NCBI RefSeq assembly: GCF_008728195.1
Contig: NZ_CP031598.1
Location: 5,084,001-5,148,000, forward strand
Direction: 5' to 3'
From: Roseovarius indicus
GTDB taxonomy: Bacteria > Pseudomonadota > Alphaproteobacteria > Rhodobacterales > Rhodobacteraceae
DNA length: 64,000 bases
The notes under the pieces are model-generated. The model made no database searches and was not told the origin of the DNA. It saw only the letters and a list, made by a program, of their open reading frames with translations. Positions 1 to 64,000 of this stretch are shown piece after piece. The translations under genes were made by a program, and so were the position numbers. The first letter of the stretch is position 1. Each line of letters begins with the position of its first letter.

Positions 1-1
1 C

Positions 2-1297
2 GCCGCCCGCGCCGCCTTCCCGTCGTGGATGGCCACGCCCCCCGAAAAGCGCATCGAGTATGTCGAGAAGCTCTACCAGGCCTACAAGGCCCGGACCGAG
101 GACATGGCCCAGGCCATCAGCCTCGAAATGGGCGCGCCCATCGACCTTTCCCGCCAGCAGCAGGTCGGCGCCGGCATCGGCCACATCAAGGCGTTCCTCG
201 AAACCGCGAAGAACTTCACCTTCGACGAACCGCTGGGCGACCACGCCCCCAATGACCGCATCATCCACGAGCCCATCGGCGTCGTCGGCATGATCACGCC
301 CTGGAACTGGCCGATGAACCAGGTCACGCTCAAGGTCATCGCGGGCCTCATCGCCGGCTGCACCATGGTGCTGAAACCCTCCGAGGAATCCCCCCTCTCC
401 TCGATGATCTTCGCCGAGATGATCGACGAGGCCGGCCTGCCCAAGGGCGTCTTCAACCTCGTCAACGGCGACGGCGCAGGCGTCGGCTCGCAACTCTCCG
501 CGCATCCGGATGTCGACATGATCTCCTTCACCGGCTCCTCGCGCGCCGGCAAGCTGATCTCCAAGGCCGCCGCCGACACCCTCAAGCGCGTCAGCCTCGA
601 GCTGGGCGGCAAGGGCGCCAACCTGATCTTCGCGGACGCTGACGAGAAAGCTGTCAAACGCGGCGTGCTGCACTGCATGAACAACTCCGGCCAGTCGTGC
701 AACGCGCCCACCCGGATGCTTGTCCAGCGCGAGGTCTACGATCAGGCCGTCGAAACCGCCGCCGAGGTGGCCAACAAGATCACCGTTGGCTCCTCGCACG
801 AGGAAGGCCGCCATATCGGCCCCGTGGTCAACGAGGTCCAGTTCAACAAGATCCAGGATCTCATCCAGAAGGGCATCGACGAAGGCGCCCGCCTCGTCGC
901 CGGCGGCACCGGCCGCCCCGACGGCCTCAACCGCGGCTTCTTCGTCCGTCCGACGGTCTTCGCCGACGTGAACAACGACATGACCATCGCGCGCGAGGAA
1001 ATCTTCGGGCCGGTCCTGTCGATCATGCCCTTCGACAGCGAAGAAGACGGCATCCGCATCGCCAACGACACCCCCTATGGCCTGACCAACTACGTCCAGA
1101 CCCAGGACGGCGCCCGCGCCAACCGCGTGGCCCGCGCCCTGCGCTCGGGCATGGTCGAGATGAACGGCGAATCCCGCGGCATGGGTGCCCCCTTCGGCGG
1201 CATGAAACAGTCGGGCAACGGGCGTGAAGGCGGCAAATGGGGCATCGAGGACTTCCTCGAGGTCAAGGCCGTCTCCGGGTGGACCCCGGGCGCCTGA
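2..1297 (+). CDS. NAD(P)-dependent aldehyde dehydrogenase (5' end cut by window)
   Basis: Oxidises an aldehyde to its acid with NAD(P)+; substrate unknown. The reading frame is open to the left edge, and residues before the first ATG (position 29) already match the family (AAFPSW then TPPEKR), so the start lies outside the window. Seen: the TPWNWP motif, the ELGGKG motif with the general-base Glu (codon at 599), the SGQSCNAP motif with the catalytic Cys (codon at 698), and the EEIFGPVL and PFGGMKQSG motifs near the end. About 430 of the usual 475-490 residues are present. It ends 11 bases before a glycosyltransferase gene, but no functional link is evident. Confidence 0.93.
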   Translation, partial: AARAAFPSWMATPPEKRIEYVEKLYQAYKARTEDMAQAISLEMGAPIDLSRQQQVGAGIGHIKAFLETAKNFTFDEPLGDHAPNDRIIHEPIGVVGMITPWNWPMNQVTLKVIAGLIAGCTMVLKPSEESPLSSMIFAEMIDEAGLPKGVFNLVNGDGAGVGSQLSAHPDVDMISFTGSSRAGKLISKAAADTLKRVSLELGGKGANLIFADADEKAVKRGVLHCMNNSGQSCNAPTRMLVQREVYDQAVETAAEVANKITVGSSHEEGRHIGPVVNEVQFNKIQDLIQKGIDEGARLVAGGTGRPDGLNRGFFVRPTVFADVNNDMTIAREEIFGPVLSIMPFDSEEDGIRIANDTPYGLTNYVQTQDGARANRVARALRSGMVEMNGESRGMGAPFGGMKQSGNGREGGKWGIEDFLEVKAVSGWTPGA

Positions 1298-1308
1298 GAG
1301 GCGGGCCA

Positions 1309-2064
1309 ATGCAGGCGCATGCCTTTGTCCTGCACCTGACCCGCGCGCGGAAACGGCGGGACAATGCGCATGCGCTCAAGGAAAATTGCGGCCTGCCCGG
1401 TGAACTCTGGGCAGCCGTCGACGGCACCGCGCTCGACGCGGCCGACCTTTCCGCCGAAACCGGCGCGCGCCTCTTCCAGCCCGCCTACCCCTTCCCCCTC
1501 AAACCGGGCGAAATCGGCTGTTTCCTCAGCCACCGCCAGATCTGGGCCGAGATCCTCCGCCGCGACCTCTCCCATGCCCTCATTCTCGAGGATGACGTGA
1601 CCCTCGACCCCGATACCTTCCCGCGCGCCCTCGCGCTCGCCACCGCCAATATCGGCACCTGCGGCTACATTCAGCTGCAGGACAGGCCCCCGCAAGGCAG
1701 CCCCCGCCTGATCGACCAGTCCGGCCCCTGCCGCCTGACCCTCGCGGATATCCCCCAACTCCGCACCTCGGCCCAGCTTGTCAGCCGCGCCGCCGCCCGC
1801 CGCCTGCTCGACGCCTCCGAGACCATCGACCGCCCCATCGACGCCTTCCTGCAATGCCACTGGCACACCGGCCTGCGCCCCGCCGCCATCCACCCGGCGG
1901 GCATCCGCACCATCGCCGACCAGCTCGACGGCTCCACCATCCAGGGCGGCCGCAAATCCCTGACCGAAAAACTTTGGCGCGAAATCGCCCGCTTCCGTTA
2001 CCGCCGCGGCCTCGCCCGCCACGCACGCGCAAGCACAGCACCGATGCCCGAGGGCCTGCAATGA
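1309..2064 (+). CDS. Glycosyltransferase family 25 (LPS-type)
   Basis: 251 residues. GT25 enzymes transfer sugars, often galactose, onto lipopolysaccharide or other glycans. Seen: an N-terminal strand (HAFVLHLTRARKRRDN), the GEIGCFLSHRQIW motif typical of GT25, and the metal-binding acidic motif LILEDDV. The ATG at 1309 is chosen because the family match begins there; an in-frame upstream ATG at 1237 would lie inside the aldehyde dehydrogenase gene. The stop overlaps the ATG of the next glycosyltransferase (ATGA), so the two are probably translated together. A role in surface polysaccharide is inferred from the pair. Confidence 0.85.
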   Translation: MQAHAFVLHLTRARKRRDNAHALKENCGLPGELWAAVDGTALDAADLSAETGARLFQPAYPFPLKPGEIGCFLSHRQIWAEILRRDLSHALILEDDVTLDPDTFPRALALATANIGTCGYIQLQDRPPQGSPRLIDQSGPCRLTLADIPQLRTSAQLVSRAAARRLLDASETIDRPIDAFLQCHWHTGLRPAAIHPAGIRTIADQLDGSTIQGGRKSLTEKLWREIARFRYRRGLARHARASTAPMPEGLQ

Positions 2065-2909
2065 TCGTCACCCGCCTCTTCGGCGGCGCCGGGAACCAGA
2101 TGTTCCAATACGCCGCCGGCCGCGCCCTCGCCGACCATCTCGGCACCGACCTCGCGCTCGACCGCCGCTACATGGTGCTGTGGGACGACACCCGCGGCGA
2201 CTGCTTCCCCCATTACGAAAACACCCGCTTCACCGAAGCCGGCAGCCTGCCCCCCACCAAGATGGAGAGCCTGCCGCGCTACGCCCTCTGGCGCTGGTTT
2301 GGCCGCAATCCCCGCTTCCACCGCGAGGGCGATCTCGGCTTCAACGAGGGTTTCTTCGACCTCCCCGACAACACCTACCTGCACGGCTACTGGCAATCGC
2401 CCCGCTATTTCGGCGCCTCCGCCGACCGGCTCCGCCACGACCTCACGCTCACCACGCCGCTCGACGCCGCCAATGCCGACATGGCCGACAGCATCGCCGC
2501 CGCCCCCGTCGCCGTCTCCGTTCATGTCCGCCGCGGCGACTACCTCGCCGGCGGCTTCGCGGCCTGCCCGCCGGAATATTACACCGCCGCCGTCGAGCAC
2601 CTGACGCAAAAGCTGGGCCAGCCCCTCACCTGTTTCGTCTTCTCGAACGACCCCGCCTGGGCGCGCGAAAATCTCTCGCTCGGGCAGCAGACCGTCGTCG
2701 TCGACATCAATGACGAGACGAAGGGCCATTTCGACATGCACCTGCAATCGCTCTGCGATCACAACATCATCGCCAATTCGACCTTCTCGTGGTGGGGCGC
2801 GTGGCTCAACGACAACCCGTCCAAGATCGTCATCGCACCGAAGAACTGGTTCGCCCCCGGCAAACCCTGCAACGCCGATCTCTGCCCCCCCGACTGGGTC
2901 CGCCTCTGA
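2061..2909 (+). CDS. Glycosyltransferase family 11 (alpha-1,2-fucosyltransferase-like)
   Basis: 282 residues. GT11 enzymes usually transfer fucose from GDP-fucose to a galactose. Seen: the N-terminal GGAGNQMFQYAAG motif, the HVRRGDY motif that contacts GDP-fucose in this fold, and the C-terminal NSTFSWWGAWL motif. Length fits the family. The ATG at 2061 overlaps the previous stop by four bases. With the GT25 upstream this looks like a small surface-glycan module; the acceptor cannot be told from sequence. Confidence 0.88.
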   Translation: MIVTRLFGGAGNQMFQYAAGRALADHLGTDLALDRRYMVLWDDTRGDCFPHYENTRFTEAGSLPPTKMESLPRYALWRWFGRNPRFHREGDLGFNEGFFDLPDNTYLHGYWQSPRYFGASADRLRHDLTLTTPLDAANADMADSIAAAPVAVSVHVRRGDYLAGGFAACPPEYYTAAVEHLTQKLGQPLTCFVFSNDPAWARENLSLGQQTVVVDINDETKGHFDMHLQSLCDHNIIANSTFSWWGAWLNDNPSKIVIAPKNWFAPGKPCNADLCPPDWVRL

Positions 2910-3013
2910 GCACCCCCTGCCCTTTTCTGCACAGCACCCACATAAGGCGAGACAGCCCGCAAGGGCTGGCGAGCACGCTTTCCCACGCCACCAAAAATCT
3001 CTAAACCCCAAGC

Positions 3014-4054
3014 ATGAGCCCCGCCCCCGACATATCGCAGGCCCGCTTCCGGCCCGAGACCGTGCACAAGCGCGATGTCTTCTCGGAAACCGTCTCGGGC
3101 ACCCTCGACGGGGTCGAGGATTTCCCCGTCGTCCTGCGCAAGCTTGATGGCGTACCGCTCTGGGCCAAGCCGCTCGCCTGGGCCCTCGCCCGCCGTGAAA
3201 TTCGCGGGCTCAGGGCAGTACAGGGCATCGAAGGCTGCCCCGTCCTCGTCCGTGTCGACCGCACCGGGCTCCTGCGCAGCTGGACCAAGGGCACCCCCCT
3301 CCACCTCGCCAAGCCAACCGACGCCGCATGGTACAAGGACGCCAAGCGCCTCCTCCGTGAAATGCGTCGCGCCGGGGTCACCCATAACGACATCGCCAAG
3401 CCCCAGAACTGGCTGATGACGCCCGAGGGCCGCGCCGCCGTCATCGACTTCCAGCTCGCGTCCGTCCACCGCCACCGCGGCCGCCTCTTCCGCACCATGG
3501 CCCGCGAAGACCTCCGCCACCTGCTGAAACAGAAGCGCGCCTACGCGCCCGACCTGCTGACGCCCTCCGAGAAAGCCATGCTGGCCCGCAAGGCGCTCCC
3601 CTCCCGCATCTGGATGGCCACCGGCAAGAAGCTCTACAACTTCATCACCCGCCGCCTGATGAACTGGTCCGACGGCGAAGGCACCGAGGACCGCATCGAG
3701 CGCGACGGCCCCGCCCTCCGCGCGGCCCTCCTCTCGAACGACAGGGTGCATGACGTGGCCCTCTGCACCTTCGCGCTGCCGGCCAAGGGCGTCGGCCTCT
3801 ACGCCTTCGTCGAAACCGACCTGCCGGAACCCGACCTCCGCGCCCTCGCCCCCGAGCCGAAGCCCGACCACATCCAGCCCGTCGCCGCCCTGCCGCGCCA
3901 TCCCGACGGCACCCCGCGCATGGATGCGCTCAGCCTCGTCGCCACCAACCGGCTCGACGAACTCGAAGAGATGCAAAAAGCCGACCCCGCCCTCGCGGCG
4001 ACCCTGAAACCGATCGTGACCGCCCGCCTGAACCTGACGGATCGCTCACGCTGA
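3014..4054 (+). CDS. Kinase-like protein fused to a C-terminal domain resembling the acyl-CoA synthetase lid
   Basis: 346 residues. Residues about 20-200 look like a small RIO/LPS-kinase-type fold: H124-N-D126 with N132 (THNDIAKPQN) as catalytic loop, and VIDFQ (D145) where kinases have DFG. No clear glycine-rich loop is visible, though K43 in LRKLDG could be the ATP lysine. Residues about 226-312 resemble the AMP_binding_C lid of acyl-CoA synthetases: DRVHDVAL, then LYAFVETD, then LPRHPDGTPRMDAL, where synthetases have LPRTPSGKxxR. The lid's catalytic Lys appears to be replaced by Thr/Pro. It sits 104 bases after the GT11 gene, so a role in lipid or glycan phosphorylation is possible but unproven. 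Confidence 0.6.
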   Translation: MSPAPDISQARFRPETVHKRDVFSETVSGTLDGVEDFPVVLRKLDGVPLWAKPLAWALARREIRGLRAVQGIEGCPVLVRVDRTGLLRSWTKGTPLHLAKPTDAAWYKDAKRLLREMRRAGVTHNDIAKPQNWLMTPEGRAAVIDFQLASVHRHRGRLFRTMAREDLRHLLKQKRAYAPDLLTPSEKAMLARKALPSRIWMATGKKLYNFITRRLMNWSDGEGTEDRIERDGPALRAALLSNDRVHDVALCTFALPAKGVGLYAFVETDLPEPDLRALAPEPKPDHIQPVAALPRHPDGTPRMDALSLVATNRLDELEEMQKADPALAATLKPIVTARLNLTDRSR

Positions 4055-4081
4055 CGCACCCCACACCGAGAGACCACCCCG

Positions 4082-4378
4082 ATGGATCAGCCATTTCATG
4101 GAACGTTCGAGCCGAGCCTCCTGCCCAAGGGCGGGCTGACCAAGCCCACGCTCTGTGTGGAACTGGCCTATCCGGACCGGCTTGAGAAAGCCTGGTTGAC
4201 CCAACTCGTGATCCAGGACGAAGGCTCACTGCCAGTCCATCCGGGTGACAAGGTGGAGGTCGTCGCGACGATTGCCTCCGACGCCTTCAGGCGCGAAGTT
4301 GCCCAGCGCAGGGGAACCCTCACCGTCAAACACGGACCCCACGTCGTCGGCAGCCTGGTCATCACCCCGGTAGGGTAA
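4082..4378 (+). CDS. Small hypothetical protein
   Basis: 98 residues, no signal peptide or membrane segment. I do not recognise the family. The second half (PGDKVEVVATIASDAF, then TLTVKHGPHVVGSLVI) looks like a small beta-rich domain, loosely like the beta-barrel domains of translation GTPases, but this is weak. It starts 27 bases after the kinase-fusion gene and may be co-transcribed. Codon use is like its neighbours. Confidence 0.6.
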   Translation: MDQPFHGTFEPSLLPKGGLTKPTLCVELAYPDRLEKAWLTQLVIQDEGSLPVHPGDKVEVVATIASDAFRREVAQRRGTLTVKHGPHVVGSLVITPVG

Positions 4379-4402
4379 GGCCCCGATCCCGCTCTCGCTG
4401 AC

Positions 4403-4446
4403 GCACCGACGTAATACCGACAAAATACCGACGTTATACCGACGTC
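4403..4446. repeat. Four tandem 11-bp repeats (ATACCGACGTT-like)
   Basis: Units begin at 4403, 4414, 4425 and 4436: gcaccgacgta, ataccgacaaa, ataccgacgtt, ataccgacgtc. The ACCGAC core is invariant. The 11-base period is about one DNA turn, so a protein could bind one face. The array lies 25 bases after the small gene and about 160 bases before the cytochrome c start. Confidence 0.8.
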
Positions 4447-4604
4447 GATTTTCCCTTTAACCCTTGGCTTTGCAGAGGTCCGGCCAAGATGACCGATGAA
4501 ACCTCTGATCGCCACCATTTAACGCAGATTAACGCGGACGCCCGGCAACAGGGTACCCTTTCACCCCGGGTCATCCCCGATGACCGACAGAGAGGGAACT
4601 CACC

Positions 4605-5018
4605 ATGAAAAAGACAGTCTTAGCCACCGCATTCCTAGCCGGACTGACCGCCACGCAGGCCCTCGCCGAAGATCCGCTGGGCCGCGCGGAATACATGACC
4701 GCCTGCGCCGGTTGCCACGGCGAATCCGGCAAGGGCGACGGCCCGCTGGCCGGGTTGCTCAATATCCAAACCCCCAGCCTCACCACCATCACCGGCACCA
4801 AGGGCGACGGAGAATTTCCAATGGAATGGGTGATTTGGATGATCGACGGCCGCAACATCATCCGCGCCCACGGCGCCGAAATGCCGGTCTGGGGCGACCG
4901 CTACCTCGCCAGCGCCGAAGTCTCCGAAGCCGAAAGCGAAACGCCGGAATCCGAGGAACTGGTGGTCCGCGGCCGCATCCTGTCGCTGGCCTACTACCTT
5001 GAATCCATTCAGGAATAA
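4605..5018 (+). CDS. Periplasmic class I cytochrome c
   Basis: 137 residues. Signal peptide of about 21 residues (MKKTVLATAF... with cleavage after ALA), then a single haem site C34-A-G-C37-H38 and a likely axial Met93 in GAEMPVW. It should act as a small periplasmic electron carrier; the partner is unknown. A purine-rich stretch (agagaggga, about 4591-4599) lies just before the ATG at 4605. It has its own 226-base upstream region holding the 11-bp repeats and two TTAACGC copies (4519, 4529), so it is probably separately regulated. Confidence 0.88.
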   Translation: MKKTVLATAFLAGLTATQALAEDPLGRAEYMTACAGCHGESGKGDGPLAGLLNIQTPSLTTITGTKGDGEFPMEWVIWMIDGRNIIRAHGAEMPVWGDRYLASAEVSEAESETPESEELVVRGRILSLAYYLESIQE

Positions 5019-5052
5019 GCACCGTCAGCTTGCTTGAAAATGGCAGGGCGCC

Positions 5053-5697
5053 CTAGAACGGCGCCTTCGCCCGAAACGTCATTCCCGCACCCCCGTCCGG
5101 ATGCCTCAGCCGCAACTCTTCCGAATGCAGCATCAGCCGGGGAAATTCCCGCGCCGCCCCCTCCGCATAGAACGGGTCGCCCAGGATCGGATGGCCCAAA
5201 GCCAGCATATGCACCCGCAGCTGATGGCTCCGCCCCGTCTTCGGCATAAGCCTCACCCGCGTTTCGTCTTCCCCGTACCGCTGCACCCGCCAATCTGTCA
5301 CCGCGGGCTTGCCCGTCTCGTGGCAGACCATCTGTTTCGGCCGGTTCGGCCAGTCCACGATCAGCGGCAGGTCGACCGTGCCCTTCCGCGGCTCCAACCG
5401 CCCCCAAACCCTTGCCACGTATGTCTTTTTCGTCTGTCGCTTCTCGAACTGAAGACCCAGGTGCCGCTGCGCGTGGGGGCTCAATGCGAAGATCATGACG
5501 CCCGATGTATCCCGGTCCAGCCGGTGCACCAGAAGCGCCATCGGATAGGCCTCCTGCACCCGTGACAGCAGGCAATCCGCCAGGTGCTCGCCCTTCCCCG
5601 GCACCGACAAAAGCCCCGACGGCTTGTCGACCACGACGATCTCGTGATCCTCGTGCAGCACCTTGATCGGGTCGGTGGGCGGGGCGTATTCATCCAT
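5053..5697 (-). CDS. RluA-family RNA pseudouridine synthase
   Basis: 214 residues. Converts uridine to pseudouridine in rRNA or tRNA. Seen: motif VVDKPSGLLSVPG, the catalytic-Asp motif HRLDRDTSG, and the C-terminal PKTGRSHQLRVHM motif. It lacks an N-terminal S4 domain, which fits the RluA (23S U746 / tRNA U32) branch better than RluC/D. It is convergent with the cytochrome c gene. A second, S4-containing paralogue lies at 35918-36961. Confidence 0.9.
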   Translation of the reverse strand: MDEYAPPTDPIKVLHEDHEIVVVDKPSGLLSVPGKGEHLADCLLSRVQEAYPMALLVHRLDRDTSGVMIFALSPHAQRHLGLQFEKRQTKKTYVARVWGRLEPRKGTVDLPLIVDWPNRPKQMVCHETGKPAVTDWRVQRYGEDETRVRLMPKTGRSHQLRVHMLALGHPILGDPFYAEGAAREFPRLMLHSEELRLRHPDGGAGMTFRAKAPF

Positions 5698-5811
5698 GCC
5701 GCCCGCTTACACCACCCGCCGCCCCGAGGCCACACCGCGCCGGAAAACCGCTGGACCCCGCCAGCCCCTTCCCTATGCTTCTCCAAAACCCGACACCCGA
5801 CAGGATACCCC

Positions 5812-7044
5812 ATGCCCCCCACCGACGTCATCGTCATAGGCGCCGGCGCCGCCGGTCTGGCCGCGACGGAAGCCCTTGGTTCGCTTGGAAAAACAGTCAC
5901 CTGCATCGAGGCCGGATCGCGCATCGGCGGGCGGGCTTTCACCGACACCGAGACCTTCGGCATCCCCTTCGACCGCGGCGCGCACTGGCTCCATAACGGC
6001 GCCATCAACGCCTTCATCGACAAGGGCAAGGCGCTCGGGCTCGATGTCTACCCGGCGCCGAACCATGCCGTCACCGCCGGCGACGACCCCGACGGAACGG
6101 CGCTTTGGGCCGAGGTCGACGCCATCAGCGACGCCATGCGCCGCGAGGCCGAAGCGGGCAACGACATCGCCTTGTCCAACCTCTTCAAGCCCTTGGCCGA
6201 CTGGTCCTTCAGCGCCGCGATGATGCACATCCTGCCCATGGGCCGGAACCTGCACGAGATCTCGACGAGGGATTTCGCCGATTACCAGGAAAGCCCCGAC
6301 TGGTTCTGCCGCCAGGGCTACGGCACCCTCGTCGCCATGAACGCCGCCGACGTGCCCGTGACCCTCAACACCCAAGCCACCCGCGTGACCACCACGGCCG
6401 ACGGCGTCGAAGTCGAAACAAACAACGGCACGCTTGCCGCCAAGGCCGTCATCGTCACCGTCTCCCAGGGCATCCTCGCCGCCGGCGACATCCGCTTCGA
6501 CCCGCCGCTCGAAACCGACCGGCTCGACGCGATCGACGCCATCAACCTGGGCGCCTACAACCACGCCGTCCTGCAATTCCCGCCCGAGGCGCTGCCGGTG
6601 GAGCCCGACACCTGGGTCACCTACAGGATCACCCCCTCCGACGACGGCATCCACCGCGGCGGCGGCGCGCTCTGCAACATCTCGGGCACCGGCCTCTGTG
6701 CCTTTGAAAATGCAGGGGATTTCGCCACCGAATTGGAGAACGCCGGCCCCGAGGCCGCCATCGACTACGCCCTGTCGCGGCTGACCGAAATCTTCGGCAA
6801 CGACCTGAAATCCTCCTTAATCAAGGGCGCCGCCACCGCTTGGGGCCGCGACCCGCTGTTCAAGGGCTCCTACTCCGGCGCCATGCCCGGACAGGCCCAC
6901 AAGCGCCCCGTCCTGCGCCAGCCCCATGCCGAGCGGGTCTTCTTCGCCGGCGAAGCCACCCACCACGCCGAGCCCGGCACCGTGTCGGGCGCCCACAAGG
7001 AAGGCCTGCGCGCCGCCGAGGAGGTGGCGGCGCTGCTCGGCTGA
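5812..7044 (+). CDS. Flavin-dependent amine oxidase family protein
   Basis: 410 residues. The N-terminal Rossmann motif IGAGAAGLAA and the following EAGSRIGGRA are classic for the amine oxidase/phytoene desaturase fold; the C-terminal FFAGEATH motif closes the FAD site. It probably oxidises an amine or polyamine, substrate unknown. The ATG at 5812 puts the FAD motif at the N-terminus; an earlier in-frame ATG would overlap the divergent pseudouridine synthase. Its stop is 2 bases from the stop of the convergent flavoprotein gene. Confidence 0.88.
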   Translation: MPPTDVIVIGAGAAGLAATEALGSLGKTVTCIEAGSRIGGRAFTDTETFGIPFDRGAHWLHNGAINAFIDKGKALGLDVYPAPNHAVTAGDDPDGTALWAEVDAISDAMRREAEAGNDIALSNLFKPLADWSFSAAMMHILPMGRNLHEISTRDFADYQESPDWFCRQGYGTLVAMNAADVPVTLNTQATRVTTTADGVEVETNNGTLAAKAVIVTVSQGILAAGDIRFDPPLETDRLDAIDAINLGAYNHAVLQFPPEALPVEPDTWVTYRITPSDDGIHRGGGALCNISGTGLCAFENAGDFATELENAGPEAAIDYALSRLTEIFGNDLKSSLIKGAATAWGRDPLFKGSYSGAMPGQAHKRPVLRQPHAERVFFAGEATHHAEPGTVSGAHKEGLRAAEEVAALLG

Positions 7045-7046
7045 CC

Positions 7047-9494
7047 TTACACTTTCACCCGCTCGGATTTCGGGTCGTACATGGGCTTCAGGCTGGCCCT
7101 GGCTTTCACCTTGGTGCCCATCACGTCGATCTCGTAGGTGGAGCCCAGCACATCCTGCGCGCTCTCGCCCTTGCAGGGCACGTAGCCCATGCCGACAGCG
7201 GCGCCGAGGTGGTGGCCGTAGTTGCCGGAACTGAGATACCCCACGTACTCGCCATCCCGGATCACCGGCTCGTTGTGGAAGAGAAGCGGCTCCGGGTCGT
7301 CCAGCAGGAACTGCACCATCCGGCTCTCCGGCCCGCTTTCCTTGCGCGCCGCCACCGCCGCCTTGCCGATGAAGTCGTCCTTCGACAGGTCCACCGCGAA
7401 GCCCAGCCCGGCATCGATCACGTTGTCCTCGCAGGTGATGTCATGCCCGAAATGCCGGAACGCCTTCTCGATGCGGCATGAATCCATCATGTGCATCCCG
7501 CAGAGCGTCAGCCCCACATCCTGCCCGGCCTCCATCAACGTCTCGAACACGTGGCCCGCCATGTCGGCCGAAACGTAGATCTCCCAGCCCAACTCACCCA
7601 CGTAGGATACCCGGTGCGCCCGGGCGAGGCCCATGCCGATCTCGATCTCCTGCGCCGTGCCGAAGGGGTTTACCGCGTTGGAAAAATCGGCGGGCGACAC
7701 CTTGTTGAGCAGCTCCCGCGATTTCGGCCCCATCACCGCCAGCACACCCTCGCCCGCCGTCACATCGGTGATCACGACCCGCCGGTCGCCCACATGCCGC
7801 CGCAGCCGCGTTTCGTCGGCCAGCCGCGTCATAGCAGGCGTGACCACCAGATAGGCGGATTCCGAAAGCCGCGTCACCGTCACATCCGCCTCGATCCCGC
7901 CACGGGTGTTGAGGAACTGGGTGTAGACGATCTTGCCCACCGGCACCGACATGTTCGCGCCGCAGACATGGTTCAGGAAGGCCTCGGCCTCCGGCCCCTC
8001 GACCCGCAGCTTGCCGAAGGAGGACATGTCGTACATGCCGACATTCTCGCGTACCGCCTTGTGCTCGGCGGCGGAATTCTCGAACCAGTTCTGCCGCTTC
8101 CAGCTATACTGATACTCGGGCTCCTGACCCGGACTGGCGAACCAGTTGGCCCGCTCCCAACCCCCGGCCTCGCCCATAACGGCCCCCTGCTCCAGCAGCT
8201 GCGCATGGAAGGGCGAGCGCCGCACGCCCCGCGCCGTGGCCTTCTGGCGATAGGGGAAATGGTCGGCATAGAGCAGGCCCAGCGTCTCTTTCGACCGCTC
8301 GAAAAGGTAATGCCGGTTGCCCTGGAACGGGTGCATGCGGGAGATATCGACATCGCCGATATCGTAGGGCTTCTCGCCATCCTCCATCCACTGCGCCAGC
8401 GTCACGCCCGCGCCGCCCGCGCTCTGGATGCCGATGGAATTGAACCCGGCGGCGACCCAGACATTGTCCATCTCCGGCGCGAGCCCAAGGTGATAGGCAT
8501 CGTCGGGCGTAAAGCTCTCCGGCCCGTTGAAGAATGTGTGAATCCCCGCCTCCGCCAGCATCGGCATCCGGTGACAGGCGGCCTCGAGGATCGGTTCGAA
8601 ATGGTCGAAATCTTCCGGAAGCTGGTCGAACTCGAAGCTTTCGGAGATTCCGTTCATGCCCCACGGCTTGGCATTGGGCTCAAAGGCGCCGAGCAGCATC
8701 TTGCCGGCATCCTCCTTGTAGTAGGCGCATTCGTCCGGCACCCGCAGCACCGGCATCTGTCCCAGGCCCTCGATGCCTTCGGTGACGATGTAGAAATGCT
8801 CGCAGGCATGCAGCGGCACGTTGACGCCGGCCATCCGGCCCACCTCGCGGCCCCACATGCCGGCACAGTTGACGATCATGTCGCAGGCGATGTGGCCCTG
8901 ATCCTTGCCGTCATCGCTCTGCCAGTCGACACCCGTGATCCGCCGGCCATCGCGGGCCATGCCGGTGACCTTCACCCGCTCCTTCACCAGCGCGCCGCGC
9001 TGCCGCGCGCCCTTGGCCAGCGCCAAGGCAATATTCGCAGGGTCAGCCTGCCCGTCGGTCGGCAGCCAGACGCCGCCGGTCACCCCGTCGAGGTTGATAT
9101 GCTCATACCGCGCCTTCACCTCGTCCGGGCTCAACTCCTCGACCGGCACGCCGAAGGCCCGCGCCATGGCGGCACTGCGGTACAGCTCCTCCAGCCGCTC
9201 CTCCGTCAGCGCGACCGATATCGAGCCGCCCTGCCGCATGCCGGTGGCGACGCCGGTTTCCTCTTCCAGCCCGAGATACAGCTCGGCCGAATAACGCGCC
9301 AGCTTGGTCATGTTGGCGGTCGCCCGCAGCTGGCCGATCAGGCCGGCGGCGTGCCATGTCGTGCCGCTGGTCAGCTGCTTGCGCTCCAGCAGAACCACGT
9401 CTTTCCAGCCGAGCTTGGTCAGGTGATAGGCCACTGAACAGCCAATCACGCCGCCGCCCACGATCACCACTCTTGCCTTGTCGGGAAGCTCCAT
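7047..9494 (-). CDS. FAD-dependent dimethylglycine/sarcosine dehydrogenase-like protein with GcvT domain (copy A)
   Basis: 815 residues: FAD-binding DAO domain (VGGGVIG at 12-18), an FAO-type middle region, then a GcvT folate-binding domain and GcvT C-terminal barrel from about residue 430. TTWHAAG holds His48, at the position where dimethylglycine and sarcosine dehydrogenases attach FAD covalently. Such enzymes oxidise an N-methyl group and pass the carbon to tetrahydrofolate, or release formaldehyde. Last gene of a nine-gene minus-strand run. A strong Shine-Dalgarno (GAAGGAGAG) precedes the ATG. The exact substrate is not determinable here. Confidence 0.88.
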   Translation of the reverse strand: MELPDKARVVIVGGGVIGCSVAYHLTKLGWKDVVLLERKQLTSGTTWHAAGLIGQLRATANMTKLARYSAELYLGLEEETGVATGMRQGGSISVALTEERLEELYRSAAMARAFGVPVEELSPDEVKARYEHINLDGVTGGVWLPTDGQADPANIALALAKGARQRGALVKERVKVTGMARDGRRITGVDWQSDDGKDQGHIACDMIVNCAGMWGREVGRMAGVNVPLHACEHFYIVTEGIEGLGQMPVLRVPDECAYYKEDAGKMLLGAFEPNAKPWGMNGISESFEFDQLPEDFDHFEPILEAACHRMPMLAEAGIHTFFNGPESFTPDDAYHLGLAPEMDNVWVAAGFNSIGIQSAGGAGVTLAQWMEDGEKPYDIGDVDISRMHPFQGNRHYLFERSKETLGLLYADHFPYRQKATARGVRRSPFHAQLLEQGAVMGEAGGWERANWFASPGQEPEYQYSWKRQNWFENSAAEHKAVRENVGMYDMSSFGKLRVEGPEAEAFLNHVCGANMSVPVGKIVYTQFLNTRGGIEADVTVTRLSESAYLVVTPAMTRLADETRLRRHVGDRRVVITDVTAGEGVLAVMGPKSRELLNKVSPADFSNAVNPFGTAQEIEIGMGLARAHRVSYVGELGWEIYVSADMAGHVFETLMEAGQDVGLTLCGMHMMDSCRIEKAFRHFGHDITCEDNVIDAGLGFAVDLSKDDFIGKAAVAARKESGPESRMVQFLLDDPEPLLFHNEPVIRDGEYVGYLSSGNYGHHLGAAVGMGYVPCKGESAQDVLGSTYEIDVMGTKVKARASLKPMYDPKSERVKV

Positions 9495-9511
9495 CTCACA
9501 CTCTCCTTCGC

Positions 9512-9548
9512 GAGGCGGGCCGTAAGGCTCGACGAGCCGCGCCGCCTC
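9512..9548 (-). other. Intercistronic stem-loop
   Basis: Two nested stems, gaggcg/cgcctc (9512-9517 with 9543-9548) and ggctc/gagcc (9526-9530 with 9534-9538, loop gac). They lie in the only large gap (66 bases) of the 7047-16334 run, just upstream of copy A's ribosome-binding site. No T-run follows, so it is more likely an mRNA-processing or stability element than a terminator. Confidence 0.5.
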
Positions 9549-9560
9549 TGTCTGTTGACG

Positions 9561-10463
9561 TCAAACGATCTCGTGCCCGGCCGACCGCAGCCGCCGCGCC
9601 AGTTCCGCGATATGATCCGGGCCCACCTCGCAGCAGCCGCCGACGATCGTCGCGCCCTGATCGACCCATCCCATTGCGAAATTCGCATAGGCCTCGGGTG
9701 TCAGGTCGGTGCGCTGTTCCAGCGCGTCGACGGTGGGGGCGTCCTTCAGGAAACCCTCGCTGATCCGGGTGAACCCGTTGCCATAGGCGCCGAAGGGCAC
9801 GCCGAAGGTCTTCAGCACCTCGAGGCCCGCGCCGATCACCTCGGGTGGCGAACAGTTGATCAGCACGGCCGCAGGGCGGTAGCGCGTCACTAACGGCGCC
9901 AGCTGGTCCAGCGTTTCCCCAGAGCGCAGGCGCTTACCGTCGTCATCCGCCACGGTCACCGAAAGCCAGACCGGCAGCCCGTTACCATGCGCCGCCGCGG
10001 CCGCCAGCGCGCCTTCGGCCTGTTCGACCGAGGCCATCGTCTCGAAGAGGAGCAGATCAACATGCTCGCGCAGATCCGTGAGCAATTCGGCGTAAAGCTC
10101 CACGGCCTTGTCCACCGGCTGGGTCAGATCCGCACGATAGGAGGCGCCAAGCGGACCGAACGCCCCTGCGACCCGGCCCGTCCCGGCGCTTTCCTGCGCC
10201 TTTCTCGCGCTCGACACGGCGATGTCGGCCAACCGGCCCACCTCTTCGTCCAGCCCGACCCGTTTCAGCCGGTCGCGCAGCACGGCATAGGTGTTGGTCG
10301 TCGCCACCGTGGCCCCGGCCGCGAAATAGGCGTCATGCACCTCGCCCACGACCTGGGGCTGTTCGATCATCACCCGGGTCGACCACATCGCCACCGACCG
10401 GTCACCCGAGCGCTTCACCAGTTCCTGCCCGATCGAGCCATCGTGCAACGTGATCTGCGTCAT
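9561..10463 (-). CDS. Homocysteine S-methyltransferase family protein
   Basis: 300 residues. Members move a methyl group from betaine, S-methylmethionine or similar donors to homocysteine, giving methionine. Seen: a TIM-barrel start (DGSIGQEL), the zinc Cys in LINCSP, and the paired zinc cysteines C277-C278 in GGCCEVGPDHI. Length fits BHMT/MmuM-type enzymes. The start overlaps the end of the alcohol dehydrogenase gene by four bases. Next to two dimethylglycine-dehydrogenase-like genes, a betaine-type methyl donor is a reasonable inference. Confidence 0.88.
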   Translation of the reverse strand: MTQITLHDGSIGQELVKRSGDRSVAMWSTRVMIEQPQVVGEVHDAYFAAGATVATTNTYAVLRDRLKRVGLDEEVGRLADIAVSSARKAQESAGTGRVAGAFGPLGASYRADLTQPVDKAVELYAELLTDLREHVDLLLFETMASVEQAEGALAAAAAHGNGLPVWLSVTVADDDGKRLRSGETLDQLAPLVTRYRPAAVLINCSPPEVIGAGLEVLKTFGVPFGAYGNGFTRISEGFLKDAPTVDALEQRTDLTPEAYANFAMGWVDQGATIVGGCCEVGPDHIAELARRLRSAGHEIV

Positions 10464-11539
10464 GGCTCGTCCTCTCCGGGCGGGATCAACACAAGCTTGC
10501 CCGCCATCTGTTTCGTCTGGAATTCGGCCTGCGCCGTGCCGATCTCGGACAACGGGTAGGTCTTGGAAATAAGCGGGCGTACCTGCCCGGCCCTGACCAT
10601 GTCGATCAGGCGGGCAAACACCTCGGCCGGCTGGTAGGTGCAGCCGTGGATGGTGATGTCGCGCAGGTAGATGCGGCGCAGATCGGCCTCGATCACTGGC
10701 CCGCCGATGGCGCCGGCCACGGCGTAGTGACCGCCGGGCTTGAGCGCGTCGATCAGCGCCCCGAACACCTCGCCCGCGACCACGTCGATCACGGCATGAA
10801 ACCTGTCCTCGGGCAAAGGGGCACCGCGGTCGATCGTCTCGGTCGCGCCGGCCTCGCGCACAAGTTTTGCCTTGGAGGGTGAGCAGATGCCCGTGACCCG
10901 CGCGCCCAGTTGCTGCGCCAGTTGCACCGCCGCCAGCCCGACGCCGCCCGAGGCGCCGGTGATCAGCACCTCCTGCCCCTCGCCGACGCCTGCGCGAAAA
11001 AGCAGCCCCGCCGCCGTGCCGAAGGCGCAGGGGATGGCCGCGATTTCGATATCGCTCAGCGGTGCGTCGGTCACGTCGTAGAGATCGCGCGCCTCGACGA
11101 GGCAGTACTCGGCAAAAGCCCCATCATATTCCGACCCGAGCGCGACGAACCCCACAGGGTTTTCTTCCGTCGGACGGGGTTGGTTGATCGGGCACGTGAC
11201 ACGTGCACCAATGGCAAAGTCTTCCACCCCCTCGCCCAAGGCGACAACCCGGCCGCACAGGTCACCGCCCTGGATCCGCGGGAAGTGCAGCGCGCCGCCC
11301 CAACCGCCCTCGGCCTCTTCGCCGACAGCCACGTCTTCGCCGGTCGCGCCGGTCACCTCGGCCGCGTACCAGCCGATGCGCGTGTTGATGTCGGTGTTGT
11401 TCACGCCAGCCGCCAGCACGCGCACCAGCACCTGCCCCGGTCCGGGCCGCGGCACCGGGATATCCTCGCGCCATTCCAGCGCCTCCGGCCCGCCGTGGCG
11501 GGTGAGATAGACACCGGACATTACCTCGGGCAGATCCAT
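10460..11539 (-). CDS. Medium-chain alcohol dehydrogenase / quinone oxidoreductase family
   Basis: 359 residues. N-terminal GroES-like fold, then a Rossmann domain with the nucleotide motif ITGASGGVGLAAVQLAQ. The catalytic-zinc ligands of true alcohol dehydrogenases are not evident, so a zinc-free NADPH:quinone-reductase type is likely. The ATG at 11539 is preferred because the frame upstream of it would run through the LysE gene. It sits 5 bases after LysE and overlaps the methyltransferase gene by four bases. Its role in the operon is unknown; reducing an unsaturated or carbonyl intermediate is possible. Confidence 0.85.
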   Translation of the reverse strand: MDLPEVMSGVYLTRHGGPEALEWREDIPVPRPGPGQVLVRVLAAGVNNTDINTRIGWYAAEVTGATGEDVAVGEEAEGGWGGALHFPRIQGGDLCGRVVALGEGVEDFAIGARVTCPINQPRPTEENPVGFVALGSEYDGAFAEYCLVEARDLYDVTDAPLSDIEIAAIPCAFGTAAGLLFRAGVGEGQEVLITGASGGVGLAAVQLAQQLGARVTGICSPSKAKLVREAGATETIDRGAPLPEDRFHAVIDVVAGEVFGALIDALKPGGHYAVAGAIGGPVIEADLRRIYLRDITIHGCTYQPAEVFARLIDMVRAGQVRPLISKTYPLSEIGTAQAEFQTKQMAGKLVLIPPGEDEP

Positions 11540-11544
11540 GGCCT

Positions 11545-12171
11545 TTACCGTTCCGCCGCGCGGTCGAGGTCTTTCAAGCCCAGCAGCACCGCCGCCCCCA
11601 GCATCAGCGCGCCCGAGACCCGGTTGACCCAGACACCCGTCAGCTGCTTCACCCGGCCCAGCGTATGCGTTGCGGCCCAGCCCCAGAGCAGCAGGATCAG
11701 CCCGTCGACCACGAGATACGTCACCCCGAGGATCAGGAGTTGCGGCCAGACCGGCAGCGCCGGGTCGATGAACTGCGGGAATAGCGCGCCGAAGAAGACC
11801 ACCGCGTAGGGATTGGCCGATGATGTCAGGAAGCCCTGCCGGAACAGCCGCCCCTGCCGGGCTTCCGCCGGTGCATCCCCGCCCGGTTTCGACAGCATCA
11901 GCTTCAGCCCGATCCACACGAGGTAGGCCACGCCGAGCCACTTCACGACCCAGAGCGCATCGGCCGACGCGGCGATAACGGCGGTCAGCCCGAACGCCGC
12001 CAGTGTCATCTGCAGCGCGTTGGCCGTCAGATCGCCCGCCACTGTCGCCATGCTGCGCCGCATCCCGTGGCGCAGGCTGTTGGAGATGATCAGCAACTGG
12101 CTGGTGTCCGGCGGCGTGGCGAAGAAGGCCGCCAGCACGCCGAGATACAGAAGGTAGGTTTCGATGCTCAT
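11545..12171 (-). CDS. LysE/RhtB-family amino-acid exporter
   Basis: 208 residues with about six hydrophobic segments. Seen: the N-terminal LAAFFATPPDTSQLLIISNSL stretch (family pattern xxPGPxx, here PPD), a central WLGVAYLVWIGLKLM segment, and SSANPYAVVFFGA, the usual LysE signature. It exports amino acids or related small amines across the inner membrane. It overlaps the copy B flavoprotein gene by four bases, so it probably removes a product or toxic analogue from that pathway. Confidence 0.88.
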   Translation of the reverse strand: MSIETYLLYLGVLAAFFATPPDTSQLLIISNSLRHGMRRSMATVAGDLTANALQMTLAAFGLTAVIAASADALWVVKWLGVAYLVWIGLKLMLSKPGGDAPAEARQGRLFRQGFLTSSANPYAVVFFGALFPQFIDPALPVWPQLLILGVTYLVVDGLILLLWGWAATHTLGRVKQLTGVWVNRVSGALMLGAAVLLGLKDLDRAAER

Positions 12172-14612
12172 GCCCGCAGCCTTTCGTTTTCAGGATCCCA
12201 CAGGGGGCCATCCGGCTGTACTTCGGCCTTGCGCCGTTCGCCGTAGATTTCGACCTCAAGCTCGGTGCCGGCATTCGCAAGCTCCGGCTTGATCATCGCC
12301 AGCGCCACGCTCGCACCCACGCGGTAGCCCCAGGCGCCCGACGTCGTCTCTCCGACGATCTCGCCATCATGCCAGACGGTCGACATGTAGGGCGCATCCG
12401 CCTCCCCCGCATCGACCTTCAGCGTCACGAAGGCCTTCTTCCGCCCCTGCTGTTTCTCCGAGAGGAGGGCCGCCTTGCCGGGGAAATCCTGCGGCTTGTC
12501 GAACTTCACGAACCGCTCCAGCCCGGCTTCGAGCATCGAGTAATCGGTCGAAAGGTCGCCCTTCCATGCGCGATAACCTTTTTCCACCCGCAGGCTGTTC
12601 AGCGCGTACATACCGAAAGGCTTCACCCCCTTCTCGATCAGCGCGTCGTAGATCGCCGGGATGGCATCGTCTTCGCCGTGAATTTCCCAACCCAGTTCGC
12701 CGGTAAAGCTGACCCGGATCAGGAAGGCCTTTTTCCCGGCCACGGTACAATGCTGGTGGCTGAGCCAAGGCAGCGACAGGTCGCCGTCGGTCAGCCCCTC
12801 CAGCACCTCGCGGCTCTTCGGCCCGGCCAGCAGCAGCGCGTCCCGTTCGGTCGTGGTCTCACGCACGCTCAGCCCCTCGGCCAGCGCGTTGCGCACCAGC
12901 TCGCCGTCATGCCATTGCGCCGTCGCGGCGGTGATCAGCACAAGGCTGTCCTCGGCCAGCCGGACACAGGAGAATTCGGTCACGATCCGCCCGCGGTCGT
13001 CTGCCACATAAACGAGGTTCATGCGACCCACCTTGGGCAGCCCGCCGGTCACGAAGCCGCGCAGCCACTCGTCGGTGCCCTCGCCCGAGATCCACAGCCG
13101 GGTAAAGCCCGGCAGGTCGAGCACGCCGCAGGCATCGCGCACCGCCTCGCACTCTTCCTTGATCCGTTGCTCCCACGGGCCGGCGCGGTTCCATGTCTGG
13201 GTCGTCTCCTCCGACGTGTCATCGCCTGGCTTGGAGAACCAGTTGGCGCGCTCCCAGCCATTATAGGCGCCCATCACGCCGCCCAGTTGCTTGATCTTGT
13301 CATGGATCGGCGAACGCTTCCGGTCACGGCCCGCCGGCCATTCGTGCCAGGGGAAGTGCATGGCATATTCGTGGCCGTAAACTTCCATCCCCTTGGCGAT
13401 GCAGTAATCGCGGTCGGTGTAATCGGTGTAGCGCCGCGGATCGACGGCCCACATATCCCACTCGGTGGCGCCCTCGGTGATCATCTCGGCCAGCACCTTG
13501 CCGGCGCCGCCGCCCTGGGCGATGCCAAAGGTGAAGACACAGGCCTCGAAGGCCTTCGGCACGCCAGGCACCGGCCCGAGCAGAGGCAGGCCATCGGGCG
13601 CATAGGGGATCGGGCCGTTGATGACCTTGCTGACCCCGCCCGTGCCCAGCAGCGGCACCCGCGCCATGGCGTCCTCGACATACCATTCCAACCGCTCGAG
13701 GTCGTCCGGATAAAGCTGGAAGCTGAAATCCTCGGGCATCGGGTCGTCAGGCTGCACCCAGTGCGCCTTGCAGTTCCGCTCGTAGGGCCCGAGGTTCAGG
13801 CCGAACTTCTCCTGCCGCAGGTAGTAGGAGCTGTCGACGTCGCGCAAGAGCGGCAGCTTGTGCCCGGCCTCCTTGCTCCAGGCCTCGAGCTCGGGGATCT
13901 CGTCGGTCAACATGTACTGGTGACTCATCACCATCATCGGCACGGTGCGCCCGCCAAAGGGCTTGAACCACTCGCCCACGCGCTGTGCATAATAGCCGGC
14001 GGCGTTGACCACGTATTCGCAGCGAATATCACCTTTTTCGGTCTGCACGATCCACTCGTCGCCCTCGCGGTTTATGCCGGTGGCCGGGGTAAACCGCAAA
14101 ACACGGGCGCCCAGATCGCGCGCGCCCTTGGCCAGCGCCTGCGTCAACTGCGCGGGGTCGATATCGCCGTCGTTCGGGTCGTAGAGGGCGCCTTTCAGGT
14201 CATGGGTCTCGATGAAGGGGTACTTGTCCTTGATCTCGTCCAGCCCGAGAATGTCGAGCTCCATGCCCTGATACCGCCCCATGCCCTTGGCGCGTTCGAA
14301 CTCCTGCATCCGCTCTTTCGAGTGGGCCAGCCGGATCGAACCGGTTTGGTGGTAATTCATCGGATAATCGACCTCGGCGCCCAGCCGGGCGTAAAGCTCG
14401 GTCGAGTAGCGCTGCATGTTCATGATCGACCAGCTTGTCGAGAAGGTCGGCACGTTGCCCGCGGCATGCCACGTGCTGCCGGCCGTAAGCTCGTTCTTCT
14501 CGAGCAGCATGCAATCCGACCACCCCGCCTTCGCCAGATGATAGAGCACCGAGGCGCCAACCGCCCCGCCGCCGATGATGACAACCCGTGCCGTGTTCGG
14601 AAAATCCGCCAT
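12168..14612 (-). CDS. FAD-dependent dimethylglycine/sarcosine dehydrogenase-like protein with GcvT domain (copy B)
   Basis: 814 residues with the same domain order as copy A: DAO-type FAD domain (IGGGAVG at 13-19), middle FAO region, GcvT and GcvT C-terminal barrel. STWHAAG carries His49, the likely covalent FAD site. It differs clearly from copy A along its length (for example the segment after the His motif), so the pair is not a recent duplication and probably acts on different N-methyl substrates or successive steps. It starts one base after the first GFA gene's stop. Confidence 0.88.
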   Translation of the reverse strand: MADFPNTARVVIIGGGAVGASVLYHLAKAGWSDCMLLEKNELTAGSTWHAAGNVPTFSTSWSIMNMQRYSTELYARLGAEVDYPMNYHQTGSIRLAHSKERMQEFERAKGMGRYQGMELDILGLDEIKDKYPFIETHDLKGALYDPNDGDIDPAQLTQALAKGARDLGARVLRFTPATGINREGDEWIVQTEKGDIRCEYVVNAAGYYAQRVGEWFKPFGGRTVPMMVMSHQYMLTDEIPELEAWSKEAGHKLPLLRDVDSSYYLRQEKFGLNLGPYERNCKAHWVQPDDPMPEDFSFQLYPDDLERLEWYVEDAMARVPLLGTGGVSKVINGPIPYAPDGLPLLGPVPGVPKAFEACVFTFGIAQGGGAGKVLAEMITEGATEWDMWAVDPRRYTDYTDRDYCIAKGMEVYGHEYAMHFPWHEWPAGRDRKRSPIHDKIKQLGGVMGAYNGWERANWFSKPGDDTSEETTQTWNRAGPWEQRIKEECEAVRDACGVLDLPGFTRLWISGEGTDEWLRGFVTGGLPKVGRMNLVYVADDRGRIVTEFSCVRLAEDSLVLITAATAQWHDGELVRNALAEGLSVRETTTERDALLLAGPKSREVLEGLTDGDLSLPWLSHQHCTVAGKKAFLIRVSFTGELGWEIHGEDDAIPAIYDALIEKGVKPFGMYALNSLRVEKGYRAWKGDLSTDYSMLEAGLERFVKFDKPQDFPGKAALLSEKQQGRKKAFVTLKVDAGEADAPYMSTVWHDGEIVGETTSGAWGYRVGASVALAMIKPELANAGTELEVEIYGERRKAEVQPDGPLWDPENERLRA

Positions 14613-14613
14613 G

Positions 14614-15000
14614 TCAGTCTTCCCATCCCTGCTGTTGCGGCAACCCGTCCGCGATGTCGTAGAAGTCGCCCTTGTCGGCGACGAAGATATGTTCGGCGAG
14701 CCGCGCGCCGGTCGGCGCGTCCATCACCCCGGCCTCGAGGCTGAGGCCGCCATCCGCGTATTCGAACCAAAGCTTCGTGCCGCAGGTGCCGCAGAAGACC
14801 CGCGTGCTGCCGCCCGGGTGGGTGAAACGCGACAGGTGACCCTGGCGCAGCCAGCGCATGTCTTTCGCATCATAATCGATGCTGGCGGCGTGAAATCCCG
14901 AGTAGCGCCGGCACTGCCCGCAATGACAGGCGGTCACCGGGCCGGGCGCGGCATCCAGTTCGAAGGCGTTCGCGCCGCAAAGGCAGGATCCGGTGATCAT
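14614..15000 (-). CDS. GFA-family protein 1 (glutathione-dependent formaldehyde-activating enzyme fold)
   Basis: 128 residues. Zinc cysteines are visible in GSCLCGAN, ACHCGQCRRYSG and VFCGTCGTKLW, and the protein ends in GDFYDIADGLPQQQ. GFA-fold proteins bind zinc; the founding member Gfa was proposed to promote the formaldehyde-glutathione adduct, though many members have unknown roles. Third of three consecutive GFA genes in transcription order, overlapping the second by four bases. Confidence 0.88.
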   Translation of the reverse strand: MITGSCLCGANAFELDAAPGPVTACHCGQCRRYSGFHAASIDYDAKDMRWLRQGHLSRFTHPGGSTRVFCGTCGTKLWFEYADGGLSLEAGVMDAPTGARLAEHIFVADKGDFYDIADGLPQQQGWED

Positions 15001-15365
15001 TTCTGCGGCAGCCCGTCCTTGATGTCGTAGTAGTCGCCCTTGTCGGCAGTGAAGATGTGCTTTTCCAGCGTGAGCCCCGTCGGTTCGTCCAGCGCACCGA
15101 GGGCAAAGCTGATCATGTCCTCGTCATGCGCCTTCCAGAACAGGAACGACCCACAGCGCGGACAAAAGCCGCGTTTCGCCGTGGCACTGGACGCGTACCA
15201 ATGCACCGCTCCCTCGATGTCCACCTCGGCCACCGGGGCCTGCGCCGAAGCCCACAGGTGGCCCGACAGCTTCCGGCACTGTCCGCAATGGCAGACCGAC
15301 GCGCCGGTGGGCTTGGTTTTCACGGTGAAGGTGATGTCGCCGCACAGGCAGCGTCCGGTTGTCAT
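14997..15365 (-). CDS. GFA-family protein 2
   Basis: 122 residues. Zinc-ligand motifs GRCLCGDI, VCHCGQCRKLSG and GFCPRCGSFLFW, with C-terminal GDYYDIKDGLPQK. It overlaps both neighbouring GFA genes by four bases, so translation is probably coupled. The shared tail motif and gene order indicate tandem duplication of an ancestral gene; sequences have since diverged outside the cysteine motifs. Confidence 0.88.
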   Translation of the reverse strand: MTTGRCLCGDITFTVKTKPTGASVCHCGQCRKLSGHLWASAQAPVAEVDIEGAVHWYASSATAKRGFCPRCGSFLFWKAHDEDMISFALGALDEPTGLTLEKHIFTADKGDYYDIKDGLPQK

Positions 15366-15751
15366 GTCGTCAATCCTTCATGGTGGGGGAGACCATCGTC
15401 GATGTCATAGTAGTCGCCCATGAAATCGACCCAGTAATGGCCGCAAAGCTTCATGTCGCCGGTATCGTCGAGCGCGCCCATCGCGACCATGACACCGGGC
15501 CCCTCGTCGCCGCGCCAGAAAAGCGAAGACCCGCATTCGCCGCAGAATCCGCGCATGGCGGTATCGGTGTGGCGGTACCAGCGCAGGCCATCGTCGCGCT
15601 CGAAATGCAACGCCGTCTTTGGGGCCGGCACGGCCGAAAAGAAGTGCCCCGATTGCTGACGGCACTGCTTGCAATGACAGGCGATCGGGTCGCGCAACTC
15701 GGCCTCGACCCGAAATCGCACCGCCCCGCAAAGACATCCTCCGCTTGCCAT
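15362..15751 (-). CDS. GFA-family protein 3
   Basis: 129 residues. Zinc-ligand motifs GGCLCGAVRF, ACHCKQCRQQSG and GFCGECGSSLFW, with C-terminal GDYYDIDDGLPHHEG. First of the three GFA genes after the regulator, starting 10 bases past the regulator's stop. Its role could be formaldehyde or another electrophile; the sequence only shows a conserved zinc scaffold. Confidence 0.88.
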   Translation of the reverse strand: MASGGCLCGAVRFRVEAELRDPIACHCKQCRQQSGHFFSAVPAPKTALHFERDDGLRWYRHTDTAMRGFCGECGSSLFWRGDEGPGVMVAMGALDDTGDMKLCGHYWVDFMGDYYDIDDGLPHHEGLTT

Positions 15752-15761
15752 TGCGCGCCCC

Positions 15762-16334
15762 CTAATACACCGGCGGTGCGATCACCCAGATCGCCACCAC
15801 GGGTTCGTCATAAGGGTTGTCCCAGAAGTATTCCTCGCCCCGGAAACGGAAGCTGTCGCCGGGGCCGACCGTGAAGCGCCGCCCGCCAAGGCTGAGGTCG
15901 AGCTTGCCCGAGATGACATAACCTACCTCCTGCGTCGGGCGTTTCGCGGGTTTCTGCATTTTCGATCGCGGCTGGAAGGTGGAATGGATCACCTCGAAAT
16001 CGTCGGTCAGATCGGGCGAAAGCAGCTCCTCGATCAGCCCTTCCTCGCCCGAGCCCATGGGCCGCCGCGCCCCGGCGCGCACGACATATCCCTGTTCGTC
16101 GGCCGGCGCGCTGGCATGGCCGAACAGCAGCGACATCGGCACGCCCAGCGCCTCGGCGATCTGGCGCAGATCGGAAATCGAGGGCTCGGACAGGTCGCGC
16201 TCGACCTGGCTCAGCCAGCCGACAGACCTGCCCAGCGTTTCCGCAAGATCCGACAGCGTGCGGCCCCGCGCCTTGCGCAGGGCGCGAAGATCGGCGCCGA
16301 GCGTGCGAAGACGGCTGGGGTTGCTGTGATCCAA
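15762..16334 (-). CDS. XRE-family transcriptional regulator with cupin sensor domain
   Basis: 190 residues. N-terminal helix-turn-helix at about residues 10-65 (LRALRKARGRTLSDLAETLG, then VGWLSQVERD) and a C-terminal cupin at about 115-185 (KRPTQEVGYVISGKLDLSL, then VGPGDSFRF). This layout matches the PuuR/SutR-like group, where the cupin senses a small molecule. It heads the nine-gene minus-strand run ending at 7047 and is probably its regulator. Two same-size palindromes lie immediately upstream of its start, a good candidate operator. Confidence 0.9.
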   Translation of the reverse strand: MDHSNPSRLRTLGADLRALRKARGRTLSDLAETLGRSVGWLSQVERDLSEPSISDLRQIAEALGVPMSLLFGHASAPADEQGYVVRAGARRPMGSGEEGLIEELLSPDLTDDFEVIHSTFQPRSKMQKPAKRPTQEVGYVISGKLDLSLGGRRFTVGPGDSFRFRGEEYFWDNPYDEPVVAIWVIAPPVY

Positions 16335-16346
16335 CGGAGAGGTCCT

Positions 16347-16412
16347 CGTGAAAAATCTGTTCCGTTTTTCACGCTGCGGCGATTCCGTGAAATTATCAAG
16401 TCATTTTTCACG
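16347..16412. promoter_or_regulatory. Pair of 27-bp palindromes upstream of the XRE-cupin regulator (candidate operators)
   Basis: Palindrome 1 is CGTGAAAAA (16347-16355), 9-base spacer, TTTTTCACG (16365-16373). Palindrome 2 is CGTGAAA (16386-16392), 13-base spacer, TTTCACG (16406-16412). Both span exactly 27 bases and their centres are 39 bases apart. They start 13 bases upstream of the regulator's ATG, and the second overlaps the last codons of the GST gene. Autoregulation and control of the downstream operon are inferred. Confidence 0.6.
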
Positions 16413-17273
16413 CAGCGCCACGAAAGCTGGCCATGCGTCCTGGTCGTTCACCGTCTTGTCGCGGCAGGTGGCGTTGCAGAAGCCGAAGATGCGCCCTCCG
16501 GTTTCCAGAAGGTGCGTCACCGGCTTGCCGGAATAGGGGCATGTGGCATTTTCCGCGTCACCGCTCTCGACAGCCCGGGCCGGGCGCGGCGGCGGGCCGG
16601 GCCAGGCGCGTTTGGCAAGGTCCATGTCGTAGGGCACCGGATCGTAGCTCTTGGTCAGGCCGAGGGCACGCCACCGGCGAAAGGCCATCTCGGACAGGGT
16701 CAGATCGACGTAATCCTGCGTTGTCTGGCCGACCGGCAAACCATAACCGGCGATACGCGCTGCCACGGGCGCATAGAAGACATCGGCGAGCGAGTAGTCT
16801 CCGAAGAGCCACGGGCCGTCTTGACCGTGTCGCGCCCGTACCATCGACCAGAGCTCTTCGATCCGTGCGAGGTCGGCCAGCACGGCTTCGGAGGGCACGA
16901 ACCCCTCGAGCTGGTGCAGCAGCTGCATCGGACAGTCGCCGCGCAGGGCGCCGAAGCCCGAATGCATCTCGGCCACGATCCAGCGTGCCAGCGCCCGCGC
17001 CACCGGATCGGCAGGCCACAGCCCGGCCTCCGGGTGGCGCTCGGCCAACGTTTCGGCCATCGCCAGCGTGTCACCCACCACGACGCCGTCGGCATCGCGC
17101 ATGACCGGCACCAGCCGCGCGGGCGCCAGATCGGCCAGGTCGGCCTGCATGGTGCCGTCATACAGCCCGACCATGTGAACCCGGCAGGGAAGGCCGAATT
17201 TCTCGAACATCAGCCAACCCCGCAGGGACCAGCTGGAAAAGGCGCGATCGCCGATGAAAAGGTCATATGTCAT
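16401..17273 (-). CDS. Glutathione S-transferase family protein with C-terminal TRASH/YHS-like metal motif
   Basis: 290 residues, longer than the usual 200-230. Residues 1-80 are the thioredoxin-like GST domain (IGDRAFSSWSLRGWL), and about 90-225 the helical domain. The tail carries C245-x20-C266-x3-C270 (CPYSGKPV, then GFCNATC), which fits the TRASH spacing C-x19-22-C-x3-C and looks like a YHS metal-binding domain. The ATG at 17273 starts directly with the GST fold; upstream codons are non-conserved. It may conjugate glutathione or sense metal or redox state. The tail's last codons overlap the candidate operator. Confidence 0.8.
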   Translation of the reverse strand: MTYDLFIGDRAFSSWSLRGWLMFEKFGLPCRVHMVGLYDGTMQADLADLAPARLVPVMRDADGVVVGDTLAMAETLAERHPEAGLWPADPVARALARWIVAEMHSGFGALRGDCPMQLLHQLEGFVPSEAVLADLARIEELWSMVRARHGQDGPWLFGDYSLADVFYAPVAARIAGYGLPVGQTTQDYVDLTLSEMAFRRWRALGLTKSYDPVPYDMDLAKRAWPGPPPRPARAVESGDAENATCPYSGKPVTHLLETGGRIFGFCNATCRDKTVNDQDAWPAFVALREK

Positions 17274-17332
17274 GACGCGGAGGCTATACCGCCGGCGCGG
17301 CATCGCGAAACGTCATTTCGTGGGGTCATGCA

Positions 17333-17905
17333 TCACGGACAGTGATTGATCGAAACTGCGTCCCAGTTGCCCGCGACACAATGCAATTCAGTGACGGACA
17401 GGTTGTCGATCTTGTGTGCAAAGGCGTCATAGCCCGATATGCCGAGCGCCCGCTGCACCTGGGTCAGGATCGTGCCCATATGCGCCACGACGATCAGGTC
17501 ACGCCCCGGATGGGCCTTCAGCAGACGGTCGATGGCAGTATTCACCCGCGCCGTAAAGGCATTCCAGCTTTCGCCGCCGGGCGGGCAGATATCGCCGGGT
17601 GTTTCCCAGAACGACCGGAGCAGCGCCTTGTCGGGAACCCCATCAAAAGCCTGCAGCTCCCATTCCCCGAAGTGAATTTCCCTCAGGTCGCGGTCGGGGG
17701 CGAGCTGAGTCCGGTCACCGGCGATGGCATCCGCCGTCTGGACAGCGCGCATGAGGTCCGAGGAAACCACCGCCGCTTCGTCCGGAAGGTGGCGCGACAA
17801 CCGCTCCAGCCGCGCGCTATCGCTCAGGTCGGCGGGAAGGTCGGACCAACCGACCATGGTCTTCGCGTGGGTCGGCCCGTGACGCACCCAGTGCAGGCGG
17901 GTCAA
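17333..17905 (-). CDS. Histidine phosphatase family protein, possible alpha-ribazole phosphatase
   Basis: 190 residues with the RHG motif near the N-terminus (WVRHGPTH), SSDLMRAVQTA, and the second catalytic His in VVAHMGTIL. It starts at a TTG (17905-17903) that overlaps the cobU stop (TTGA), the only start that leaves the RHG motif about eight residues in without running into cobU. Coupling to cobU suggests the CobC step, removal of phosphate from alpha-ribazole phosphate in cobalamin synthesis. Family alone cannot exclude another phosphoester substrate. Confidence 0.75.
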   Translation of the reverse strand: MTRLHWVRHGPTHAKTMVGWSDLPADLSDSARLERLSRHLPDEAAVVSSDLMRAVQTADAIAGDRTQLAPDRDLREIHFGEWELQAFDGVPDKALLRSFWETPGDICPPGGESWNAFTARVNTAIDRLLKAHPGRDLIVVAHMGTILTQVQRALGISGYDAFAHKIDNLSVTELHCVAGNWDAVSINHCP

Positions 17906-18423
17906 GGCAGCTCGCCCTTGAGGACCTGCGGCAGGCCGGCCACCACGTTGACCACCAGCCCGGCCTTGGCTGCAAGCTTCTGGTTCAGGCGGCCCTGTTC
18001 CTCGCGGAAGCGGCGGGCGAGGGCGTTCTCGGGCACGACCGACAGGCCCACCTCGTTTGAGACGATCACGACCGGAGCGGCACAGAGCGAAAGCCCGGCC
18101 ATCAGACCGGCCTCGGCCTCTTCCAGATCGTTCTCGGCAAGAAGGTTGTTGCTCAGCCACATGGTGGCGCAATCGACCAGGACGCAGGTGTCGCCGCTGA
18201 TGCCGGCGAGGGTGCGGCCGACATCGATCGGCTCTTCGATCGTGCGCCAGCCCGATCCGCGCAGTCGCTGGTGCCGTTCGATCTTTTCGCGCATTTCCGC
18301 GTCATGCGCCCGGGCCGTCGCGAAATAAATCAGGTTGCGGCCCGATCCCTTGACAAGCCCTTCTGCGAAAACAGATTTTCCCGATGCGGCGCCACCCAGA
18401 ACAAGGCTCAAACCCGGAAGCAT
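17902..18423 (-). CDS. cobU: Bifunctional adenosylcobinamide kinase / cobinamide-phosphate guanylyltransferase
   Basis: 173 residues, normal for CobU/CobP. The enzyme phosphorylates adenosylcobinamide and then attaches GMP, late in cobalamin synthesis or salvage. Seen: P-loop GGAASGKS, the CobU motif YFATARAHDAEM followed by HQRLRG (His for GMP attachment), VDCATMWLSNNL and SNEVGLSVVP. It is divergent from rpoHII across 107 bases and overlaps the phosphatase gene downstream. No cobalamin riboswitch was recognised upstream. Confidence 0.93.
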   Translation of the reverse strand: MLPGLSLVLGGAASGKSVFAEGLVKGSGRNLIYFATARAHDAEMREKIERHQRLRGSGWRTIEEPIDVGRTLAGISGDTCVLVDCATMWLSNNLLAENDLEEAEAGLMAGLSLCAAPVVIVSNEVGLSVVPENALARRFREEQGRLNQKLAAKAGLVVNVVAGLPQVLKGELP

Positions 18424-18442
18424 TATTCACCGCCCTTTTTAT

Positions 18443-18471
18443 TGATCCAATGCGATCTTATGTGCGTATCA
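18443..18471 (+). promoter_or_regulatory. Candidate RpoE (ECF)-type promoter of the RpoHII-like sigma factor gene
   Basis: TGATCCAA at 18443-18450 matches the -35 element described for Rhodobacter RpoE (singlet-oxygen response). A GTATCA at 18466-18471 lies 17 bases after TGATCC and could serve as -10. The predicted start is near 18478, giving a leader of about 50 bases before the chosen ATG at 18531. The -10 match is only fair. Confidence 0.55.
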
Positions 18472-18530
18472 CCGGGTGAATGTCGACAAAAGAGCAGATC
18501 ACCAAGGTCTGCCCTAGCAGGGGGAATACA

Positions 18531-19409
18531 ATGCCGCTTGACGCAGACCAACCCACAGACATGTCACGGGCCGCGATGAAAGCCGAGCTTCTCGATGCGG
18601 AAACCGAGCTGAGCCTTGCCTATGCCTGGCGCGATGAACGTGACGAAGCAGCCCTTCACCGATTGATTACAGCCTATATGCGCCTCGCCATTTCGATGGC
18701 CGCCAAGTACAGGCGGTACGGCGCTTCGATGAACGACCTGATCCAGGAAGCCGGCCTTGGCCTGATGAAGGCGGCAGACAAGTTCGACCCCGATCGCGGG
18801 GTGCGCTTCTCGACCTATGCCGTCTGGTGGATCAAGGCGTCGATCCAGGATTACGTGATGCGCAACTGGTCGATGGTGCGCACCGGCTCGACCAGCAGCC
18901 AGAAATCCCTCTTCTTCAACATGCGCCGGGTTCAGGCCCGGATCGAGCGCGAGGCGATGGCCCGCGGCGAAGAGCTTGACGGCCACCAGCTTCGCGAGAT
19001 GATCGCGCATGAGGTGGGCGTGCCGCTGCGCGATGTCGAGATGATGGAAGGTCGTCTTTCGGGCACCGACTTCTCGCTCAACGCCACTCAGTCGACCGAA
19101 GACGAAGGCCGCGAGTGGATCGACACGATCGAAGACGACGGCGCCCGGGGTGACGAGCTTGTCGAGAAGGACCACGACAACGGTGCGCTGCGCCTGTGGC
19201 TCGGCGATGCGATGTCGCGCCTCAATGACCGCGAGCGGTTCATCGTGCGCGAGCGCAAGCTGCGCGACGATCCGCGCACGCTGGAGAGCCTCGGAAGTGA
19301 ACTGAGCCTCAGCAAGGAGCGCGTGCGCCAGCTCGAGGCGGCCGCGTTCCAGAAAATGCGGAAGCACCTTGAACGTCACGGCTCTGAGGTGCAGAACCTT
19401 CTCGCATGA
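18531..19409 (+). CDS. rpoH2: RNA polymerase sigma factor, RpoH family (RpoHII-like)
   Basis: 292 residues. Sigma-70 region 2 (YMRLAISMAAKYRRYGASMNDLIQEAG, FDPDRGVRFSTYAVWWIKASIQDYVMRNWSMVRTG) is followed by the RpoH-box-like QKSLFFNMRR and region 4 (LGSELSLSKERVRQLEAAA). In Rhodobacterales the second RpoH serves photooxidative and general stress. ATG 18531 is preferred over ATG 18480 because AGGGGG sits 7 bases before it and because 18480 would be nearly leaderless from the candidate promoter. Ends in a four-base overlap with the ChaN-like gene. Confidence 0.9.
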   Translation: MPLDADQPTDMSRAAMKAELLDAETELSLAYAWRDERDEAALHRLITAYMRLAISMAAKYRRYGASMNDLIQEAGLGLMKAADKFDPDRGVRFSTYAVWWIKASIQDYVMRNWSMVRTGSTSSQKSLFFNMRRVQARIEREAMARGEELDGHQLREMIAHEVGVPLRDVEMMEGRLSGTDFSLNATQSTEDEGREWIDTIEDDGARGDELVEKDHDNGALRLWLGDAMSRLNDRERFIVRERKLRDDPRTLESLGSELSLSKERVRQLEAAAFQKMRKHLERHGSEVQNLLA

Positions 19410-20170
19410 GAAGCCTTCTGTTTTTGATGTTTTCGACACTGTCCTGTGCCGCCACGGCGCAGGACATTTCCGTTCTGGGGGAAGTTCATGACAACCCCGC
19501 GCACCACGCCGCACAGGCCGAGCGGGTTCAGAACATCGCGCCCCGCGCGCTGGTCTTCGAGATGCTGACGCCGGAGCAGGCAAACAGTATCACGCCCGAG
19601 CTGCGCGGCGATGCCGACGCCCTGGCCAAGGCGCTGGACTGGGAAAACAGCGGTTGGCCCGATTTCGCGATGTATTACCCCATTTTCGCCGCCGCCCCCG
19701 ACGCCCGGATCTATGGCGCCGGCGTGGGCCGGGACGAGGCGCGCGCGGCGATGGACGGCGGGTTCGACGGCCCGATGGATGGCAACGCCGCCCGCTTCGG
19801 GCTGGATGAACCGTTGCCGCAGCACCAGCAGGACGCGCGCGAAGCGCTGCAGATGGAGGCCCATTGCAACGCCATCCCCGAGGAGATGCTGCCCGGGATG
19901 GTACGCATCCAGCGGCTGCGCGACGCCATGCTGGCCCGGATGGCGCTTGAGGCACACGAAGAGACGGGCGGCCCTGTCGTGGTGATCACCGGCAACGGCC
20001 ATGCCCGGCGCGATTGGGGCATGCCCGCGCTCCTGGCTCTGGCCGCGCCGGAGCTTGAGGTGCATGTCGTCGGCCAGACCGAAAACGAGATGCCGCTTGT
20101 GGGCGGGTTCGACGAGGTTCTTTCCGCCCCGCCCGCCCAGCGTGACGACCCCTGCGAGGCGTTCCGCTAG
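19406..20170 (+). CDS. ChaN-like secreted protein (haem-binding uptake / Tiki fold)
   Basis: 254 residues. Likely signal peptide (about 18 residues, cleavage after AATAQ). LGEVHDNPAHH near the N-terminus, NAIPEEMLPGM in the middle and VVITGNGHARRDWGMP near the C-terminus are the conserved blocks of ChaN/DUF399. Campylobacter ChaN binds haem; the family shares a fold with Tiki proteases. It overlaps the sigma-factor stop by four bases, so it is co-expressed with a stress sigma factor, which is notable. Confidence 0.8.
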   Translation: MRSLLFLMFSTLSCAATAQDISVLGEVHDNPAHHAAQAERVQNIAPRALVFEMLTPEQANSITPELRGDADALAKALDWENSGWPDFAMYYPIFAAAPDARIYGAGVGRDEARAAMDGGFDGPMDGNAARFGLDEPLPQHQQDAREALQMEAHCNAIPEEMLPGMVRIQRLRDAMLARMALEAHEETGGPVVVITGNGHARRDWGMPALLALAAPELEVHVVGQTENEMPLVGGFDEVLSAPPAQRDDPCEAFR

Positions 20171-20239
20171 GGCCGTCCGCTCTTGTAACGCCATGGGGCT
20201 ACCCCTACTGTCGGGCGGACAGGAACACCGGGGGTGCGG

Positions 20240-21433
20240 ATGCTGGCTGGAAAACGCATTCTGCTGATCATCGGCGGCGGGATCGCTGCCTTCAAGGCGC
20301 TCGACCTGATCCGCCGTCTGCGCGAGCGCGGCGCTTCGGTGACGCCGGTTCTGACCCGGGCGGGCGAGGAATTCGTCACGCCGCTATCGGTGTCGGCGCT
20401 GGCCGGGAAGAAGGTGTTCCGTGACCTCTTCGACCTCACCGACGAGGCCGAGATGGGCCATATCGAGCTCAGCCGCAGCGCCGACCTGATCGTGGTTGCC
20501 CCCGCCACTGCCGACCTGATGGCGAAGATGGCGACGGGTCAGGCGGATGACCTTGCCTCGACCCTGCTGCTGGCCACCGACACGCCCGTTCTGGTCGCCC
20601 CGGCGATGAACGTGCGGATGTGGGAACACGCGGCGACCCGGCGCAACATCGCCACTCTGAAGGGCGACGGCATTGCCTTTGTCGGGCCGAATGACGGGGA
20701 CATGGCCTGTGGCGAATATGGCCCCGGGCGAATGGCGGAACCGCTGGAGATCGTGGCGGCGGCCGAGGCGCGGCTGGGCAACGGGCCGCTGGCGGGCAAG
20801 CGGGTGCTTGTCACCTCCGGCCCGACGCATGAGCCGATTGACCCGGTACGCTACATTGCCAATCGGTCTTCCGGCGCGCAGGGCACGGCCATCGCGCGTG
20901 CCCTGTCGGGGCTGGGTGCCGAGGTGATCTTCGTGACCGGCCCGGCTGACGTTCCCCCGCCCGAGGGCGTTGAGGTGGTGCGCGTCGGCTCGGCCCGCGA
21001 GATGCTGACGGCTGTCGAAGCCGCCCTGCCCACCGACGCCGCAATTTTCGCCGCCGCCGTCGCCGACTGGCGGGTCAAGAGCGCCTCTGACAAGAAGCTC
21101 AAGAAGACAAAGGGCGGCATGCCGGCGCTGGAGTTCGAGGAAAACCCCGACATCCTTGCAACGGTTTCCAAGCTGGCAGAGGGTCGCCCCGGCCTGGTCG
21201 TGGGCTTCGCCGCCGAGACCGACGAGGTGATCGAGAACGCCACGTCGAAGCGCCAGCGCAAGGGCTGCGACTGGATCCTCGCCAATGACGTGAGCCCCGC
21301 CACGGGCATCATGGGCGGGCAGGAGAACGCGGTGACGCTGATCACCGCCGAAGGCGCCGAGGAATGGCCACGCATGACCAAGGCACAGGTGGCCGACCGT
21401 CTGGCGCAAAAGGTCGCCGATGCGCTTGAGTGA
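20240..21433 (+). CDS. coaBC: Bifunctional phosphopantothenoylcysteine decarboxylase / phosphopantothenate-cysteine ligase
   Basis: 397 residues. Makes 4'-phosphopantetheine for coenzyme A from phosphopantothenate and cysteine. CoaC half: GGGIAAFKALDLIR, catalytic-His GHIELSRSADLIVVAPAT, and the PxMN motif APAMNVRMW. CoaB half from about residue 190: TSGPTHEPIDPVRYIANRSSG, and the DKKLKK lysine cluster. ATG 20240 is used since the GGGG stretch at 20230-20233 gives correct spacing; a GTG at 20234 is too close. Followed by dut. Confidence 0.95.
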   Translation: MLAGKRILLIIGGGIAAFKALDLIRRLRERGASVTPVLTRAGEEFVTPLSVSALAGKKVFRDLFDLTDEAEMGHIELSRSADLIVVAPATADLMAKMATGQADDLASTLLLATDTPVLVAPAMNVRMWEHAATRRNIATLKGDGIAFVGPNDGDMACGEYGPGRMAEPLEIVAAAEARLGNGPLAGKRVLVTSGPTHEPIDPVRYIANRSSGAQGTAIARALSGLGAEVIFVTGPADVPPPEGVEVVRVGSAREMLTAVEAALPTDAAIFAAAVADWRVKSASDKKLKKTKGGMPALEFEENPDILATVSKLAEGRPGLVVGFAAETDEVIENATSKRQRKGCDWILANDVSPATGIMGGQENAVTLITAEGAEEWPRMTKAQVADRLAQKVADALE

Positions 21434-21442
21434 CCGGCAGAA

Positions 21443-21478
21443 CGCCTCCGGCGGGAGTATTTTCGGAAAGATGAGAGA
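21443..21478. repeat. Half copy of the dispersed GCCTCCGGCGGG palindromic repeat
   Basis: Between coaBC and dut: CGCCTCCGGCGGGAGTATTT followed by TCGGAAAGATGAGAGA. It matches one arm of the inverted repeats at 51432-51512 and 63488-63564; the other arm is absent. It also supplies the purine-rich leader of dut. Confidence 0.65.
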
Positions 21479-21484
21479 GCGGGC

Positions 21485-21940
21485 ATGGTAACGGTCAGGT
21501 TTGTCTGGGACGAGGGGGCGGACAGGTCTCTGGGCCTGCCATCCTATGAAAGCGCGGGCGCCGCGGGGGCCGATCTGCGGGCGAATTTGCCGGATCGCGG
21601 CTTTGTCGAGCTTGCCCCCGGCGCGCGGGGTCTGGTGCCCACCGGGCTGCGGCTGGCGATACCGGGGGGCTACGAGGTACAGATCAGGCCACGCTCGGGC
21701 CTGGCGCTCAAGCATGGCGTCACCCTGCCCAACAGCCCCGGCACGATCGACAGCGATTATCGCGGGCCTTTGGGCGTGATCGTGATGAATGCCGGGCAGG
21801 AGCCGTTTCGCATCGAACATGGCATGCGCATCGCCCAGATGGTCGTGGCGCCGGTTGTGCAGGCGGAATTCGAGCTTGCCGAGAGCCTCGACGACACGGC
21901 CCGAGGCGAAGGCGGGTTCGGCTCGACGGGGGCCGGCTGA
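21485..21940 (+). CDS. dut: dUTP diphosphatase
   Basis: 151 residues, typical trimeric dUTPase. Hydrolyses dUTP to dUMP and PPi, keeping uracil out of DNA. Conserved motifs in order: [44 protein letters not shown] and the C-terminal [10 protein letters not shown] arm. Overlaps the next gene by one base (TGATG). The linkage coaBC-dut is common in bacteria. Confidence 0.95.
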
Positions 21941-22986
21941 TGCTTCTGGTGCTGGTCATCGCGGCGGCGCTCTGGGGGCTGGGCATGGTGCTTGGCACCC
22001 CGCACCGGGTCAGGCTGGGCATGATCCTGATGCTGTGGATCGGGGTGGTGCTGTTGCACCTGATCCTGCCTGATGGGCACCCGTTGCGGCTGGCAACCGG
22101 GGAAAGCCCGGCGCTCTGGCTGATGCTGGGCGGGTTCGTGGCGATGGTTCTGGTCTACCGGAAGGGCCTGCGGGCCCTGAAGAAGCGGGCGCAGGACAAG
22201 CAGGAGCCGGAGCGCAAAGGCCTCTTCACCGAGGCCGAGCTTGACCGCTACGCCCGGCACATTGTGTTGCGCGAAATCGGCGGGCCGGGTCAGAAGAAGC
22301 TTAAGGAGGCGCGTGTGCTGGTGATCGGCGCGGGTGGCCTTGGGTCCCCGGCGCTGCTTTACCTGGCGGCCGGGGGTGTCGGCACGATCGGGGTGATCGA
22401 CGGCGACATCGTCGAGAATTCCAACCTGCAACGGCAGGTGATTCACCGCGACGCCGACATAGGCCGGCCGAAGGCCCATTCCGCCGCCGACGCGATGCGC
22501 GCGCAGAACCCCAACGTGGTGGTGCGCCCCTATCACCGCAGGCTGTCAGAGGATGTCGCGGAAGAGCTGTTCGCCGAATATGACCTGATCCTCGACGGTA
22601 CCGACAATTTCGAGACCCGGTACCTGTCGAACGCCATGGCGCATGCAACCGGCAAGCCGCTGATTTCCGGTGCCTTGTCGCAATGGGAAGGGCAGCTGAG
22701 CGTGTTCGACACCGCCAGGGGCACGCCCTGCTACCAGTGCATCTTCCCCGAGGCGCCGGCGGCCGAACTGGCGCCGAGCTGTGCCGAGGCGGGCGTTCTG
22801 GGGCCGCTGCCCGGCGTCCTCGGCACGATGATGGCGGCCGAGGCGGTGAAGGTGATCACCGGGGCGGGCGCGCCCTTACGGGGTGAAATGCTGATCCACG
22901 ACGCGCTTTTTGGCGAAACGCGCAAGATCGGTCTGTCGCGGCGCGCCGATTGCCCGGTCTGCGGCACGCCGGCGCAGGACGGCTGA
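21940..22986 (+). CDS. moeB: HesA/MoeB/ThiF-family adenylyltransferase with N-terminal membrane segments
   Basis: 348 residues. Residues 1-75 hold three predicted membrane helices ([50 protein letters not shown]). About 95-348 is an E1-like domain: ATP motif IGAGGLGSPA, DGDIVENSNLQRQ, DGTDNFETRY, and a zinc site from CYQC and CPVC. MoeB-type proteins adenylate the C-terminus of MoaD or ThiS. The membrane anchor is absent from Escherichia coli MoeB. Whether it serves molybdopterin, thiamine or both is not decided by sequence. Confidence 0.82.
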   Translation: MLLVLVIAAALWGLGMVLGTPHRVRLGMILMLWIGVVLLHLILPDGHPLRLATGESPALWLMLGGFVAMVLVYRKGLRALKKRAQDKQEPERKGLFTEAELDRYARHIVLREIGGPGQKKLKEARVLVIGAGGLGSPALLYLAAGGVGTIGVIDGDIVENSNLQRQVIHRDADIGRPKAHSAADAMRAQNPNVVVRPYHRRLSEDVAEELFAEYDLILDGTDNFETRYLSNAMAHATGKPLISGALSQWEGQLSVFDTARGTPCYQCIFPEAPAAELAPSCAEAGVLGPLPGVLGTMMAAEAVKVITGAGAPLRGEMLIHDALFGETRKIGLSRRADCPVCGTPAQDG

Positions 22987-23065
22987 GACCTGTCACATCT
23001 GCGCCGGGCGGCATTGCCGATCCGGGTCAAAGTGCCTAGCTTCCCTTTCAAAGGAGAGATGTCCC

Positions 23066-25078
23066 ATGACAAATCCGCTGCTGGACAACTGGTCCACCCC
23101 CCACGAAATCGCCCCGTTCGACCAGATCGAGGATGCCCATTTCGCCCCCGCCTTCGAAACCGCCCTGACCGAAGCGCGCGCCGAGATCGCGGCGATCGCC
23201 GACGACCCGGCCGATCCAAGCTTCGCCAACACGATCGAGGCGCTGGAACTGGCCGGCAAGCAGCTCGACAAGGTGCTTTCCGTGTTCTTCACCGTGGCCG
23301 GGGCCGACACCAACTCCAAGCGGCAGGAACTGCAGCGGGCTTTCAGCCCTAAGCTGGCGGCCTATTCGTCCGAGGTCTATTCCAACAAGGCGCTCTACCA
23401 GCGGATCGAAACGCTGTGGGAGAAACGCGATACCCTTGACCTGTCGCCCGAGCAGGAACGGCTTCTGTATCTCAGCCGGCGCAGCTTTGTCCGGGCCGGC
23501 GCGGCACTGGAGGGGGCCGAAGAGGCCCGGATGCGGGATATCATGTCGCGTTTGGCCGAACTGGGCACGGCATTCACCCAGAACCTGCTGGCCGACGAGT
23601 CGGGTTGGCACATGGTCCTGGCCGAGAACGAGTTGGAAGGGCTGCCCGATTTCCTCGTGAACGCCGCCCGCGAGGCCGGGCAGGAGAAGGACGAAGACGG
23701 GCCGGTGATCACATTGTCGCGGTCGCTGATCGTGCCGTTCCTGCAATTCTCGCCCCGTCGCGACCTGCGGGAAAAGGCGTTTCGAGCCTGGGCCGCGCGT
23801 GGCGCCAATGGCGGCGAGACCGACAACCGCGCCATCGCCGCCGAGATCCTGCAACTTCGCGAAGAGCGCGCGCGGCTCCTGGGCTATGACAGCTTCGCCG
23901 CCTACAAGCTCGACACCGAGATGGCCAAGACCCCAGAGGCGGTGAAGAGCCTGCTGATGGATGTCTGGGCCCCCGCCAAGGCGCAGGCCGAGGCCGATGC
24001 CGCGACGATGACCGATATGATGCAGCAAGACGGCGTCAACGGCCCGCTCGAGAAGTGGGACTGGCGCTACTACGCCGAGAAGCGGCGCAAGGCCGAGCAT
24101 GACCTCGATGAGGCCGCACTCAAGCCCTACCTGCAACTCGACCGGATGATCGAGGCGGCCTTTGCCTGTGCCAATCGCCTGTTCGGGCTGGAGTTCGAAC
24201 GTCTCGACGTGCCGCTCTATCACGCCGATTGCCGGGCCTGGGAGGTGACGCGCAATGGCCGCCACGTGGCGGTGTTCATCGGCGACTATTTCGCGCGCGG
24301 CTCGAAACGCTCGGGCGCATGGTGCAGCGCGATGCGGGGGCAGGCCAAGTTCCCCAGGGAGCAAGGCACCGTCGTCATCAACGTCTGCAACTTCGCCAAG
24401 GGCAACCCGGCGCTGCTGAGCTATGACGATGCGCGCACGCTGTTCCACGAGTTCGGGCATGCCCTGCACCAGATGCTCTCGAACGTGACCTACGAATCGC
24501 TGTCGGGCACCAACGTGGCCCGCGATTTCGTCGAGCTGCCCAGCCAGCTTTATGAACACTGGCTGGAAGTGCCCCGCGTGCTGGAGGAGTTCGCCACCCA
24601 CGCCGAGACGGGCGAGGCGATGCCCAAGGCGATGCTCGACAAGGTTCTGGAGGCTGCGAATTTCGACATGGGCTTCCAGACGGTCGAATATGTCGCCTCG
24701 GCGCTGGTCGACCTGTCCTTCCACGAAGGCAAGGCGCCCGACGACCCGATGGCGAAACAGGCCGAGGTTCTGGAAGAGCTTGGCATGCCTCACGCCATCG
24801 GCATGCGTCATGCCACCCCGCATTTCGCCCATGTGTTTGCCGGCGACGGCTATTCCAGCGGCTATTACAGCTACATGTGGTCGGAGGTGATGGATGCCGA
24901 CGCCTTCGAGGCGTTCCGCGAAGCCGGGGATGCCTTCGATGCCGCGACGGCGAAATCGCTGGAAGAGAACATCCTCTCGACCGGTGGCTCGCGCGAGGCG
25001 GATGACCTTTACCTGTCGTTCCGCGGGCGCATGCCCGGCGTCGAGGCATTGCTGAAAGGCCGGGGGCTGGCGGCATGA
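23066..25078 (+). CDS. M3-family metallopeptidase (oligopeptidase A / Dcp type)
   Basis: 670 residues, no signal peptide, so a cytoplasmic zinc oligopeptidase that degrades short peptides. Zinc site H461-E-F-G-H465 ([10 protein letters not shown]), with the downstream Glu region following. Other family blocks: [18 protein letters not shown], and [18 protein letters not shown] near the C-terminus. The start at 23066 follows a strong AAGGAGAG at 23051-23058. The gene overlaps rppH by four bases. Confidence 0.93.
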
Positions 25079-25557
25079 GTGAAGAGGACATCAAGGAAAA
25101 GCCCTATCGGCCTTGCGTCGGCGTGATGCTGGCCAACAAGGAAGGCGAGGTCTTTGTCGGCCAGCGGATCGACAACAAGGATCCGGCTTGGCAAATGCCG
25201 CAGGGTGGCGTCGACGAGGATGAAGAGCCCGAGCGCGCCGCGCTGCGCGAACTGTGGGAGGAAACCGGCGTTCTGCCCGCGCTGGTCACGGTCGAGGCCG
25301 AGACCGAGGGCTGGATATCCTACGACCTGCCCGCCGACCTTGCCCCGCGTATCTGGGGCGGGAAGTTCCGCGGGCAGACACAGAAATGGTTCCTGTTGCG
25401 GTTCGAAGGCAGCGACGACGACATCAATATCGCCACCTTGCACCCCGAGTTCTCCGAGTGGCGCTGGCTGCCGCCCGGCGAGCTGGTCGATGCCATCGTG
25501 CCGTTCAAGCGCGAGGTCTACCGCCGGGTGCTCGAGGAGTTCGAGGACAAGCTATGA
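25075..25557 (+). CDS. rppH: RNA pyrophosphohydrolase (Nudix)
   Basis: 160 residues. Removes pyrophosphate from the 5' triphosphate of RNA, starting decay, and may hydrolyse dinucleoside polyphosphates. The full Nudix box is seen (GGVDEDE, then RELWEETGV), with the RppH/IalA N-terminus [15 protein letters not shown] and WQMPQGG. It sits between the M3 peptidase and a secreted protein gene with four-base overlaps on both sides. Confidence 0.93.
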
Positions 25558-26048
25558 GACCGATCCGCAATGCAATCCTGCTGGCTCTTTCGGTGGCGGT
25601 GCCTGGCCCTGCGCTGGCGCTCAGTTGCCTCGCGCCTGACGTCGCGCGGACCTATCTGCAGCTCGACGAGGCGGAAGAACGGTATGTCGCCGTGCACGGC
25701 GTGCTGACCTTCGACGCGTCGAAGTTGCCGAAGACCGACATGCAGGATCAGGCCTCGACCCCCGACAGCACTCCCCTTCCCGCGCAACTGACCGGCCAGT
25801 CCCTGTCGGCCGAGGGGTTCACGACCCCTTTCGACAAGCCGATCACGCTCGACGTGCGCTGTTTCGGCCCATGGTGCGCCGGCGCGGCGTCAGGTGCTGA
25901 AATCCTCGGCTTCGTCGAACTGCGCGACAGCGGCCCTGTGCTTACGCTCGATCCCTGTTCCAGCACCAGCTTCCCCGAGCCGGACGAGGCGATGCTGAAC
26001 ACGGCGGTCCATTGCATGCAGGGCGGCGCTTGCAAGCCCGAACGATAA
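25554..26048 (+). CDS. Hypothetical secreted protein
   Basis: 164 residues. Signal peptide of about 22 residues ([18 protein letters not shown]). The mature part has several cysteines (C24, the pair in [10 protein letters not shown], one in DPCSSTS, two near the C-terminus), suggesting a disulfide-stabilised periplasmic domain. I do not recognise the family. The ATG at 25554 overlaps the rppH stop, so it is co-translated with it. Confidence 0.7.
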
Positions 26049-26123
26049 CACGCCAAACGCGGATAATCTCTTGATGCCGGGCCCTGTTGCGGGGATAACC
26101 CGGCCCCAACAAGGGATCACGGG

Positions 26124-26987
26124 ATGAAGAAACGAGAGATGAACCGCGACTGGATCGCCACCGCCAGAACCCTCAGCGAAGCCCTGCCCTATCTGCAGCG
26201 CTATGACGGGGCCATTGTCGTCATCAAGCTGGGCGGCCACGCCATGGGCAGCGACGAGGCGATGGAAACCTTCGCCCGCGATGTCGTGCTGATGCGGCAG
26301 GTCGGTGTGAACCCGGTGATCGTGCATGGCGGCGGCCCGATGATCAACGAGATGCTCGAGAAGCTTCAGATCAAGTCGGATTTCGTCGGCGGCAAGCGGG
26401 TCACCGACGAGGCCACGATGGAAGTGGTCGAGATGGTCCTGTCGGGCCGCGTCAACAAGCGCATCGTGCAGGCGATCAACCGGCAGGGCGGCAAGGCCGT
26501 GGGCCTGTCGGGCAAGGATGCCAACCTGATCACCTGCGACCCGGCCGACCCGGCGCTGGGGCTGGTCGGTGACCCGAACGACGTTGATCCGGCGATCCTG
26601 CGCACGCTTTTCAGCGATGACACTATCCCCGTGATCGCCCCGCTGGGGTCTGGCCGCAACGGCGAGACCTACAACATCAACGGCGACACCGCCGCCGGTG
26701 CCGTGGCCGCCGCGCTCAAGGCCGACCGCCTCTTGCTGCTGACGGATGTGGACGGCGTGAAAGACCCGGACGGCAATGTTCTGACCGAGCTTACCGCCAC
26801 CCAGATCCACGACATGATCCGCGACGGGGTCATCGCCGGCGGGATGATCCCCAAAACCGAAACCGCGCTCAACGCCATCGACGGCGGCGTGCGGGCGGTG
26901 GTGATCATCGACGGGCGGGCGCCCAATGCCGTGCTGCTCGAGTTGTTCACCGAGCATGGTGCGGGCTCTCTCATCCGGGCAGGCTGA
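26124..26987 (+). CDS. argB: Acetylglutamate kinase
   Basis: 287 residues. Phosphorylates N-acetylglutamate, second step of arginine synthesis. Seen: [34 protein letters not shown] and [15 protein letters not shown]. The N-terminal extension before the kinase core (about 28 residues) is of the type linked to arginine feedback in hexameric enzymes. Stands alone from other arginine genes. Upstream 75 bases show nothing I recognise. Confidence 0.95.
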
Positions 26988-27047
26988 TCGCGCGATTGCG
27001 ACCGGGTGCCGCTTGCCAGCGCCCTGATTTGGCTTAGGGTCCGGCGC

Positions 27048-27842
27048 ATGGAAAACGAAACCGTCATCCGGCTCTCGGTCTTTATCGGGCTGTTCGTGCT
27101 TTTTGCGGGCATCGAGGCGCTGGCGCCCCGGCGGCAACGCACGCAGCCGCGCGGGCGGCGGTGGATCACCAACTGGGCCATCGTCATCCTCGACACGCTG
27201 GCGCTTCGGGCGTTGGCGCTGGCGCTGCCGCTACTGGCGGTGGGCGCCGCGCTTGATGCCGAGGCGCAGGGCTGGGGCCTCATGAACGGTGTCGGCTGGC
27301 CCTACTGGGTCAAGGTTCTCGCGACGGTGCTGATCTTCGACTTCGCCATCTGGGCACAACACCTCATTACCCATAAAGTGCCGGTGCTGTGGCGCATCCA
27401 CCGCGTTCACCACGCCGACCGTGACATCGACGTCAGCACCGCGATCCGCTTCCACCCGGTCGAGATTGCGCTTTCCATGCTGCTGAAGATTGGCCTCGTC
27501 TACCTTCTCGGCCCGCCGGCGCTGGGGGTGATCCTGTTCGAGATCATCCTGAACGGGACCGCCATGTTCAACCATGCCAACATGCGCCTGCCGCTCTGGC
27601 TCGACGCAGTACTGCGGCAGGTGATGGTGACGCCCGACATGCACCGCGTGCACCACTCGATCCACCGGCGCGAGCATGACAGCAACTACGGCTTTGCCCT
27701 GTCGATCTGGGACAGGCTGTTCGGCACTTACGTGCCCCAGCCCGACAAGGGGCATGACGGGATGACCGTGGGGCTGGAATGGCAGGATGACCGGCCCTCG
27801 AAGCTCGGCTGGTCGCTCGGCCTGCCGTTTCAGCGCAAATGA
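27048..27842 (+). CDS. Sterol desaturase / fatty-acid hydroxylase family membrane protein
   Basis: 264 residues with four or more membrane segments. Histidine boxes of the di-iron family are seen: HLITHKVPVLWRIHRVHHAD, HNANMR-like (FNHANMRLP), and MHRVHHSIHRREHDSNYG. Family members hydroxylate or desaturate lipids; bacterial ones often modify fatty acids, ornithine lipids or hopanoids. ATG 27048 puts the first membrane helix at the N-terminus; an earlier GTG at 27006 has no support. Overlaps the next gene by four bases. Confidence 0.85.
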   Translation: MENETVIRLSVFIGLFVLFAGIEALAPRRQRTQPRGRRWITNWAIVILDTLALRALALALPLLAVGAALDAEAQGWGLMNGVGWPYWVKVLATVLIFDFAIWAQHLITHKVPVLWRIHRVHHADRDIDVSTAIRFHPVEIALSMLLKIGLVYLLGPPALGVILFEIILNGTAMFNHANMRLPLWLDAVLRQVMVTPDMHRVHHSIHRREHDSNYGFALSIWDRLFGTYVPQPDKGHDGMTVGLEWQDDRPSKLGWSLGLPFQRK

Positions 27843-28471
27843 GGCTGACCGACATAGAAACCGTCGCCGGGGCAGAGCATCTGGCGGTGATGGGTGTCGT
27901 ACAGGATGACCTGCCCGAGGGAGTGGCGACATTGGTCCTGCTCGGGCCGCTGGAGCCGGGCTTCTGGCCCGCCTTCACCGCTTCGCCGGAATATCGCGAT
28001 GACACGCCCCACCCGCTTGACCGCTGGTCGCTCCGGGTCATCACTGGGATGGCCGAGAGGCTGGGCGCCACGCCGTTCTTCCCGTTCGGCGGCCCGCCCT
28101 ACCAGCCGTTCATCGCGTGGGCCAAGGCCAGCGGCCGGGCGCACAGCTCGCCCGTCGGGCTGCTGGTGCATGATACGGCCGGTCTGATGATTTCCTATCG
28201 CGGCGCCCTTGGATTTGCCGAGCGGATCGAGGCGCCAGCGCCACCGCCCAACCCCTGCGAGACCTGTCAAACCCGACCCTGTCTCACCGCCTGCCCTGTC
28301 GATGCCTTCGCCAGCGGCAGCTACGATGTGGCCGCCTGCAAGACCGATCTCGACCGACCCGGCAACGACTGCATGACCCGCGGCTGCGCCGTGCGGCGGG
28401 CTTGCCCTGTCAGCCGGAACTATGGCAGGCTCGAGGCGCAATCTTCCTTTCACATGAGGGCTTTCAAATGA
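27839..28471 (+). CDS. Ferredoxin-like protein with two Cys clusters
   Basis: 210 residues. The C-terminal third carries C140-x2-C143-x4-C148-x3-C152 (CETCQTRPCLTACPVDAF) and C167, C178, C183, C189 (ending in CAVRRACPV), consistent with two 4Fe-4S sites like those of epoxyqueuosine reductase. The N-terminal 130 residues are not a cobalamin-binding domain that I can recognise, so it is not a full QueG. The partner enzyme is unknown; translation is coupled to the hydroxylase and to sixA, so it could supply electrons to the hydroxylase. Confidence 0.65.
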   Translation: MRLTDIETVAGAEHLAVMGVVQDDLPEGVATLVLLGPLEPGFWPAFTASPEYRDDTPHPLDRWSLRVITGMAERLGATPFFPFGGPPYQPFIAWAKASGRAHSSPVGLLVHDTAGLMISYRGALGFAERIEAPAPPPNPCETCQTRPCLTACPVDAFASGSYDVAACKTDLDRPGNDCMTRGCAVRRACPVSRNYGRLEAQSSFHMRAFK

Positions 28472-28959
28472 AGCGGCTGATCCTGATGCGGCACGCCAAG
28501 TCCAGCTGGGCCACCCCCGGCCAGGACGATCACGCGCGCCCGCTGAACGGCCGCGGCAGGGTGTCGGCGCGCGTGGTAGGCGAATGGTTGCAGCACAAGA
28601 ACTACCTGCCCGACCAGACGATAAGCTCCGATTCCGTCCGCACGCGGGAGACCTTCGCGGGCCTCAATATTCTCTGCGATGCGGAGTTCACGAACGACCT
28701 CTACCATGCCGGGCCCGAAGACATGCTACGCGTGCTGCGCAAGGCCACGGGCGACACGGTGCTGATGCTGGGTCACAACCCCGGTATCGGCTGGTTTGCC
28801 CAGACGCTCGTGGCAGAACCGCCGCCGCACCCGAGGTTCTTCGACTATCCCACCTGCGCGACACTTGTCGCGGATTTCGATATCGACGCGTGGGACGAGG
28901 TCGGCACCGGAACCGGCAAGGCGGTGGATTTCGTCATCCCCCGCGAGCTGACCGGCTGA
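28468..28959 (+). CDS. sixA: Phosphohistidine phosphatase SixA-like
   Basis: 163 residues. RHG-type catalytic motif LMRHAKSSW at the N-terminus, SDSVRTRET, and VLMLGHNPGIGW with the second His. SixA removes phosphate from phosphohistidine, for example in phosphorelay or PTS-Ntr proteins. ATG 28468 lets the motif start at residue 7. It overlaps the ferredoxin-like gene by four bases. Confidence 0.85.
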   Translation: MKRLILMRHAKSSWATPGQDDHARPLNGRGRVSARVVGEWLQHKNYLPDQTISSDSVRTRETFAGLNILCDAEFTNDLYHAGPEDMLRVLRKATGDTVLMLGHNPGIGWFAQTLVAEPPPHPRFFDYPTCATLVADFDIDAWDEVGTGTGKAVDFVIPRELTG

Positions 28960-28973
28960 CAACTGGCGGGAAG

Positions 28974-29017
28974 GCTCCGGCGGCACTGCACCACACTCAT
29001 AAACAGGCCACCGGAGC
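28974..29017. terminator. Inverted repeat between convergent genes, possible two-way terminator
   Basis: GCTCCGGCGGC (28974-28984) pairs with GCCACCGGAGC (29007-29017), one mismatch, 22-base loop. It lies in the 65 bases between convergent sixA and the YxFxxD-protein gene. No T-run is present, so termination is only suggested. Confidence 0.4.
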
Positions 29018-29024
29018 ACGGTGC

Positions 29025-29474
29025 TTACCTGTGTACGATGTGCCAGACACCACCGATGCCGTCACCGCCGCGATCGCCCGGGTATTTGTCACCGTCCCAG
29101 TAGTAGAGCGGCCAGCCTTTCCAGGCCCACTGGTAGGTGCCGTCACTGCGCTGGATCACCGAGTAATGGCCATAGGGCGTCGCATCGGCCGGCGCATAGT
29201 AGGGCGGCCAGTCGGTCGCACAGCCGCCGTAGCAATTGCTGGCGCCGCGGCTGTCGTTGTCGAAGATGTAGAGCGTGCGGTCGTTGTTGTCGGTCACGAT
29301 CTTGAGCGACACCTTGGTCGGCGCAGCCTCGTAACTCTTCTGCGCCTTGTAGGTCTTTTGCGACTTGTAGGCGCTCTGGGTCTTGTAGCCGTTGTAGTGG
29401 CCATAGTCACCGGCCACGGCGGCACCGGCCGTGAGTGTAAGCGCGGTTGCCGCGATGAGGGTTAGTACCTTCAT
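29025..29474 (-). CDS. Secreted protein with YxFxxD-type repeat motifs (COG4315-like)
   Basis: 149 residues. Signal peptide of about 21 residues (IAATALTLTAGAAVAG). After it comes a low-complexity stretch of YKxQ repeats (YKTQSAYKSQKTYKAQKSYE), then two copies of the family motif, LYIFDND and LYYWDGD followed by KYPGD. Cys in NCYGGC suggests one disulfide. Family function is unknown; members are periplasmic or surface proteins, often called predicted lipoproteins, but no lipobox is seen here. ATG 29474 is preceded by CAGGAATT. Confidence 0.75.
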   Translation of the reverse strand: MKVLTLIAATALTLTAGAAVAGDYGHYNGYKTQSAYKSQKTYKAQKSYEAAPTKVSLKIVTDNNDRTLYIFDNDSRGASNCYGGCATDWPPYYAPADATPYGHYSVIQRSDGTYQWAWKGWPLYYWDGDKYPGDRGGDGIGGVWHIVHR

Positions 29475-29694
29475 GTTTAATTCCTGTTCTGTCTTGTCTG
29501 TGGTCCGTCCCGGACCGCTGGTTTCGATTTGCAGCGACCGAAAATACCGCTGTGCGCCTCGGACATCGGCCCGAAGCGCCACAGCGCCGCTGCAAGAGCG
29601 TCTCTGAAGGGGCAGCGTTGTGCCGAGCGTTGTCACGACCGTGGAAAGGCCGCCGGAAAACCGTTGTTATTGGCGCTCACATGCGGACGGGCGC

Positions 29695-29726
29695 AAAAAA
29701 ATGAGGGCGGGAAAACTCCCGCCCTC
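29695..29726 (-). terminator. Rho-independent terminator of the aap operon
   Basis: Ten-base perfect stem, gagggcggga (29703-29712) with tcccgccctc (29717-29726), loop of 4, followed on the minus strand by seven T (29695-29701). It lies 45 bases after the aapP stop. Confidence 0.9.
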
Positions 29727-29771
29727 GCGTCCTTGTCTGCAAGGCGCGACCCGCGCCAGTGATCTGAGGCC

Positions 29772-30563
29772 TCAGTGACCGAGGATCTGGCTGAGGAACA
29801 GCTTGGTGCGGTCGCTCTTGGGGTTGTTGAAGAACTCTTCCGGCTCGTTCTGTTCCACGATCTGGCCCTGGTCCATGAATATCACGCGGTTGGCGACCTG
29901 GCGGGCAAAGCCCATCTCGTGGGTGACGCAGAGCATGGTCATCCCCTCCTGCGCCAGCTCGATCATGGTGTCGAGCACCTCCTTGATCATCTCGGGATCG
30001 AGCGCCGAGGTCGGTTCGTCGAACAGCATGATCCGCGGTTTCATGCAAAGCGACCGGGCGATCGCCACGCGCTGTTGCTGACCGCCCGACAACTGACCGG
30101 GGTACTTGTTGGCCTGTTCGGGGATCTTCACCTTCTCGAGGAAGTGCATCGCCGTATCCACGGCTTCCTTCTTGGGAACCTTGCGCACCCAGATCGGCGC
30201 CAGCGTGCAGTTCTCGAGAATGGTCAGGTGCGGGAACAAGTTGAAGTGCTGAAACACCATCCCGACTTCCGACCGGATCTTGTCGATGTTCTTGAGGTCG
30301 TTCGACAGCACCGTGCCGTCGACGACGATCTTGCCCTGCTGGTGCTCTTCCAGCGCATTGATGCAGCGGATGAGCGTGGATTTCCCCGACCCCGACGGGC
30401 CGGCGATGACGATACGCTCGCCCCGGTTGACCGTCAGGTTGATGTCGCGGAGCACGTGAAATGCGCCGTACCACTTGTTCATTCCGCTGATTTCGACGGC
30501 CACCTCATCGGAGACCTTCATTTGCGAGCGGTCGATTTCGCGTTCTGCCATGACGTCAGACAT
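29772..30563 (-). CDS. aapP: General L-amino acid ABC transporter, ATP-binding protein
   Basis: 263 residues. Energises uptake of many L-amino acids with AapQ and AapM. Walker [11 protein letters not shown]-loop region, signature [13 protein letters not shown], Walker [13 protein letters not shown], and H in CVTHEMGFA. Last gene of aapJQMP, 15 bases after aapM, followed by a strong terminator. Confidence 0.95.
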
Positions 30564-30578
30564 GGTTGCGATCCTTTC

Positions 30579-31901
30579 TTAGCGGTGGCCGGTCTGAAGC
30601 TTGCGCTCCAGATACATGGAATAACGGGACATGCCGAAGCAGAAGATGAAGAACATCAACGCGATGAAGCCGTAAAGCTCCCACACGATGCCGTTCCAAT
30701 CCGAGTCGGCGCGGATGGCGTTCGACAGGCCCAGCGGGTCCAGAAGGCCGATGATCGACACGAGAACCGTGTCCTTGAAGAGGCCGATGAAGGTGCTCAC
30801 GATGCCCGGGATCGAGATTTTCAGCGCCTGCGGCATGATGATCAGCCGCTGCGCCTGCCAGTAGTCGAGGCCGAGGCTGTCGGCGCCCTCGTACTGACCC
30901 TTGGGCAGGGCTGCCAGGCCGCCCCGGATCACCTCTGCCATGTAGGCCGAGGCAAACAGGGTGGCCATGATGATGACCCGCAGGATGATGTCGAAATTCG
31001 TGCCCGGCGGCATGAAGATGTTGAGCAGCGTCGAGGCCACGAACAGCAGGGTGATCAGCGGCACGCCCCGAATGAACTCGATGAAGCCCACGCAGAGCGC
31101 CTTGACGATCAGCAGGTCCGACCGGCGCCCAAGTGCCAGCAGAATGCCCAGCGGCAGCGAGATGGCGATGGCCACGACGCCGATGGTCAGCGACAGCATG
31201 AACCCACCGAAATTGCGGCTGTCGACCAGTTCGAACCCGAGCGGGATGACCGAATTGATCACCCCCGACACCGGCCCGACGAGGAAGACCCACCACACGA
31301 TGGCAACGATCACCGACGCGATGAGCCCGGTCAGAGACCCCGCCGCAGCGCTTACCGCCTTGAAGACGAAGTAACCGACCACGAGCCCGGCAATGACCGT
31401 CAGCGGCGTCCAGACCGACCCGCCCCAAAGCAGCCAGGGCATCAGGAACGGGTAGAGCGCCGAGAACCAGATCAGCTTGGCCGGGAAATATTCGCTGAAG
31501 AGCACCGGCCCCAGCGCCACGAAGAGCAGCACGAAGGCAAGGATCGGGCGCCAGTACAGATCGCTCGGGTAGAACCCGAAGAGCAACTGCACCCAACGGT
31601 CGCGGATAACCCCCCAGCAGGCGCCGCCGAAGTGGCCCTCGCGGCCCATCTCGCTCAGGATTTCACGGCACTCGCTGAGCGATGTGGCGTACCATGTCGG
31701 AGACAAAGTCCAAGGCACGATGATAGACAACACCCAGTAGATGAAGATGAGCGAAAGGATGGTCACCACGGTGTTGAACCACCCCGAGAACAGGTTCTCT
31801 CTCAGCCAGCCGATCACGCCCACGGACGAGGCCGGCGGGTCCTGCTCGGGCAGCATGGTGTCGCGGACATAGCCTACGGTTTCTGCATGCATTTCACTCA
31901 T
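30579..31901 (-). CDS. aapM: General L-amino acid ABC transporter, permease
   Basis: 440 residues with about eight membrane helices, longer than most His/Glu-type permeases, as is usual for AapM. The C-terminal permease core carries the EAA-type loop (EVIRGGLAALPKGQYEGADSLG). Adjacent to aapQ with one base between stop and start. Together with AapQ forms the transmembrane channel. Confidence 0.93.
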   Translation of the reverse strand: MSEMHAETVGYVRDTMLPEQDPPASSVGVIGWLRENLFSGWFNTVVTILSLIFIYWVLSIIVPWTLSPTWYATSLSECREILSEMGREGHFGGACWGVIRDRWVQLLFGFYPSDLYWRPILAFVLLFVALGPVLFSEYFPAKLIWFSALYPFLMPWLLWGGSVWTPLTVIAGLVVGYFVFKAVSAAAGSLTGLIASVIVAIVWWVFLVGPVSGVINSVIPLGFELVDSRNFGGFMLSLTIGVVAIAISLPLGILLALGRRSDLLIVKALCVGFIEFIRGVPLITLLFVASTLLNIFMPPGTNFDIILRVIIMATLFASAYMAEVIRGGLAALPKGQYEGADSLGLDYWQAQRLIIMPQALKISIPGIVSTFIGLFKDTVLVSIIGLLDPLGLSNAIRADSDWNGIVWELYGFIALMFFIFCFGMSRYSMYLERKLQTGHR

Positions 31902-31902
31902 G

Positions 31903-33171
31903 TCACCGCTCCACCAGTTTGACGCGATTGTTGTACCAGTTCATCGCCAGCGAAATCAGAAGCGAGAGCGTCAGGTAAATCAGCATGCCCAGCAGCACCG
32001 TCTCGAGTTCGCGTCCGGTCTGGTTGAGGGTGATGCCCATCAGCGTGCCGGTAATGTCCATGTAGCCCACCGCGATCGCCAACGACGAGTTCTTGGTGAG
32101 GTTCAGGTATTGCGAGATCAGCGGCGGGATGATGACCCGAAGCGCCTGTGGCAGCACCACGAGCCCCATGATCCGACGGGGCCTCAGGCCAAGTGCCGCG
32201 GCGGCCTCCGTCTGGCCATGACTGATGGCAAGGATGCCCGCACGCACGATCTCGGCCACGAAGGCCGCGGTATAGAGCGACAGCGCCAGCCACAGCGCGA
32301 TGAGCGAGTTGCGCATATGCGTCCCGCCACCGAAGTTGAAACCTTTCAGCTCCGGGTAGCCAAGGTGGAAGCCAAGGGCGACCAGCAGGATGATGAGCGG
32401 AACGAAAACGACGCCCAGCCGCAGGTACCACGTGGTCGGGCGCAGGCCGGTCTTGTTCTGGATAGCGTCGGCCCTGTCGCGGATACGGCCGGAAATGAAG
32501 ATGCCCACAACCAGAACGGCGATGATTGCCACGAGGTTGAGGCTGATATCGAAGTTCACCGCCGATTGGCCGAAGAGATGCACCTCGCCAAGGCTGCGCG
32601 AAAACAGCGGTTCGGGAACATAGATGCCGCGGTTCGTCAAGGCGACCGTGTCAAACACCTTCATCGTCGCATCCGGATCGTCACCGCGAAACGCGCTTGG
32701 CGGCGGCAGGGTCTCGATCAGGATCGCCATGAAAAGCACGATCCACAGCAGCACCGGCACGTTGCGGAACATCTCGACATAGACCGTCATGATCTTCGAG
32801 ACGAGCCAGTTCTTGCTCAGCCGCAGCACACCGATCAGCACGCCAAGCACCGTCGCCAGCGCACAGCCCATCACCGCGATGAGAAGCGTGTTCAGAAGCC
32901 CCACGAACGCGGCCCGAAGGTGCGAACTGCGCGAGGTATACTCGATCAGGCGCTGGTTGATGTCATAGCCCGCCGGCTCGAACAGGAAGTCGAAGGACGG
33001 TTCCTTGCCGAGGTCCTGAAGGTTCTGGGCGGTGTTGGAAATGAGCCAGCCGATCAGAAGGAGAAACCCGATCAGCGCGACCACCTGAATTGTGGTCGAG
33101 CGATACCGGGTATCGTAAATCAGCATGGACAGTCGGAACGACTCCGTATGCGGGTCGGTCGTTGATGTCAT
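31903..33171 (-). CDS. aapQ: General L-amino acid ABC transporter, permease
   Basis: 422 residues. N-terminal helix (VVALIGFLLLIGWLISNTA), large periplasmic insert, and a permease core with EAA-type loop (EIVRAGILAISHGQTEAAAALGLRP). Pairs with AapM. Separated from aapJ by 134 bases holding a stem-loop, so its expression is likely lower than that of the binding protein. Confidence 0.93.
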   Translation of the reverse strand: MTSTTDPHTESFRLSMLIYDTRYRSTTIQVVALIGFLLLIGWLISNTAQNLQDLGKEPSFDFLFEPAGYDINQRLIEYTSRSSHLRAAFVGLLNTLLIAVMGCALATVLGVLIGVLRLSKNWLVSKIMTVYVEMFRNVPVLLWIVLFMAILIETLPPPSAFRGDDPDATMKVFDTVALTNRGIYVPEPLFSRSLGEVHLFGQSAVNFDISLNLVAIIAVLVVGIFISGRIRDRADAIQNKTGLRPTTWYLRLGVVFVPLIILLVALGFHLGYPELKGFNFGGGTHMRNSLIALWLALSLYTAAFVAEIVRAGILAISHGQTEAAAALGLRPRRIMGLVVLPQALRVIIPPLISQYLNLTKNSSLAIAVGYMDITGTLMGITLNQTGRELETVLLGMLIYLTLSLLISLAMNWYNNRVKLVER

Positions 33172-33264
33172 TCTGGAAGTCCCCGTTGTTCAGCCCGGTT
33201 TGTTTTTTGCGGCAGCTTTTCGCGCCGTGGGCCGATTTTCTTATCTCGAAGGATCGTAGGTAGT

Positions 33265-33294
33265 GAAAGGGCGCGGAGTGATCCGCGCCCTTTC
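33265..33294 (-). other. Perfect 13-bp stem-loop between aapJ and aapQ
   Basis: GAAAGGGCGCGGA (33265-33277) pairs with TCCGCGCCCTTTC (33282-33294), loop of 4. It starts 11 bases after the aapJ stop. No T-run follows, so it probably partly terminates or protects the 3' end of aapJ mRNA, giving excess binding protein, as known for malE-malF in Escherichia coli. Confidence 0.8.
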
Positions 33295-33305
33295 GAAGTC
33301 CTGTC

Positions 33306-34325
33306 TTAGCGGAACGGCGGCGAGTAGAGGAGACCGCCGTCTTTCCACTGGGCGTTCAGCCCGCGGGCCAGCCCGATCGGGGTGTTCTCGCCGATGTGGC
33401 GCTCGAACAGCTCACCGTAGTTGCCGCCAGCCGAGATCGCCTTGACGGCCCAGTCGGCTTCGAGGCCCAGCATCTCGCCGAGGTTACCCTCGGTGCCGAG
33501 CAGACGGTTGATTTCCGGATTGTCACCGGCCGAGCTTGCCATGTCGGTAATGTTGGCGCTGGTGACGCCCATTTCCTCGGCCGCGATCAGCGCGTTCAGG
33601 GTCCAGCGAACGACGTCACCCCATTCGTGGTCGCCGTGACGCACGAGCGGGCCAAGCGGCTCTTTCGATACGGTCTCGGGCAGAATGGTGTGATCACCCG
33701 GGTTCTCGAACGCGGCACGGGTGGCCGCGAGGCCCGAACGGTCGGTGGTGTAGACGTCGCACGCGCCAGCCAGGTACTGCTGCTGCGCTTCGGCGTTGGT
33801 TTCGATCGGCACCGGCTCGTAGTTCATGTTGTTCGAGCGGAAGTAGTCCGCCAGGTTGAGCTCGGTGGTGGTGCCGGTCTGAATGCAGACCGTGGCGCCG
33901 TCGAGTTCCTTGGCCGAGCTCACGCCCAGCGCGGAGGGAACCATGAAGCCCTGACCGTCATAGTAGTTGATGCCGGTGAATTCGAACTTCAGGTCGACGT
34001 CGCGCGAGAAGGTCCAGGTGGTGTTCCGGGCCAGCATGTCGACTTCGCCCGAGGCGAGTGCGGTGAAACGCGTCTTACCCGTGGTCGGCACGAACTCGAC
34101 AGCCATCGAGTCACCCAGAACAGCGGCAGCGACGGCACGGCAGACGCCGACGTCGAAGCCTTCCCATACGCCGTTTGCGTCAGGTGCCGCAAAACCGACG
34201 AGGCCGGTGGTCACGCCGCAGTTCAGCGTGCCGCGTGCCTTTACGTCATCCAACGTGCCGGCAGCAGCAGCGCCAGCCGAAAGGCCGGCGACAGTCAGCG
34301 CACCAAGAAATACGGATTTTTTCAT
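33306..34325 (-). CDS. aapJ: General L-amino acid ABC transporter, periplasmic binding protein
   Basis: 339 residues. Signal peptide (VFLGALTVAGLSAGAAAAG), then TLDDVKARGTLNCGVTTGLVGFA and WEGFDVGVCRAVAAAVLGD, typical of the AapJ family. Binds L-amino acids in the periplasm. A strong AGGAAGAGG lies 6 bases before the ATG. The 202-base region upstream (34326-34527) should hold the operon promoter; I could not identify convincing -35/-10 boxes in it. Confidence 0.95.
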   Translation of the reverse strand: MKKSVFLGALTVAGLSAGAAAAGTLDDVKARGTLNCGVTTGLVGFAAPDANGVWEGFDVGVCRAVAAAVLGDSMAVEFVPTTGKTRFTALASGEVDMLARNTTWTFSRDVDLKFEFTGINYYDGQGFMVPSALGVSSAKELDGATVCIQTGTTTELNLADYFRSNNMNYEPVPIETNAEAQQQYLAGACDVYTTDRSGLAATRAAFENPGDHTILPETVSKEPLGPLVRHGDHEWGDVVRWTLNALIAAEEMGVTSANITDMASSAGDNPEINRLLGTEGNLGEMLGLEADWAVKAISAGGNYGELFERHIGENTPIGLARGLNAQWKDGGLLYSPPFR

Positions 34326-34527
34326 TTTTACCTCTTCCTGATTGTCCGCTCTTTCCAGAACGGTTTAACGGCCCCAGAGAGGCCGGAGCGATACTGTATT
34401 TGGGGAGAGCCCCCGTCAGTGCCCGCAAGTTTGTGTGGATTCATCGACGCACGTCAAGCCCCGGATCACGAAAAACGATGGCCAAATCATGGAGTTTCCC
34501 ATGCGTCACCCAATGGGTTGCGGTCAG

Positions 34528-35241
34528 TCATGCTGCATGCGCAAGATCATGAAACCGCTTTGCAGCATAGAAGTCACTTTCTTTCATCGCTGCCTGTGCA
34601 CGGGCGTCTTCGTCGATGCCCCACTGCTCTTCCTGCCACGTCTCGTCGATCCTCGAAAGACGCCATAACGTCCCGATATCCTTCACTTCGTGGATCGCCG
34701 CGAGACCGATGACCAGCGAACCGGATATCCCCACGAGATCGTGAAACGCCGTCAGGCGGAACGCATCCATCGCGTGCACCGGCGCGGCAAGCCGCTCGAG
34801 CGCACGGGGATTCTGCGGCGCGTGCATCACGCCCTCGACCGGGATCAGCCGCGCGCCGAACGTGGCGTCGGCCCAGTCCAGCAGCGGGTCCCAGGCCTCG
34901 GCCTGGCGCTCGACCAGTTCCTGCGGGCTGTCGGCGCGATAGCACAGCAGATCGCTGTCACCATAGGCGGCAAGCATCTCGGCAACCTCCCCGTGCTGCC
35001 GGGTCACCTTGTCGATGGCGGCATTGGCGGCGCGGGTGACCGGCATGCTGACGGGCTTGATCTCGCCCTCCTGCGCATCCCATTCCGCGGCGACCGCTTC
35101 GGCCATCGCACGCGACGGCAGGGTCATCGCCGATTTCAGCGGCGTCCGCACCGGCCGGCCGTCCAGCTCGACCGCAAAGCCGCCCTCGGCCTCGACTACC
35201 TGCGCTTCCTTCCAGAACCGCTTGGCCTTCCATTCGCTCAT
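34528..35241 (-). CDS. ATP12-family F1-ATPase assembly chaperone
   Basis: 237 residues. ATP12 proteins bind the F1 alpha subunit during ATP synthase assembly. Seen: KRFWKEAQV, FAVELDGRPVRTP, LPSRAMAEAVAAEWDAQ, and the conserved DLLCYRADSPQELVERQ block. Start overlaps the HAD phosphatase stop by four bases. Common in alphaproteobacteria and mitochondria. Confidence 0.9.
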   Translation of the reverse strand: MSEWKAKRFWKEAQVVEAEGGFAVELDGRPVRTPLKSAMTLPSRAMAEAVAAEWDAQEGEIKPVSMPVTRAANAAIDKVTRQHGEVAEMLAAYGDSDLLCYRADSPQELVERQAEAWDPLLDWADATFGARLIPVEGVMHAPQNPRALERLAAPVHAMDAFRLTAFHDLVGISGSLVIGLAAIHEVKDIGTLWRLSRIDETWQEEQWGIDEDARAQAAMKESDFYAAKRFHDLAHAA

Positions 35242-35921
35242 GCCGCAGCCTCCCAGATATTGGTCAGGATGCCCGGCAACTCGCGGAAATCCCGCAGGAT
35301 GGCCGCAGCGCCGGTCAGCGCGTCAACGTCGTGATACCCCCACGAGACACCGATGAACGGCACACCGGCGGCCAGGGCCATATCCCTGTCATAGGTCGTG
35401 TCGCCGATCATCACCGCGTCACGCGCCTCGACCCCGGTTTCCGACAGCGCGGCCTGCAGCATCGCCGGGTGCGGCTTGGAGGGGTGGTGATCGCTGACCT
35501 GGCAAGTGACGAAATAGCGGGCCAGGTCATGCGCTTCGAACAGCTTGTCGAGCCCGCGGCGCGATTTGCCGGTGGCCACACCCAAAAGCGTTTCCGGCTG
35601 CGCGTGCAGGGCCGTGAGCGTTTCGAGGGCATACGGATAAAGCGGCGACGATGCCGCGGCACCCGCCTGTGCCCGCAGCGCGACATAGGCGTCCTTGTAC
35701 CACTCGACCATGGCGCTGTGCGTCTCCGGCCCAAGCTCGGGCGCGAGCCGTGGAATGGCCTTGTCGAGAGACAGCCCGACGATCCCCAGCGTCGCCTCGC
35801 GGCTCGGCGCCGGATGCCCGGCCCGGTCGAAGGCGTTGGCCATGGCGGCCACGATATCGCCCTGGCTGTCGACCAGCGTGCCGTCGACATCGAAAATCAC
35901 AAGCTTCAGCGGCGCGGTCAT
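35238..35921 (-). CDS. HAD-family hydrolase (phosphoglycolate-phosphatase-like)
   Basis: 227 residues. Motif I FDVDGTLVDSQ with the nucleophile Asp, motif II VATGKSRRG, motif III with SKPHPAM and motif IV IGDTTYDRDMA. Likely dephosphorylates a small phosphate ester; phosphoglycolate or pyrophosphate are both possible in this subfamily. Start at 35921 overlaps the pseudouridine synthase stop by four bases. Confidence 0.88.
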   Translation of the reverse strand: MTAPLKLVIFDVDGTLVDSQGDIVAAMANAFDRAGHPAPSREATLGIVGLSLDKAIPRLAPELGPETHSAMVEWYKDAYVALRAQAGAAASSPLYPYALETLTALHAQPETLLGVATGKSRRGLDKLFEAHDLARYFVTCQVSDHHPSKPHPAMLQAALSETGVEARDAVMIGDTTYDRDMALAAGVPFIGVSWGYHDVDALTGAAAILRDFRELPGILTNIWEAAA

Positions 35922-36961
35922 TCGATCTCCTCGAACGGGTCTTCGGGCGCCTCGGACGGCTGCCACTGGAACATCTCCCATGTCCGCGCCATATGCGCCG
36001 GCAGCGGCGCGGTCAGGTGCAGCCGCGCGCCCGTCACCGGGTGGGTCAGCGTCAGCGACCGGGCATGAAGGTGCAGCTTGCGGCTCACCTCTCCGCCCAG
36101 CTGCGCGCCCCAGCCGTCGCCCAGGTTCTCCTGCCCCGACCCGCCATACTTGCCATCGCCCACGATCGGATGACCCAACTCGGCCATATGCGCCCGCAGC
36201 TGGTGCGTGCGGCCGGTAACCGGCACAAGGCCAACCCAGGCGGTGCGCGTGCCTGCAGGTTCGATCACGATGTAATCGGTCGTCGCATGCTTCGCGCCCT
36301 CGGTGCGCTCCACCTCGCCGGGGTGCAGGCAAAGCATCTTCTCGCCCTCGCCCCCCTTGCCGTGACCCGGCGCCTTCACGAGGCCGAAACGGATCGTTCC
36401 GGCCCGCGGTGTCGGCACGCCGGCAATGGCGGCCCAGTAGATCTTACGCGTGTCGCGATGCCGGAACGCCTCCGTCAGGCTGGCTGCCACGGCCCGCGTC
36501 CGCGCCATGATCAGCACGCCCGAGGTATCCTTGTCGAGCCGGTGCACCAGGCGCGGCTTTTCCTCCAGCCCAAAGCGCAGCGCCTCGGCCAGCCCGTCGA
36601 CATGGCGTGTCAGCTTGCTGCCGCCCTGCACCGGCAGGCCCGGCGGCTTGTTCAGCGCGATGATGTGATCGTCGCGATAGATCACCGCCTCGCGGATCAT
36701 CTTTGCGTCTGCATCCGACACGGCCGGCTTCTCGACCGGCCGCGCCTCTCCCGGCTCCGGCAGCGGCGGCACGCGCACCTGCTGCCCCGCCTCCAGCCGG
36801 GTCGAGGCCTTCACCCGCCCGCCATCGACGCGCAGCTCGCCCTTGCGGCACATCTTCTCGATCCGGCCCTGCGGCACATGCGGAAACTGCCGCCTGAACC
36901 AGCGATCGAGCCGCTGGTCGGCATCGCCCTCGGCCACGGTCAGGGTCTGAACGCCGCTCAT
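35918..36961 (-). CDS. RluC/RluD-type 23S rRNA pseudouridine synthase with S4 domain
   Basis: 347 residues. N-terminal S4 RNA-binding domain (about 13-70: RLDRWFRRQFP, GRIEKMCRKGELRVDG), then the catalytic domain with NKPPGLPVQGG, catalytic-Asp HRLDKDTSG and PVTGRTHQLRAHM. The layout matches RluC (U955/2504/2580). ATG 36961 is used as the S4 domain starts right after it; it overlaps the crcB stop. Confidence 0.9.
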   Translation of the reverse strand: MSGVQTLTVAEGDADQRLDRWFRRQFPHVPQGRIEKMCRKGELRVDGGRVKASTRLEAGQQVRVPPLPEPGEARPVEKPAVSDADAKMIREAVIYRDDHIIALNKPPGLPVQGGSKLTRHVDGLAEALRFGLEEKPRLVHRLDKDTSGVLIMARTRAVAASLTEAFRHRDTRKIYWAAIAGVPTPRAGTIRFGLVKAPGHGKGGEGEKMLCLHPGEVERTEGAKHATTDYIVIEPAGTRTAWVGLVPVTGRTHQLRAHMAELGHPIVGDGKYGGSGQENLGDGWGAQLGGEVSRKLHLHARSLTLTHPVTGARLHLTAPLPAHMARTWEMFQWQPSEAPEDPFEEIE

Positions 36962-37338
36962 TGCCACACCGCCCGCATCAGCGTCAGGCCCAGCACGATC
37001 GCGGCGAGTGACAGTACCACCGACGCCAGAACGTAAGCCCCGGCCAGTGCCACCTGCCCGCGCTCGTAGATCGTGATCGCATCCAGCGAGAAGGCCGAGA
37101 AGGTGGTGAACCCGCCCAACAGCCCTGTCATCAGGAACGGTCCCGCCGCCCGCGTCCCGCCTTCGCGGGCCAGCAGCACGACGATCACACCCATCAGGAA
37201 GGAACCCACGACATTCACGAAAAGCGTCGCCCACGGGAAGCCGGGCCCGATCAGCCGCATGGCCGCCACCGAGGTCAGATAGCGGGCCGAGGCGCCGATT
37301 GCACCGCCAAGAGCCACGTGAAGAAGGGTCGTCACCAT
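36958..37338 (-). CDS. crcB: CrcB/Fluc-family fluoride channel
   Basis: 126 residues, four membrane helices. Seen: GGAIGASARYL, the GFPWATLFVNVVGSFLMG block and GLLGGFTTFSAFS, all diagnostic. Exports fluoride as a dual-topology dimer. ATG 37338 begins at the first helix; a TTG 36 bases earlier is less likely. I found no fluoride riboswitch in the 143 bases upstream. Start of a run crcB, rluC, HAD, atp12 with four-base overlaps. Confidence 0.93.
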   Translation of the reverse strand: MVTTLLHVALGGAIGASARYLTSVAAMRLIGPGFPWATLFVNVVGSFLMGVIVVLLAREGGTRAAGPFLMTGLLGGFTTFSAFSLDAITIYERGQVALAGAYVLASVVLSLAAIVLGLTLMRAVWQ

Positions 37339-37481
37339 GGCCGCGTCTGTCGCTTGCCACCCCGCATTTGTCAAGCTGGACCGGTCCTTGGCGACAGCGA
37401 GACCCGACGTGTCGCGAATGCACTGTTAGCGCCACCTCGCCGGCGTTAGGATGCGCCTGACCAACCGAGGAGACCGCAACG

Positions 37482-38732
37482 ATGCAAGACCCCCTCCCCT
37501 TCCTGCGCCGCCTGTTCGACCGGGCGGTCGAGGTCGCCGACCCGATGCAGAGCCTCGCCGCCTGCCTGCCGCCGAAACCCGAGGGCCGGCTCGTGGTGGT
37601 CGGCGCCGGCAAGGCCAGCGCCCGGATGGCCGAGGCGGTCGAGGCGGTCTACGGCCCCTGCGAGGGGCTGGTCATCACCCGCTACGGCTATGCCCGCCCC
37701 TGCAAGGGCATCGAGATCGTCGAAGCTGCCCACCCGGTGCCCGACGAGGCCGGCACGAAGGCGACCCGGCGGATGCTCGACCTGCTGGAAGGGCTCGGCG
37801 AAGATGACGTCGTGCTTGCCCTCATTTCGGGCGGCGGCTCGGCCCTGCTGAACGCCCCCGCCGGGGGCATCACGCTCGACGAGAAGCGGCAGCTGACCGA
37901 TGCGCTTCTCTCCAGCGGCGCGCCGATCGGCGACATCAACGGCATCCGCAAGCAGATCTCGGCGGTGAAGGGCGGCAAGCTCGCCGCCGCCGCCTACCCC
38001 GCCCGGATGCTGGCGCTGATGATCTCCGACGTGCCCGGCGACAACCCCGCCGATATCGCCAGCGGCCCGACCGTGGGCGACACGGGCGACGCCCAGCGGG
38101 CGCTCGACACGCTGGACCGCTGGAAGGTCACGCCGCCCGAGTCGGTCACGGCCTACCTCCGCAAGGGCGGCGACCCGCTGGCGCCCGATGACGAACGGCT
38201 GAGCCGGGTCGAGAACGTGATCTATGCCGCACCGTCGCAGTCACTGGATGCGGCGGCAGAACTGGGCCGCTCGGAGGGCTGCGAGGTGCAAGTCCTCGGC
38301 GACGCGCTGGAAGGCGAAGCGCGCGAGATCGCCGCCAGGCACGCCCGCCAGGCGCTGGAGGCACAGGCAAGCCTGACCCCCGGCGCCGCCCCGCTCCTGC
38401 TGCTCTCCGGCGGTGAACTCACCGTCACCCGCCGCGGCGATGGCGTGGGCGGGCCGAACGCGGAATACGCCCTCGCGCTGGCCCTCGCGCTGGATGGCGC
38501 CCCGGGCATCCATGCCATCGCCTGCGACACCGATGGTGTCGACGGCGCGGCCGAGGTCGCCGGCGCTGTCATCGGTCCGGACACCTTGACCAAAGGCCCC
38601 GACGCTGCCGAAGCACTGAACCGCAACGATGCCCACAGCTTCTTCGATAACATCGGCGATCAGGTCGTCACCGGCCCCACGCTCACGAATGTGAACGACT
38701 TCCGTGCCATCCTGATCGAACCATTGAGCTGA
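37482..38732 (+). CDS. Glycerate 2-kinase (MOFRL family)
   Basis: 416 residues. Makes 2-phosphoglycerate from glycerate, linking serine-cycle, glycolate or tartrate metabolism to glycolysis. N-terminal DUF4147 domain: VVGAGKASARMAEA, LISGGGSALL, SDVPGDNPADIASGPTVGD. C-terminal MOFRL domain: GGELTVTRRG, VGGPNAEYAL, CDTDGVDG. GAGGAG lies before the ATG. Such genes have also been annotated as hydroxypyruvate reductase (ttuD). Confidence 0.92.
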   Translation: MQDPLPFLRRLFDRAVEVADPMQSLAACLPPKPEGRLVVVGAGKASARMAEAVEAVYGPCEGLVITRYGYARPCKGIEIVEAAHPVPDEAGTKATRRMLDLLEGLGEDDVVLALISGGGSALLNAPAGGITLDEKRQLTDALLSSGAPIGDINGIRKQISAVKGGKLAAAAYPARMLALMISDVPGDNPADIASGPTVGDTGDAQRALDTLDRWKVTPPESVTAYLRKGGDPLAPDDERLSRVENVIYAAPSQSLDAAAELGRSEGCEVQVLGDALEGEAREIAARHARQALEAQASLTPGAAPLLLLSGGELTVTRRGDGVGGPNAEYALALALALDGAPGIHAIACDTDGVDGAAEVAGAVIGPDTLTKGPDAAEALNRNDAHSFFDNIGDQVVTGPTLTNVNDFRAILIEPLS

Positions 38733-38755
38733 CGGCAGCACCAACGCGCCACACC

Positions 38756-38870
38756 TGGTTTCTTCTTGGTTTCCAATATCCCGGGGGGTTCACAGGCGTC
38801 CCGGAAACGCTCCGGCGGAGCGTTTCGCCTGTGAACGGGCGCAGCCCCGGGAAGGGGGCTGGCCCCCAAT
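38756..38870. terminator. Dispersed repeat copy with long hairpin between convergent genes
   Basis: Contains TTTCTTCTTGG and AATATCCCGGG, like the right arm of the 51432 repeat. Next comes a compound hairpin: gttcacaggc (38788-38797) with gcctgtgaac (38827-38836), enclosing gaaacgctcc (38804-38813) with ggagcgtttc (38817-38826). A 38-base tail (38833-38870) is identical to 51516-51553 except for one base. Lies between glycerate kinase and the convergent DUF1643 gene, so a two-way terminator is likely. Confidence 0.65.
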
Positions 38871-38882
38871 CCGACGCCAGCC

Positions 38883-39443
38883 TCACGCACCCGGCAGCGG
38901 AAAATCCTGCAGCGGCGTATCCTTCCGCAGGTAAAGCGGATGCTTGGCCGATCCGTCCATGTTCAGCCCGAGACACTTCATCGGCCGTCCGGTCGTGGCG
39001 ATTTCCGCGATCATCTCGGCCACCAGCCCGGCATAGCGCTTGTGCAGCTTGCCATAGGCCATGACGACCAGCTCCGACTCGCACGCCATCTCGACCAGCG
39101 CCGGAATGTTCGCCGGGCTGCAGGCCAGTGCCGGGTCGGCGGGAATGTCCTTGGGCGATGTCGCCCGCCAGTCGAGCACGTTGCCCTTGAGGTAGCGGGT
39201 GAACCCCCAGTCCTGCGCGAACATCAACTCGCGGTGACAGGTCGGATCCGAAGCGGCAGCATCGGCCACCGAGGGGTTCATGCCGATGAACAGCACCGTG
39301 CGGGGCGGGGCGCCATCCGGCGTCCAGTCCCGCGTCAGAGCTTGCCGATAGCGGCCGCAATCCGAGAACGTTGCCCCGCCGATGACGCCATCGGGCAGTC
39401 GCAGCCGCACCTTGCCGCCGGGATCATGGGGCGCCTCGGCCAT
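38883..39443 (-). CDS. DUF1643 family protein
   Basis: 186 residues, no signal or membrane segment. Conserved blocks FSDCGRYRQALTRDW, TVLFIGMNPSVADA, DPTCHRELMFAQDWG and LGLNMDGSAKHPLYL match DUF1643, function unknown. ATG 39443 lies 2 bases after the truB stop, so it is the last gene of the rbfA-truB run; earlier in-frame codons overlap truB. Confidence 0.82.
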   Translation of the reverse strand: MAEAPHDPGGKVRLRLPDGVIGGATFSDCGRYRQALTRDWTPDGAPPRTVLFIGMNPSVADAAASDPTCHRELMFAQDWGFTRYLKGNVLDWRATSPKDIPADPALACSPANIPALVEMACESELVVMAYGKLHKRYAGLVAEMIAEIATTGRPMKCLGLNMDGSAKHPLYLRKDTPLQDFPLPGA

Positions 39444-39445
39444 GC

Positions 39446-40366
39446 TCAGCCCTCCAGCGGCCCGGTGTTGAACACGCGCGAGGGGTGCAGTTCGCCCCCC
39501 TTGAACCGGCCCACCGCGACGGCGCGCCCCTTGTGGGCGGCCCAGCACTCGTCGCCATATTCGACGTCGCGGGCGATCACCATGCCGGGGTTGCCATTGC
39601 GCAGCCGCACGGCGCCTTCCTCGGTACAGCTAACCTGCGGCAGCCCCTCCAGCCCGTCTTCCAGCGGCCGCAGCCAGGCGTCGAGTTCCGGCGTGTGCGC
39701 CAGCCTGTCGACCTCTTCGATGCTGATCCCCTCTTCCGCCTCGAACGGCCCCGACCAGATGCGGCGCAGCCACGCGACATGTCCGTAACAGCCCAGCGCC
39801 TCGCCCAGGTCGCGGGCAATGGCCCGCACATAGCCGCCCTTGCCACAGACCATTTCCAGCGTCACATGATCGGGATCGGGGCGGTCGGTCATCACCAGTT
39901 CCTCGACCCAGAGCGGGCGCGCCTCGATCTCGACCTCCTCGCCCTCGCGCGCCAGCTTGTAGGCGCGCTGTCCGTCGATCTTCACGGCAGAGTATTTCGG
40001 CGGCACCTGCATGATATCGCCGATGAAGGCCCCCAGCGCCGCCTTGATGGCCTCGTCGTCGGGCCGGCTGTCGGAGGAGGCGATCACCTCGCCCTCCTCG
40101 TCGTCGGTATTGGTGGCCTGCCCCAGCCGCACGGAAAACTCGTAGGCCTTCAGCGCATCGGTGATGAACGGCACCGTCTTGGTCGCCTCGCCCAGCGCCA
40201 CGGCCAGCACACCTGTCGCCGCCGGGTCGAGCGTGCCGGCATGACCCGCCTTCTTCGCCTGAAGCGCCCAGCGCACCTTGTTGACCACGGCAGTCGAGGT
40301 CATGCCCGCGGGCTTGTCGACCACCAGCCAGCCAGAAATGTCGCGACCCTTGCGTTTGCGTCCCAT
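39446..40366 (-). CDS. truB: tRNA pseudouridine(55) synthase
   Basis: 306 residues. Makes pseudouridine 55 in the T-loop of tRNA. Motif [17 protein letters not shown], catalytic Asp in [31 protein letters not shown], and [11 protein letters not shown]. Separated from rbfA by the secreted glycosidase-like gene instead of the usual direct rbfA-truB pairing. Confidence 0.95.
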
Positions 40367-40427
40367 GCGCCGTGCGTCCCGTAGCGGTTGAATGAGACAC
40401 GCGAGCTATCAAGGCCCGCGCCCGGCG

Positions 40428-41162
40428 TCAATTGTCAGCCGGCGCCACCACGCCCACGATCGGGCCCATGGGAAAGCCGCCGTCATGCCGGTTCAGCCCC
40501 GGCACGTAGAGACGCGAGATGTTGCCATCGAAATAGAGCGCCTGTGGCGTGCCCAGCTTGTCCCGGAAGAGCGACCCGAAGCTGTGGAAATTCACCGGCT
40601 CTTCGGAGATCGCGAACCAGACCGTCTTGCCGTCGTCCGAAACCCCGACCCCGTTGCGGATATAGGTGCTGTCACTGTCCTCGAGGAACTTGGGGTGCAG
40701 CTCTCCGTCGATCACCAGCATCGGCCCCGACTGCGTGGCATAGATGCACGCCGGCGGGTCGTCCTTGTAGCGGCGCGTCTCGACCACCGCGGCAAACCCG
40801 TCCCCGATACAGAACACGCCATTCGGCAACAGCCCGAAATTGCCCGGCCCTTCGGAGGTGATGACGCCGCGGGCCTCTTCCCCCTTCTCGAGGTAATGGC
40901 CCACCGGGCTTCTGTCCTGGTGGTACATCCCCGCGTTCATCGCGAATTCGAGCGTCAGGCCGTCTTCCGCCAAAAGCCGTTCGACATTGCGGAAACTGCC
41001 CAGCAGCTTGCCGTCGTTCGGATTGTTGAGAAACAGGCGCAGGTCGGCCTGCGACGCGTCGAACGAACAGGCGGTGTATTCCTGCCCGCCATGCTCGACT
41101 GTTGCACAGTCGAGCGCCGCCGCGGGCGATGCCATGAAGAGCAACGCAAAAAGCCAGCGCAT
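40428..41162 (-). CDS. Secreted phosphodiester glycosidase family protein (NAGPA/DUF2233)
   Basis: 244 residues. Signal peptide of about 16 residues (WLFALLFMASPAAA). Family blocks: LEFAMNAGMYHQDRSPVG, GNFGLLPNGVFCIGDG, ATQSGPMLVIDGELHPKF and ALYFDGNISRLYVPG. Relatives cleave sugar phosphodiesters (human uncovering enzyme) or act on cell-wall glycans. It lies between rbfA and truB on the same strand and is probably co-transcribed, an odd place for a periplasmic enzyme. Confidence 0.82.
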   Translation of the reverse strand: MRWLFALLFMASPAAALDCATVEHGGQEYTACSFDASQADLRLFLNNPNDGKLLGSFRNVERLLAEDGLTLEFAMNAGMYHQDRSPVGHYLEKGEEARGVITSEGPGNFGLLPNGVFCIGDGFAAVVETRRYKDDPPACIYATQSGPMLVIDGELHPKFLEDSDSTYIRNGVGVSDDGKTVWFAISEEPVNFHSFGSLFRDKLGTPQALYFDGNISRLYVPGLNRHDGGFPMGPIVGVVAPADN

Positions 41163-41168
41163 TGCCGT

Positions 41169-41573
41169 TTACCCCTCGACGTCGCGGCGCACGTTGTCCT
41201 GCTCGAACAACCGGCGGGTTTCATCCATCTTGTCAAAGGTCTCGTCGATGCGGAACCGCAGATCGGGGGCGTATTTCAGCTCGAGCTTCTTGCCGATGAT
41301 GCGCCGCAGTTCACCCTTGTTGCGCGCCAGAAGGGCGACCACGTCCTCCTGCCCCTCGCCGCCCAGCGGCAGGACATAGGCGGTCGCAACCTTCAGGTCG
41401 GGCGAGATGCGCACCTCGCCGACGGTCACCGAAAGGCGGTTGAGCTCCGGGTCGTGGATGTCGCCGCGCATGAGCACGTCCGACAGCGTCCGCCGGATCA
41501 GCTCGCCCACCCGCAGCTGGCGCTGCGACGGGCCGGGACCATCATGAAACTTGTTCTTTGCCATGCCTTGCAT
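41169..41573 (-). CDS. rbfA: Ribosome-binding factor A
   Basis: 134 residues, KH-like RNA-binding fold. Needed for maturation of the 5' end of 16S rRNA in the 30S subunit. Seen: [49 protein letters not shown] and [17 protein letters not shown]. Heads the minus-strand run and is divergent from dapB across 78 bases, which must contain both promoters. Confidence 0.95.
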
Positions 41574-41651
41574 CTAAGGCTTCGCGGATGTTTTGCCAAG
41601 CGATGATCCGTGCGGTAGGGAAGGCAGCAACGCAAACTGGAGAGACACAAG

Positions 41652-42470
41652 ATGAGCGATGTGCCGGGCATAGTGGTGACGGGCGCCTCGGGCCGGATGG
41701 GCCAGATGCTGATCCGCACCGTGATGGAAAGCGACCGGGCCAAGCTGGTCGGCGTGGTCGAACGCGAAGGGCATGACTGGATCGGGCAGGATATCGGCAC
41801 CGCCATGGGTGGCGCGCCTTTGGACGTCACTGTCAGCGACGATCCGCTCGAGGTGATCGCAAAGGCCCATGCCGTCATCGATTTCACCGCGCCCGCGGCC
41901 ACCGTCGAGTTCGCCGGGCTGGCTGCACAGGCGCGCTGCGTCCATGTCATCGGCACCACCGGCATGACCGACGAAGACCTTGCCAAGCTCAAACCCGCCG
42001 CGCGCCATGCCACCATCATCCGCGCCGGCAACATGAGCCTCGGCGTCAACCTTCTGGTGCAGCTGACCAAACAGGTCGCCGCCGCGCTGGACGAGGATTT
42101 CGACATCGAGGTGATCGAAGCGCACCACAACCAGAAGGTCGACGCCCCTTCCGGCACCGCCCTGATGCTGGGCGAGGCCGCCGCCGAAGGGCGGGGCGTG
42201 TCACTGGACGCAGTTTCCGACCGGGGCCGCGACGGCATGACCGGCAAGCGCGAGCGTGGGCATATCGGCTTTCACGCCATCCGCGGCGGCGACATCGTGG
42301 GCGAGCATGACGTGCTTTTCGCGGCGGCGGGCGAGCGGATCACCCTGCGCCACGTGGCCTCGGACAGGGCGGTCTTTGCCCGTGGCGCACTCAAGGCGGC
42401 GCTTTGGGGGCAGGGCCGGAAACCGGGCGAATACGACATGCTCGACGTGCTGGGATTGCGGAAAGACTGA
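41652..42470 (+). CDS. dapB: 4-hydroxy-tetrahydrodipicolinate reductase
   Basis: 272 residues. NAD(P)H-dependent step of lysine and diaminopimelate synthesis. N-terminal Rossmann motif [22 protein letters not shown], and the catalytic block [20 protein letters not shown] with His-His and Lys. GGAGAGAC precedes the ATG. Confidence 0.95.
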
Positions 42471-42527
42471 TCCGCCCCGGCTTTCGCTGCGTAACTCTCA
42501 GGACATTGCAGAAATGGACCTGAGACC

Positions 42528-42881
42528 ATGCCGCGTATGATTGCCCTTGTTTCCGCGCTCTTCCTGTGCGCCCCGGCCTTTGCCGAAAGCTTCAAACCGG
42601 TCACCAGCCGCGACACCTTCATATCCCTGATGCAGAACAGGGAGCTGACGCGCTTCGGCATCAACCTCACCGTCACGCCCGACGGCAAGATCGACGGGCG
42701 CGCGTTCGGGCGCGACGTCAGCGGCGCATGGCGGTGGCAGTCAGGATATTTCTGCCGTGATCTCTACTGGGGAAGCAAGAACCTCGGCCCCAATTGCCAG
42801 GCCGTGAAGGTCCAGGGCCGCACCGTGCGCTTCATCTCCGATCAGGGCGCAGGCGACCACGCCGACCTGACCCTGCGCTGA
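42528..42881 (+). CDS. Small secreted protein of unknown function
   Basis: 117 residues. Signal peptide of about 19 residues (MIALVSALFLCAPAFA), then a beta-rich domain with GINLTVTPDGKIDGRAFGRDVSGAWRW and CRDLYWGSKNLGPNCQAV; the two Cys could form a disulfide. Similar proteins are sometimes labelled dihydrodipicolinate reductase only because they sit beside dapB; the sequence shows nothing in common with that enzyme. Start could also be the ATG at 42537. Confidence 0.72.
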   Translation: MPRMIALVSALFLCAPAFAESFKPVTSRDTFISLMQNRELTRFGINLTVTPDGKIDGRAFGRDVSGAWRWQSGYFCRDLYWGSKNLGPNCQAVKVQGRTVRFISDQGAGDHADLTLR

Positions 42882-42890
42882 GGCGCCGGC

Positions 42891-43067
42891 TCAGAAGTCG
42901 ATCGCCAAGCCCTTCTTCTCCCAGTCGCCATAGCGCACAGGCTCCGGCCCCTTGCGGCCGCCGAGCTCCTTCGGCATCTCCAGCTCGCCAGCCTTCTTCC
43001 GCCGCTCCTCGGCCTCGGCCAGTGCGCGTTGCGCTGCGAGGGGCAGGTCTTTCTTCTCGGGATCCAT
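42891..43067 (-). CDS. SDHAF4-like small protein (DUF1674)
   Basis: 58 residues. The C-terminal motif PVRYGDWEKKGLAIDF is the hallmark of DUF1674/SDHAF4, which in mitochondria helps flavinated SdhA assemble into succinate dehydrogenase. The preceding EMPKELGGRKGPEP is also family-like. ATG 43067 is chosen because the conserved part fits within it and longer frames run into the divergent RsmB gene. Confidence 0.82.
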   Translation of the reverse strand: MDPEKKDLPLAAQRALAEAEERRKKAGELEMPKELGGRKGPEPVRYGDWEKKGLAIDF

Positions 43068-43137
43068 GGTTTGGCTTCCTTCGGCTTGGTGCCCCTGATA
43101 TAGCCCCCGCCTGTGCAAAGGCCAAGGACCGCGCGTC

Positions 43138-44409
43138 ATGTCACCCAAACCCAGCTCCCCCCGCGCCGCCGCGGTCAGCCTGCTTGACGAGATCATGGGC
43201 GAAGGCCAGCTGATGTCGGACCTGACCGAGCGCAAGGCCTTCCAGCGCCTCGCGGCCCAGGACCGGGCGGCGGCCCAGCGTCTTGCCACGCAAACCCTGC
43301 GCGGGTTGGAACGGGCCGACCGCATCCTCGACCGGCACCTGCGCAAGCGGCTGCCGCTTGGCATCAAGAACATCCTGCGGCTTGGCACGGTCGAGCTCTG
43401 CCTCGGCGGTGACGCGCATGGCGTGGTGAACGAGTTGGTCGCGCTGGCGCCTCCGCCCAAGGGCCGCGGCAACTATCGCGGCCTGATCAACGCGGTGCTG
43501 CGCAAGGTCGCCGAAGACGACGTGCGACGCTGGAACGACCTGCGCATTCCGCGCCTACCCGGCTGGTTGCGCGACCCGCTGGTAGAGGCCTGGGGCAAAG
43601 GCGCGATCAACGCGATGGAGAAGGCGCATTTCACCGGCGCACCGCTGGATCTCACCGCCAAGGGCGATGCCGCCGAGCTGGCGGGGAAAGTCGGCGGCAC
43701 CGTGCTGCCCACCGGGTCGGTCCGCGTGGAAAACGCCGGCCAGGTCTCGCGCATGGAGGGTTACGAGCAGGGCGCATGGTGGGTGCAGGACGCCGCCGCC
43801 GCCCTGCCGGCAAGGCTGCTCGCCGCGCAGCCCGGCGAGCGGGTGCTCGACCTCTGCGCCGCGCCGGGCGGCAAGACCCTGCAACTCTCCGCCGCCGGGG
43901 CGGAGGTAACGGCCTTGGACATCTCCGAACGCCGCATGGCCCGCGTGAAGGACAACCTCGAGCGCACCGGCCTTACGGCCTCCATGATCGTCGGCGATGC
44001 GCTGGAGCATGAAGCCGAGCCCTACGACGCCATCCTCCTCGACGCGCCCTGTTCCGCCACCGGCACCATCCGCCGCCACCCGGATCTGCCCTTCGCCAAG
44101 GATGGCTCGGAATTCGGTGACCTCATCGGGCTTCAGGCCCAGATGATCGACCACGCCCTCACCCTTCTGAAACCCGGCGGGCGGCTGGTCTTCTGCACCT
44201 GCTCCCTGTTGCCGGACGAGGGCGAATGCCAGGTGGAAGAAGCGCTCTTGCGCCACGAAGGGCTGACCGTCGACCGCACCGCGCTGAACCACCCCGGGAT
44301 CGACGAGAAATGGATCACCGAGGAAGGCGGCCTGCGCCTGCGGCCCGATTACTGGCCCGAGCTTGGCGGGATGGACGGCTTCTATATCGCCGTGCTGCGC
44401 AAACCCTAG
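43138..44409 (+). CDS. 16S rRNA m5C methyltransferase, RsmB/NOP family
   Basis: 423 residues. N-terminal NusB-like RNA-binding domain (about 1-130) and C-terminal SAM methyltransferase domain: LDLCAAPGGKTLQLS, the catalytic motifs DAPCSATGTIRRHPD and CTCSLLPDEGE with two Cys. Modifies a cytosine of 16S rRNA, C967 in Escherichia coli RsmB. Overlaps the convergent MoeA-fusion gene by four bases at the 3' end. Confidence 0.92.
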   Translation: MSPKPSSPRAAAVSLLDEIMGEGQLMSDLTERKAFQRLAAQDRAAAQRLATQTLRGLERADRILDRHLRKRLPLGIKNILRLGTVELCLGGDAHGVVNELVALAPPPKGRGNYRGLINAVLRKVAEDDVRRWNDLRIPRLPGWLRDPLVEAWGKGAINAMEKAHFTGAPLDLTAKGDAAELAGKVGGTVLPTGSVRVENAGQVSRMEGYEQGAWWVQDAAAALPARLLAAQPGERVLDLCAAPGGKTLQLSAAGAEVTALDISERRMARVKDNLERTGLTASMIVGDALEHEAEPYDAILLDAPCSATGTIRRHPDLPFAKDGSEFGDLIGLQAQMIDHALTLLKPGGRLVFCTCSLLPDEGECQVEEALLRHEGLTVDRTALNHPGIDEKWITEEGGLRLRPDYWPELGGMDGFYIAVLRKP

Positions 44410-46508
44410 CGGAAGCTGCCGAACGGGATATAGCGCACCGTGTCACCGGGGCCGATCTCGGCCGCGCCATCGGGCAATTCCACCAGTCCTTCTGCCCAGC
44501 TCAACCCGCTGATCCGGCCCGAGCCTTCCGACTTGAACACCTCTGCATGGCCATCGCGCATCCGGGCGCGCAGGTATTCCCGCCGCCCCGGTTTTTTCGA
44601 CTTCGAGAACCCCGCCGGCACGTCGAACCCCTGCGGCGCGACCCAGCCCTGCCCGGCCATCAATGCCATCGCCGGGCGCGCAAAGACCAGCGTGCAGACC
44701 ATCGCCGCCACCGGGTTGCCCGGCAGGCCGAACACCGGCGTGCCACCCCAGACCCCCAGCGCCAGCGGGCGGCCGGGCTTCAGCGCGATCCGCCATTCGG
44801 CCATCGCGCCCGCCTCGTTCAGCAGGGCCGACACGTGGTCTTCGTCACCCGACGACGCCCCGCCTGACGTCAGGATCACGTCCGCCTCCGCCGCGCCCCT
44901 GTCCAGCGCGGCGCGCAACGCATCGCGACTGTCGGGCACCCGGCCCAGATCGAGCGCGCGATAGCCGAACTCTTCCACCAAACCTGTCAGCATCGGGCGG
45001 TTCGCGTCAAAGATCTGCCCCTCGCCCGCCTCGCCACCGGGCTCGACCAGCTCGTCGCCGGTCGAGATCACCGCCACGGTCAGTGGCTCGTATGTCACGA
45101 CCTCCGCAATCCCCACCGCCGCGCAAAGCGCCATGTCAGCCGGCGTCAGCACGCGTCCCGGCGTCAGGATCGTGTCACCTTCGGCCACATCCTCCCCCGC
45201 CTTCCGGGTATTCGCGCGCGCCTTCAGCCCGCCGCGAAAGGCAATCTCGCCATCCCCCACCCGCACGTCTTCCTGAAGGATCACGGTATCGACCCCCTGG
45301 GGCAGCGCCGCGCCGGTCAATACGCGCACGGCAGACCCCTCGGGCACGTCGCCCGGGAACGGCTTGCCCGCGGCAGACCGCCCCTCGACCAGCGGCAGCA
45401 CCTGGTCGCCCTCGCCAAGCGACGCATGGGCGAACCCGTAGCCATCGACCGCGGTATTGGCCTGCGGCGGGTTGGCGCGCTTGGCCACCACGGCTTCGGC
45501 CAGCACCCGGCCGCGGGCCTCGCCCAACACCCGGCGCGTCGTGCCTACCACCGGCTGCAACCGGCTGCGCAAAAGGTCGAGCGCTTCGTCCACCGGCGTC
45601 CAGTCAACCCCGGCGGGCAGGGCAAAGCAATCGTCGCGCAGCGGCGGCGGCTTCAGCGTTTCGCCCGCCGCGCGGTTGAGCTTGTCTTCGTGGTCCAGTC
45701 CCATGATCCAGCCCTCTTCCGGCGCCTCGATGGTTAACATGGCATCGCGGTCGTCCGGGTGCAAACCCGCCACGGCCCGCGCCAGCAACCGAACCTGGTG
45801 CGCATCGCGAATACCACCCGCCGCCTCGGCCTGTTTGACCACCTTGTTGATCAGCCCCGGCCAGATTTCCACGAAGGCCACAGGCGTTTCCAATGGCTCG
45901 AACGGCCAGACCGCCACATGCGGTGCCAAGCGACGGCGCAGGCGGTTCAGCACCGGCAATCCGGTCAGAATCTGCCCGCCCACGGCCCCGGCCCCGCCCA
46001 GCTGCCAGCACGTGAAGGCGCCCGGCGTGCGCTGCTCCGCCACGCGCCGCTCGGGCAGACCGTGGCCCGCCCGGCTGTCCTTGCGCGGCAAGCCTGGAAT
46101 GTCGCGCTTGAGGCCGTTGAACCAGAACGGGCCGATGCCGGGGAACCGCGCATTGATCGCCGCCGCCACGTCGAAGCGGTTGTTCGCTCTCGGGCTGTCC
46201 TCGATCCGCTCTTCCAGCCAATCCCAGACGGCAAACGGGCCGGCCCGGCCCGTCAGGCCCTCGGCAAAGCCCACGGGAAATCCGAACGGAAAATCGTACC
46301 CCACGAACAGCCGCCGACCCGCTTCCAGCTCCTGCTCCATCAATCCGGCAATGACGGCTTCCGCTTCCATACGATTACGTATGTAGATCGGCGCCTTATC
46401 CAAACCATCCCGCGTCACCCCCATCCAGATCGCATCCTTGCGCGGACGCGGGCCGGTGTCGCTGCCGCCTGACCAGTCGATCACGGCGACGGTGTCGAAA
46501 TGGCTCAC
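44406..46508 (-). CDS. moeA: Fusion of a DUF429-like domain to molybdopterin molybdotransferase MoeA
   Basis: 700 residues in one frame, versus about 400 for MoeA. Residues about 294-700 are MoeA: ANTAVDGYGFA, LTGAALPQGVDTVI, ISTGDELVEPG, TSGGASSGDEDHV and LPGNPVAAMV; this part inserts molybdate into molybdopterin. Residues 1-285 look like a DUF429/RNase H-like domain: VIDWSGG (9-15), VGYDFPFGFP (69-78) and VEIWPGL (223-229). No stop or internal start with a good ribosome-binding site was noticed between the parts. Followed in order mobB, mobA, fdhD upstream on the same strand with four-base overlaps. Confidence 0.8.
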   Translation of the reverse strand: MSHFDTVAVIDWSGGSDTGPRPRKDAIWMGVTRDGLDKAPIYIRNRMEAEAVIAGLMEQELEAGRRLFVGYDFPFGFPVGFAEGLTGRAGPFAVWDWLEERIEDSPRANNRFDVAAAINARFPGIGPFWFNGLKRDIPGLPRKDSRAGHGLPERRVAEQRTPGAFTCWQLGGAGAVGGQILTGLPVLNRLRRRLAPHVAVWPFEPLETPVAFVEIWPGLINKVVKQAEAAGGIRDAHQVRLLARAVAGLHPDDRDAMLTIEAPEEGWIMGLDHEDKLNRAAGETLKPPPLRDDCFALPAGVDWTPVDEALDLLRSRLQPVVGTTRRVLGEARGRVLAEAVVAKRANPPQANTAVDGYGFAHASLGEGDQVLPLVEGRSAAGKPFPGDVPEGSAVRVLTGAALPQGVDTVILQEDVRVGDGEIAFRGGLKARANTRKAGEDVAEGDTILTPGRVLTPADMALCAAVGIAEVVTYEPLTVAVISTGDELVEPGGEAGEGQIFDANRPMLTGLVEEFGYRALDLGRVPDSRDALRAALDRGAAEADVILTSGGASSGDEDHVSALLNEAGAMAEWRIALKPGRPLALGVWGGTPVFGLPGNPVAAMVCTLVFARPAMALMAGQGWVAPQGFDVPAGFSKSKKPGRREYLRARMRDGHAEVFKSEGSGRISGLSWAEGLVELPDGAAEIGPGDTVRYIPFGSFR

Positions 46509-46996
46509 AAGCCAACCTCGCGCAGGATGAAATCGGCGATGGCGCCCGTGTCGTTCAGGTCGAAGACCGGCCGGTCAAGATCGAGCGCCGTGTCGGAGGC
46601 CACGGCCCGCACCGTCGGGTCATCGGTCGCAATAAGCGGGTTGCCCGTCTCGGCCCGGTGCGCCTCGACCTTGGGGTGCGCATCGCGCTTGTAGCCTTCG
46701 ACCAACACGAGGTCGACCGGCCCAAGCCGCTGCAACAGCTCCTCCAGCGTCGGCTCCTTTTCGTCGCGCAGCTCGTGCATCAGCGCGATGCGCTTGCGCG
46801 AGGCCAGCAGCACCTCGGTCGCCCCGGCAACCCGGTGGCGATGGCTGTCCTTGCCGGGCTGATCCACGTCGAACGTGTGATGCGCGTGTTTGACCGTGGA
46901 AACGGAAAATCCCCGCCCGGTGACCTCGGTCACCAGCCGCTCCATCAACCCGGTCTTGCCGGCATTCTTCCAGCCGACGACGCCGTAAAGCCTCAT
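46505..46996 (-). CDS. mobB: Molybdopterin-guanine dinucleotide biosynthesis protein MobB
   Basis: 163 residues. P-loop GTPase helping MobA: Walker A GWKNAGKTGLMERLV, then STVKHAHHTFDVDQPGKDSHRH and LVLVEGYKRDAHPK. Both starts and stops overlap neighbours mobA and the MoeA fusion by four bases. Confidence 0.93.
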   Translation of the reverse strand: MRLYGVVGWKNAGKTGLMERLVTEVTGRGFSVSTVKHAHHTFDVDQPGKDSHRHRVAGATEVLLASRKRIALMHELRDEKEPTLEELLQRLGPVDLVLVEGYKRDAHPKVEAHRAETGNPLIATDDPTVRAVASDTALDLDRPVFDLNDTGAIADFILREVGL

Positions 46997-47595
46997 GCCT
47001 GCCCCCCGGCCATTGCTTGTGCCTTGTCGAGATCCTCGGGCGTGTTCACGTTGAAGAACGGCTCGCCCGCCTCGTCGAACAGCGCCTCGCGGCCGTCATG
47101 CCGGTCGGTCCACATCACCACCTTGCGCAGCCCGTCCTGCAAAGCCGCCCGCAGATCGTCGCGCAGCGCCACGGGCCAGAGACCGAAGGTCGGCTGCCGC
47201 CCATCGGGCGTCGCGGCCAATGCGAGCGGTTGCTCCATGTCCTTCGCCGCGACTTGCAGACGCGAAACAAGGTCGTGCGGAAAGAACGGCGTATCGGCCG
47301 CCACGCTGACAACGCTCTCCGCCCCCTGCCCGGCGGCCCAGTCGAGCCCCGCCAGAACCCCGGCCAGCGGGCCGGGATAATCGGCAATGCTGTCCGGCAG
47401 CACGGGCAGGCCGAGCGCCGCGAACCTCTCCGCCTCGCCATTCGCATTGATCGCCATGCCGGCCACCTGCGGCGACAGCCGGGCAATCACCTGATCGAGA
47501 ATCGTACCCTCGCTCAAAGGCAAAAGTCCCTTGTCGCCCCCGCCCATCCGGGTGGCCTTGCCCCCGGCCAGTATCACGCCCAGTGGCTGTTTCAT
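46993..47595 (-). CDS. mobA: Molybdenum cofactor guanylyltransferase
   Basis: 200 residues. Joins GMP to molybdopterin to make MGD for DMSO-reductase-family enzymes. Nucleotidyltransferase motif LAGGKATRMGGGDKGLLPL, VAADTPFFPHDLV and PFFNVNTPEDLD. ATG 47595 starts at the motif; it overlaps the fdhD stop. Mo hydroxylases as at 54427 normally use another cofactor form, so a MocA-like activity elsewhere may be needed. Confidence 0.92.
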   Translation of the reverse strand: MKQPLGVILAGGKATRMGGGDKGLLPLSEGTILDQVIARLSPQVAGMAINANGEAERFAALGLPVLPDSIADYPGPLAGVLAGLDWAAGQGAESVVSVAADTPFFPHDLVSRLQVAAKDMEQPLALAATPDGRQPTFGLWPVALRDDLRAALQDGLRKVVMWTDRHDGREALFDEAGEPFFNVNTPEDLDKAQAMAGGQA

Positions 47596-48476
47596 GCGCC
47601 GGCACTCTTGCGGCGGTGTTTCTTGTCCTCGTCCGGCACGCTGTCGGGGTCCACGTCCCTTACCAACCGCTCTTCGCCCGCCAGGCACACGAACCTTTTG
47701 CCCCGCATCCGGCCGACCAGCGTCAGGCCCACTTCGCGCGCAATCTCCACGCCCCAGGCCGTGAAGCCCGACCGCGACGCCAGCGCCGGAATACCCATCA
47801 GCGCCGTCTTGATTACCATCTCCGACGTCAGCCGCCCGGTGGTGTAAAGCAGCTTGTCGTCCGCGCTCACCCCTTCCGAGAACATCCAGCCCGCGATCTT
47901 GTCGACCGCGTTGTGCCGCCCGACATCCTCCATGTAGACCAGCGGCTCGCCGCCCCGGCAAAGCACCGTGCCGTGAATGGCCCCCGCTTCGAGATACAGA
48001 GAGGGCGTCCGGTTGATCACAGACGCCAGTCGGTAAAGATCGGAGGTCTTCACCTTCAGGTCCGGCAGGCGCACCTGCTCCAGGCCCTCCATCATGTCGC
48101 CGAAGACCGTGCCCACGGCACAGCCGCTGGTGCGCGTCTTCTTCTTCAGCTTCTCTTCGTAATTGGTCTGCCCGTCGGTGCGCACGACGACGGTTTCGAG
48201 ATCTTCGTCGAAATCGACACCGGTCACCGTCTCGTCGGCGGCAAGCATCCCCTGGTTCCGCAGGAACCCCAGTGCAAGGTATTCCGGGTAATCGCCGATC
48301 GTCATCGCGGTGACGATCTCCTGCCCGTTCAGGAAAATCGTAAGGGGCCGCTCCTCGACCACCGCGATTTCGGCGGGCTGGCCGGCATGGTCGACCCCCT
48401 CCACCTTGCGCGTCAGCCGCGGGGCGCCCGGGTCGGGCGCGATGATGTAGGCCGGAAGATCGTCGGTCACGGGCAA
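47592..48476 (-). CDS. fdhD: Formate dehydrogenase accessory sulfurtransferase FdhD
   Basis: 294 residues. Transfers sulfur from IscS to the molybdenum cofactor of formate dehydrogenase. Blocks: EERPLTIFLNGQEIVTAM, YLALGFLRNQGM, EDVGRHNAVDKIAGW, GRLTSEMVIKTALMGIPAL and GLTLVGRMRG. Where Escherichia coli FdhD has two Cys (CxxC), here is SGCAVGT with one. A strong GGAAGGAG (48483-48490) supports the TTG start at 48476; GTG at 48470 is an alternative with longer spacing. Confidence 0.88.
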   Translation of the reverse strand: MPVTDDLPAYIIAPDPGAPRLTRKVEGVDHAGQPAEIAVVEERPLTIFLNGQEIVTAMTIGDYPEYLALGFLRNQGMLAADETVTGVDFDEDLETVVVRTDGQTNYEEKLKKKTRTSGCAVGTVFGDMMEGLEQVRLPDLKVKTSDLYRLASVINRTPSLYLEAGAIHGTVLCRGGEPLVYMEDVGRHNAVDKIAGWMFSEGVSADDKLLYTTGRLTSEMVIKTALMGIPALASRSGFTAWGVEIAREVGLTLVGRMRGKRFVCLAGEERLVRDVDPDSVPDEDKKHRRKSAGA

Positions 48477-48536
48477 TTGCAACTCCTTCCGCTTGGCGAT
48501 AGGGCAAGCGTATCGAGGGCAATCTAGGATTTTCAG

Positions 48537-49250
48537 GTGCCGACGGAAACCACGAAATCTATCTTCTGGAGCGGCGTGCGCGATGCGGCCCCGTTCATTC
48601 TGGTGGTGGGCCCGTTCGGCCTGCTCTTTGGTGTCGTGGCAACCGAGTCGGGGCTCAACGTGCTGGAAACCATGACCTTTTCGATCCTGGTCATTGCCGG
48701 CGCGGCCCAGCTTACGGCGCTGCAGCTGTTGACCGACAATGCGCCGACGATCATCGTGATCATCTCGGCCCTGGCAGTGAACCTCCGTATGGCGATGTAC
48801 TCGGCCTCGCTCGCCCCCTATATCGGGCCGGCACCGCTCTGGCAGCGGGCCTGCGCGGCCTATTTCCTCGTCGATCAGAGCTACGGCCTCGCCATCCTGA
48901 AATACGAGGCCTATCCGAAATGGAACGTGCGGCAGCGTATGGTTTACTTCTTCGGCACCATCGCGCCCGTCTGCCCGTTCTGGTACCTGGCCACGCTGAC
49001 CGGTGCGCTGATCGGCACCTCGGTGCCCGACTGGCTCGCGCTCGACTTCGCCATGCCGATCACCTTCATCGCCCTGATCGCGCCGGCGCTGCGGACGCGG
49101 GCGCATGTCGCCGCGGCGCTCGTGTCGATCGTGGTGGCCCTGTCCCTTGCGTTCCTGCCCTACAATCTCGGGCTTCTCGTGGCCGGCATCGCGGGGATGA
49201 TGACAGGCGCCGAGGTTGAACGCCGAACCGAAGAGTGGGCCAAGGCATGA
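48537..49250 (+). CDS. azlC: AzlC-family branched-chain amino acid exporter subunit
   Basis: 237 residues, about six membrane helices. Blocks FILVVGPFGLLFGVVA, AGAAQLTALQLL and NLRMAMYSASLAPYI are typical of AzlC. With AzlD it exports branched-chain amino acids or analogues. GTG start at 48537 preceded by AGGA. Overlaps azlD by four bases. Confidence 0.9.
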   Translation: MPTETTKSIFWSGVRDAAPFILVVGPFGLLFGVVATESGLNVLETMTFSILVIAGAAQLTALQLLTDNAPTIIVIISALAVNLRMAMYSASLAPYIGPAPLWQRACAAYFLVDQSYGLAILKYEAYPKWNVRQRMVYFFGTIAPVCPFWYLATLTGALIGTSVPDWLALDFAMPITFIALIAPALRTRAHVAAALVSIVVALSLAFLPYNLGLLVAGIAGMMTGAEVERRTEEWAKA

Positions 49251-49573
49251 TCGACACCGCAACCATCTGGATCGTCATCGCCGCGCTCGGCATCGGCAGT
49301 TATTTCTTCCGCTTCTTCTTCATCGGCCTGATCGGCGACCGGCAACTGCCGGCATGGGTCTTGCGGCACCTGCGCTATACCGCCGTCGCCGTGCTGCCAG
49401 GCCTGGTGGCCCCGCTGGTGGTCTGGCCGCCCGCAACCGGGGGCCAGACAGATGCCCCCCGGCTGGTGGCGGCGCTGGTCACGATCGCGGTCGGACTCTG
49501 GACGCGGAACGTGCTGCTGACCATCACGGCGGGTGCGGCGGCGTTGTACCTGGGGCTCTACCTCGCGGGCTAA
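49247..49573 (+). CDS. azlD: AzlD-family small membrane subunit
   Basis: 108 residues, about four membrane helices (IWIVIAALGIGSYFFRFFFI, YTAVAVLPGLVAPLVV, LVAALVTIAVGLWT, LTITAGAAALYLGLYL). Partner of AzlC. The ATG at 49247 overlaps the azlC stop; a GTG 12 bases earlier is less likely. Four bases separate its stop from the convergent ABC exporter gene. Confidence 0.9.
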   Translation: MIDTATIWIVIAALGIGSYFFRFFFIGLIGDRQLPAWVLRHLRYTAVAVLPGLVAPLVVWPPATGGQTDAPRLVAALVTIAVGLWTRNVLLTITAGAAALYLGLYLAG

Positions 49574-49577
49574 CGCC

Positions 49578-51362
49578 TTACCGACCGTCATAGCCCTTCT
49601 TCTGCGCCTGGTAGAGCTGGGAATAAAGCCCGGCCGTCTCGAGCAGCTCGTCGTGCCGGCCCTGTTCCACCAGCTGCCCGGCCTCCAGCACGAAGATCCG
49701 GTCGGCATCCGCCACCGACGACAGGCGGTGCGCCACCACGATGGTGGTCTTGCCCTTGGTCAGCCGGCCCAGCGCCGCCTTGATCCGCTCCTCCGTCGCC
49801 TGGTCGAGCGCGCTTGTCGCTTCGTCCAGCAACAGGATCGGCGCGTCGCGCAGGAAGGCGCGCGCAATGGCGATGCGCTGCTTCTGCCCGCCCGAAAGCT
49901 GCGCCCCCTTCGGCCCCACCGGCGCATCGCCCCGGCGGCGGATCAGGTCGGCGATCTCGGCATCCTCGGCGGCGCGCCAGACATCCTCTTCCGTGGCCTC
50001 CGGGTTCACGTAGCGGATGTTTTCCCAGATCGAATTGTTGAAGATCACGATATCCTGCGCCACCACGGAAAACGCCCCGCGCAGGCTGCCCACTTTCAGG
50101 GTCTCGATGGGCTGACCGCCGATGGTGATCTGCCCGCCCTTCACGTCGTAAAGCCGCGACAGCAGCGACAGGATCGTCGTCTTGCCCGACCCGGTCGCAC
50201 CAACGATGGCCGAGACCTGCCCGCCGCGGAACGTCATGTCGAGCCCCTCGAACAGCGGCTGATCCTCGGAGTAGGAGAAGGTCACGTCATCCAGCACGAT
50301 ATCGCCGCCGGTATCGAAATCCTCCACCGCGTCGGGGGCGTCGTTGATGCTGGGCTGCTCGTCGTAAAGGCTGCGCACCCGGTCGAGCAGCACGAGGTTC
50401 GACTGCAACGCCCCGAAATACTGCGCCAGAAGGCGGGCCGGGTCGAAGACCATGACCATGCCCAGCAGGAAGGTGATGATCCCCGCGCCATCGACGTCGA
50501 AATCGGGCGACAGCACCATGTAGCCACCGCCCCCGATCACCAGCACATAGACAAAGGCCGAGCTGAGGTCGATCGACGGCATCACCAGCGCCTGCGTGGT
50601 CTGCACCCGCTTCATCAGGTCGCGGATGGCGCCTGTGCCCTTCATCAGCCGCCCGGCCTCGACCTGTTCCTGGCTCGCGATCTTGACGGTGCGCATGCCG
50701 TTCACCGTCTCTTCGATGCCGTTCATGTAATCGGCCAGCGCCCGCTCGGCCTGTCCCTGCGCCTGCTTCACCCGGTCGGAGACGAAGTTCATCACCCAGA
50801 TGATGAAGGGCAGCACGACAATGGCGGTGGTGAACAGGATGGGGTTCTTCCAGATCAGGTAGCCCGACACGATCACCACGGTCACCGCATCGCGCACGGC
50901 GCCGGCGGTCGCGAGGCCGAAGAACACGCCAAGCTGCTGGGTCTGCGTCACCAGCCGGTGAATGATCTCGCCCGACTTGGTGCGCTCGAAATAGGCAAGG
51001 TCGAGCGACATCAAATGCCCGATCAGATCGCGCCGCATCTCGAAGATCGCCTCGTTCGACAGCCGCACCGTCACCAGCGGCACGAGGTACGACATCAACC
51101 CGCGCACGGCGAAAAGGAAGAAGACGCCAAGACAGACCAGCACCAGCTGCCCGACCTCGCCGCTTTCGAAAATCACCCGCAACCCGCTTTCCGTCATCGA
51201 CAGGAACTGCTGGTAAACCAGCCCCTGGATCAGGATCATCAGCAGAACGGCGCCCAGCCACGGCGCGCGCTTTTTCAGGTAGCCTAGCCAGAGCCAGCGC
51301 AGGTTGCTGCGGTCCTCGGGCGAAAAGATCGGCTCGCGTTTTTTCTTGGCTTTGTCGGTCAT
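49578..51362 (-). CDS. MsbA-like ABC exporter (fused permease and ATPase)
   Basis: 594 residues. N-terminal six-helix membrane domain (about 25-330) and ATPase domain (about 350-594): Walker A GATGSGKTT, signature LSGGQKQRIAIAR, Walker B ILLLDEATSALD, H-loop VVAHRLS. Half-transporter that works as a homodimer, exporting lipids, drugs or peptides; substrate unknown. Promoter lies in the 191 bases upstream, which also hold a dispersed repeat copy. Confidence 0.92.
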   Translation of the reverse strand: MTDKAKKKREPIFSPEDRSNLRWLWLGYLKKRAPWLGAVLLMILIQGLVYQQFLSMTESGLRVIFESGEVGQLVLVCLGVFFLFAVRGLMSYLVPLVTVRLSNEAIFEMRRDLIGHLMSLDLAYFERTKSGEIIHRLVTQTQQLGVFFGLATAGAVRDAVTVVIVSGYLIWKNPILFTTAIVVLPFIIWVMNFVSDRVKQAQGQAERALADYMNGIEETVNGMRTVKIASQEQVEAGRLMKGTGAIRDLMKRVQTTQALVMPSIDLSSAFVYVLVIGGGGYMVLSPDFDVDGAGIITFLLGMVMVFDPARLLAQYFGALQSNLVLLDRVRSLYDEQPSINDAPDAVEDFDTGGDIVLDDVTFSYSEDQPLFEGLDMTFRGGQVSAIVGATGSGKTTILSLLSRLYDVKGGQITIGGQPIETLKVGSLRGAFSVVAQDIVIFNNSIWENIRYVNPEATEEDVWRAAEDAEIADLIRRRGDAPVGPKGAQLSGGQKQRIAIARAFLRDAPILLLDEATSALDQATEERIKAALGRLTKGKTTIVVAHRLSSVADADRIFVLEAGQLVEQGRHDELLETAGLYSQLYQAQKKGYDGR

Positions 51363-51431
51363 GGACGGCCTTCAACGGGGTTCCGCCTGCCTATAGTGGG
51401 TTCCGGCGGAAAGGTCAGCCCAAGATTTTAT

Positions 51432-51553
51432 GCCTCCGGCGGGGATATTTCTGGCCAGAAGAAGCCGCGGATCGGCTGCAGCTTCTTCTTGGCGCAAATA
51501 TCCCGGGAAGCCTGCGAACGGGCGAAGCCCCGGGAAGGGGGCTGGCCCCCAAT
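51432..51553. repeat. Dispersed inverted-repeat element with terminator-like tail
   Basis: Left arm 51432-51465 (GCCTCCGGCGGGGATATTT, then CTGGCCAGAAGAAGC) and right arm 51481-51512 (GCTTCTTCTTGG, then AAATATCCCGGGAAGCC) can form an imperfect stem of about 32 bases. The tail 51516-51553 ends in GGGGGctggCCCCC and matches 38833-38870 at 37 of 38 bases. It directly follows the stop of the DUF1185 gene, the end of the catabolic cluster. Confidence 0.8.
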
Positions 51554-52135
51554 TTACCGCAACCCGTCCTCGCCCTTCACCTCGTCGACGGTCAGCCCGC
51601 CCATCCGGTCATGCACCCGGCCGCCGCGCGACATGGCGAGAATAAAGAGCAACTCCCCCGCCCGCGGACCATCAGGAAGGCCCACCTCCATCGCGTCGAA
51701 ATGGCTGCGCACGTAAGCGGCGTTGATATGCCCCAGCGGCACGTCGATCCGCGTCCCCGGCCCACCCTGTTTCATCGCCGAAGGCACGATGGCCTTCGCC
51801 TCGCCCAGCCGGGCGCGCATGGCATAGCCGCCGGGGACGTGCCAGAGCGCGGTATGCTCAAGCTCGCCGCCCTCGCCCGCCATCGCCGCCTTTCCGTAAC
51901 CGTCGATCCCTTCGAGCCCGCCCATCGCCTCGATCAGGCGCTCGGTCATCATCAGCCCCAGCGGCTTGAGGTCTTCCATCGCCGGCTGCAGGTCGGCGGT
52001 ATACCCCCCGGCAAATGGGTTGGCGACCAGCGCCGCGATGGCCGCGCGGCGGCGGGGTTTGTCCGGCGCCGGGCCGCCGTCATGGTGGATGTCCTCGATG
52101 AAAAGCGCGGTCTTGCGCAGGGTGAACTCAGGCAT
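51554..52135 (-). CDS. DUF1185 (AA_synth) family protein
   Basis: 193 residues, cytoplasmic. Blocks TALFIEDIHHDGG, AIAALVANPFAGGY, IEAMGGLEGIDGYGKAA, AIVPSAMKQGGPG and HINAAYVRSHFDAMEVG are conserved in DUF1185, structurally known but without settled function; the amino-acid synthesis label comes from context in other bacteria. Last gene of the minus-strand catabolic cluster; it overlaps UPF0280 by 8 bases. A ring-opening or hydrolytic role is conceivable, not shown. Confidence 0.8.
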   Translation of the reverse strand: MPEFTLRKTALFIEDIHHDGGPAPDKPRRRAAIAALVANPFAGGYTADLQPAMEDLKPLGLMMTERLIEAMGGLEGIDGYGKAAMAGEGGELEHTALWHVPGGYAMRARLGEAKAIVPSAMKQGGPGTRIDVPLGHINAAYVRSHFDAMEVGLPDGPRAGELLFILAMSRGGRVHDRMGGLTVDEVKGEDGLR

Positions 52136-52970
52136 GGGCGGTGTCTTTCATATGTGACAGCAATTGCGGCCCGAGGCCGCGCACGACGCCGCTGAGACTG
52201 AGCAGGGCGCCCTGGATGAGGCCGCGGGCCTGAAACGTATCGGCCAGCGCGGCGCCCGCGGCAAGGGCCGCGGTGATCTCGCTGTCGGTCAGCGGCCCAA
52301 CGGCGGTGGTCACCGGCCTATCTCCAAGGTCGCTGTCGGGCGCCAGTTCGCTGGCGGGCGAGCGGATCACCGAAGGATGCCCCGGCAGGTCGACCGCATT
52401 GGCCAGCAAGGTCGCCGCCGCATCGGCCAGCGCGGCCGAGCGCGCCAATACGGTCACGCTGTCGGCAATACCCAGAGAATGACTGCGCCCGCCCCGCCCC
52501 GACGTGGCGATCCCCCGGATCGGGTCGCGCCGGCGGATCTGGATCGAACCGCCGGTGGGCGAGGCCACCGCCGCCTGCATCCGCTGCCCTTTCGCCAGGT
52601 AGAACGCGACGTCGCCACCGTTGTTGACATAGGCCTTGTCGACTCCCTCGCCGTCGCAGATGGCCGCAAGAATGGTTTCCGCCCCGGCCCCCGCCACCGC
52701 CGCCATCGGCGTGATGAAGGTCGAGGCGAAGGGAAACGTGGCCTGCACCATGCGCCGCGCAGTTTCCCCCTCGGGCATCCGGCCCTGCCGCGAGCGCAGG
52801 CGCGGCAGCTCGGCGGCCAGCTCCTCGAGCAGGGTTTCGAACCGGCGCGCCGCGCGCTGCAGGGCCGTCTCGCGCCCCGGCCCGGTCACATCGGCGATCA
52901 TGTCGATCGGCCCGTGATGCAGGTGCAGGCGCCGCCCATCGGGCAGGAAGCTGATCTGCGGGCCCGGCAT
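52128..52970 (-). CDS. UPF0280 family protein (ApbE-like fold)
   Basis: 280 residues. N-terminal FLPDGRRLHLHHGPIDMI, central FITPMAAVAGAGAETIL and VNNGGDVAFYL, and TSGRGGRSHSLGIADSVTV are the UPF0280 blocks. The superfamily is related to FAD:protein FMN transferase ApbE, so a role in flavin attachment or substrate chemistry is possible. It starts directly at the stop of the 6-hydroxynicotinate-reductase-like gene (one base shared). Confidence 0.82.
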   Translation of the reverse strand: MPGPQISFLPDGRRLHLHHGPIDMIADVTGPGRETALQRAARRFETLLEELAAELPRLRSRQGRMPEGETARRMVQATFPFASTFITPMAAVAGAGAETILAAICDGEGVDKAYVNNGGDVAFYLAKGQRMQAAVASPTGGSIQIRRRDPIRGIATSGRGGRSHSLGIADSVTVLARSAALADAAATLLANAVDLPGHPSVIRSPASELAPDSDLGDRPVTTAVGPLTDSEITAALAAGAALADTFQARGLIQGALLSLSGVVRGLGPQLLSHMKDTAHA

Positions 52971-54430
52971 CAGCCCTTGCCCCGACGCGTATCGCTGACC
53001 GCGCGGACGGCGCCGCCGTATTCGCCCCCCGTGGCCAGAACGTCGGCCACCGAGCGCACCTGTGCGTCATGCCCGCCCAGCGCGCGGTAATGCTCCCGCT
53101 CCAGCGTGAATTCCAGCGGCGCCACCAGCGCCGGCGTCGGCACGTGACCGAAGGAGCCGTCGGGCATTTTCGTGACGTCCACCATCAGGGTGATCCCCCC
53201 GCCCGGCCAGACAAAAACCGGCGCGCCGCCACAGGTGACATGCGTCTTCAGCGCCTGCACCGAGCGGGTCAGCTGAACCGGGTTCTTCGTCACGCCCGAG
53301 CGGAGAGACCCGCCCGCGCCCGCCTGGAACATCACCGTGCACAGCGCCGGCTCGCAATTCTCGGCGATCAGGTCGACGGAAGGTTTGAGCGTATCGGGCA
53401 ACGGCGCCGGCTGCGGTTCGAGGTTATCGTCGAGCACGTAATAGCCGTATTGCTCGCCCGTGGTCGAAACCATGAGCATGGTCAGCCCCGGCCGCGCGCC
53501 CTTCTTGGCCAGCCACGGGTTGAGGATGGTCAGCGGGTCTTCAATGTCCGTCCCGCCCCAGCCACGCCCCGGCTGCGCCACTTGGAAATACCGGCCGGGC
53601 GTCGAGCGGCGGCCCTTGATGCGGATGCCGGTATCGGGCCAGTCCAGCACCTTGCCCGCCTGGTGCTCGCTGACGACGCCGGTGATGTGGTCGTCGACCA
53701 CCACCACCTCGTCGACCAGCCCGTGCCATTGCGAGGCGAACATGCCGATCGTCGCCGAGCCGCAGCCGACGCGCATCCGCTCTTCGCGGTGGCCATCCAC
53801 CACCGGCGGCTGCCCCGCCTGCACCTCGACCGTGGCGCCACCGTCGATGGTCAGCTCCACCGCCTCGCGATTGCAAAGCTTCAGCAACGCATCGCAGGTC
53901 ACGCGCCCTTCCGCCTTGCTGCCGCCTGTCAGGTGTTCCACCCCGCCGAGCGACAGCATCTGCGAGCCGTATTCCGACGTCGTGACATGCCCGATCGCCT
54001 CGCCCTCGGCGCGCACGGTCGCGGCCTCGTGGCCCAGGTGCCGGTCGGTGTCGATCTTCACCTTCACGCCGCAATAGGAAAAGATCGCCTCGGTCACGAC
54101 GGTGATGAAATCGGCGCCCTCGACTTCGCGGCTGACGATGAAGGGCGCGGGCTTGTAGTCGGGATAGGTCGTGCCCGAGCCCACGCCCGAGACAAAAACG
54201 TCGTCACCGCCCACCATCTGCCCGTCCCATTCCGTCGCCATGAAAGGCCGGATCTCGCCGCCCTGTTCCACCCGGCGGTGCAGGATCGTCAGCGGATCGC
54301 ACCGCACGATGCGCCCGTTTTCATTGGCATAGCGGTCACAGGCGCCGACCTTGCCCTCGGCGATGTAGCACATGACGGGGCAGGCGTCGCAGCGGATCTT
54401 CTCCTCGGTCTGCCTGCGCTTTTCGGTCAT
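52970..54430 (-). CDS. 6-hydroxynicotinate-reductase-like iron-sulfur protein
   Basis: 486 residues. N-terminal cluster motif C14-x2-C17-x3-C21-x9-C31 (CDACPVMC, then GKVGACDRY). Further blocks: VSGVGSGTTYPDYKPAPF, YCGVKVKIDTDRHLG, HVTTSEYGSQMLSLGG, GCGSATIGMFA and CGGAPVFVWPGGGI. The closest known enzyme, Hnr of Eubacterium barkeri, reduces 6-hydroxynicotinate during anaerobic nicotinate breakdown. In this aerobic-type genome the true substrate may be another hydroxylated heterocycle made by the neighbouring Mo hydroxylase. Overlaps that gene by four bases. Confidence 0.78.
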   Translation of the reverse strand: MTEKRRQTEEKIRCDACPVMCYIAEGKVGACDRYANENGRIVRCDPLTILHRRVEQGGEIRPFMATEWDGQMVGGDDVFVSGVGSGTTYPDYKPAPFIVSREVEGADFITVVTEAIFSYCGVKVKIDTDRHLGHEAATVRAEGEAIGHVTTSEYGSQMLSLGGVEHLTGGSKAEGRVTCDALLKLCNREAVELTIDGGATVEVQAGQPPVVDGHREERMRVGCGSATIGMFASQWHGLVDEVVVVDDHITGVVSEHQAGKVLDWPDTGIRIKGRRSTPGRYFQVAQPGRGWGGTDIEDPLTILNPWLAKKGARPGLTMLMVSTTGEQYGYYVLDDNLEPQPAPLPDTLKPSVDLIAENCEPALCTVMFQAGAGGSLRSGVTKNPVQLTRSVQALKTHVTCGGAPVFVWPGGGITLMVDVTKMPDGSFGHVPTPALVAPLEFTLEREHYRALGGHDAQVRSVADVLATGGEYGGAVRAVSDTRRGKG

Positions 54431-57120
54431 CCCTGCGCCTCTCGGATCGCGGCCAGCACGCGGTGCGGCAGGGCGGGCAGCTTGGTCACCTTCGCCCCGG
54501 TGGCATGGCGGATGGCGTTGAGGATCGCCGGGGCGGTGGGGATCAATACATGCTCGCCCAGCCCCTTCAGGCCCATCGGCCCTTCCGGGTCGGGCACCTC
54601 GACGAAGATCGATTTCACCTCGGGCATGTCGCCGGTGGTGGGGATCAGGTAGTCATGCAGGTTCTCGGTGCGGCCGGGGATGTATTCCTCCATCAGCGCG
54701 AGGCCGAGGCCCTGGGCCACGCCGCCCTCCACCTGCCCCTCGGCCAGCAGCGGGTTCACCACGCGGCCAAGGTCATGCGCGGCGGTGATGCGGGTGACCT
54801 TGACGGTCCCCAGTTGGGTGTCGACCGTCAGTTCCGCCATCTGTGCGCCGAAGCCATAGACGGCATAAGGGCTGCCCTGCCCGTTCTCGTCGAGCGGGCT
54901 GGTGGGCGGGTCGTAGGTCTCTTCAGCCGCGAGGACATAGCCGTGCGCGTCGGGGGGCAGGTCGCCAAGCGTTACCTGGCGCTCGCCCCGATCGTCGGTG
55001 ACGGTCAGTGTACCGCGCTCGAGCGAAATCCGCGCGTCTTCCGCCATGTTGCTCAACGCGAGAATCCGGCCCCGCAAAGCCTGTCCCGCGAGCAGCGCCG
55101 CCTTGCCCGTCACATAGGTCTGGCGCGAGGCGGAGGTCTTGCCGCAATCGGGTGTCAGGCCGGTATCCGGGCCGATCAGGCGGAACTGCCCCACCGGCAG
55201 GCCCAGCGCATCGGCGCAGATCTGGGTAATGACGGTGTTCGAGCCCTGCCCGATATCGGTGGCGCCCTGGTGCAGACACAGCTCGCCCTTGGCGGTGATG
55301 CCGACGCGGATCGTCGAGGGGTTGGGCAGGCCGGTATTGCCGCAACCGTACCAGCAGGAGGCGACGCCGACGCCGTGGCGATAGCGGCCGCCTTGGGCGT
55401 TGGCTGTCTCGGCATTGGCCAAAGCCTCCTCCCACGGGGCCTTCAGCGCATCGAGGCAGGCCGCGATGCCGACGCCGTGCAGCACCTGTCCACAGACAGT
55501 CGACTGACCGTCCTGCAATGCATTCAGCCGGCGGAAGGCAAGCCGGTCGAGCCCGGCTTTCAACGCCAGATCGTCGTACAATGCCTCCTGCAGGATCGCC
55601 GCCTGTGGTACGCCGAAGCCCCGGAACGCGCCGGAGATCGGTTCGTAGGAATGAATCGCCCGCGCCTCGGCGGCATAGTTGGGCGTATAATACGGCCCCG
55701 ACGCATGAACCGGCACGCGTCCCGCCACCGTCGGCCCCCAACTGGCATACGCGCCCGTATTGAAATCGCCGTCGAAGATCAGGCCGGTGATCCGCCCGTC
55801 GGCATCCACCCCGGCGCGGCCCGTCATCTTCGACGGGTGGCGCTTGGTGGTCGAGGCCATCGATTCCGCGCGGGTGTAGATCATCCGTGCCGGGCGGCCC
55901 GTCTTCATCGCGACGAGGCCGATGAGGGGTTGCAACGACAGGTCGAGCTTGGCCCCGAAACCGCCGCCCGCCGCCGCCGGGATGATCCGCACCTGTTGCG
56001 GGTCGAGCCCGAGGATGCGGGCGGTGTCGTCGCGGTCCATCACCGGGGCTTGGGTGCAGGCCTGGATGACCAGCGTGTCGCCTTCCATCCAGGCCACGCC
56101 CGCCTCGGGTTCGATATAGGCGTGTTCGATATAGGGCGTCTCAGCCTGCGCCTCGGCCACGTGAACGGCATTGGCGAGGGCACCGTCTGCATCACCGCGC
56201 CGCACGACACCGGCGATCAGCAGGTTGTCGGGGCGGTTGTCATGGACGAGGGCCGTGGCGTCGGACTGCTCCCACGTGATCGGGAAAGTGGTCAGGTCGA
56301 GCGCCTCGATCACGCCCGCTTCGCCTGCCACCAGCGCCACCGCCTCGCCACGCAGGCGGGCGCGGTCCTCGGCCAGCGCGGGCTGGTCGGCGAAGGGGGG
56401 GATGGTGCCGTAGATATTGGCGCCGGGGATGTCCTTGGCGGTGAAGACATGCACCTCGCCGGGCTGGGCGGCGCGCCATGCGTCGATGTCGCCGAGGGTG
56501 AACCGGGCGGGGGCAGACGGCGCACGAACGGCCCGGACGAGCAGCGTATGCTCGGGGCAGGCATCCGCACCATAGATCTCGGTGCCGGCCACCTTGGGGC
56601 CGCCGTCGAGGCGTTCGACACGGGCGCCGACGGCATGGCCTGCCTCGGGCATCTGCGCGGGCGCACCCGGCGCGGCATCCAGCACGGCGTCGATGATCTT
56701 GGCATAGCCTGTGCAACGGCAGAGCACGCCGCCAAGAGCTTCTTCCGCCTCGGCGCGGGTCGGGTTGGGCCTGTCCTGAAGGAAGGCCGTGGCGGTCATC
56801 AGCATGCCCGGCGTGCAGATCCCGCATTGGGCTGCGCCGTGGCGGAGGAAGGCCTGCTGCAAAGCCGTCGCCTGCAACCCCTCGACCGTCTGCACGTCGC
56901 GCCCGCCCACCTGGGCAAGCGGCGTCAGGCAGGCGCAGACCGGCGCGCCATCGAGCAGCACCGTGCAGGCCCCGCAATCGCCGGCGTCACAACCGACTTT
57001 CGTGCCGCGCAGCCCCAGCCCCTCGCGCAGCACTTCCGACAGGCGCCGAGACGGGTCGGCGGGCAGCGTGAGAGGGTTGCCGTTGATCGACAGGCTTATG
57101 GTGCCGGTGGCGCGGTTCAT
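54427..57120 (-). CDS. Molybdenum hydroxylase: fused 2Fe-2S and Mo-binding subunits (xanthine dehydrogenase family)
   Basis: 897 residues. Residues 1-75 are a plant-type 2Fe-2S domain (C44, C49, C52, C64), about 80-150 the second 2Fe-2S domain (C99, C102, C134, C136), and about 165-897 the Mo domains with GGGFGAKLD, and catalytic Glu856 in GLGEHV. The layout equals Desulfovibrio aldehyde oxidoreductase, but a separate FAD subunit follows in the operon upstream. It hydroxylates an aromatic heterocycle or aldehyde with water as oxygen source. The N-terminal ferredoxin fusion is less usual when an FAD subunit is also present. Substrate unknown. Confidence 0.9.
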   Translation of the reverse strand: MNRATGTISLSINGNPLTLPADPSRRLSEVLREGLGLRGTKVGCDAGDCGACTVLLDGAPVCACLTPLAQVGGRDVQTVEGLQATALQQAFLRHGAAQCGICTPGMLMTATAFLQDRPNPTRAEAEEALGGVLCRCTGYAKIIDAVLDAAPGAPAQMPEAGHAVGARVERLDGGPKVAGTEIYGADACPEHTLLVRAVRAPSAPARFTLGDIDAWRAAQPGEVHVFTAKDIPGANIYGTIPPFADQPALAEDRARLRGEAVALVAGEAGVIEALDLTTFPITWEQSDATALVHDNRPDNLLIAGVVRRGDADGALANAVHVAEAQAETPYIEHAYIEPEAGVAWMEGDTLVIQACTQAPVMDRDDTARILGLDPQQVRIIPAAAGGGFGAKLDLSLQPLIGLVAMKTGRPARMIYTRAESMASTTKRHPSKMTGRAGVDADGRITGLIFDGDFNTGAYASWGPTVAGRVPVHASGPYYTPNYAAEARAIHSYEPISGAFRGFGVPQAAILQEALYDDLALKAGLDRLAFRRLNALQDGQSTVCGQVLHGVGIAACLDALKAPWEEALANAETANAQGGRYRHGVGVASCWYGCGNTGLPNPSTIRVGITAKGELCLHQGATDIGQGSNTVITQICADALGLPVGQFRLIGPDTGLTPDCGKTSASRQTYVTGKAALLAGQALRGRILALSNMAEDARISLERGTLTVTDDRGERQVTLGDLPPDAHGYVLAAEETYDPPTSPLDENGQGSPYAVYGFGAQMAELTVDTQLGTVKVTRITAAHDLGRVVNPLLAEGQVEGGVAQGLGLALMEEYIPGRTENLHDYLIPTTGDMPEVKSIFVEVPDPEGPMGLKGLGEHVLIPTAPAILNAIRHATGAKVTKLPALPHRVLAAIREAQG

Positions 57121-57968
57121 GCGGCGGCCTTTGCCGGTTGGGTGAGGTCGTCGATGGCCCGGCGCAGCAATTCCGCGGCGGCATGGGCGCGGTAGGGTCC
57201 ATCGGCGCGGATATCGTCGATGGGCGACAGCGCGGCGGCGACGGCCGCGTCGGTGATGTGCTGTGAGAGGCCCGAGGCAGACTGGCCCGCGAGGGTGGCT
57301 TCGAGGCGGGTCAGGCGAGTCGCCACGGCACTGCAGGCGCCCACCGCAAGCGCGGCATCGCGCACCGTGCCGCCCTCGATATCCAGCCGCACGGCGACCA
57401 TGGCGATGGAGATTACAAGGTACTTGCGGGCGCCGAGCTTGAGGAAGCGGGAGGTGCCTCGGGTGGCGGCCTCGGGGATGGTGATGGCGGTGACCAGCTC
57501 GCCGGGTTCGAGCGCGGTTTGGCGCGGACCGTTAACAAAGTGTGAAAGGGGGAGCGTGCGCGTGCCGGTGGCGGAGGCAAGCTCAACCTGAGCGTCCAGT
57601 GCCATCAGGCAGGGCATGCCATCGGCCGCCGGCGACGCGTTGCAGATATTTCCGGTCACCGTGCCGGAATTCTGAATTTGCACCGACCCAACTTCGCGCG
57701 CCGCCTGTTTCAGCATGTCGAAAGCGGGCGGCAGGTCGGCGCGGATCACGTCGGTCCAGCTTGTCGTGGCGCCGATGCGGATTCCACTTTCGTCACGGCT
57801 GATCCCCCGCAACCCGGGAATGCCGGTGATGTCGAGCACAGGCCCGGTCAGCGTGCGGGCCTGCGTGGCCGGGAACAGGTCTGTGCAGCCCGCGGCGATC
57901 GTGACTGGCCTCTCCGCCAGCACGTCGAGCGCGCCCTGCAGCGTGTCGGGCCGGTGATAGGCGGCCAC
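57117..57968 (-). CDS. FAD-binding subunit of the molybdenum hydroxylase (CoxM/XdhB family)
   Basis: 283 residues. FAD site motifs TIAAGCTDLFPA and TVTGNICNASPAADGMPCLMALDA, plus the C-terminal CoxM-type domain. It carries electrons from the 2Fe-2S centres to NAD or another acceptor. GTG start at 57968 follows GGGAGAG; upstream codons are non-conserved. Overlaps the large subunit gene by four bases. Candidate operator repeats lie just upstream. Confidence 0.88.
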   Translation of the reverse strand: MAAYHRPDTLQGALDVLAERPVTIAAGCTDLFPATQARTLTGPVLDITGIPGLRGISRDESGIRIGATTSWTDVIRADLPPAFDMLKQAAREVGSVQIQNSGTVTGNICNASPAADGMPCLMALDAQVELASATGTRTLPLSHFVNGPRQTALEPGELVTAITIPEAATRGTSRFLKLGARKYLVISIAMVAVRLDIEGGTVRDAALAVGACSAVATRLTRLEATLAGQSASGLSQHITDAAVAAALSPIDDIRADGPYRAHAAAELLRRAIDDLTQPAKAAA

Positions 57969-57982
57969 GTGTCTCTCCCTGT

Positions 57983-58038
57983 CTGTCTTTCTGGCGGGAT
58001 GGTGCGGCACCCGCGAAAGACAGTCAACACAAAGACAG
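57983..58038. promoter_or_regulatory. AAAGACAG repeats upstream of the molybdenum hydroxylase genes (candidate operator)
   Basis: CTGTCTTTC (57983-57991) is the inverse of GAAAGACAG (58015-58023), and AAAGACAG recurs at 58031-58038, 15 bases on. A minus-strand TTGACT (58022-58027) could be a -35 box between them, with no good -10 found. Lies in the 161-base gap between livF and the FAD-subunit gene. Confidence 0.45.
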
Positions 58039-58129
58039 GATCGCGCCGAGGCCGGAAGCATGCGGGAAATGTTTAACGGAACTCTTTCAGGGGCGTGCGA
58101 ATGGAAATCGGGCAGACCGCAACGCGCCG

Positions 58130-58825
58130 TCAGACACCCACGTAACGGTCGACGATACTGTGATCCTGCCGCAGCGCCTCGGCCGGGAGAACCTCTCCGT
58201 TCCGCCCGTTCTCGATAAACGCCACCCGGTCGGCAACGGAAAGAACCGCATCGACCCGCTGTTCCACCAGCAGGATCGCGACGCCCGCCGCACGCATCCT
58301 GACGATCACCTGCCGTATCGCCTCGATCATCGAGGGTTGCAGGCCCTCCGTCGGTTCGTCGAGCAACAGCGCCTTGGGGCGCAGGCAGAGCGCGCGGGCG
58401 GTGGCCAGCATCTGCTGCTCGCCACCGGAAAGGGTTTGCGCCTTCTGGTCCATCCGTTCGCGCAGGCGGGGGAAGAGGTCGAGCACCTCTTCCTGCACGT
58501 CCTTGCCCGAGCCGCGCACGCGAAGGCCGATTTCGAGATTTTGCGCCACGGTCAGGCCAGAGAACAACCGCCGCCCCTGCGGGATGTAGCCGATCCCGTG
58601 TCGCGGCACCTCGTGCGGGGGCAGTTGGCTGACGTCTGTGCCGTCCAGCACCACGCGGCCCGACATCAGCGGCAGCAGCCCCATGATCGCCTGCATCGTC
58701 GTCGTCTTGCCCGCCCCGTTGCGGCCCAGAAGGCAGAGGATCTCGCCCGCTTCGACCTTCAGCGACAGGTCCCGCAGCACCTGTGCCCGGCCATACCCCG
58801 CGTTGACGGCATCAAGCTCCAGCAT
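58130..58825 (-). CDS. livF: Branched-chain-type ABC transporter, ATP-binding protein LivF
   Basis: 231 residues. Walker A LLGRNGAGKTT, signature LSGGEQQMLATARAL, Walker B ALLLDEPTEGL. LivF-type ATPase of HAAT importers, which move branched-chain amino acids, urea, amides and many aromatic acids. It ends one base before livG. Likely imports the substrate of the cluster. Confidence 0.9.
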   Translation of the reverse strand: MLELDAVNAGYGRAQVLRDLSLKVEAGEILCLLGRNGAGKTTTMQAIMGLLPLMSGRVVLDGTDVSQLPPHEVPRHGIGYIPQGRRLFSGLTVAQNLEIGLRVRGSGKDVQEEVLDLFPRLRERMDQKAQTLSGGEQQMLATARALCLRPKALLLDEPTEGLQPSMIEAIRQVIVRMRAAGVAILLVEQRVDAVLSVADRVAFIENGRNGEVLPAEALRQDHSIVDRYVGV

Positions 58826-59533
58826 TCATCCCGTCCCCAGATAGGCCGCCTGCACGGCGTCGTTTTCGTGAATCTCCTGCGGCGTGCCCTCGGCCAGCAC
58901 CTCGCCGAAATTGAGCACGGTGACGCGATCGGCGGTTTCCATGACCACGCTCATGTTGTGCTCGATCAGCAGGATCGTCGCCTCGGACGAAAGCTCGCGG
59001 ATCAGCGCCTTGAAGGCGTCGATCTCGCTGTCGGCGAGGCCTTGGGTCGGCTCGTCGAGGATCAGCAGGCGCGGGTGTTGGACAAGGCCCATGGCGATCT
59101 CAAGCAGGCGCTGGTGACCATAGCTGAGGTTGCCGGCCTCCTCGTCACGGCGGTCGAGCAGGCCAACGCGGTTGAGCGCATCGTCGACGGCTTCCTCTAC
59201 CGCGTCGCCCTGCAACCGGCGGCGGGCAGCCAGCGCGACGTTCTCGGCGGCGGGGAGGCGGGCGAAGACCGAAGTAATCTGGAACGTGTAGGCCATGCCG
59301 CGCAGGATACGTTTATGGGCGGGCAGCGCGGTGATGTCGGCATTGTCGAACTGCACCGTGCCGGAAGACGGCGGAATGCGCCCGCAGATCATGCCCACCA
59401 GCGTCGTCTTGCCAGCCCCATTGGGGCCGATGAGCGCGCGCACCTCGCCCTCGTTCAGGTCGAAATCGACATCTGTAACGGCCTGCAGCCCGTCGAAATG
59501 CTTCGACAGGCCCCGGGTGGAGAGCAGCGTCAT
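58826..59533 (-). CDS. livG: Branched-chain-type ABC transporter, ATP-binding protein LivG
   Basis: 235 residues. Walker A LIGPNGAGKTT, ITSVFARLPAAENVALAA, signature LSYGHQRLLEIAMG, Walker B LLILDEPTQGL. ATG 59533 begins at the domain start; earlier codons lie within livM. Four-base overlap with livM. Confidence 0.92.
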   Translation of the reverse strand: MTLLSTRGLSKHFDGLQAVTDVDFDLNEGEVRALIGPNGAGKTTLVGMICGRIPPSSGTVQFDNADITALPAHKRILRGMAYTFQITSVFARLPAAENVALAARRRLQGDAVEEAVDDALNRVGLLDRRDEEAGNLSYGHQRLLEIAMGLVQHPRLLILDEPTQGLADSEIDAFKALIRELSSEATILLIEHNMSVVMETADRVTVLNFGEVLAEGTPQEIHENDAVQAAYLGTG

Positions 59534-60474
59534 GGCAACCACCCCCAGACCCGGCGGCGCAGCTCGCCCGTCAGGCCCTGCGGCGCGAAGAGGGTGAGCA
59601 GCACCAGCGCCACGCCGACGATCAGCAGGTAGGCGGTGGTCACGCCCGAGCTCAGGTCGATCAGGTAGAACATGAAGAGTGTGCCGACGAAGGGGCCAAG
59701 CACCGTCCCTGCCCCGCCCAGCAGCACCCAGAGCAGCGGGAAGATCGAGTACTGCACACTGGCGAAACTCGCCCCGGCATAGCCGAAGAGCAGGCCATAG
59801 AACGCCCCCCCCGCCGCCGAGACCGTGCCCGAGACGACCATCGCCGCCAGCTTGTGGGCGAAGGTGTTGTAGCCCAGCATCCTGACCCGCTCCTCGTTCT
59901 CGCGGATCGCCACCAGCGTCTTGCCGAAAGGCGCGCGGATGAGGCGGAGGCAGAGCAGGAGGCAGACAGCGAACAGACCCCACGCCGCGAAATACCGGTT
60001 GGTCGGGTCGCTGAGGTCGATGCCCCAGAGCATCCGGTCGGCCGCCTGGATGACAAAGCCCTCGTCGCCCCTTGTGTATTCGCCGAAATAGAGGATCGTG
60101 AGGTAGCCCGCCTGCGCGAACATCAGCGTGACGATCAGGAAGGCCACCCCGGTGGTGCGCAGGGCCAGTAGCGCCAGACCGGCGGCCACGATGGCGCCGG
60201 CGAGAATGCCCACGATCAGCGCGGGCGCAGGGGTGAAGCCCGCGTGCTGGATGGTCAGGCCCATGCCGTACATGCCGGCGGCAAAGAACAGCGCGTGGCC
60301 GAGGCTCAGGAGGCCGGTGTAGCCGAAGAGGATGTTGTAGCCCACCGCATAGCTGGCCAGCACCATGATCCGGGCGAGGTTGCCGTGGTGATAGGCGGGC
60401 AGCACGAATTGCAGCGCGAAGAGCACCGCCAGCAGGCCCAGATGCAGCACGAGGGTCTTTGCCGTCGCACTCAT
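59530..60474 (-). CDS. livM: Branched-chain-type ABC transporter, permease LivM
   Basis: 314 residues, about eight to ten membrane helices. Seen: YNILFGYTGLLSLGHALFFAAGMY and ENEERVRMLGYNTFAHKLAAMVVSG, the LivM EAA-like loop, and GGAGTVLGPFVGTLF. Forms the channel with LivH. Overlaps livH and livG by four bases. Confidence 0.92.
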   Translation of the reverse strand: MSATAKTLVLHLGLLAVLFALQFVLPAYHHGNLARIMVLASYAVGYNILFGYTGLLSLGHALFFAAGMYGMGLTIQHAGFTPAPALIVGILAGAIVAAGLALLALRTTGVAFLIVTLMFAQAGYLTILYFGEYTRGDEGFVIQAADRMLWGIDLSDPTNRYFAAWGLFAVCLLLCLRLIRAPFGKTLVAIRENEERVRMLGYNTFAHKLAAMVVSGTVSAAGGAFYGLLFGYAGASFASVQYSIFPLLWVLLGGAGTVLGPFVGTLFMFYLIDLSSGVTTAYLLIVGVALVLLTLFAPQGLTGELRRRVWGWLP

Positions 60475-61397
60475 GCCGTGCGCGTCCCGAAAAGGCCCTG
60501 TGGGCGGAAGACCAGCACGAGACCCACCAGAAGCGTGGCGAGGATCTTGGCCAGCGTGGGCGAGAAGAAGACCGAGATGATGCCGTCGGACAGCCCGATG
60601 AAGATGGCGGCCACGACGGTGCCGGGCAGGCTGCCCAGCCCGCCGATGATGACGACGATGAAGCTAAGGAGCAGTGGGTCGGCCCCCATAAGGTAATGCG
60701 CCTGCTGGATCGGCACGATCAACACGGCGGCCAAGGCCGCCAGCGCCGCGCCGATGCCGAAGACCAGCGCATAGACCCGCTCGACCGGGATGCCGAAGGC
60801 CAGCGCCATGTCACGGTCGGCCTGCGTGGCCCGCATCAGCAGGCCGATCCGCGTGCGCGCCATCATCAGCCAGACGCCGACCAGCACCACCGCCGCGGCA
60901 CCGATCACGGCCAGCTTGTAGGATGTCGTCGACAGGCCCCAAGGGAAGTAGAATTCGAACCCTTCCTCGCCCCATTCGAACCACGGCAGCGCGATGCGCT
61001 GGTTGAATGGCGCCTCGACGGGCCGCGCCTCGGGGCCATAGGTCATGAGGGTCAGTTGCTGGATGATATACAAGAGGCCGATCGTGGCGACGATGGTCCG
61101 CTCGGGGTCGTAGTCCAACCGCTTGAGGATGGTCATGTCGGCCGCCGCCGCGATGGCGCCCACGAAAAGCGGGGCGACAACCAAAGCCGCCACGAAGCCC
61201 AGCGCCGGATGCCCGCCCATGGAATGCGCCACGTACCAGGCGATCACCGCGCCCAGCATGAAGAATTCGCCATGCGCGATGTTGACGACCCGCATGACCC
61301 CGAAGACAAGGCTTAGCCCCACGGCCGTCAGCGCAAGCACCGCCGCCGTGACCGCGCCTTCGAGCGAGGCCAGAAGAATGTAGGGACCCAGTTCCAT
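60471..61397 (-). CDS. livH: Branched-chain-type ABC transporter, permease LivH
   Basis: 308 residues, about eight membrane helices. LTAVGLSLVFGVMRVVNIAHGEFFMLGA and LMRATQADRDMALAFGIPVERVYA are LivH signatures, GGLGSLPGTVVAAIFIG near the C-terminus. ATG 61397 starts the first helix; no clear ribosome-binding site. No periplasmic binding-protein gene is found with this livHMGF set, which should be sought elsewhere in the genome. Confidence 0.92.
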   Translation of the reverse strand: MELGPYILLASLEGAVTAAVLALTAVGLSLVFGVMRVVNIAHGEFFMLGAVIAWYVAHSMGGHPALGFVAALVVAPLFVGAIAAAADMTILKRLDYDPERTIVATIGLLYIIQQLTLMTYGPEARPVEAPFNQRIALPWFEWGEEGFEFYFPWGLSTTSYKLAVIGAAAVVLVGVWLMMARTRIGLLMRATQADRDMALAFGIPVERVYALVFGIGAALAALAAVLIVPIQQAHYLMGADPLLLSFIVVIIGGLGSLPGTVVAAIFIGLSDGIISVFFSPTLAKILATLLVGLVLVFRPQGLFGTRTA

Positions 61398-61453
61398 GTT
61401 GCGCCAAGGATTGCCCTCCCGTTCGGCCGAGGGCAAGCGAAATGGCAGGCGAA

Positions 61454-62200
61454 TTACTGGCGCAGGGCGGGAAGGCCTATTCCGGTGGCTTCAAAGCCGC
61501 CATCGACGGCGATCACCTGCCCCGTGACATAGCTGGCGCCGGGCGAACAGAGGAAGGTGATGACGCTGGCGATCTCGTCTTCCGAGCCGTAGCGGTTCAG
61601 CGGGATCGCATCGTGATAGGCGTCGATGATCGCCTGGCTGTGCACCGCCATCGCCAGCTTGGTGCGCACCGGGCCGGGGCAGACGCAGTTGGCGCGAATG
61701 CCCTTTTCGCCCAATTCCACGGCCTGTTGCTGCGTCAGCGCCATGACGCCCGCCTTCGACGTGCCATAAGCCACCCTGAGGGTCGAAGCGCGCAAGCCCG
61801 AGATCGAGGCGATGTTGACGATGGCGCCCTTGGCAGCGGCAAGCGCGGGCGTCAGCGCCTGCGTCATCAGGAAGACACCGTCGAGATTGGTTTCCATCAC
61901 CGTGCGCCAGCGGTCGAAGCCCGTCTCGGCGATGGGCCCGAAATCGGCGACGCCGGCATTGTTGATCAGGGCATCGACGCTTTCGCAGGTGTCCTCCACA
62001 TGGCGCGCCATCGCCGCAACCTGATCGGGCTTCGAGACGTCGCACACCACCGGGTCGACATCTGTCAGTTTGCCGGCCTCCTCCATCAAGACCGGCGCGT
62101 CGCGATCGATCATGACGACGCGCCAGCCCTGCTCCAGAAACTGCTTGGTTGCGGCCAGCCCGATCCCCCGTGCCGCGCCCGTGACGATGGCGGTTTTCAT
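61454..62200 (-). CDS. Short-chain dehydrogenase/reductase
   Basis: 248 residues. Cofactor motif TGAARGIGLAA, NNAGVADFG, catalytic SIS...YGTSK (Tyr-x3-Lys) and CVCPGPVRTKL. NAD(P)-linked alcohol/ketone step. ATG 62200 follows GGAGGAG. It is first in the minus-strand run ahead of livH, probably co-transcribed with the transporter; divergent from the M20 gene across 99 bases. Confidence 0.9.
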   Translation of the reverse strand: MKTAIVTGAARGIGLAATKQFLEQGWRVVMIDRDAPVLMEEAGKLTDVDPVVCDVSKPDQVAAMARHVEDTCESVDALINNAGVADFGPIAETGFDRWRTVMETNLDGVFLMTQALTPALAAAKGAIVNIASISGLRASTLRVAYGTSKAGVMALTQQQAVELGEKGIRANCVCPGPVRTKLAMAVHSQAIIDAYHDAIPLNRYGSEDEIASVITFLCSPGASYVTGQVIAVDGGFEATGIGLPALRQ

Positions 62201-62299
62201 CCCTGTCTCCTCCCGTACAGATGCCGGCACACGCTAGCGCCGGGGTGCTTGAGCGCAAGGTCATAATCCCGCAGGGTGGCCGGGAACAGGAGGCACGAC

Positions 62300-63448
62300 A
62301 TGGACGGATCGGTGAACGAGATGATCGGCTGGCGGCAGGACTTTCACCGCCATCCCGAACTGGAATTCGACCTGCCGCGCACCAGCGCCCGCGTGGCCGA
62401 GCTGCTGGAAAGCTTCGGGCTGGAGGTGCATCGCGGCATCGGGCAATGCGGCGTCGTGGGCGTGCTTCAACGCGGCAACGGGCCGAGGAGCATCGGCATC
62501 CGCGCTGATATGGACGCGCTGCCGATCGACGAGACGAACGGGGTCGCCCACCGCTCGGAGACGCCGGGCAAGATGCATGCCTGCGGCCATGACGGGCATA
62601 TGGCGATGGCGCTTGGCGCGGCAAAGCAACTGGCGGAAAACGGGGCGTTCTCGGGCCGGGCGGTGTTCATCTTCCAGCCGAACGAGGAACACGGCCACGG
62701 CGCGCGGGCGATGATCGACGACGGGCTGTTCGACCGCTTCCCGGTCGACCGGGTCTACGGGCTGCACAACATGCCGGGGCTGCCGCTGGGCCACGTGGCG
62801 ACGCGGGCCGGGCCGATCACGGCGAGCGAAGCGCTGTTCGAGATCGTCATCGCGGCGCGCGGCGGGCATGCGGCGCTGCCGCATATGGGCGTGGATGCGA
62901 TCACCGTGGGGGCCGAGGTGGTGGGTGCCTTGCAGACCATCGTGTCGCGCAAGCTCGATCCGGCGATGAACGGCGTCGTCTCGGTCACCGGGTTCGAGAC
63001 GGACGGGGCGCGCAACGTGCTGCCGGGCCGGGCATGGCTGACCGGCGATTGCCGGGCGCTGACGCCGGAGGTGAACGACCGGATCGAGACGTCGATGCGG
63101 CGGATCGTCGATGGCATCTGCGCCGCGCACGAGGTGGGGGCGACCGTGGGCTACGAGACGATCTTCCCCCCGACGATCAATGACGCGGACGCGGTCAAGG
63201 CCGCCGCGCGGGCGGCGGACGGCGTGGCGGACAAGGTCGATGCCGACTGCGCGCCAAAGCTGTTCTCGGAGGATTTCGCCCATATGGCGGGCGCCGTGCC
63301 GGGGGCGTTCCTGTTGCTGGGCAACGGCACCGAAGGCAGCCATGCGCGGCCACTGCACTCAGCGGATTACGACTTCAACGACGCGGCTTTGGAGACAGGC
63401 CGGGCGCTTTGGGTTGCGCTGGTGGAGCAGGAATTGCGGGCGGACTAG
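62300..63448 (+). CDS. M20-family amidohydrolase (hippurate-hydrolase-like)
   Basis: 382 residues. Zinc peptidase/amidohydrolase: HRHPELEFD, IRADMDALPI, HACGHDGHMAMALG, FIFQPNEEHGHGARAM (catalytic Glu-Glu) and FSEDFAHM near the end. Hydrolyses N-acyl amino acids or similar amides. AGGAGG at 62288-62293 fixes the ATG at 62300. Divergent from the SDR and probably shares control with that cluster, perhaps cleaving an amide made during heterocycle breakdown. Confidence 0.9.
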   Translation: MDGSVNEMIGWRQDFHRHPELEFDLPRTSARVAELLESFGLEVHRGIGQCGVVGVLQRGNGPRSIGIRADMDALPIDETNGVAHRSETPGKMHACGHDGHMAMALGAAKQLAENGAFSGRAVFIFQPNEEHGHGARAMIDDGLFDRFPVDRVYGLHNMPGLPLGHVATRAGPITASEALFEIVIAARGGHAALPHMGVDAITVGAEVVGALQTIVSRKLDPAMNGVVSVTGFETDGARNVLPGRAWLTGDCRALTPEVNDRIETSMRRIVDGICAAHEVGATVGYETIFPPTINDADAVKAAARAADGVADKVDADCAPKLFSEDFAHMAGAVPGAFLLLGNGTEGSHARPLHSADYDFNDAALETGRALWVALVEQELRAD

Positions 63449-63487
63449 GGGCTCTGCCCCCAACGTTGTAACCCTTCAGGTTCCAAC

Positions 63488-63564
63488 GCCTCCCCCGGGA
63501 TACTTGCGGCCAGAAGAAGCATGGGGTCGGGCTTCATCTTGCCGGAAATACTCCCGCCGGAGGC
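63488..63564. repeat. Dispersed inverted-repeat element (full copy)
   Basis: Left arm 63488-63520 (GCCTCCCCCGGGATACTT, then GCGGCCAGAAGAAGC) and right arm 63531-63564 (GCTTCATCTTGCCGGAAATA, then CTCCCGCCGGAGGC) pair over most of their length around a 10-base loop. Same family as 51432-51512. A short GGGG-ctctg-CCCC hairpin (63448-63460) precedes it. Confidence 0.8.
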
Positions 63565-63596
63565 GTCCCGAAGGTGCCGCCGGCGGGACGCTTTTT
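63563..63596 (+). terminator. Rho-independent terminator after the M20 gene
   Basis: GCGTCCCG (63563-63570) pairs with CGGGACGC (63584-63591), 13-base loop, followed by TTTTT (63592-63596). The T-run overlaps the stop codon of the convergent malyl-CoA lyase-like gene. Confidence 0.75.
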
Positions 63597-64000
63597 ACAT
63601 GGAGTCGATCATCTCGGCCTGGCGCACGATGCCCTCGGCCTGTTTGATCGAGGCAATGTCGACAAGGCGACCCTTGTAGGTGGTGGCGCCTTCGCCGCGG
63701 GCCTTGGCATCTTCCATCGCCTGAAGGATTTCCCGCGCCTCCTGAACCGCCTCGTCAGAGGGGGTGAAGATCTCGTTGGCAAGCGCGATCTGCTTGGGAT
63801 GGATGGCCCATTTGCCGACCATTCCCAGCGTGGCGACGCGGCGGGCCTGGGCGCGGAAGCCCTCGTCGTCGGAAAAGTCGCCGAAGGGCCCGTCGACCGG
63901 CAGCACGCCGTGGGTGCGGCAGGCGGCGACGATGGCGGTGGTGGCCCAGTGCCACGGGTCGGCCCAGTAGTTCTGGCCCTCGTGCAACATATAGTAGTTG
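63595..64000 (-). CDS. Malyl-CoA / beta-methylmalyl-CoA lyase-like protein (5' end beyond window)
   Basis: C-terminal 135 residues only, frame open to the right edge (NYYMLHEGQNYW at the cut). CitE/HpcH TIM-barrel features: DGPFGDFSDDEGF, MVGKWAIHPKQIALAN and TYKGRLVDIASIKQAE. These match L-malyl-CoA lyase (Mcl1) of Rhodobacter, which splits malyl-CoA and beta-methylmalyl-CoA in the ethylmalonyl-CoA pathway. Stop TAA at 63595-63597 overlaps the terminator of the convergent gene. Confidence 0.82.
   Translation of the reverse strand, partial: NYYMLHEGQNYWADPWHWATTAIVAACRTHGVLPVDGPFGDFSDDEGFRAQARRVATLGMVGKWAIHPKQIALANEIFTPSDEAVQEAREILQAMEDAKARGEGATTYKGRLVDIASIKQAEGIVRQAEMIDSM

Follow-up and report, generated by a model that had tools for sequence, protein, structure and literature searches.

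An operon most likely for reductive nicotinate breakdown in Roseovarius indicus, with an ATP-dependent lactamase as candidate replacement for enamidase

A 64,000-nucleotide stretch of a contig of Roseovarius indicus (the window) carries ten minus-strand genes at 51554-62200 that combine a Mo hydroxylase, a 6-hydroxynicotinate reductase-like protein (HNR), UPF0280, DUF1185, an SDR and a HAAT importer, raising the question of which compound such an enzyme set would take up and degrade. A preliminary description had placed these genes together on one strand and read them as serving to import an N-heterocycle and degrade it through a hydroxylation followed by a reduction. All of the named parts are present, we judge the general reading to be right, and the operon is most likely one for the breakdown of nicotinate (vitamin B3) via the reductive route. 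Gene content is directly established (Table 1), as is conservation, with a core of FAD subunit, fused FeS-Mo hydroxylase, HNR, UPF0280 and DUF1185; the concern that the cluster might not be conserved thus falls away. The last five predicted genes, from the FAD subunit to DUF1185, overlap one another by 1-8 nt.

Table 1. The ten genes of the cluster in order of transcription, with positions in the window.
Feature	Position	Strand	Evidence
SDR oxidoreductase; non-conserved neighbour; start 62200	61454..62200	-	PF13561 224 bits
LivH-type permease; ATG start used within an ORF open to 61436	60471..61397	-	PF02653 130 bits
LivM-type permease	59530..60474	-	PF02653 126 bits
LivG-type ATPase, HAAT importer; start approximate	58826..59569	-	PF00005 118 bits, PF12399
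LivF-type ATPase, HAAT importer	58130..58825	-	PF00005 113 bits
FAD subunit of Mo hydroxylase; true start maybe downstream of 58061	57117..58061	-	PF00941 155 bits, PF03450 56 bits
Fused [2Fe-2S] + molybdopterin large subunit, xanthine-dehydrogenase family, 897 aa; proposed nicotinate 6-hydroxylase	54427..57120	-	PF00111, PF01799, PF02738 225 bits, PF20256 234 bits; 3hrd
HNR, 6-hydroxynicotinate reductase-like, 486 aa; N-terminal CxxCxxxC + C31; invariant Thr381	52970..54430	-	NCBI-named relatives
UPF0280 protein, 280 aa; proposed HNR flavinyltransferase	52128..52970	-	NF003322 335 bits, cut-off 290; predicted ApbE fold; genome co-occurrence with HNR
DUF1185 (AA_synth) protein, 193 aa; suspected ring-opening/deamination role	51554..52135	-	PF06684 218 bits, cut-off 27; 3byq_A E 1.5e-53

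The HNR-like protein matched no Pfam or NCBIfam family, and its assignment is based on NCBI names: its close relatives are called "6-hydroxynicotinate reductase", a named one being up to 88% identical. It is adjoined by the Mo hydroxylase (54427-58061), whose fused subunit has chains of nicotinate dehydrogenase 3hrd among its PDB matches. The earlier suggestion of an undescribed pathway does not hold, since the available text of PMC3511419 already describes the reductive nicotinate route in aerobic Azorhizobium and Bradyrhizobiaceae, with a cluster that includes a transporter and two unknown proteins. As far as the available portions of PMC3511419 and PMC9304392 go, the hydroxylase, HNR, ABC transporter and two unknown proteins of the route in Azorhizobium caulinodans, Bradyrhizobiaceae SG-6C and Eubacterium barkeri are also in the window, but the window genome differs from these organisms in having a HyuAB lactamase and no enamidase. 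It is this combination, HNR without enamidase and with HyuAB, that is new, whereas the reductive route itself is known.

Our search of the window genome, with all 15 enamidase candidates scored, gave no match at E <= 1e-20, and the corresponding search for HyuAB, again with all candidates scored, located a CapAB/HyuAB-type ATP-dependent lactamase at about 4855953-4859740 of the same contig, outside the window and 0.28 Mb from the HNR cluster. Across the phylum, HNR was present in 32 of 398 genomes, together with an enamidase in 15, with a HyuA orthologue in 15 and with both in 2, and the remaining genomes, which lack HNR, had neither opener at the cut-offs used (60% identity for each, set after gaps had been seen at 47 to 61% for HyuA and 42 to 64% for enamidase, with the best 2 HyuA, 4 enamidase, 6 UPF0280 and 3 HNR candidates scored per genome); genome and locus counts here and below are inflated by related genomes. 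Plasmids carrying HNR (n=26) divided 16:10 by ring opener with zero overlap at the same cut-offs, and on two Rhizobium plasmids enamidase and HyuAB occupy one and the same gene slot. Neither opener was visible within the stretch covered in 34 of the 80 named loci, at 50% identity for HyuA and 45% for enamidase. This mutual replacement is directly established, and because of the either-or pattern among genomes and plasmids and the common gene slot, we suggest that HyuAB, an unrelated ATP-using enzyme encoded elsewhere, replaces enamidase as ring opener. The pair would make a clean example of one enzyme being repeatedly replaced at one step by an unrelated ATP-using enzyme.

HyuAB has the two-subunit HyuA/HyuB architecture common to caprolactamase CapAB (6yra; PMC8453981) and N-methylhydantoinase (7hk5), and the proteins of locus L129 match Hydantoinase_A (PF01968, 291 bits) and Hydantoinase_B (PF02538, 519 bits). 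The metal ligands of CapB are given in the available text of PMC8453981 as D41, H99, D101 and H124. In an alignment read by eye, HyuB has D, H and H opposite D41, H99 and H124, and it also has an Asp at the Asp of the HILD motif of 6yra_B, which we count as residue 102 (D101 in the paper). Unlike caprolactamase, HyuAB is tied to HNR in genomes, and with the NCBIfam caprolactamase equivalog models for CapA and CapB it scores 491 and 306 bits, short of the cut-off of 1000 that each of them has. Some records annotate HyuA of the HNR-tied group as acetophenone carboxylase or N-methylhydantoinase, and a correction of these labels would follow from the proposed role.

The presence of a nicotinamidase, of NicB and of enamidase-bearing relatives points to nicotinate as the putative substrate, with the qualification that the PncA model by which nicotinamidase was recognized covers pyrazinamidase/pyrazinamide too. 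That breadth, along with the lack of enamidase in HyuA-type genomes, would also suit clusters that apply the same logic to another azine carboxylate (pyrazinoate, isonicotinate or picolinate), one giving a reduced lactam beyond the reach of enamidase. We regard this as unlikely: on the HNR tree the opener switches while HNR keeps to one group, even within Roseovarius and within Rhizobium (35 unlabeled and 2 doubly labeled rows do not enter the count of H/E changes), the fused hydroxylase type of the window accompanies enamidase in 22 loci, and a NicB-type hydroxylase stands with HyuAB in loci L078, L239 and L240. Still less probable, in our estimation, is that HyuAB acts at another step, for instance on a lactam further down the route or on a by-product, with ring opening in HyuA-type genomes being spontaneous or due to an unseen enzyme. 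HyuAB does often lie at a distance from HNR, being inside the HNR cluster in 8 of 28 HyuA-type genomes, and seven plasmids carry HyuA at 60% identity or more without HNR on the same plasmid, with DUF1185 alongside in the two that we looked at; the near-perfect either-or relation with enamidase and the identical gene slot speak against such a role and for HyuAB as the ring opener.

The set of genomes with UPF0280, 32 of 398, is identical to the set with HNR. UPF0280 lies directly after HNR in 114 of 130 loci (in 10 it is further apart, in 5 the contig end is too near and in 1 it is missing), an arrangement that goes beyond chance. Its predicted overall fold is that of an ApbE FMN-transferase, and we regard this prediction and the co-occurrence with HNR as directly established. 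On account of these two findings, UPF0280 is probably the flavinyltransferase of HNR, and the invariant Thr381 of HNR is probably the attachment site. It differs from the ApbE/Ftp/FmnB FMN transferases in having no Pfam family (no ApbE match, and 0 families at E <= 0.001) and in its proposed target, a cytosolic Fe-S reductase. The absence of an ApbE sequence match and the identity of just ∼14-20% to ApbE-type structures in structural alignments would fit some other partner of HNR, such as a chaperone, subunit or flavin carrier, an option to which we give a minor but appreciable chance; it counts against this option that only ApbE-type FMN transferases and the protein's own homologue 2o34 (DVU1097, DUF375/UPF0280, an uncharacterized Desulfovibrio protein) rise above background and that HNR of E. 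barkeri carries a covalent flavin. As a flavinyltransferase, UPF0280 could be offered as a marker for more flavinylated enzymes.

DUF1185 occurs in 30 of 31 genomes with HNR versus 11 of 49 without it and has full-length homologues of known structure (3byq, E 1.5e-53; 2qtp, E 7e-47). The available text of the paper on these structures (PMC2954203) suggests amino-acid metabolism from ABC-transporter neighbors, whereas in our data the family is found alongside HNR and alongside ring openers of the enamidase-like or HyuAB kind. HAAT transporters adjoin DUF1185 in that paper as well as in the window, so the operon could be imagined to serve branched-chain amino acids; we reject this for DUF1185 and hold it to be very improbable for the operon, as the association with HNR opposes it and such metabolism has no known use for a Mo hydroxylase, HNR or nicotinamidase.

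It is on balance likely, we think, that the cluster imports nicotinate and degrades it reductively, with ring opening by an enzyme other than enamidase. We infer the individual reactions, the flavinylation and its site, and the role of DUF1185 as follows. Nicotinate, probably including that derived from nicotinamide, would enter through the HAAT importer and be hydroxylated to 6-hydroxynicotinate by the Mo hydroxylase, and HNR, with a flavin attached by UPF0280, would reduce this to 1,4,5,6-tetrahydro-6-oxonicotinate (THON). HyuAB would then open the THON lactam at the expense of ATP, and the resulting 2-(aminomethylene)glutarate would release ammonia, a step in which DUF1185 may assist, to give 2-formylglutarate, which would feed a glutarate route. 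A bolder version, in which three orphan families share a single task, is tentative and less likely to be right than wrong as a whole: UPF0280 as a cytosolic flavinyltransferase branch dedicated to HNR; the HNR-tied HyuAB as a new ATP-dependent 6-oxo-tetrahydronicotinate lactamase that has repeatedly replaced enamidase; and DUF1185 as an enzyme that takes the ring-opened product as substrate, either an enamine deaminase of the RidA/RutC kind or a decarboxylase of 2-formyl acids, and that has a part in further heterocycle pathways as well, where it comes before enamidase-like amidohydrolases. Two unexplained proteins beside a known vitamin B3 pathway gain testable ideas from this work.

The preliminary description, confined to the window, overlooked both the absence of enamidase and the apparent HyuAB replacement. 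Its HAAT (LivKHMGF) importer is borne out for two permeases and two ATPases, but a Pfam search found no substrate-binding protein among the ten cluster genes. The SDR drops out as a pathway member, its group occurring in 2 of 52 loci and a match of at least 45% in 0 of 80 named loci. An M20 peptidase gene at 62276-63448 was considered as the missing ring opener and rejected: it lies on the other strand, is unshared in the locus table and matches general amidohydrolase/M20 models only. A substrate-binding protein 86% identical to that of a sister cluster is encoded at 321492-322772 of the contig that holds the window.

The Roseovarius indicus genome (6.17 Mb) carries the 6-hydroxynicotinate reductase-like protein (HNR) within a ten-gene cluster whose last five genes, from the FAD subunit to DUF1185 (a PF06684 protein), have predicted overlaps of 1-8 nt, an arrangement that by sequence is operon-like. 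HNR itself matched no Pfam or NCBIfam family. It is present in 32 of 398 genomes sampled from the phylum and 19 of 40 relatives (window genome included in both), and its nearest relatives bearing organism names are Roseovarius. Through reference proteins, we compared the neighbourhoods of the HNR-bearing genomes of both scans and of 80 named loci (the best 80 of 587). The preliminary description placed these genes together on one strand. A core of FAD subunit, Mo hydroxylase, HNR, UPF0280 and DUF1185 is recurrent, but the SDR is not: it occurred in 2 of 52 loci and, at ≥45%, in none of the best 80 of 587 named loci. UPF0280, the proposed HNR flavinyltransferase, directly follows HNR in 114 of 130 loci (further apart in 10, at contig ends in 5, missing in 1), and DUF1185 is missing from 24 of 129. 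Putative molybdenum-cofactor genes, with translations resembling MobA and FdhD by eye, lie within a few kb of the Mo hydroxylase operon. In one compared genome (G016) HNR is split over two reading frames, a frameshift or assembly error. Another HNR cluster (L167, record CP051228.1) lies in a chromosome titled Mesoflavibacter, a Bacteroidota name; given the proteobacterial relatives of the cluster, this record is probably mislabelled.

Coordinates of the cluster, the ring-opener genes and other loci (G numbers, genomes, G000 being R. indicus, with the window at G000:C1:5084001-5148000; L numbers, fetched loci with their own coordinates)
Feature	Location	Strand	Content
Window cluster	window 51554-62200	-	ten genes: SDR, LivH, LivM, LivG, LivF, FAD subunit, fused FeS-Mo hydroxylase, HNR, UPF0280, DUF1185
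Molybdenum-cofactor genes (putative)	window 46993-48522
HyuA	about G000:C1:4855953-4858007 (L129:9954-12008)		Hydantoinase_A family
HyuB	about G000:C1:4858007-4859740 (L129:12008-13741)		Hydantoinase_B family
DUF1185, R. indicus	L111 3583-7662 (~0.64 Mb)
DUF1185, R. indicus	L112 8081-11364 (~3.24 Mb)
Split HNR	G016:C1:2969808-2971234
Conserved protein	L139 10434-11810
Conserved protein	L092 18990-20000
Conserved protein	L234 10850-11860
HNR-less module, Sinorhizobium medicae pMl3	L242 8986-19483		HyuAB-DUF1185-MarR
HNR-less module, Rhizobium rhododendri	L254 8017-14482		HyuAB-DUF1185-MarR
Separate module, G123	L235 8456-11417		DUF1185-DUF1185-enamidase-MarR
Separate module, G194	L236 8276-11245		DUF1185-DUF1185-enamidase-MarR
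Amidohydrolase module, Agrobacterium vitis	L252 4399-8206		DUF1185, enamidase-like amidohydrolase
Amidohydrolase module, Mariluticola	L251 4404-7448		DUF1185, enamidase-like amidohydrolase
Amidohydrolase module, Thermomicrobium	L245 2035-6179		DUF1185, enamidase-like amidohydrolase

According to PMC3511419, Azorhizobium caulinodans degrades nicotinate reductively under aerobic conditions, and strain SG-6C is proposed to do so too; the two unknown proteins of that known cluster are plausibly UPF0280 and DUF1185. For E. barkeri, PMC9304392 describes 1,4,5,6-tetrahydro-6-oxonicotinate (THON) and a bifunctional enamidase yielding 2-formylglutarate. Many relatives carry an amidohydrolase inside the HNR cluster, and the one used as query matched E. 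barkeri enamidase (2vun) over its length (E 4.8e-109); no enamidase was found in the R. indicus genome at E ≤ 1e-20. Some enamidase-less clusters hold a hydantoinase/oxoprolinase pair in its place. In R. indicus the nearest PDB entries to this pair, HyuA and HyuB, are N-methylhydantoinase 7hk5 and caprolactamase 6yra, respectively, and both proteins fall under the caprolactamase cut-offs. HyuB retains D, H and H at CapB D41, H99 and H124, as well as the Asp of the HILD motif, which is 102 in 6yra_B by count and D101 in PMC8453981, an article that describes lactam opening at ATP expense by the HyuAB/CapAB family. By analogy THON, a lactam, would be a fitting HyuAB substrate. In three genomes HyuAB adjoins a HAAT binding protein paired with a conserved protein, reaching about 460 aa, that matched no Pfam family (nor, for the L092 piece, any NCBIfam family).

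The two ring openers are distributed almost exclusively of one another. Among 57 genomes, of which 50 have HNR and 7 from the same genus lack it, 23 have enamidase, 28 a HyuA orthologue (≥61% identity) and 2 both, counts that related genomes inflate. The only HNR genome with neither is 76% complete (G399), and the 7 HNR-negative genomes have neither, absence here meaning absence at the stated cut-offs. Of the 16 HNR genera in the phylum sample, 8 carry HyuA, 7 enamidase and 1 is mixed (exact test, P 0.0014). In the phylum sample each opener occurs in 17 of 398 genomes, together covering 32 of 32 HNR genomes and none of the 366 others at the cut-offs used, which were chosen after the identity gaps had been seen, with the top candidates per genome scored; next-best matches reached ≤47% (HyuA-like) and ≤42% (enamidase-like). 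The best 80 of 587 named loci comprise 31 with HyuA, 15 with enamidase, none with both and 34 with neither; in these last the flanks are short, or the opener could lie elsewhere. All 26 HNR plasmids carry exactly one opener at ≥60% (enamidase 16, HyuA 10), but 12 are Sulfitobacter and the 26 are therefore not independent events. In a quick-method tree of 129 HNR rows, with 32 of its 126 inner branches open, the two labels require at least 11 changes over 92 labelled rows, and G408 and G411, which share a genus with R. indicus, fall within an enamidase-bearing group yet carry HyuA. HNR-UPF0280-DUF1185-DUF1185 is in register in Rhizobium lusitanum and R. etli 8C-3; the next genes are HyuA-HyuB in R. 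lusitanum and enamidase in R. etli 8C-3. Judged from these sequences, the pattern looks like non-orthologous replacement at one step. In G123 and G194, the only two of the 57 genomes having both openers, enamidase sits in a separate module with HNR not nearby. Among plasmids, HyuA (≥60%) occurs without HNR on 7 (six S. medicae, one R. rhododendri), and HyuAB accompanies DUF1185 in both of those inspected. The S. medicae module has an ABC transporter, two nucleoside hydrolases and an isochorismatase-family hydrolase as neighbours, a setting that would suit supply from a pyridine nucleoside.

A PncA-type nicotinamidase occurs in 13 of 129 HNR loci (9 HyuA-type, 2 with both, 2 enamidase-type), 9 of the 13 belonging to one family; it lies between HNR and UPF0280 in L166. 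All 5 tested passed the NCBIfam cut-off, but the model also covers pyrazinamidase, so the substrate may instead be pyrazinoate. In Neorhizobium NCHU2750, a gene bearing the annotation nicB shares a 20-kb stretch with fpr, livKHMGF, hnr, UPF0280, two DUF1185 genes, hyuA, hyuB and a MarR gene. NicB-type hydroxylase and HyuA also occur together in L078 and L240, and the window's fused hydroxylase type co-occurs with enamidase in 22 loci. Ferredoxin-NADP reductase-like genes adjoin HyuA in f10 loci and are present in 5 of the 7 plasmid stretches inspected, making their product a plausible candidate electron source for HNR.

DUF1185 is found in 30 of the 31 HNR genomes tested versus 11 of 49 without HNR. 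Nine HNR-less plasmids encode a distant enamidase-like protein (38-44%); DUF1185 is directly upstream of this amidohydrolase in five (Thermomicrobium, Shinella, Mesorhizobium, Mariluticola, A. vitis) and is not annotated within 5 kb in the other four. DUF1185 therefore appears tied to ring-opening hydrolases rather than to HNR alone. A chorismate-mutase-like fold is common to RidA/RutC deaminases. Such a fold is described for DUF1185 in PMC2954203, and our guess is that DUF1185 deaminates the enamine product. Against a deaminase, the E. barkeri enamidase is itself bifunctional (PMC9304392), yet enamidase loci hold more DUF1185 copies, with two or more in 21 of 36 enamidase-labelled versus 5 of 56 HyuA-labelled loci; a decarboxylase is the alternative. 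R. indicus has three DUF1185 copies, and the two outside the cluster (L111, L112) each neighbour an aldehyde dehydrogenase and an ORF from a group common to both loci, which in L112 is a luciferase-like monooxygenase. In the A. vitis, Mariluticola and Thermomicrobium modules an accompanying gene encodes an FAD-dependent monooxygenase or Mo hydroxylase, and these may represent other, undescribed N-heterocycle pathways.
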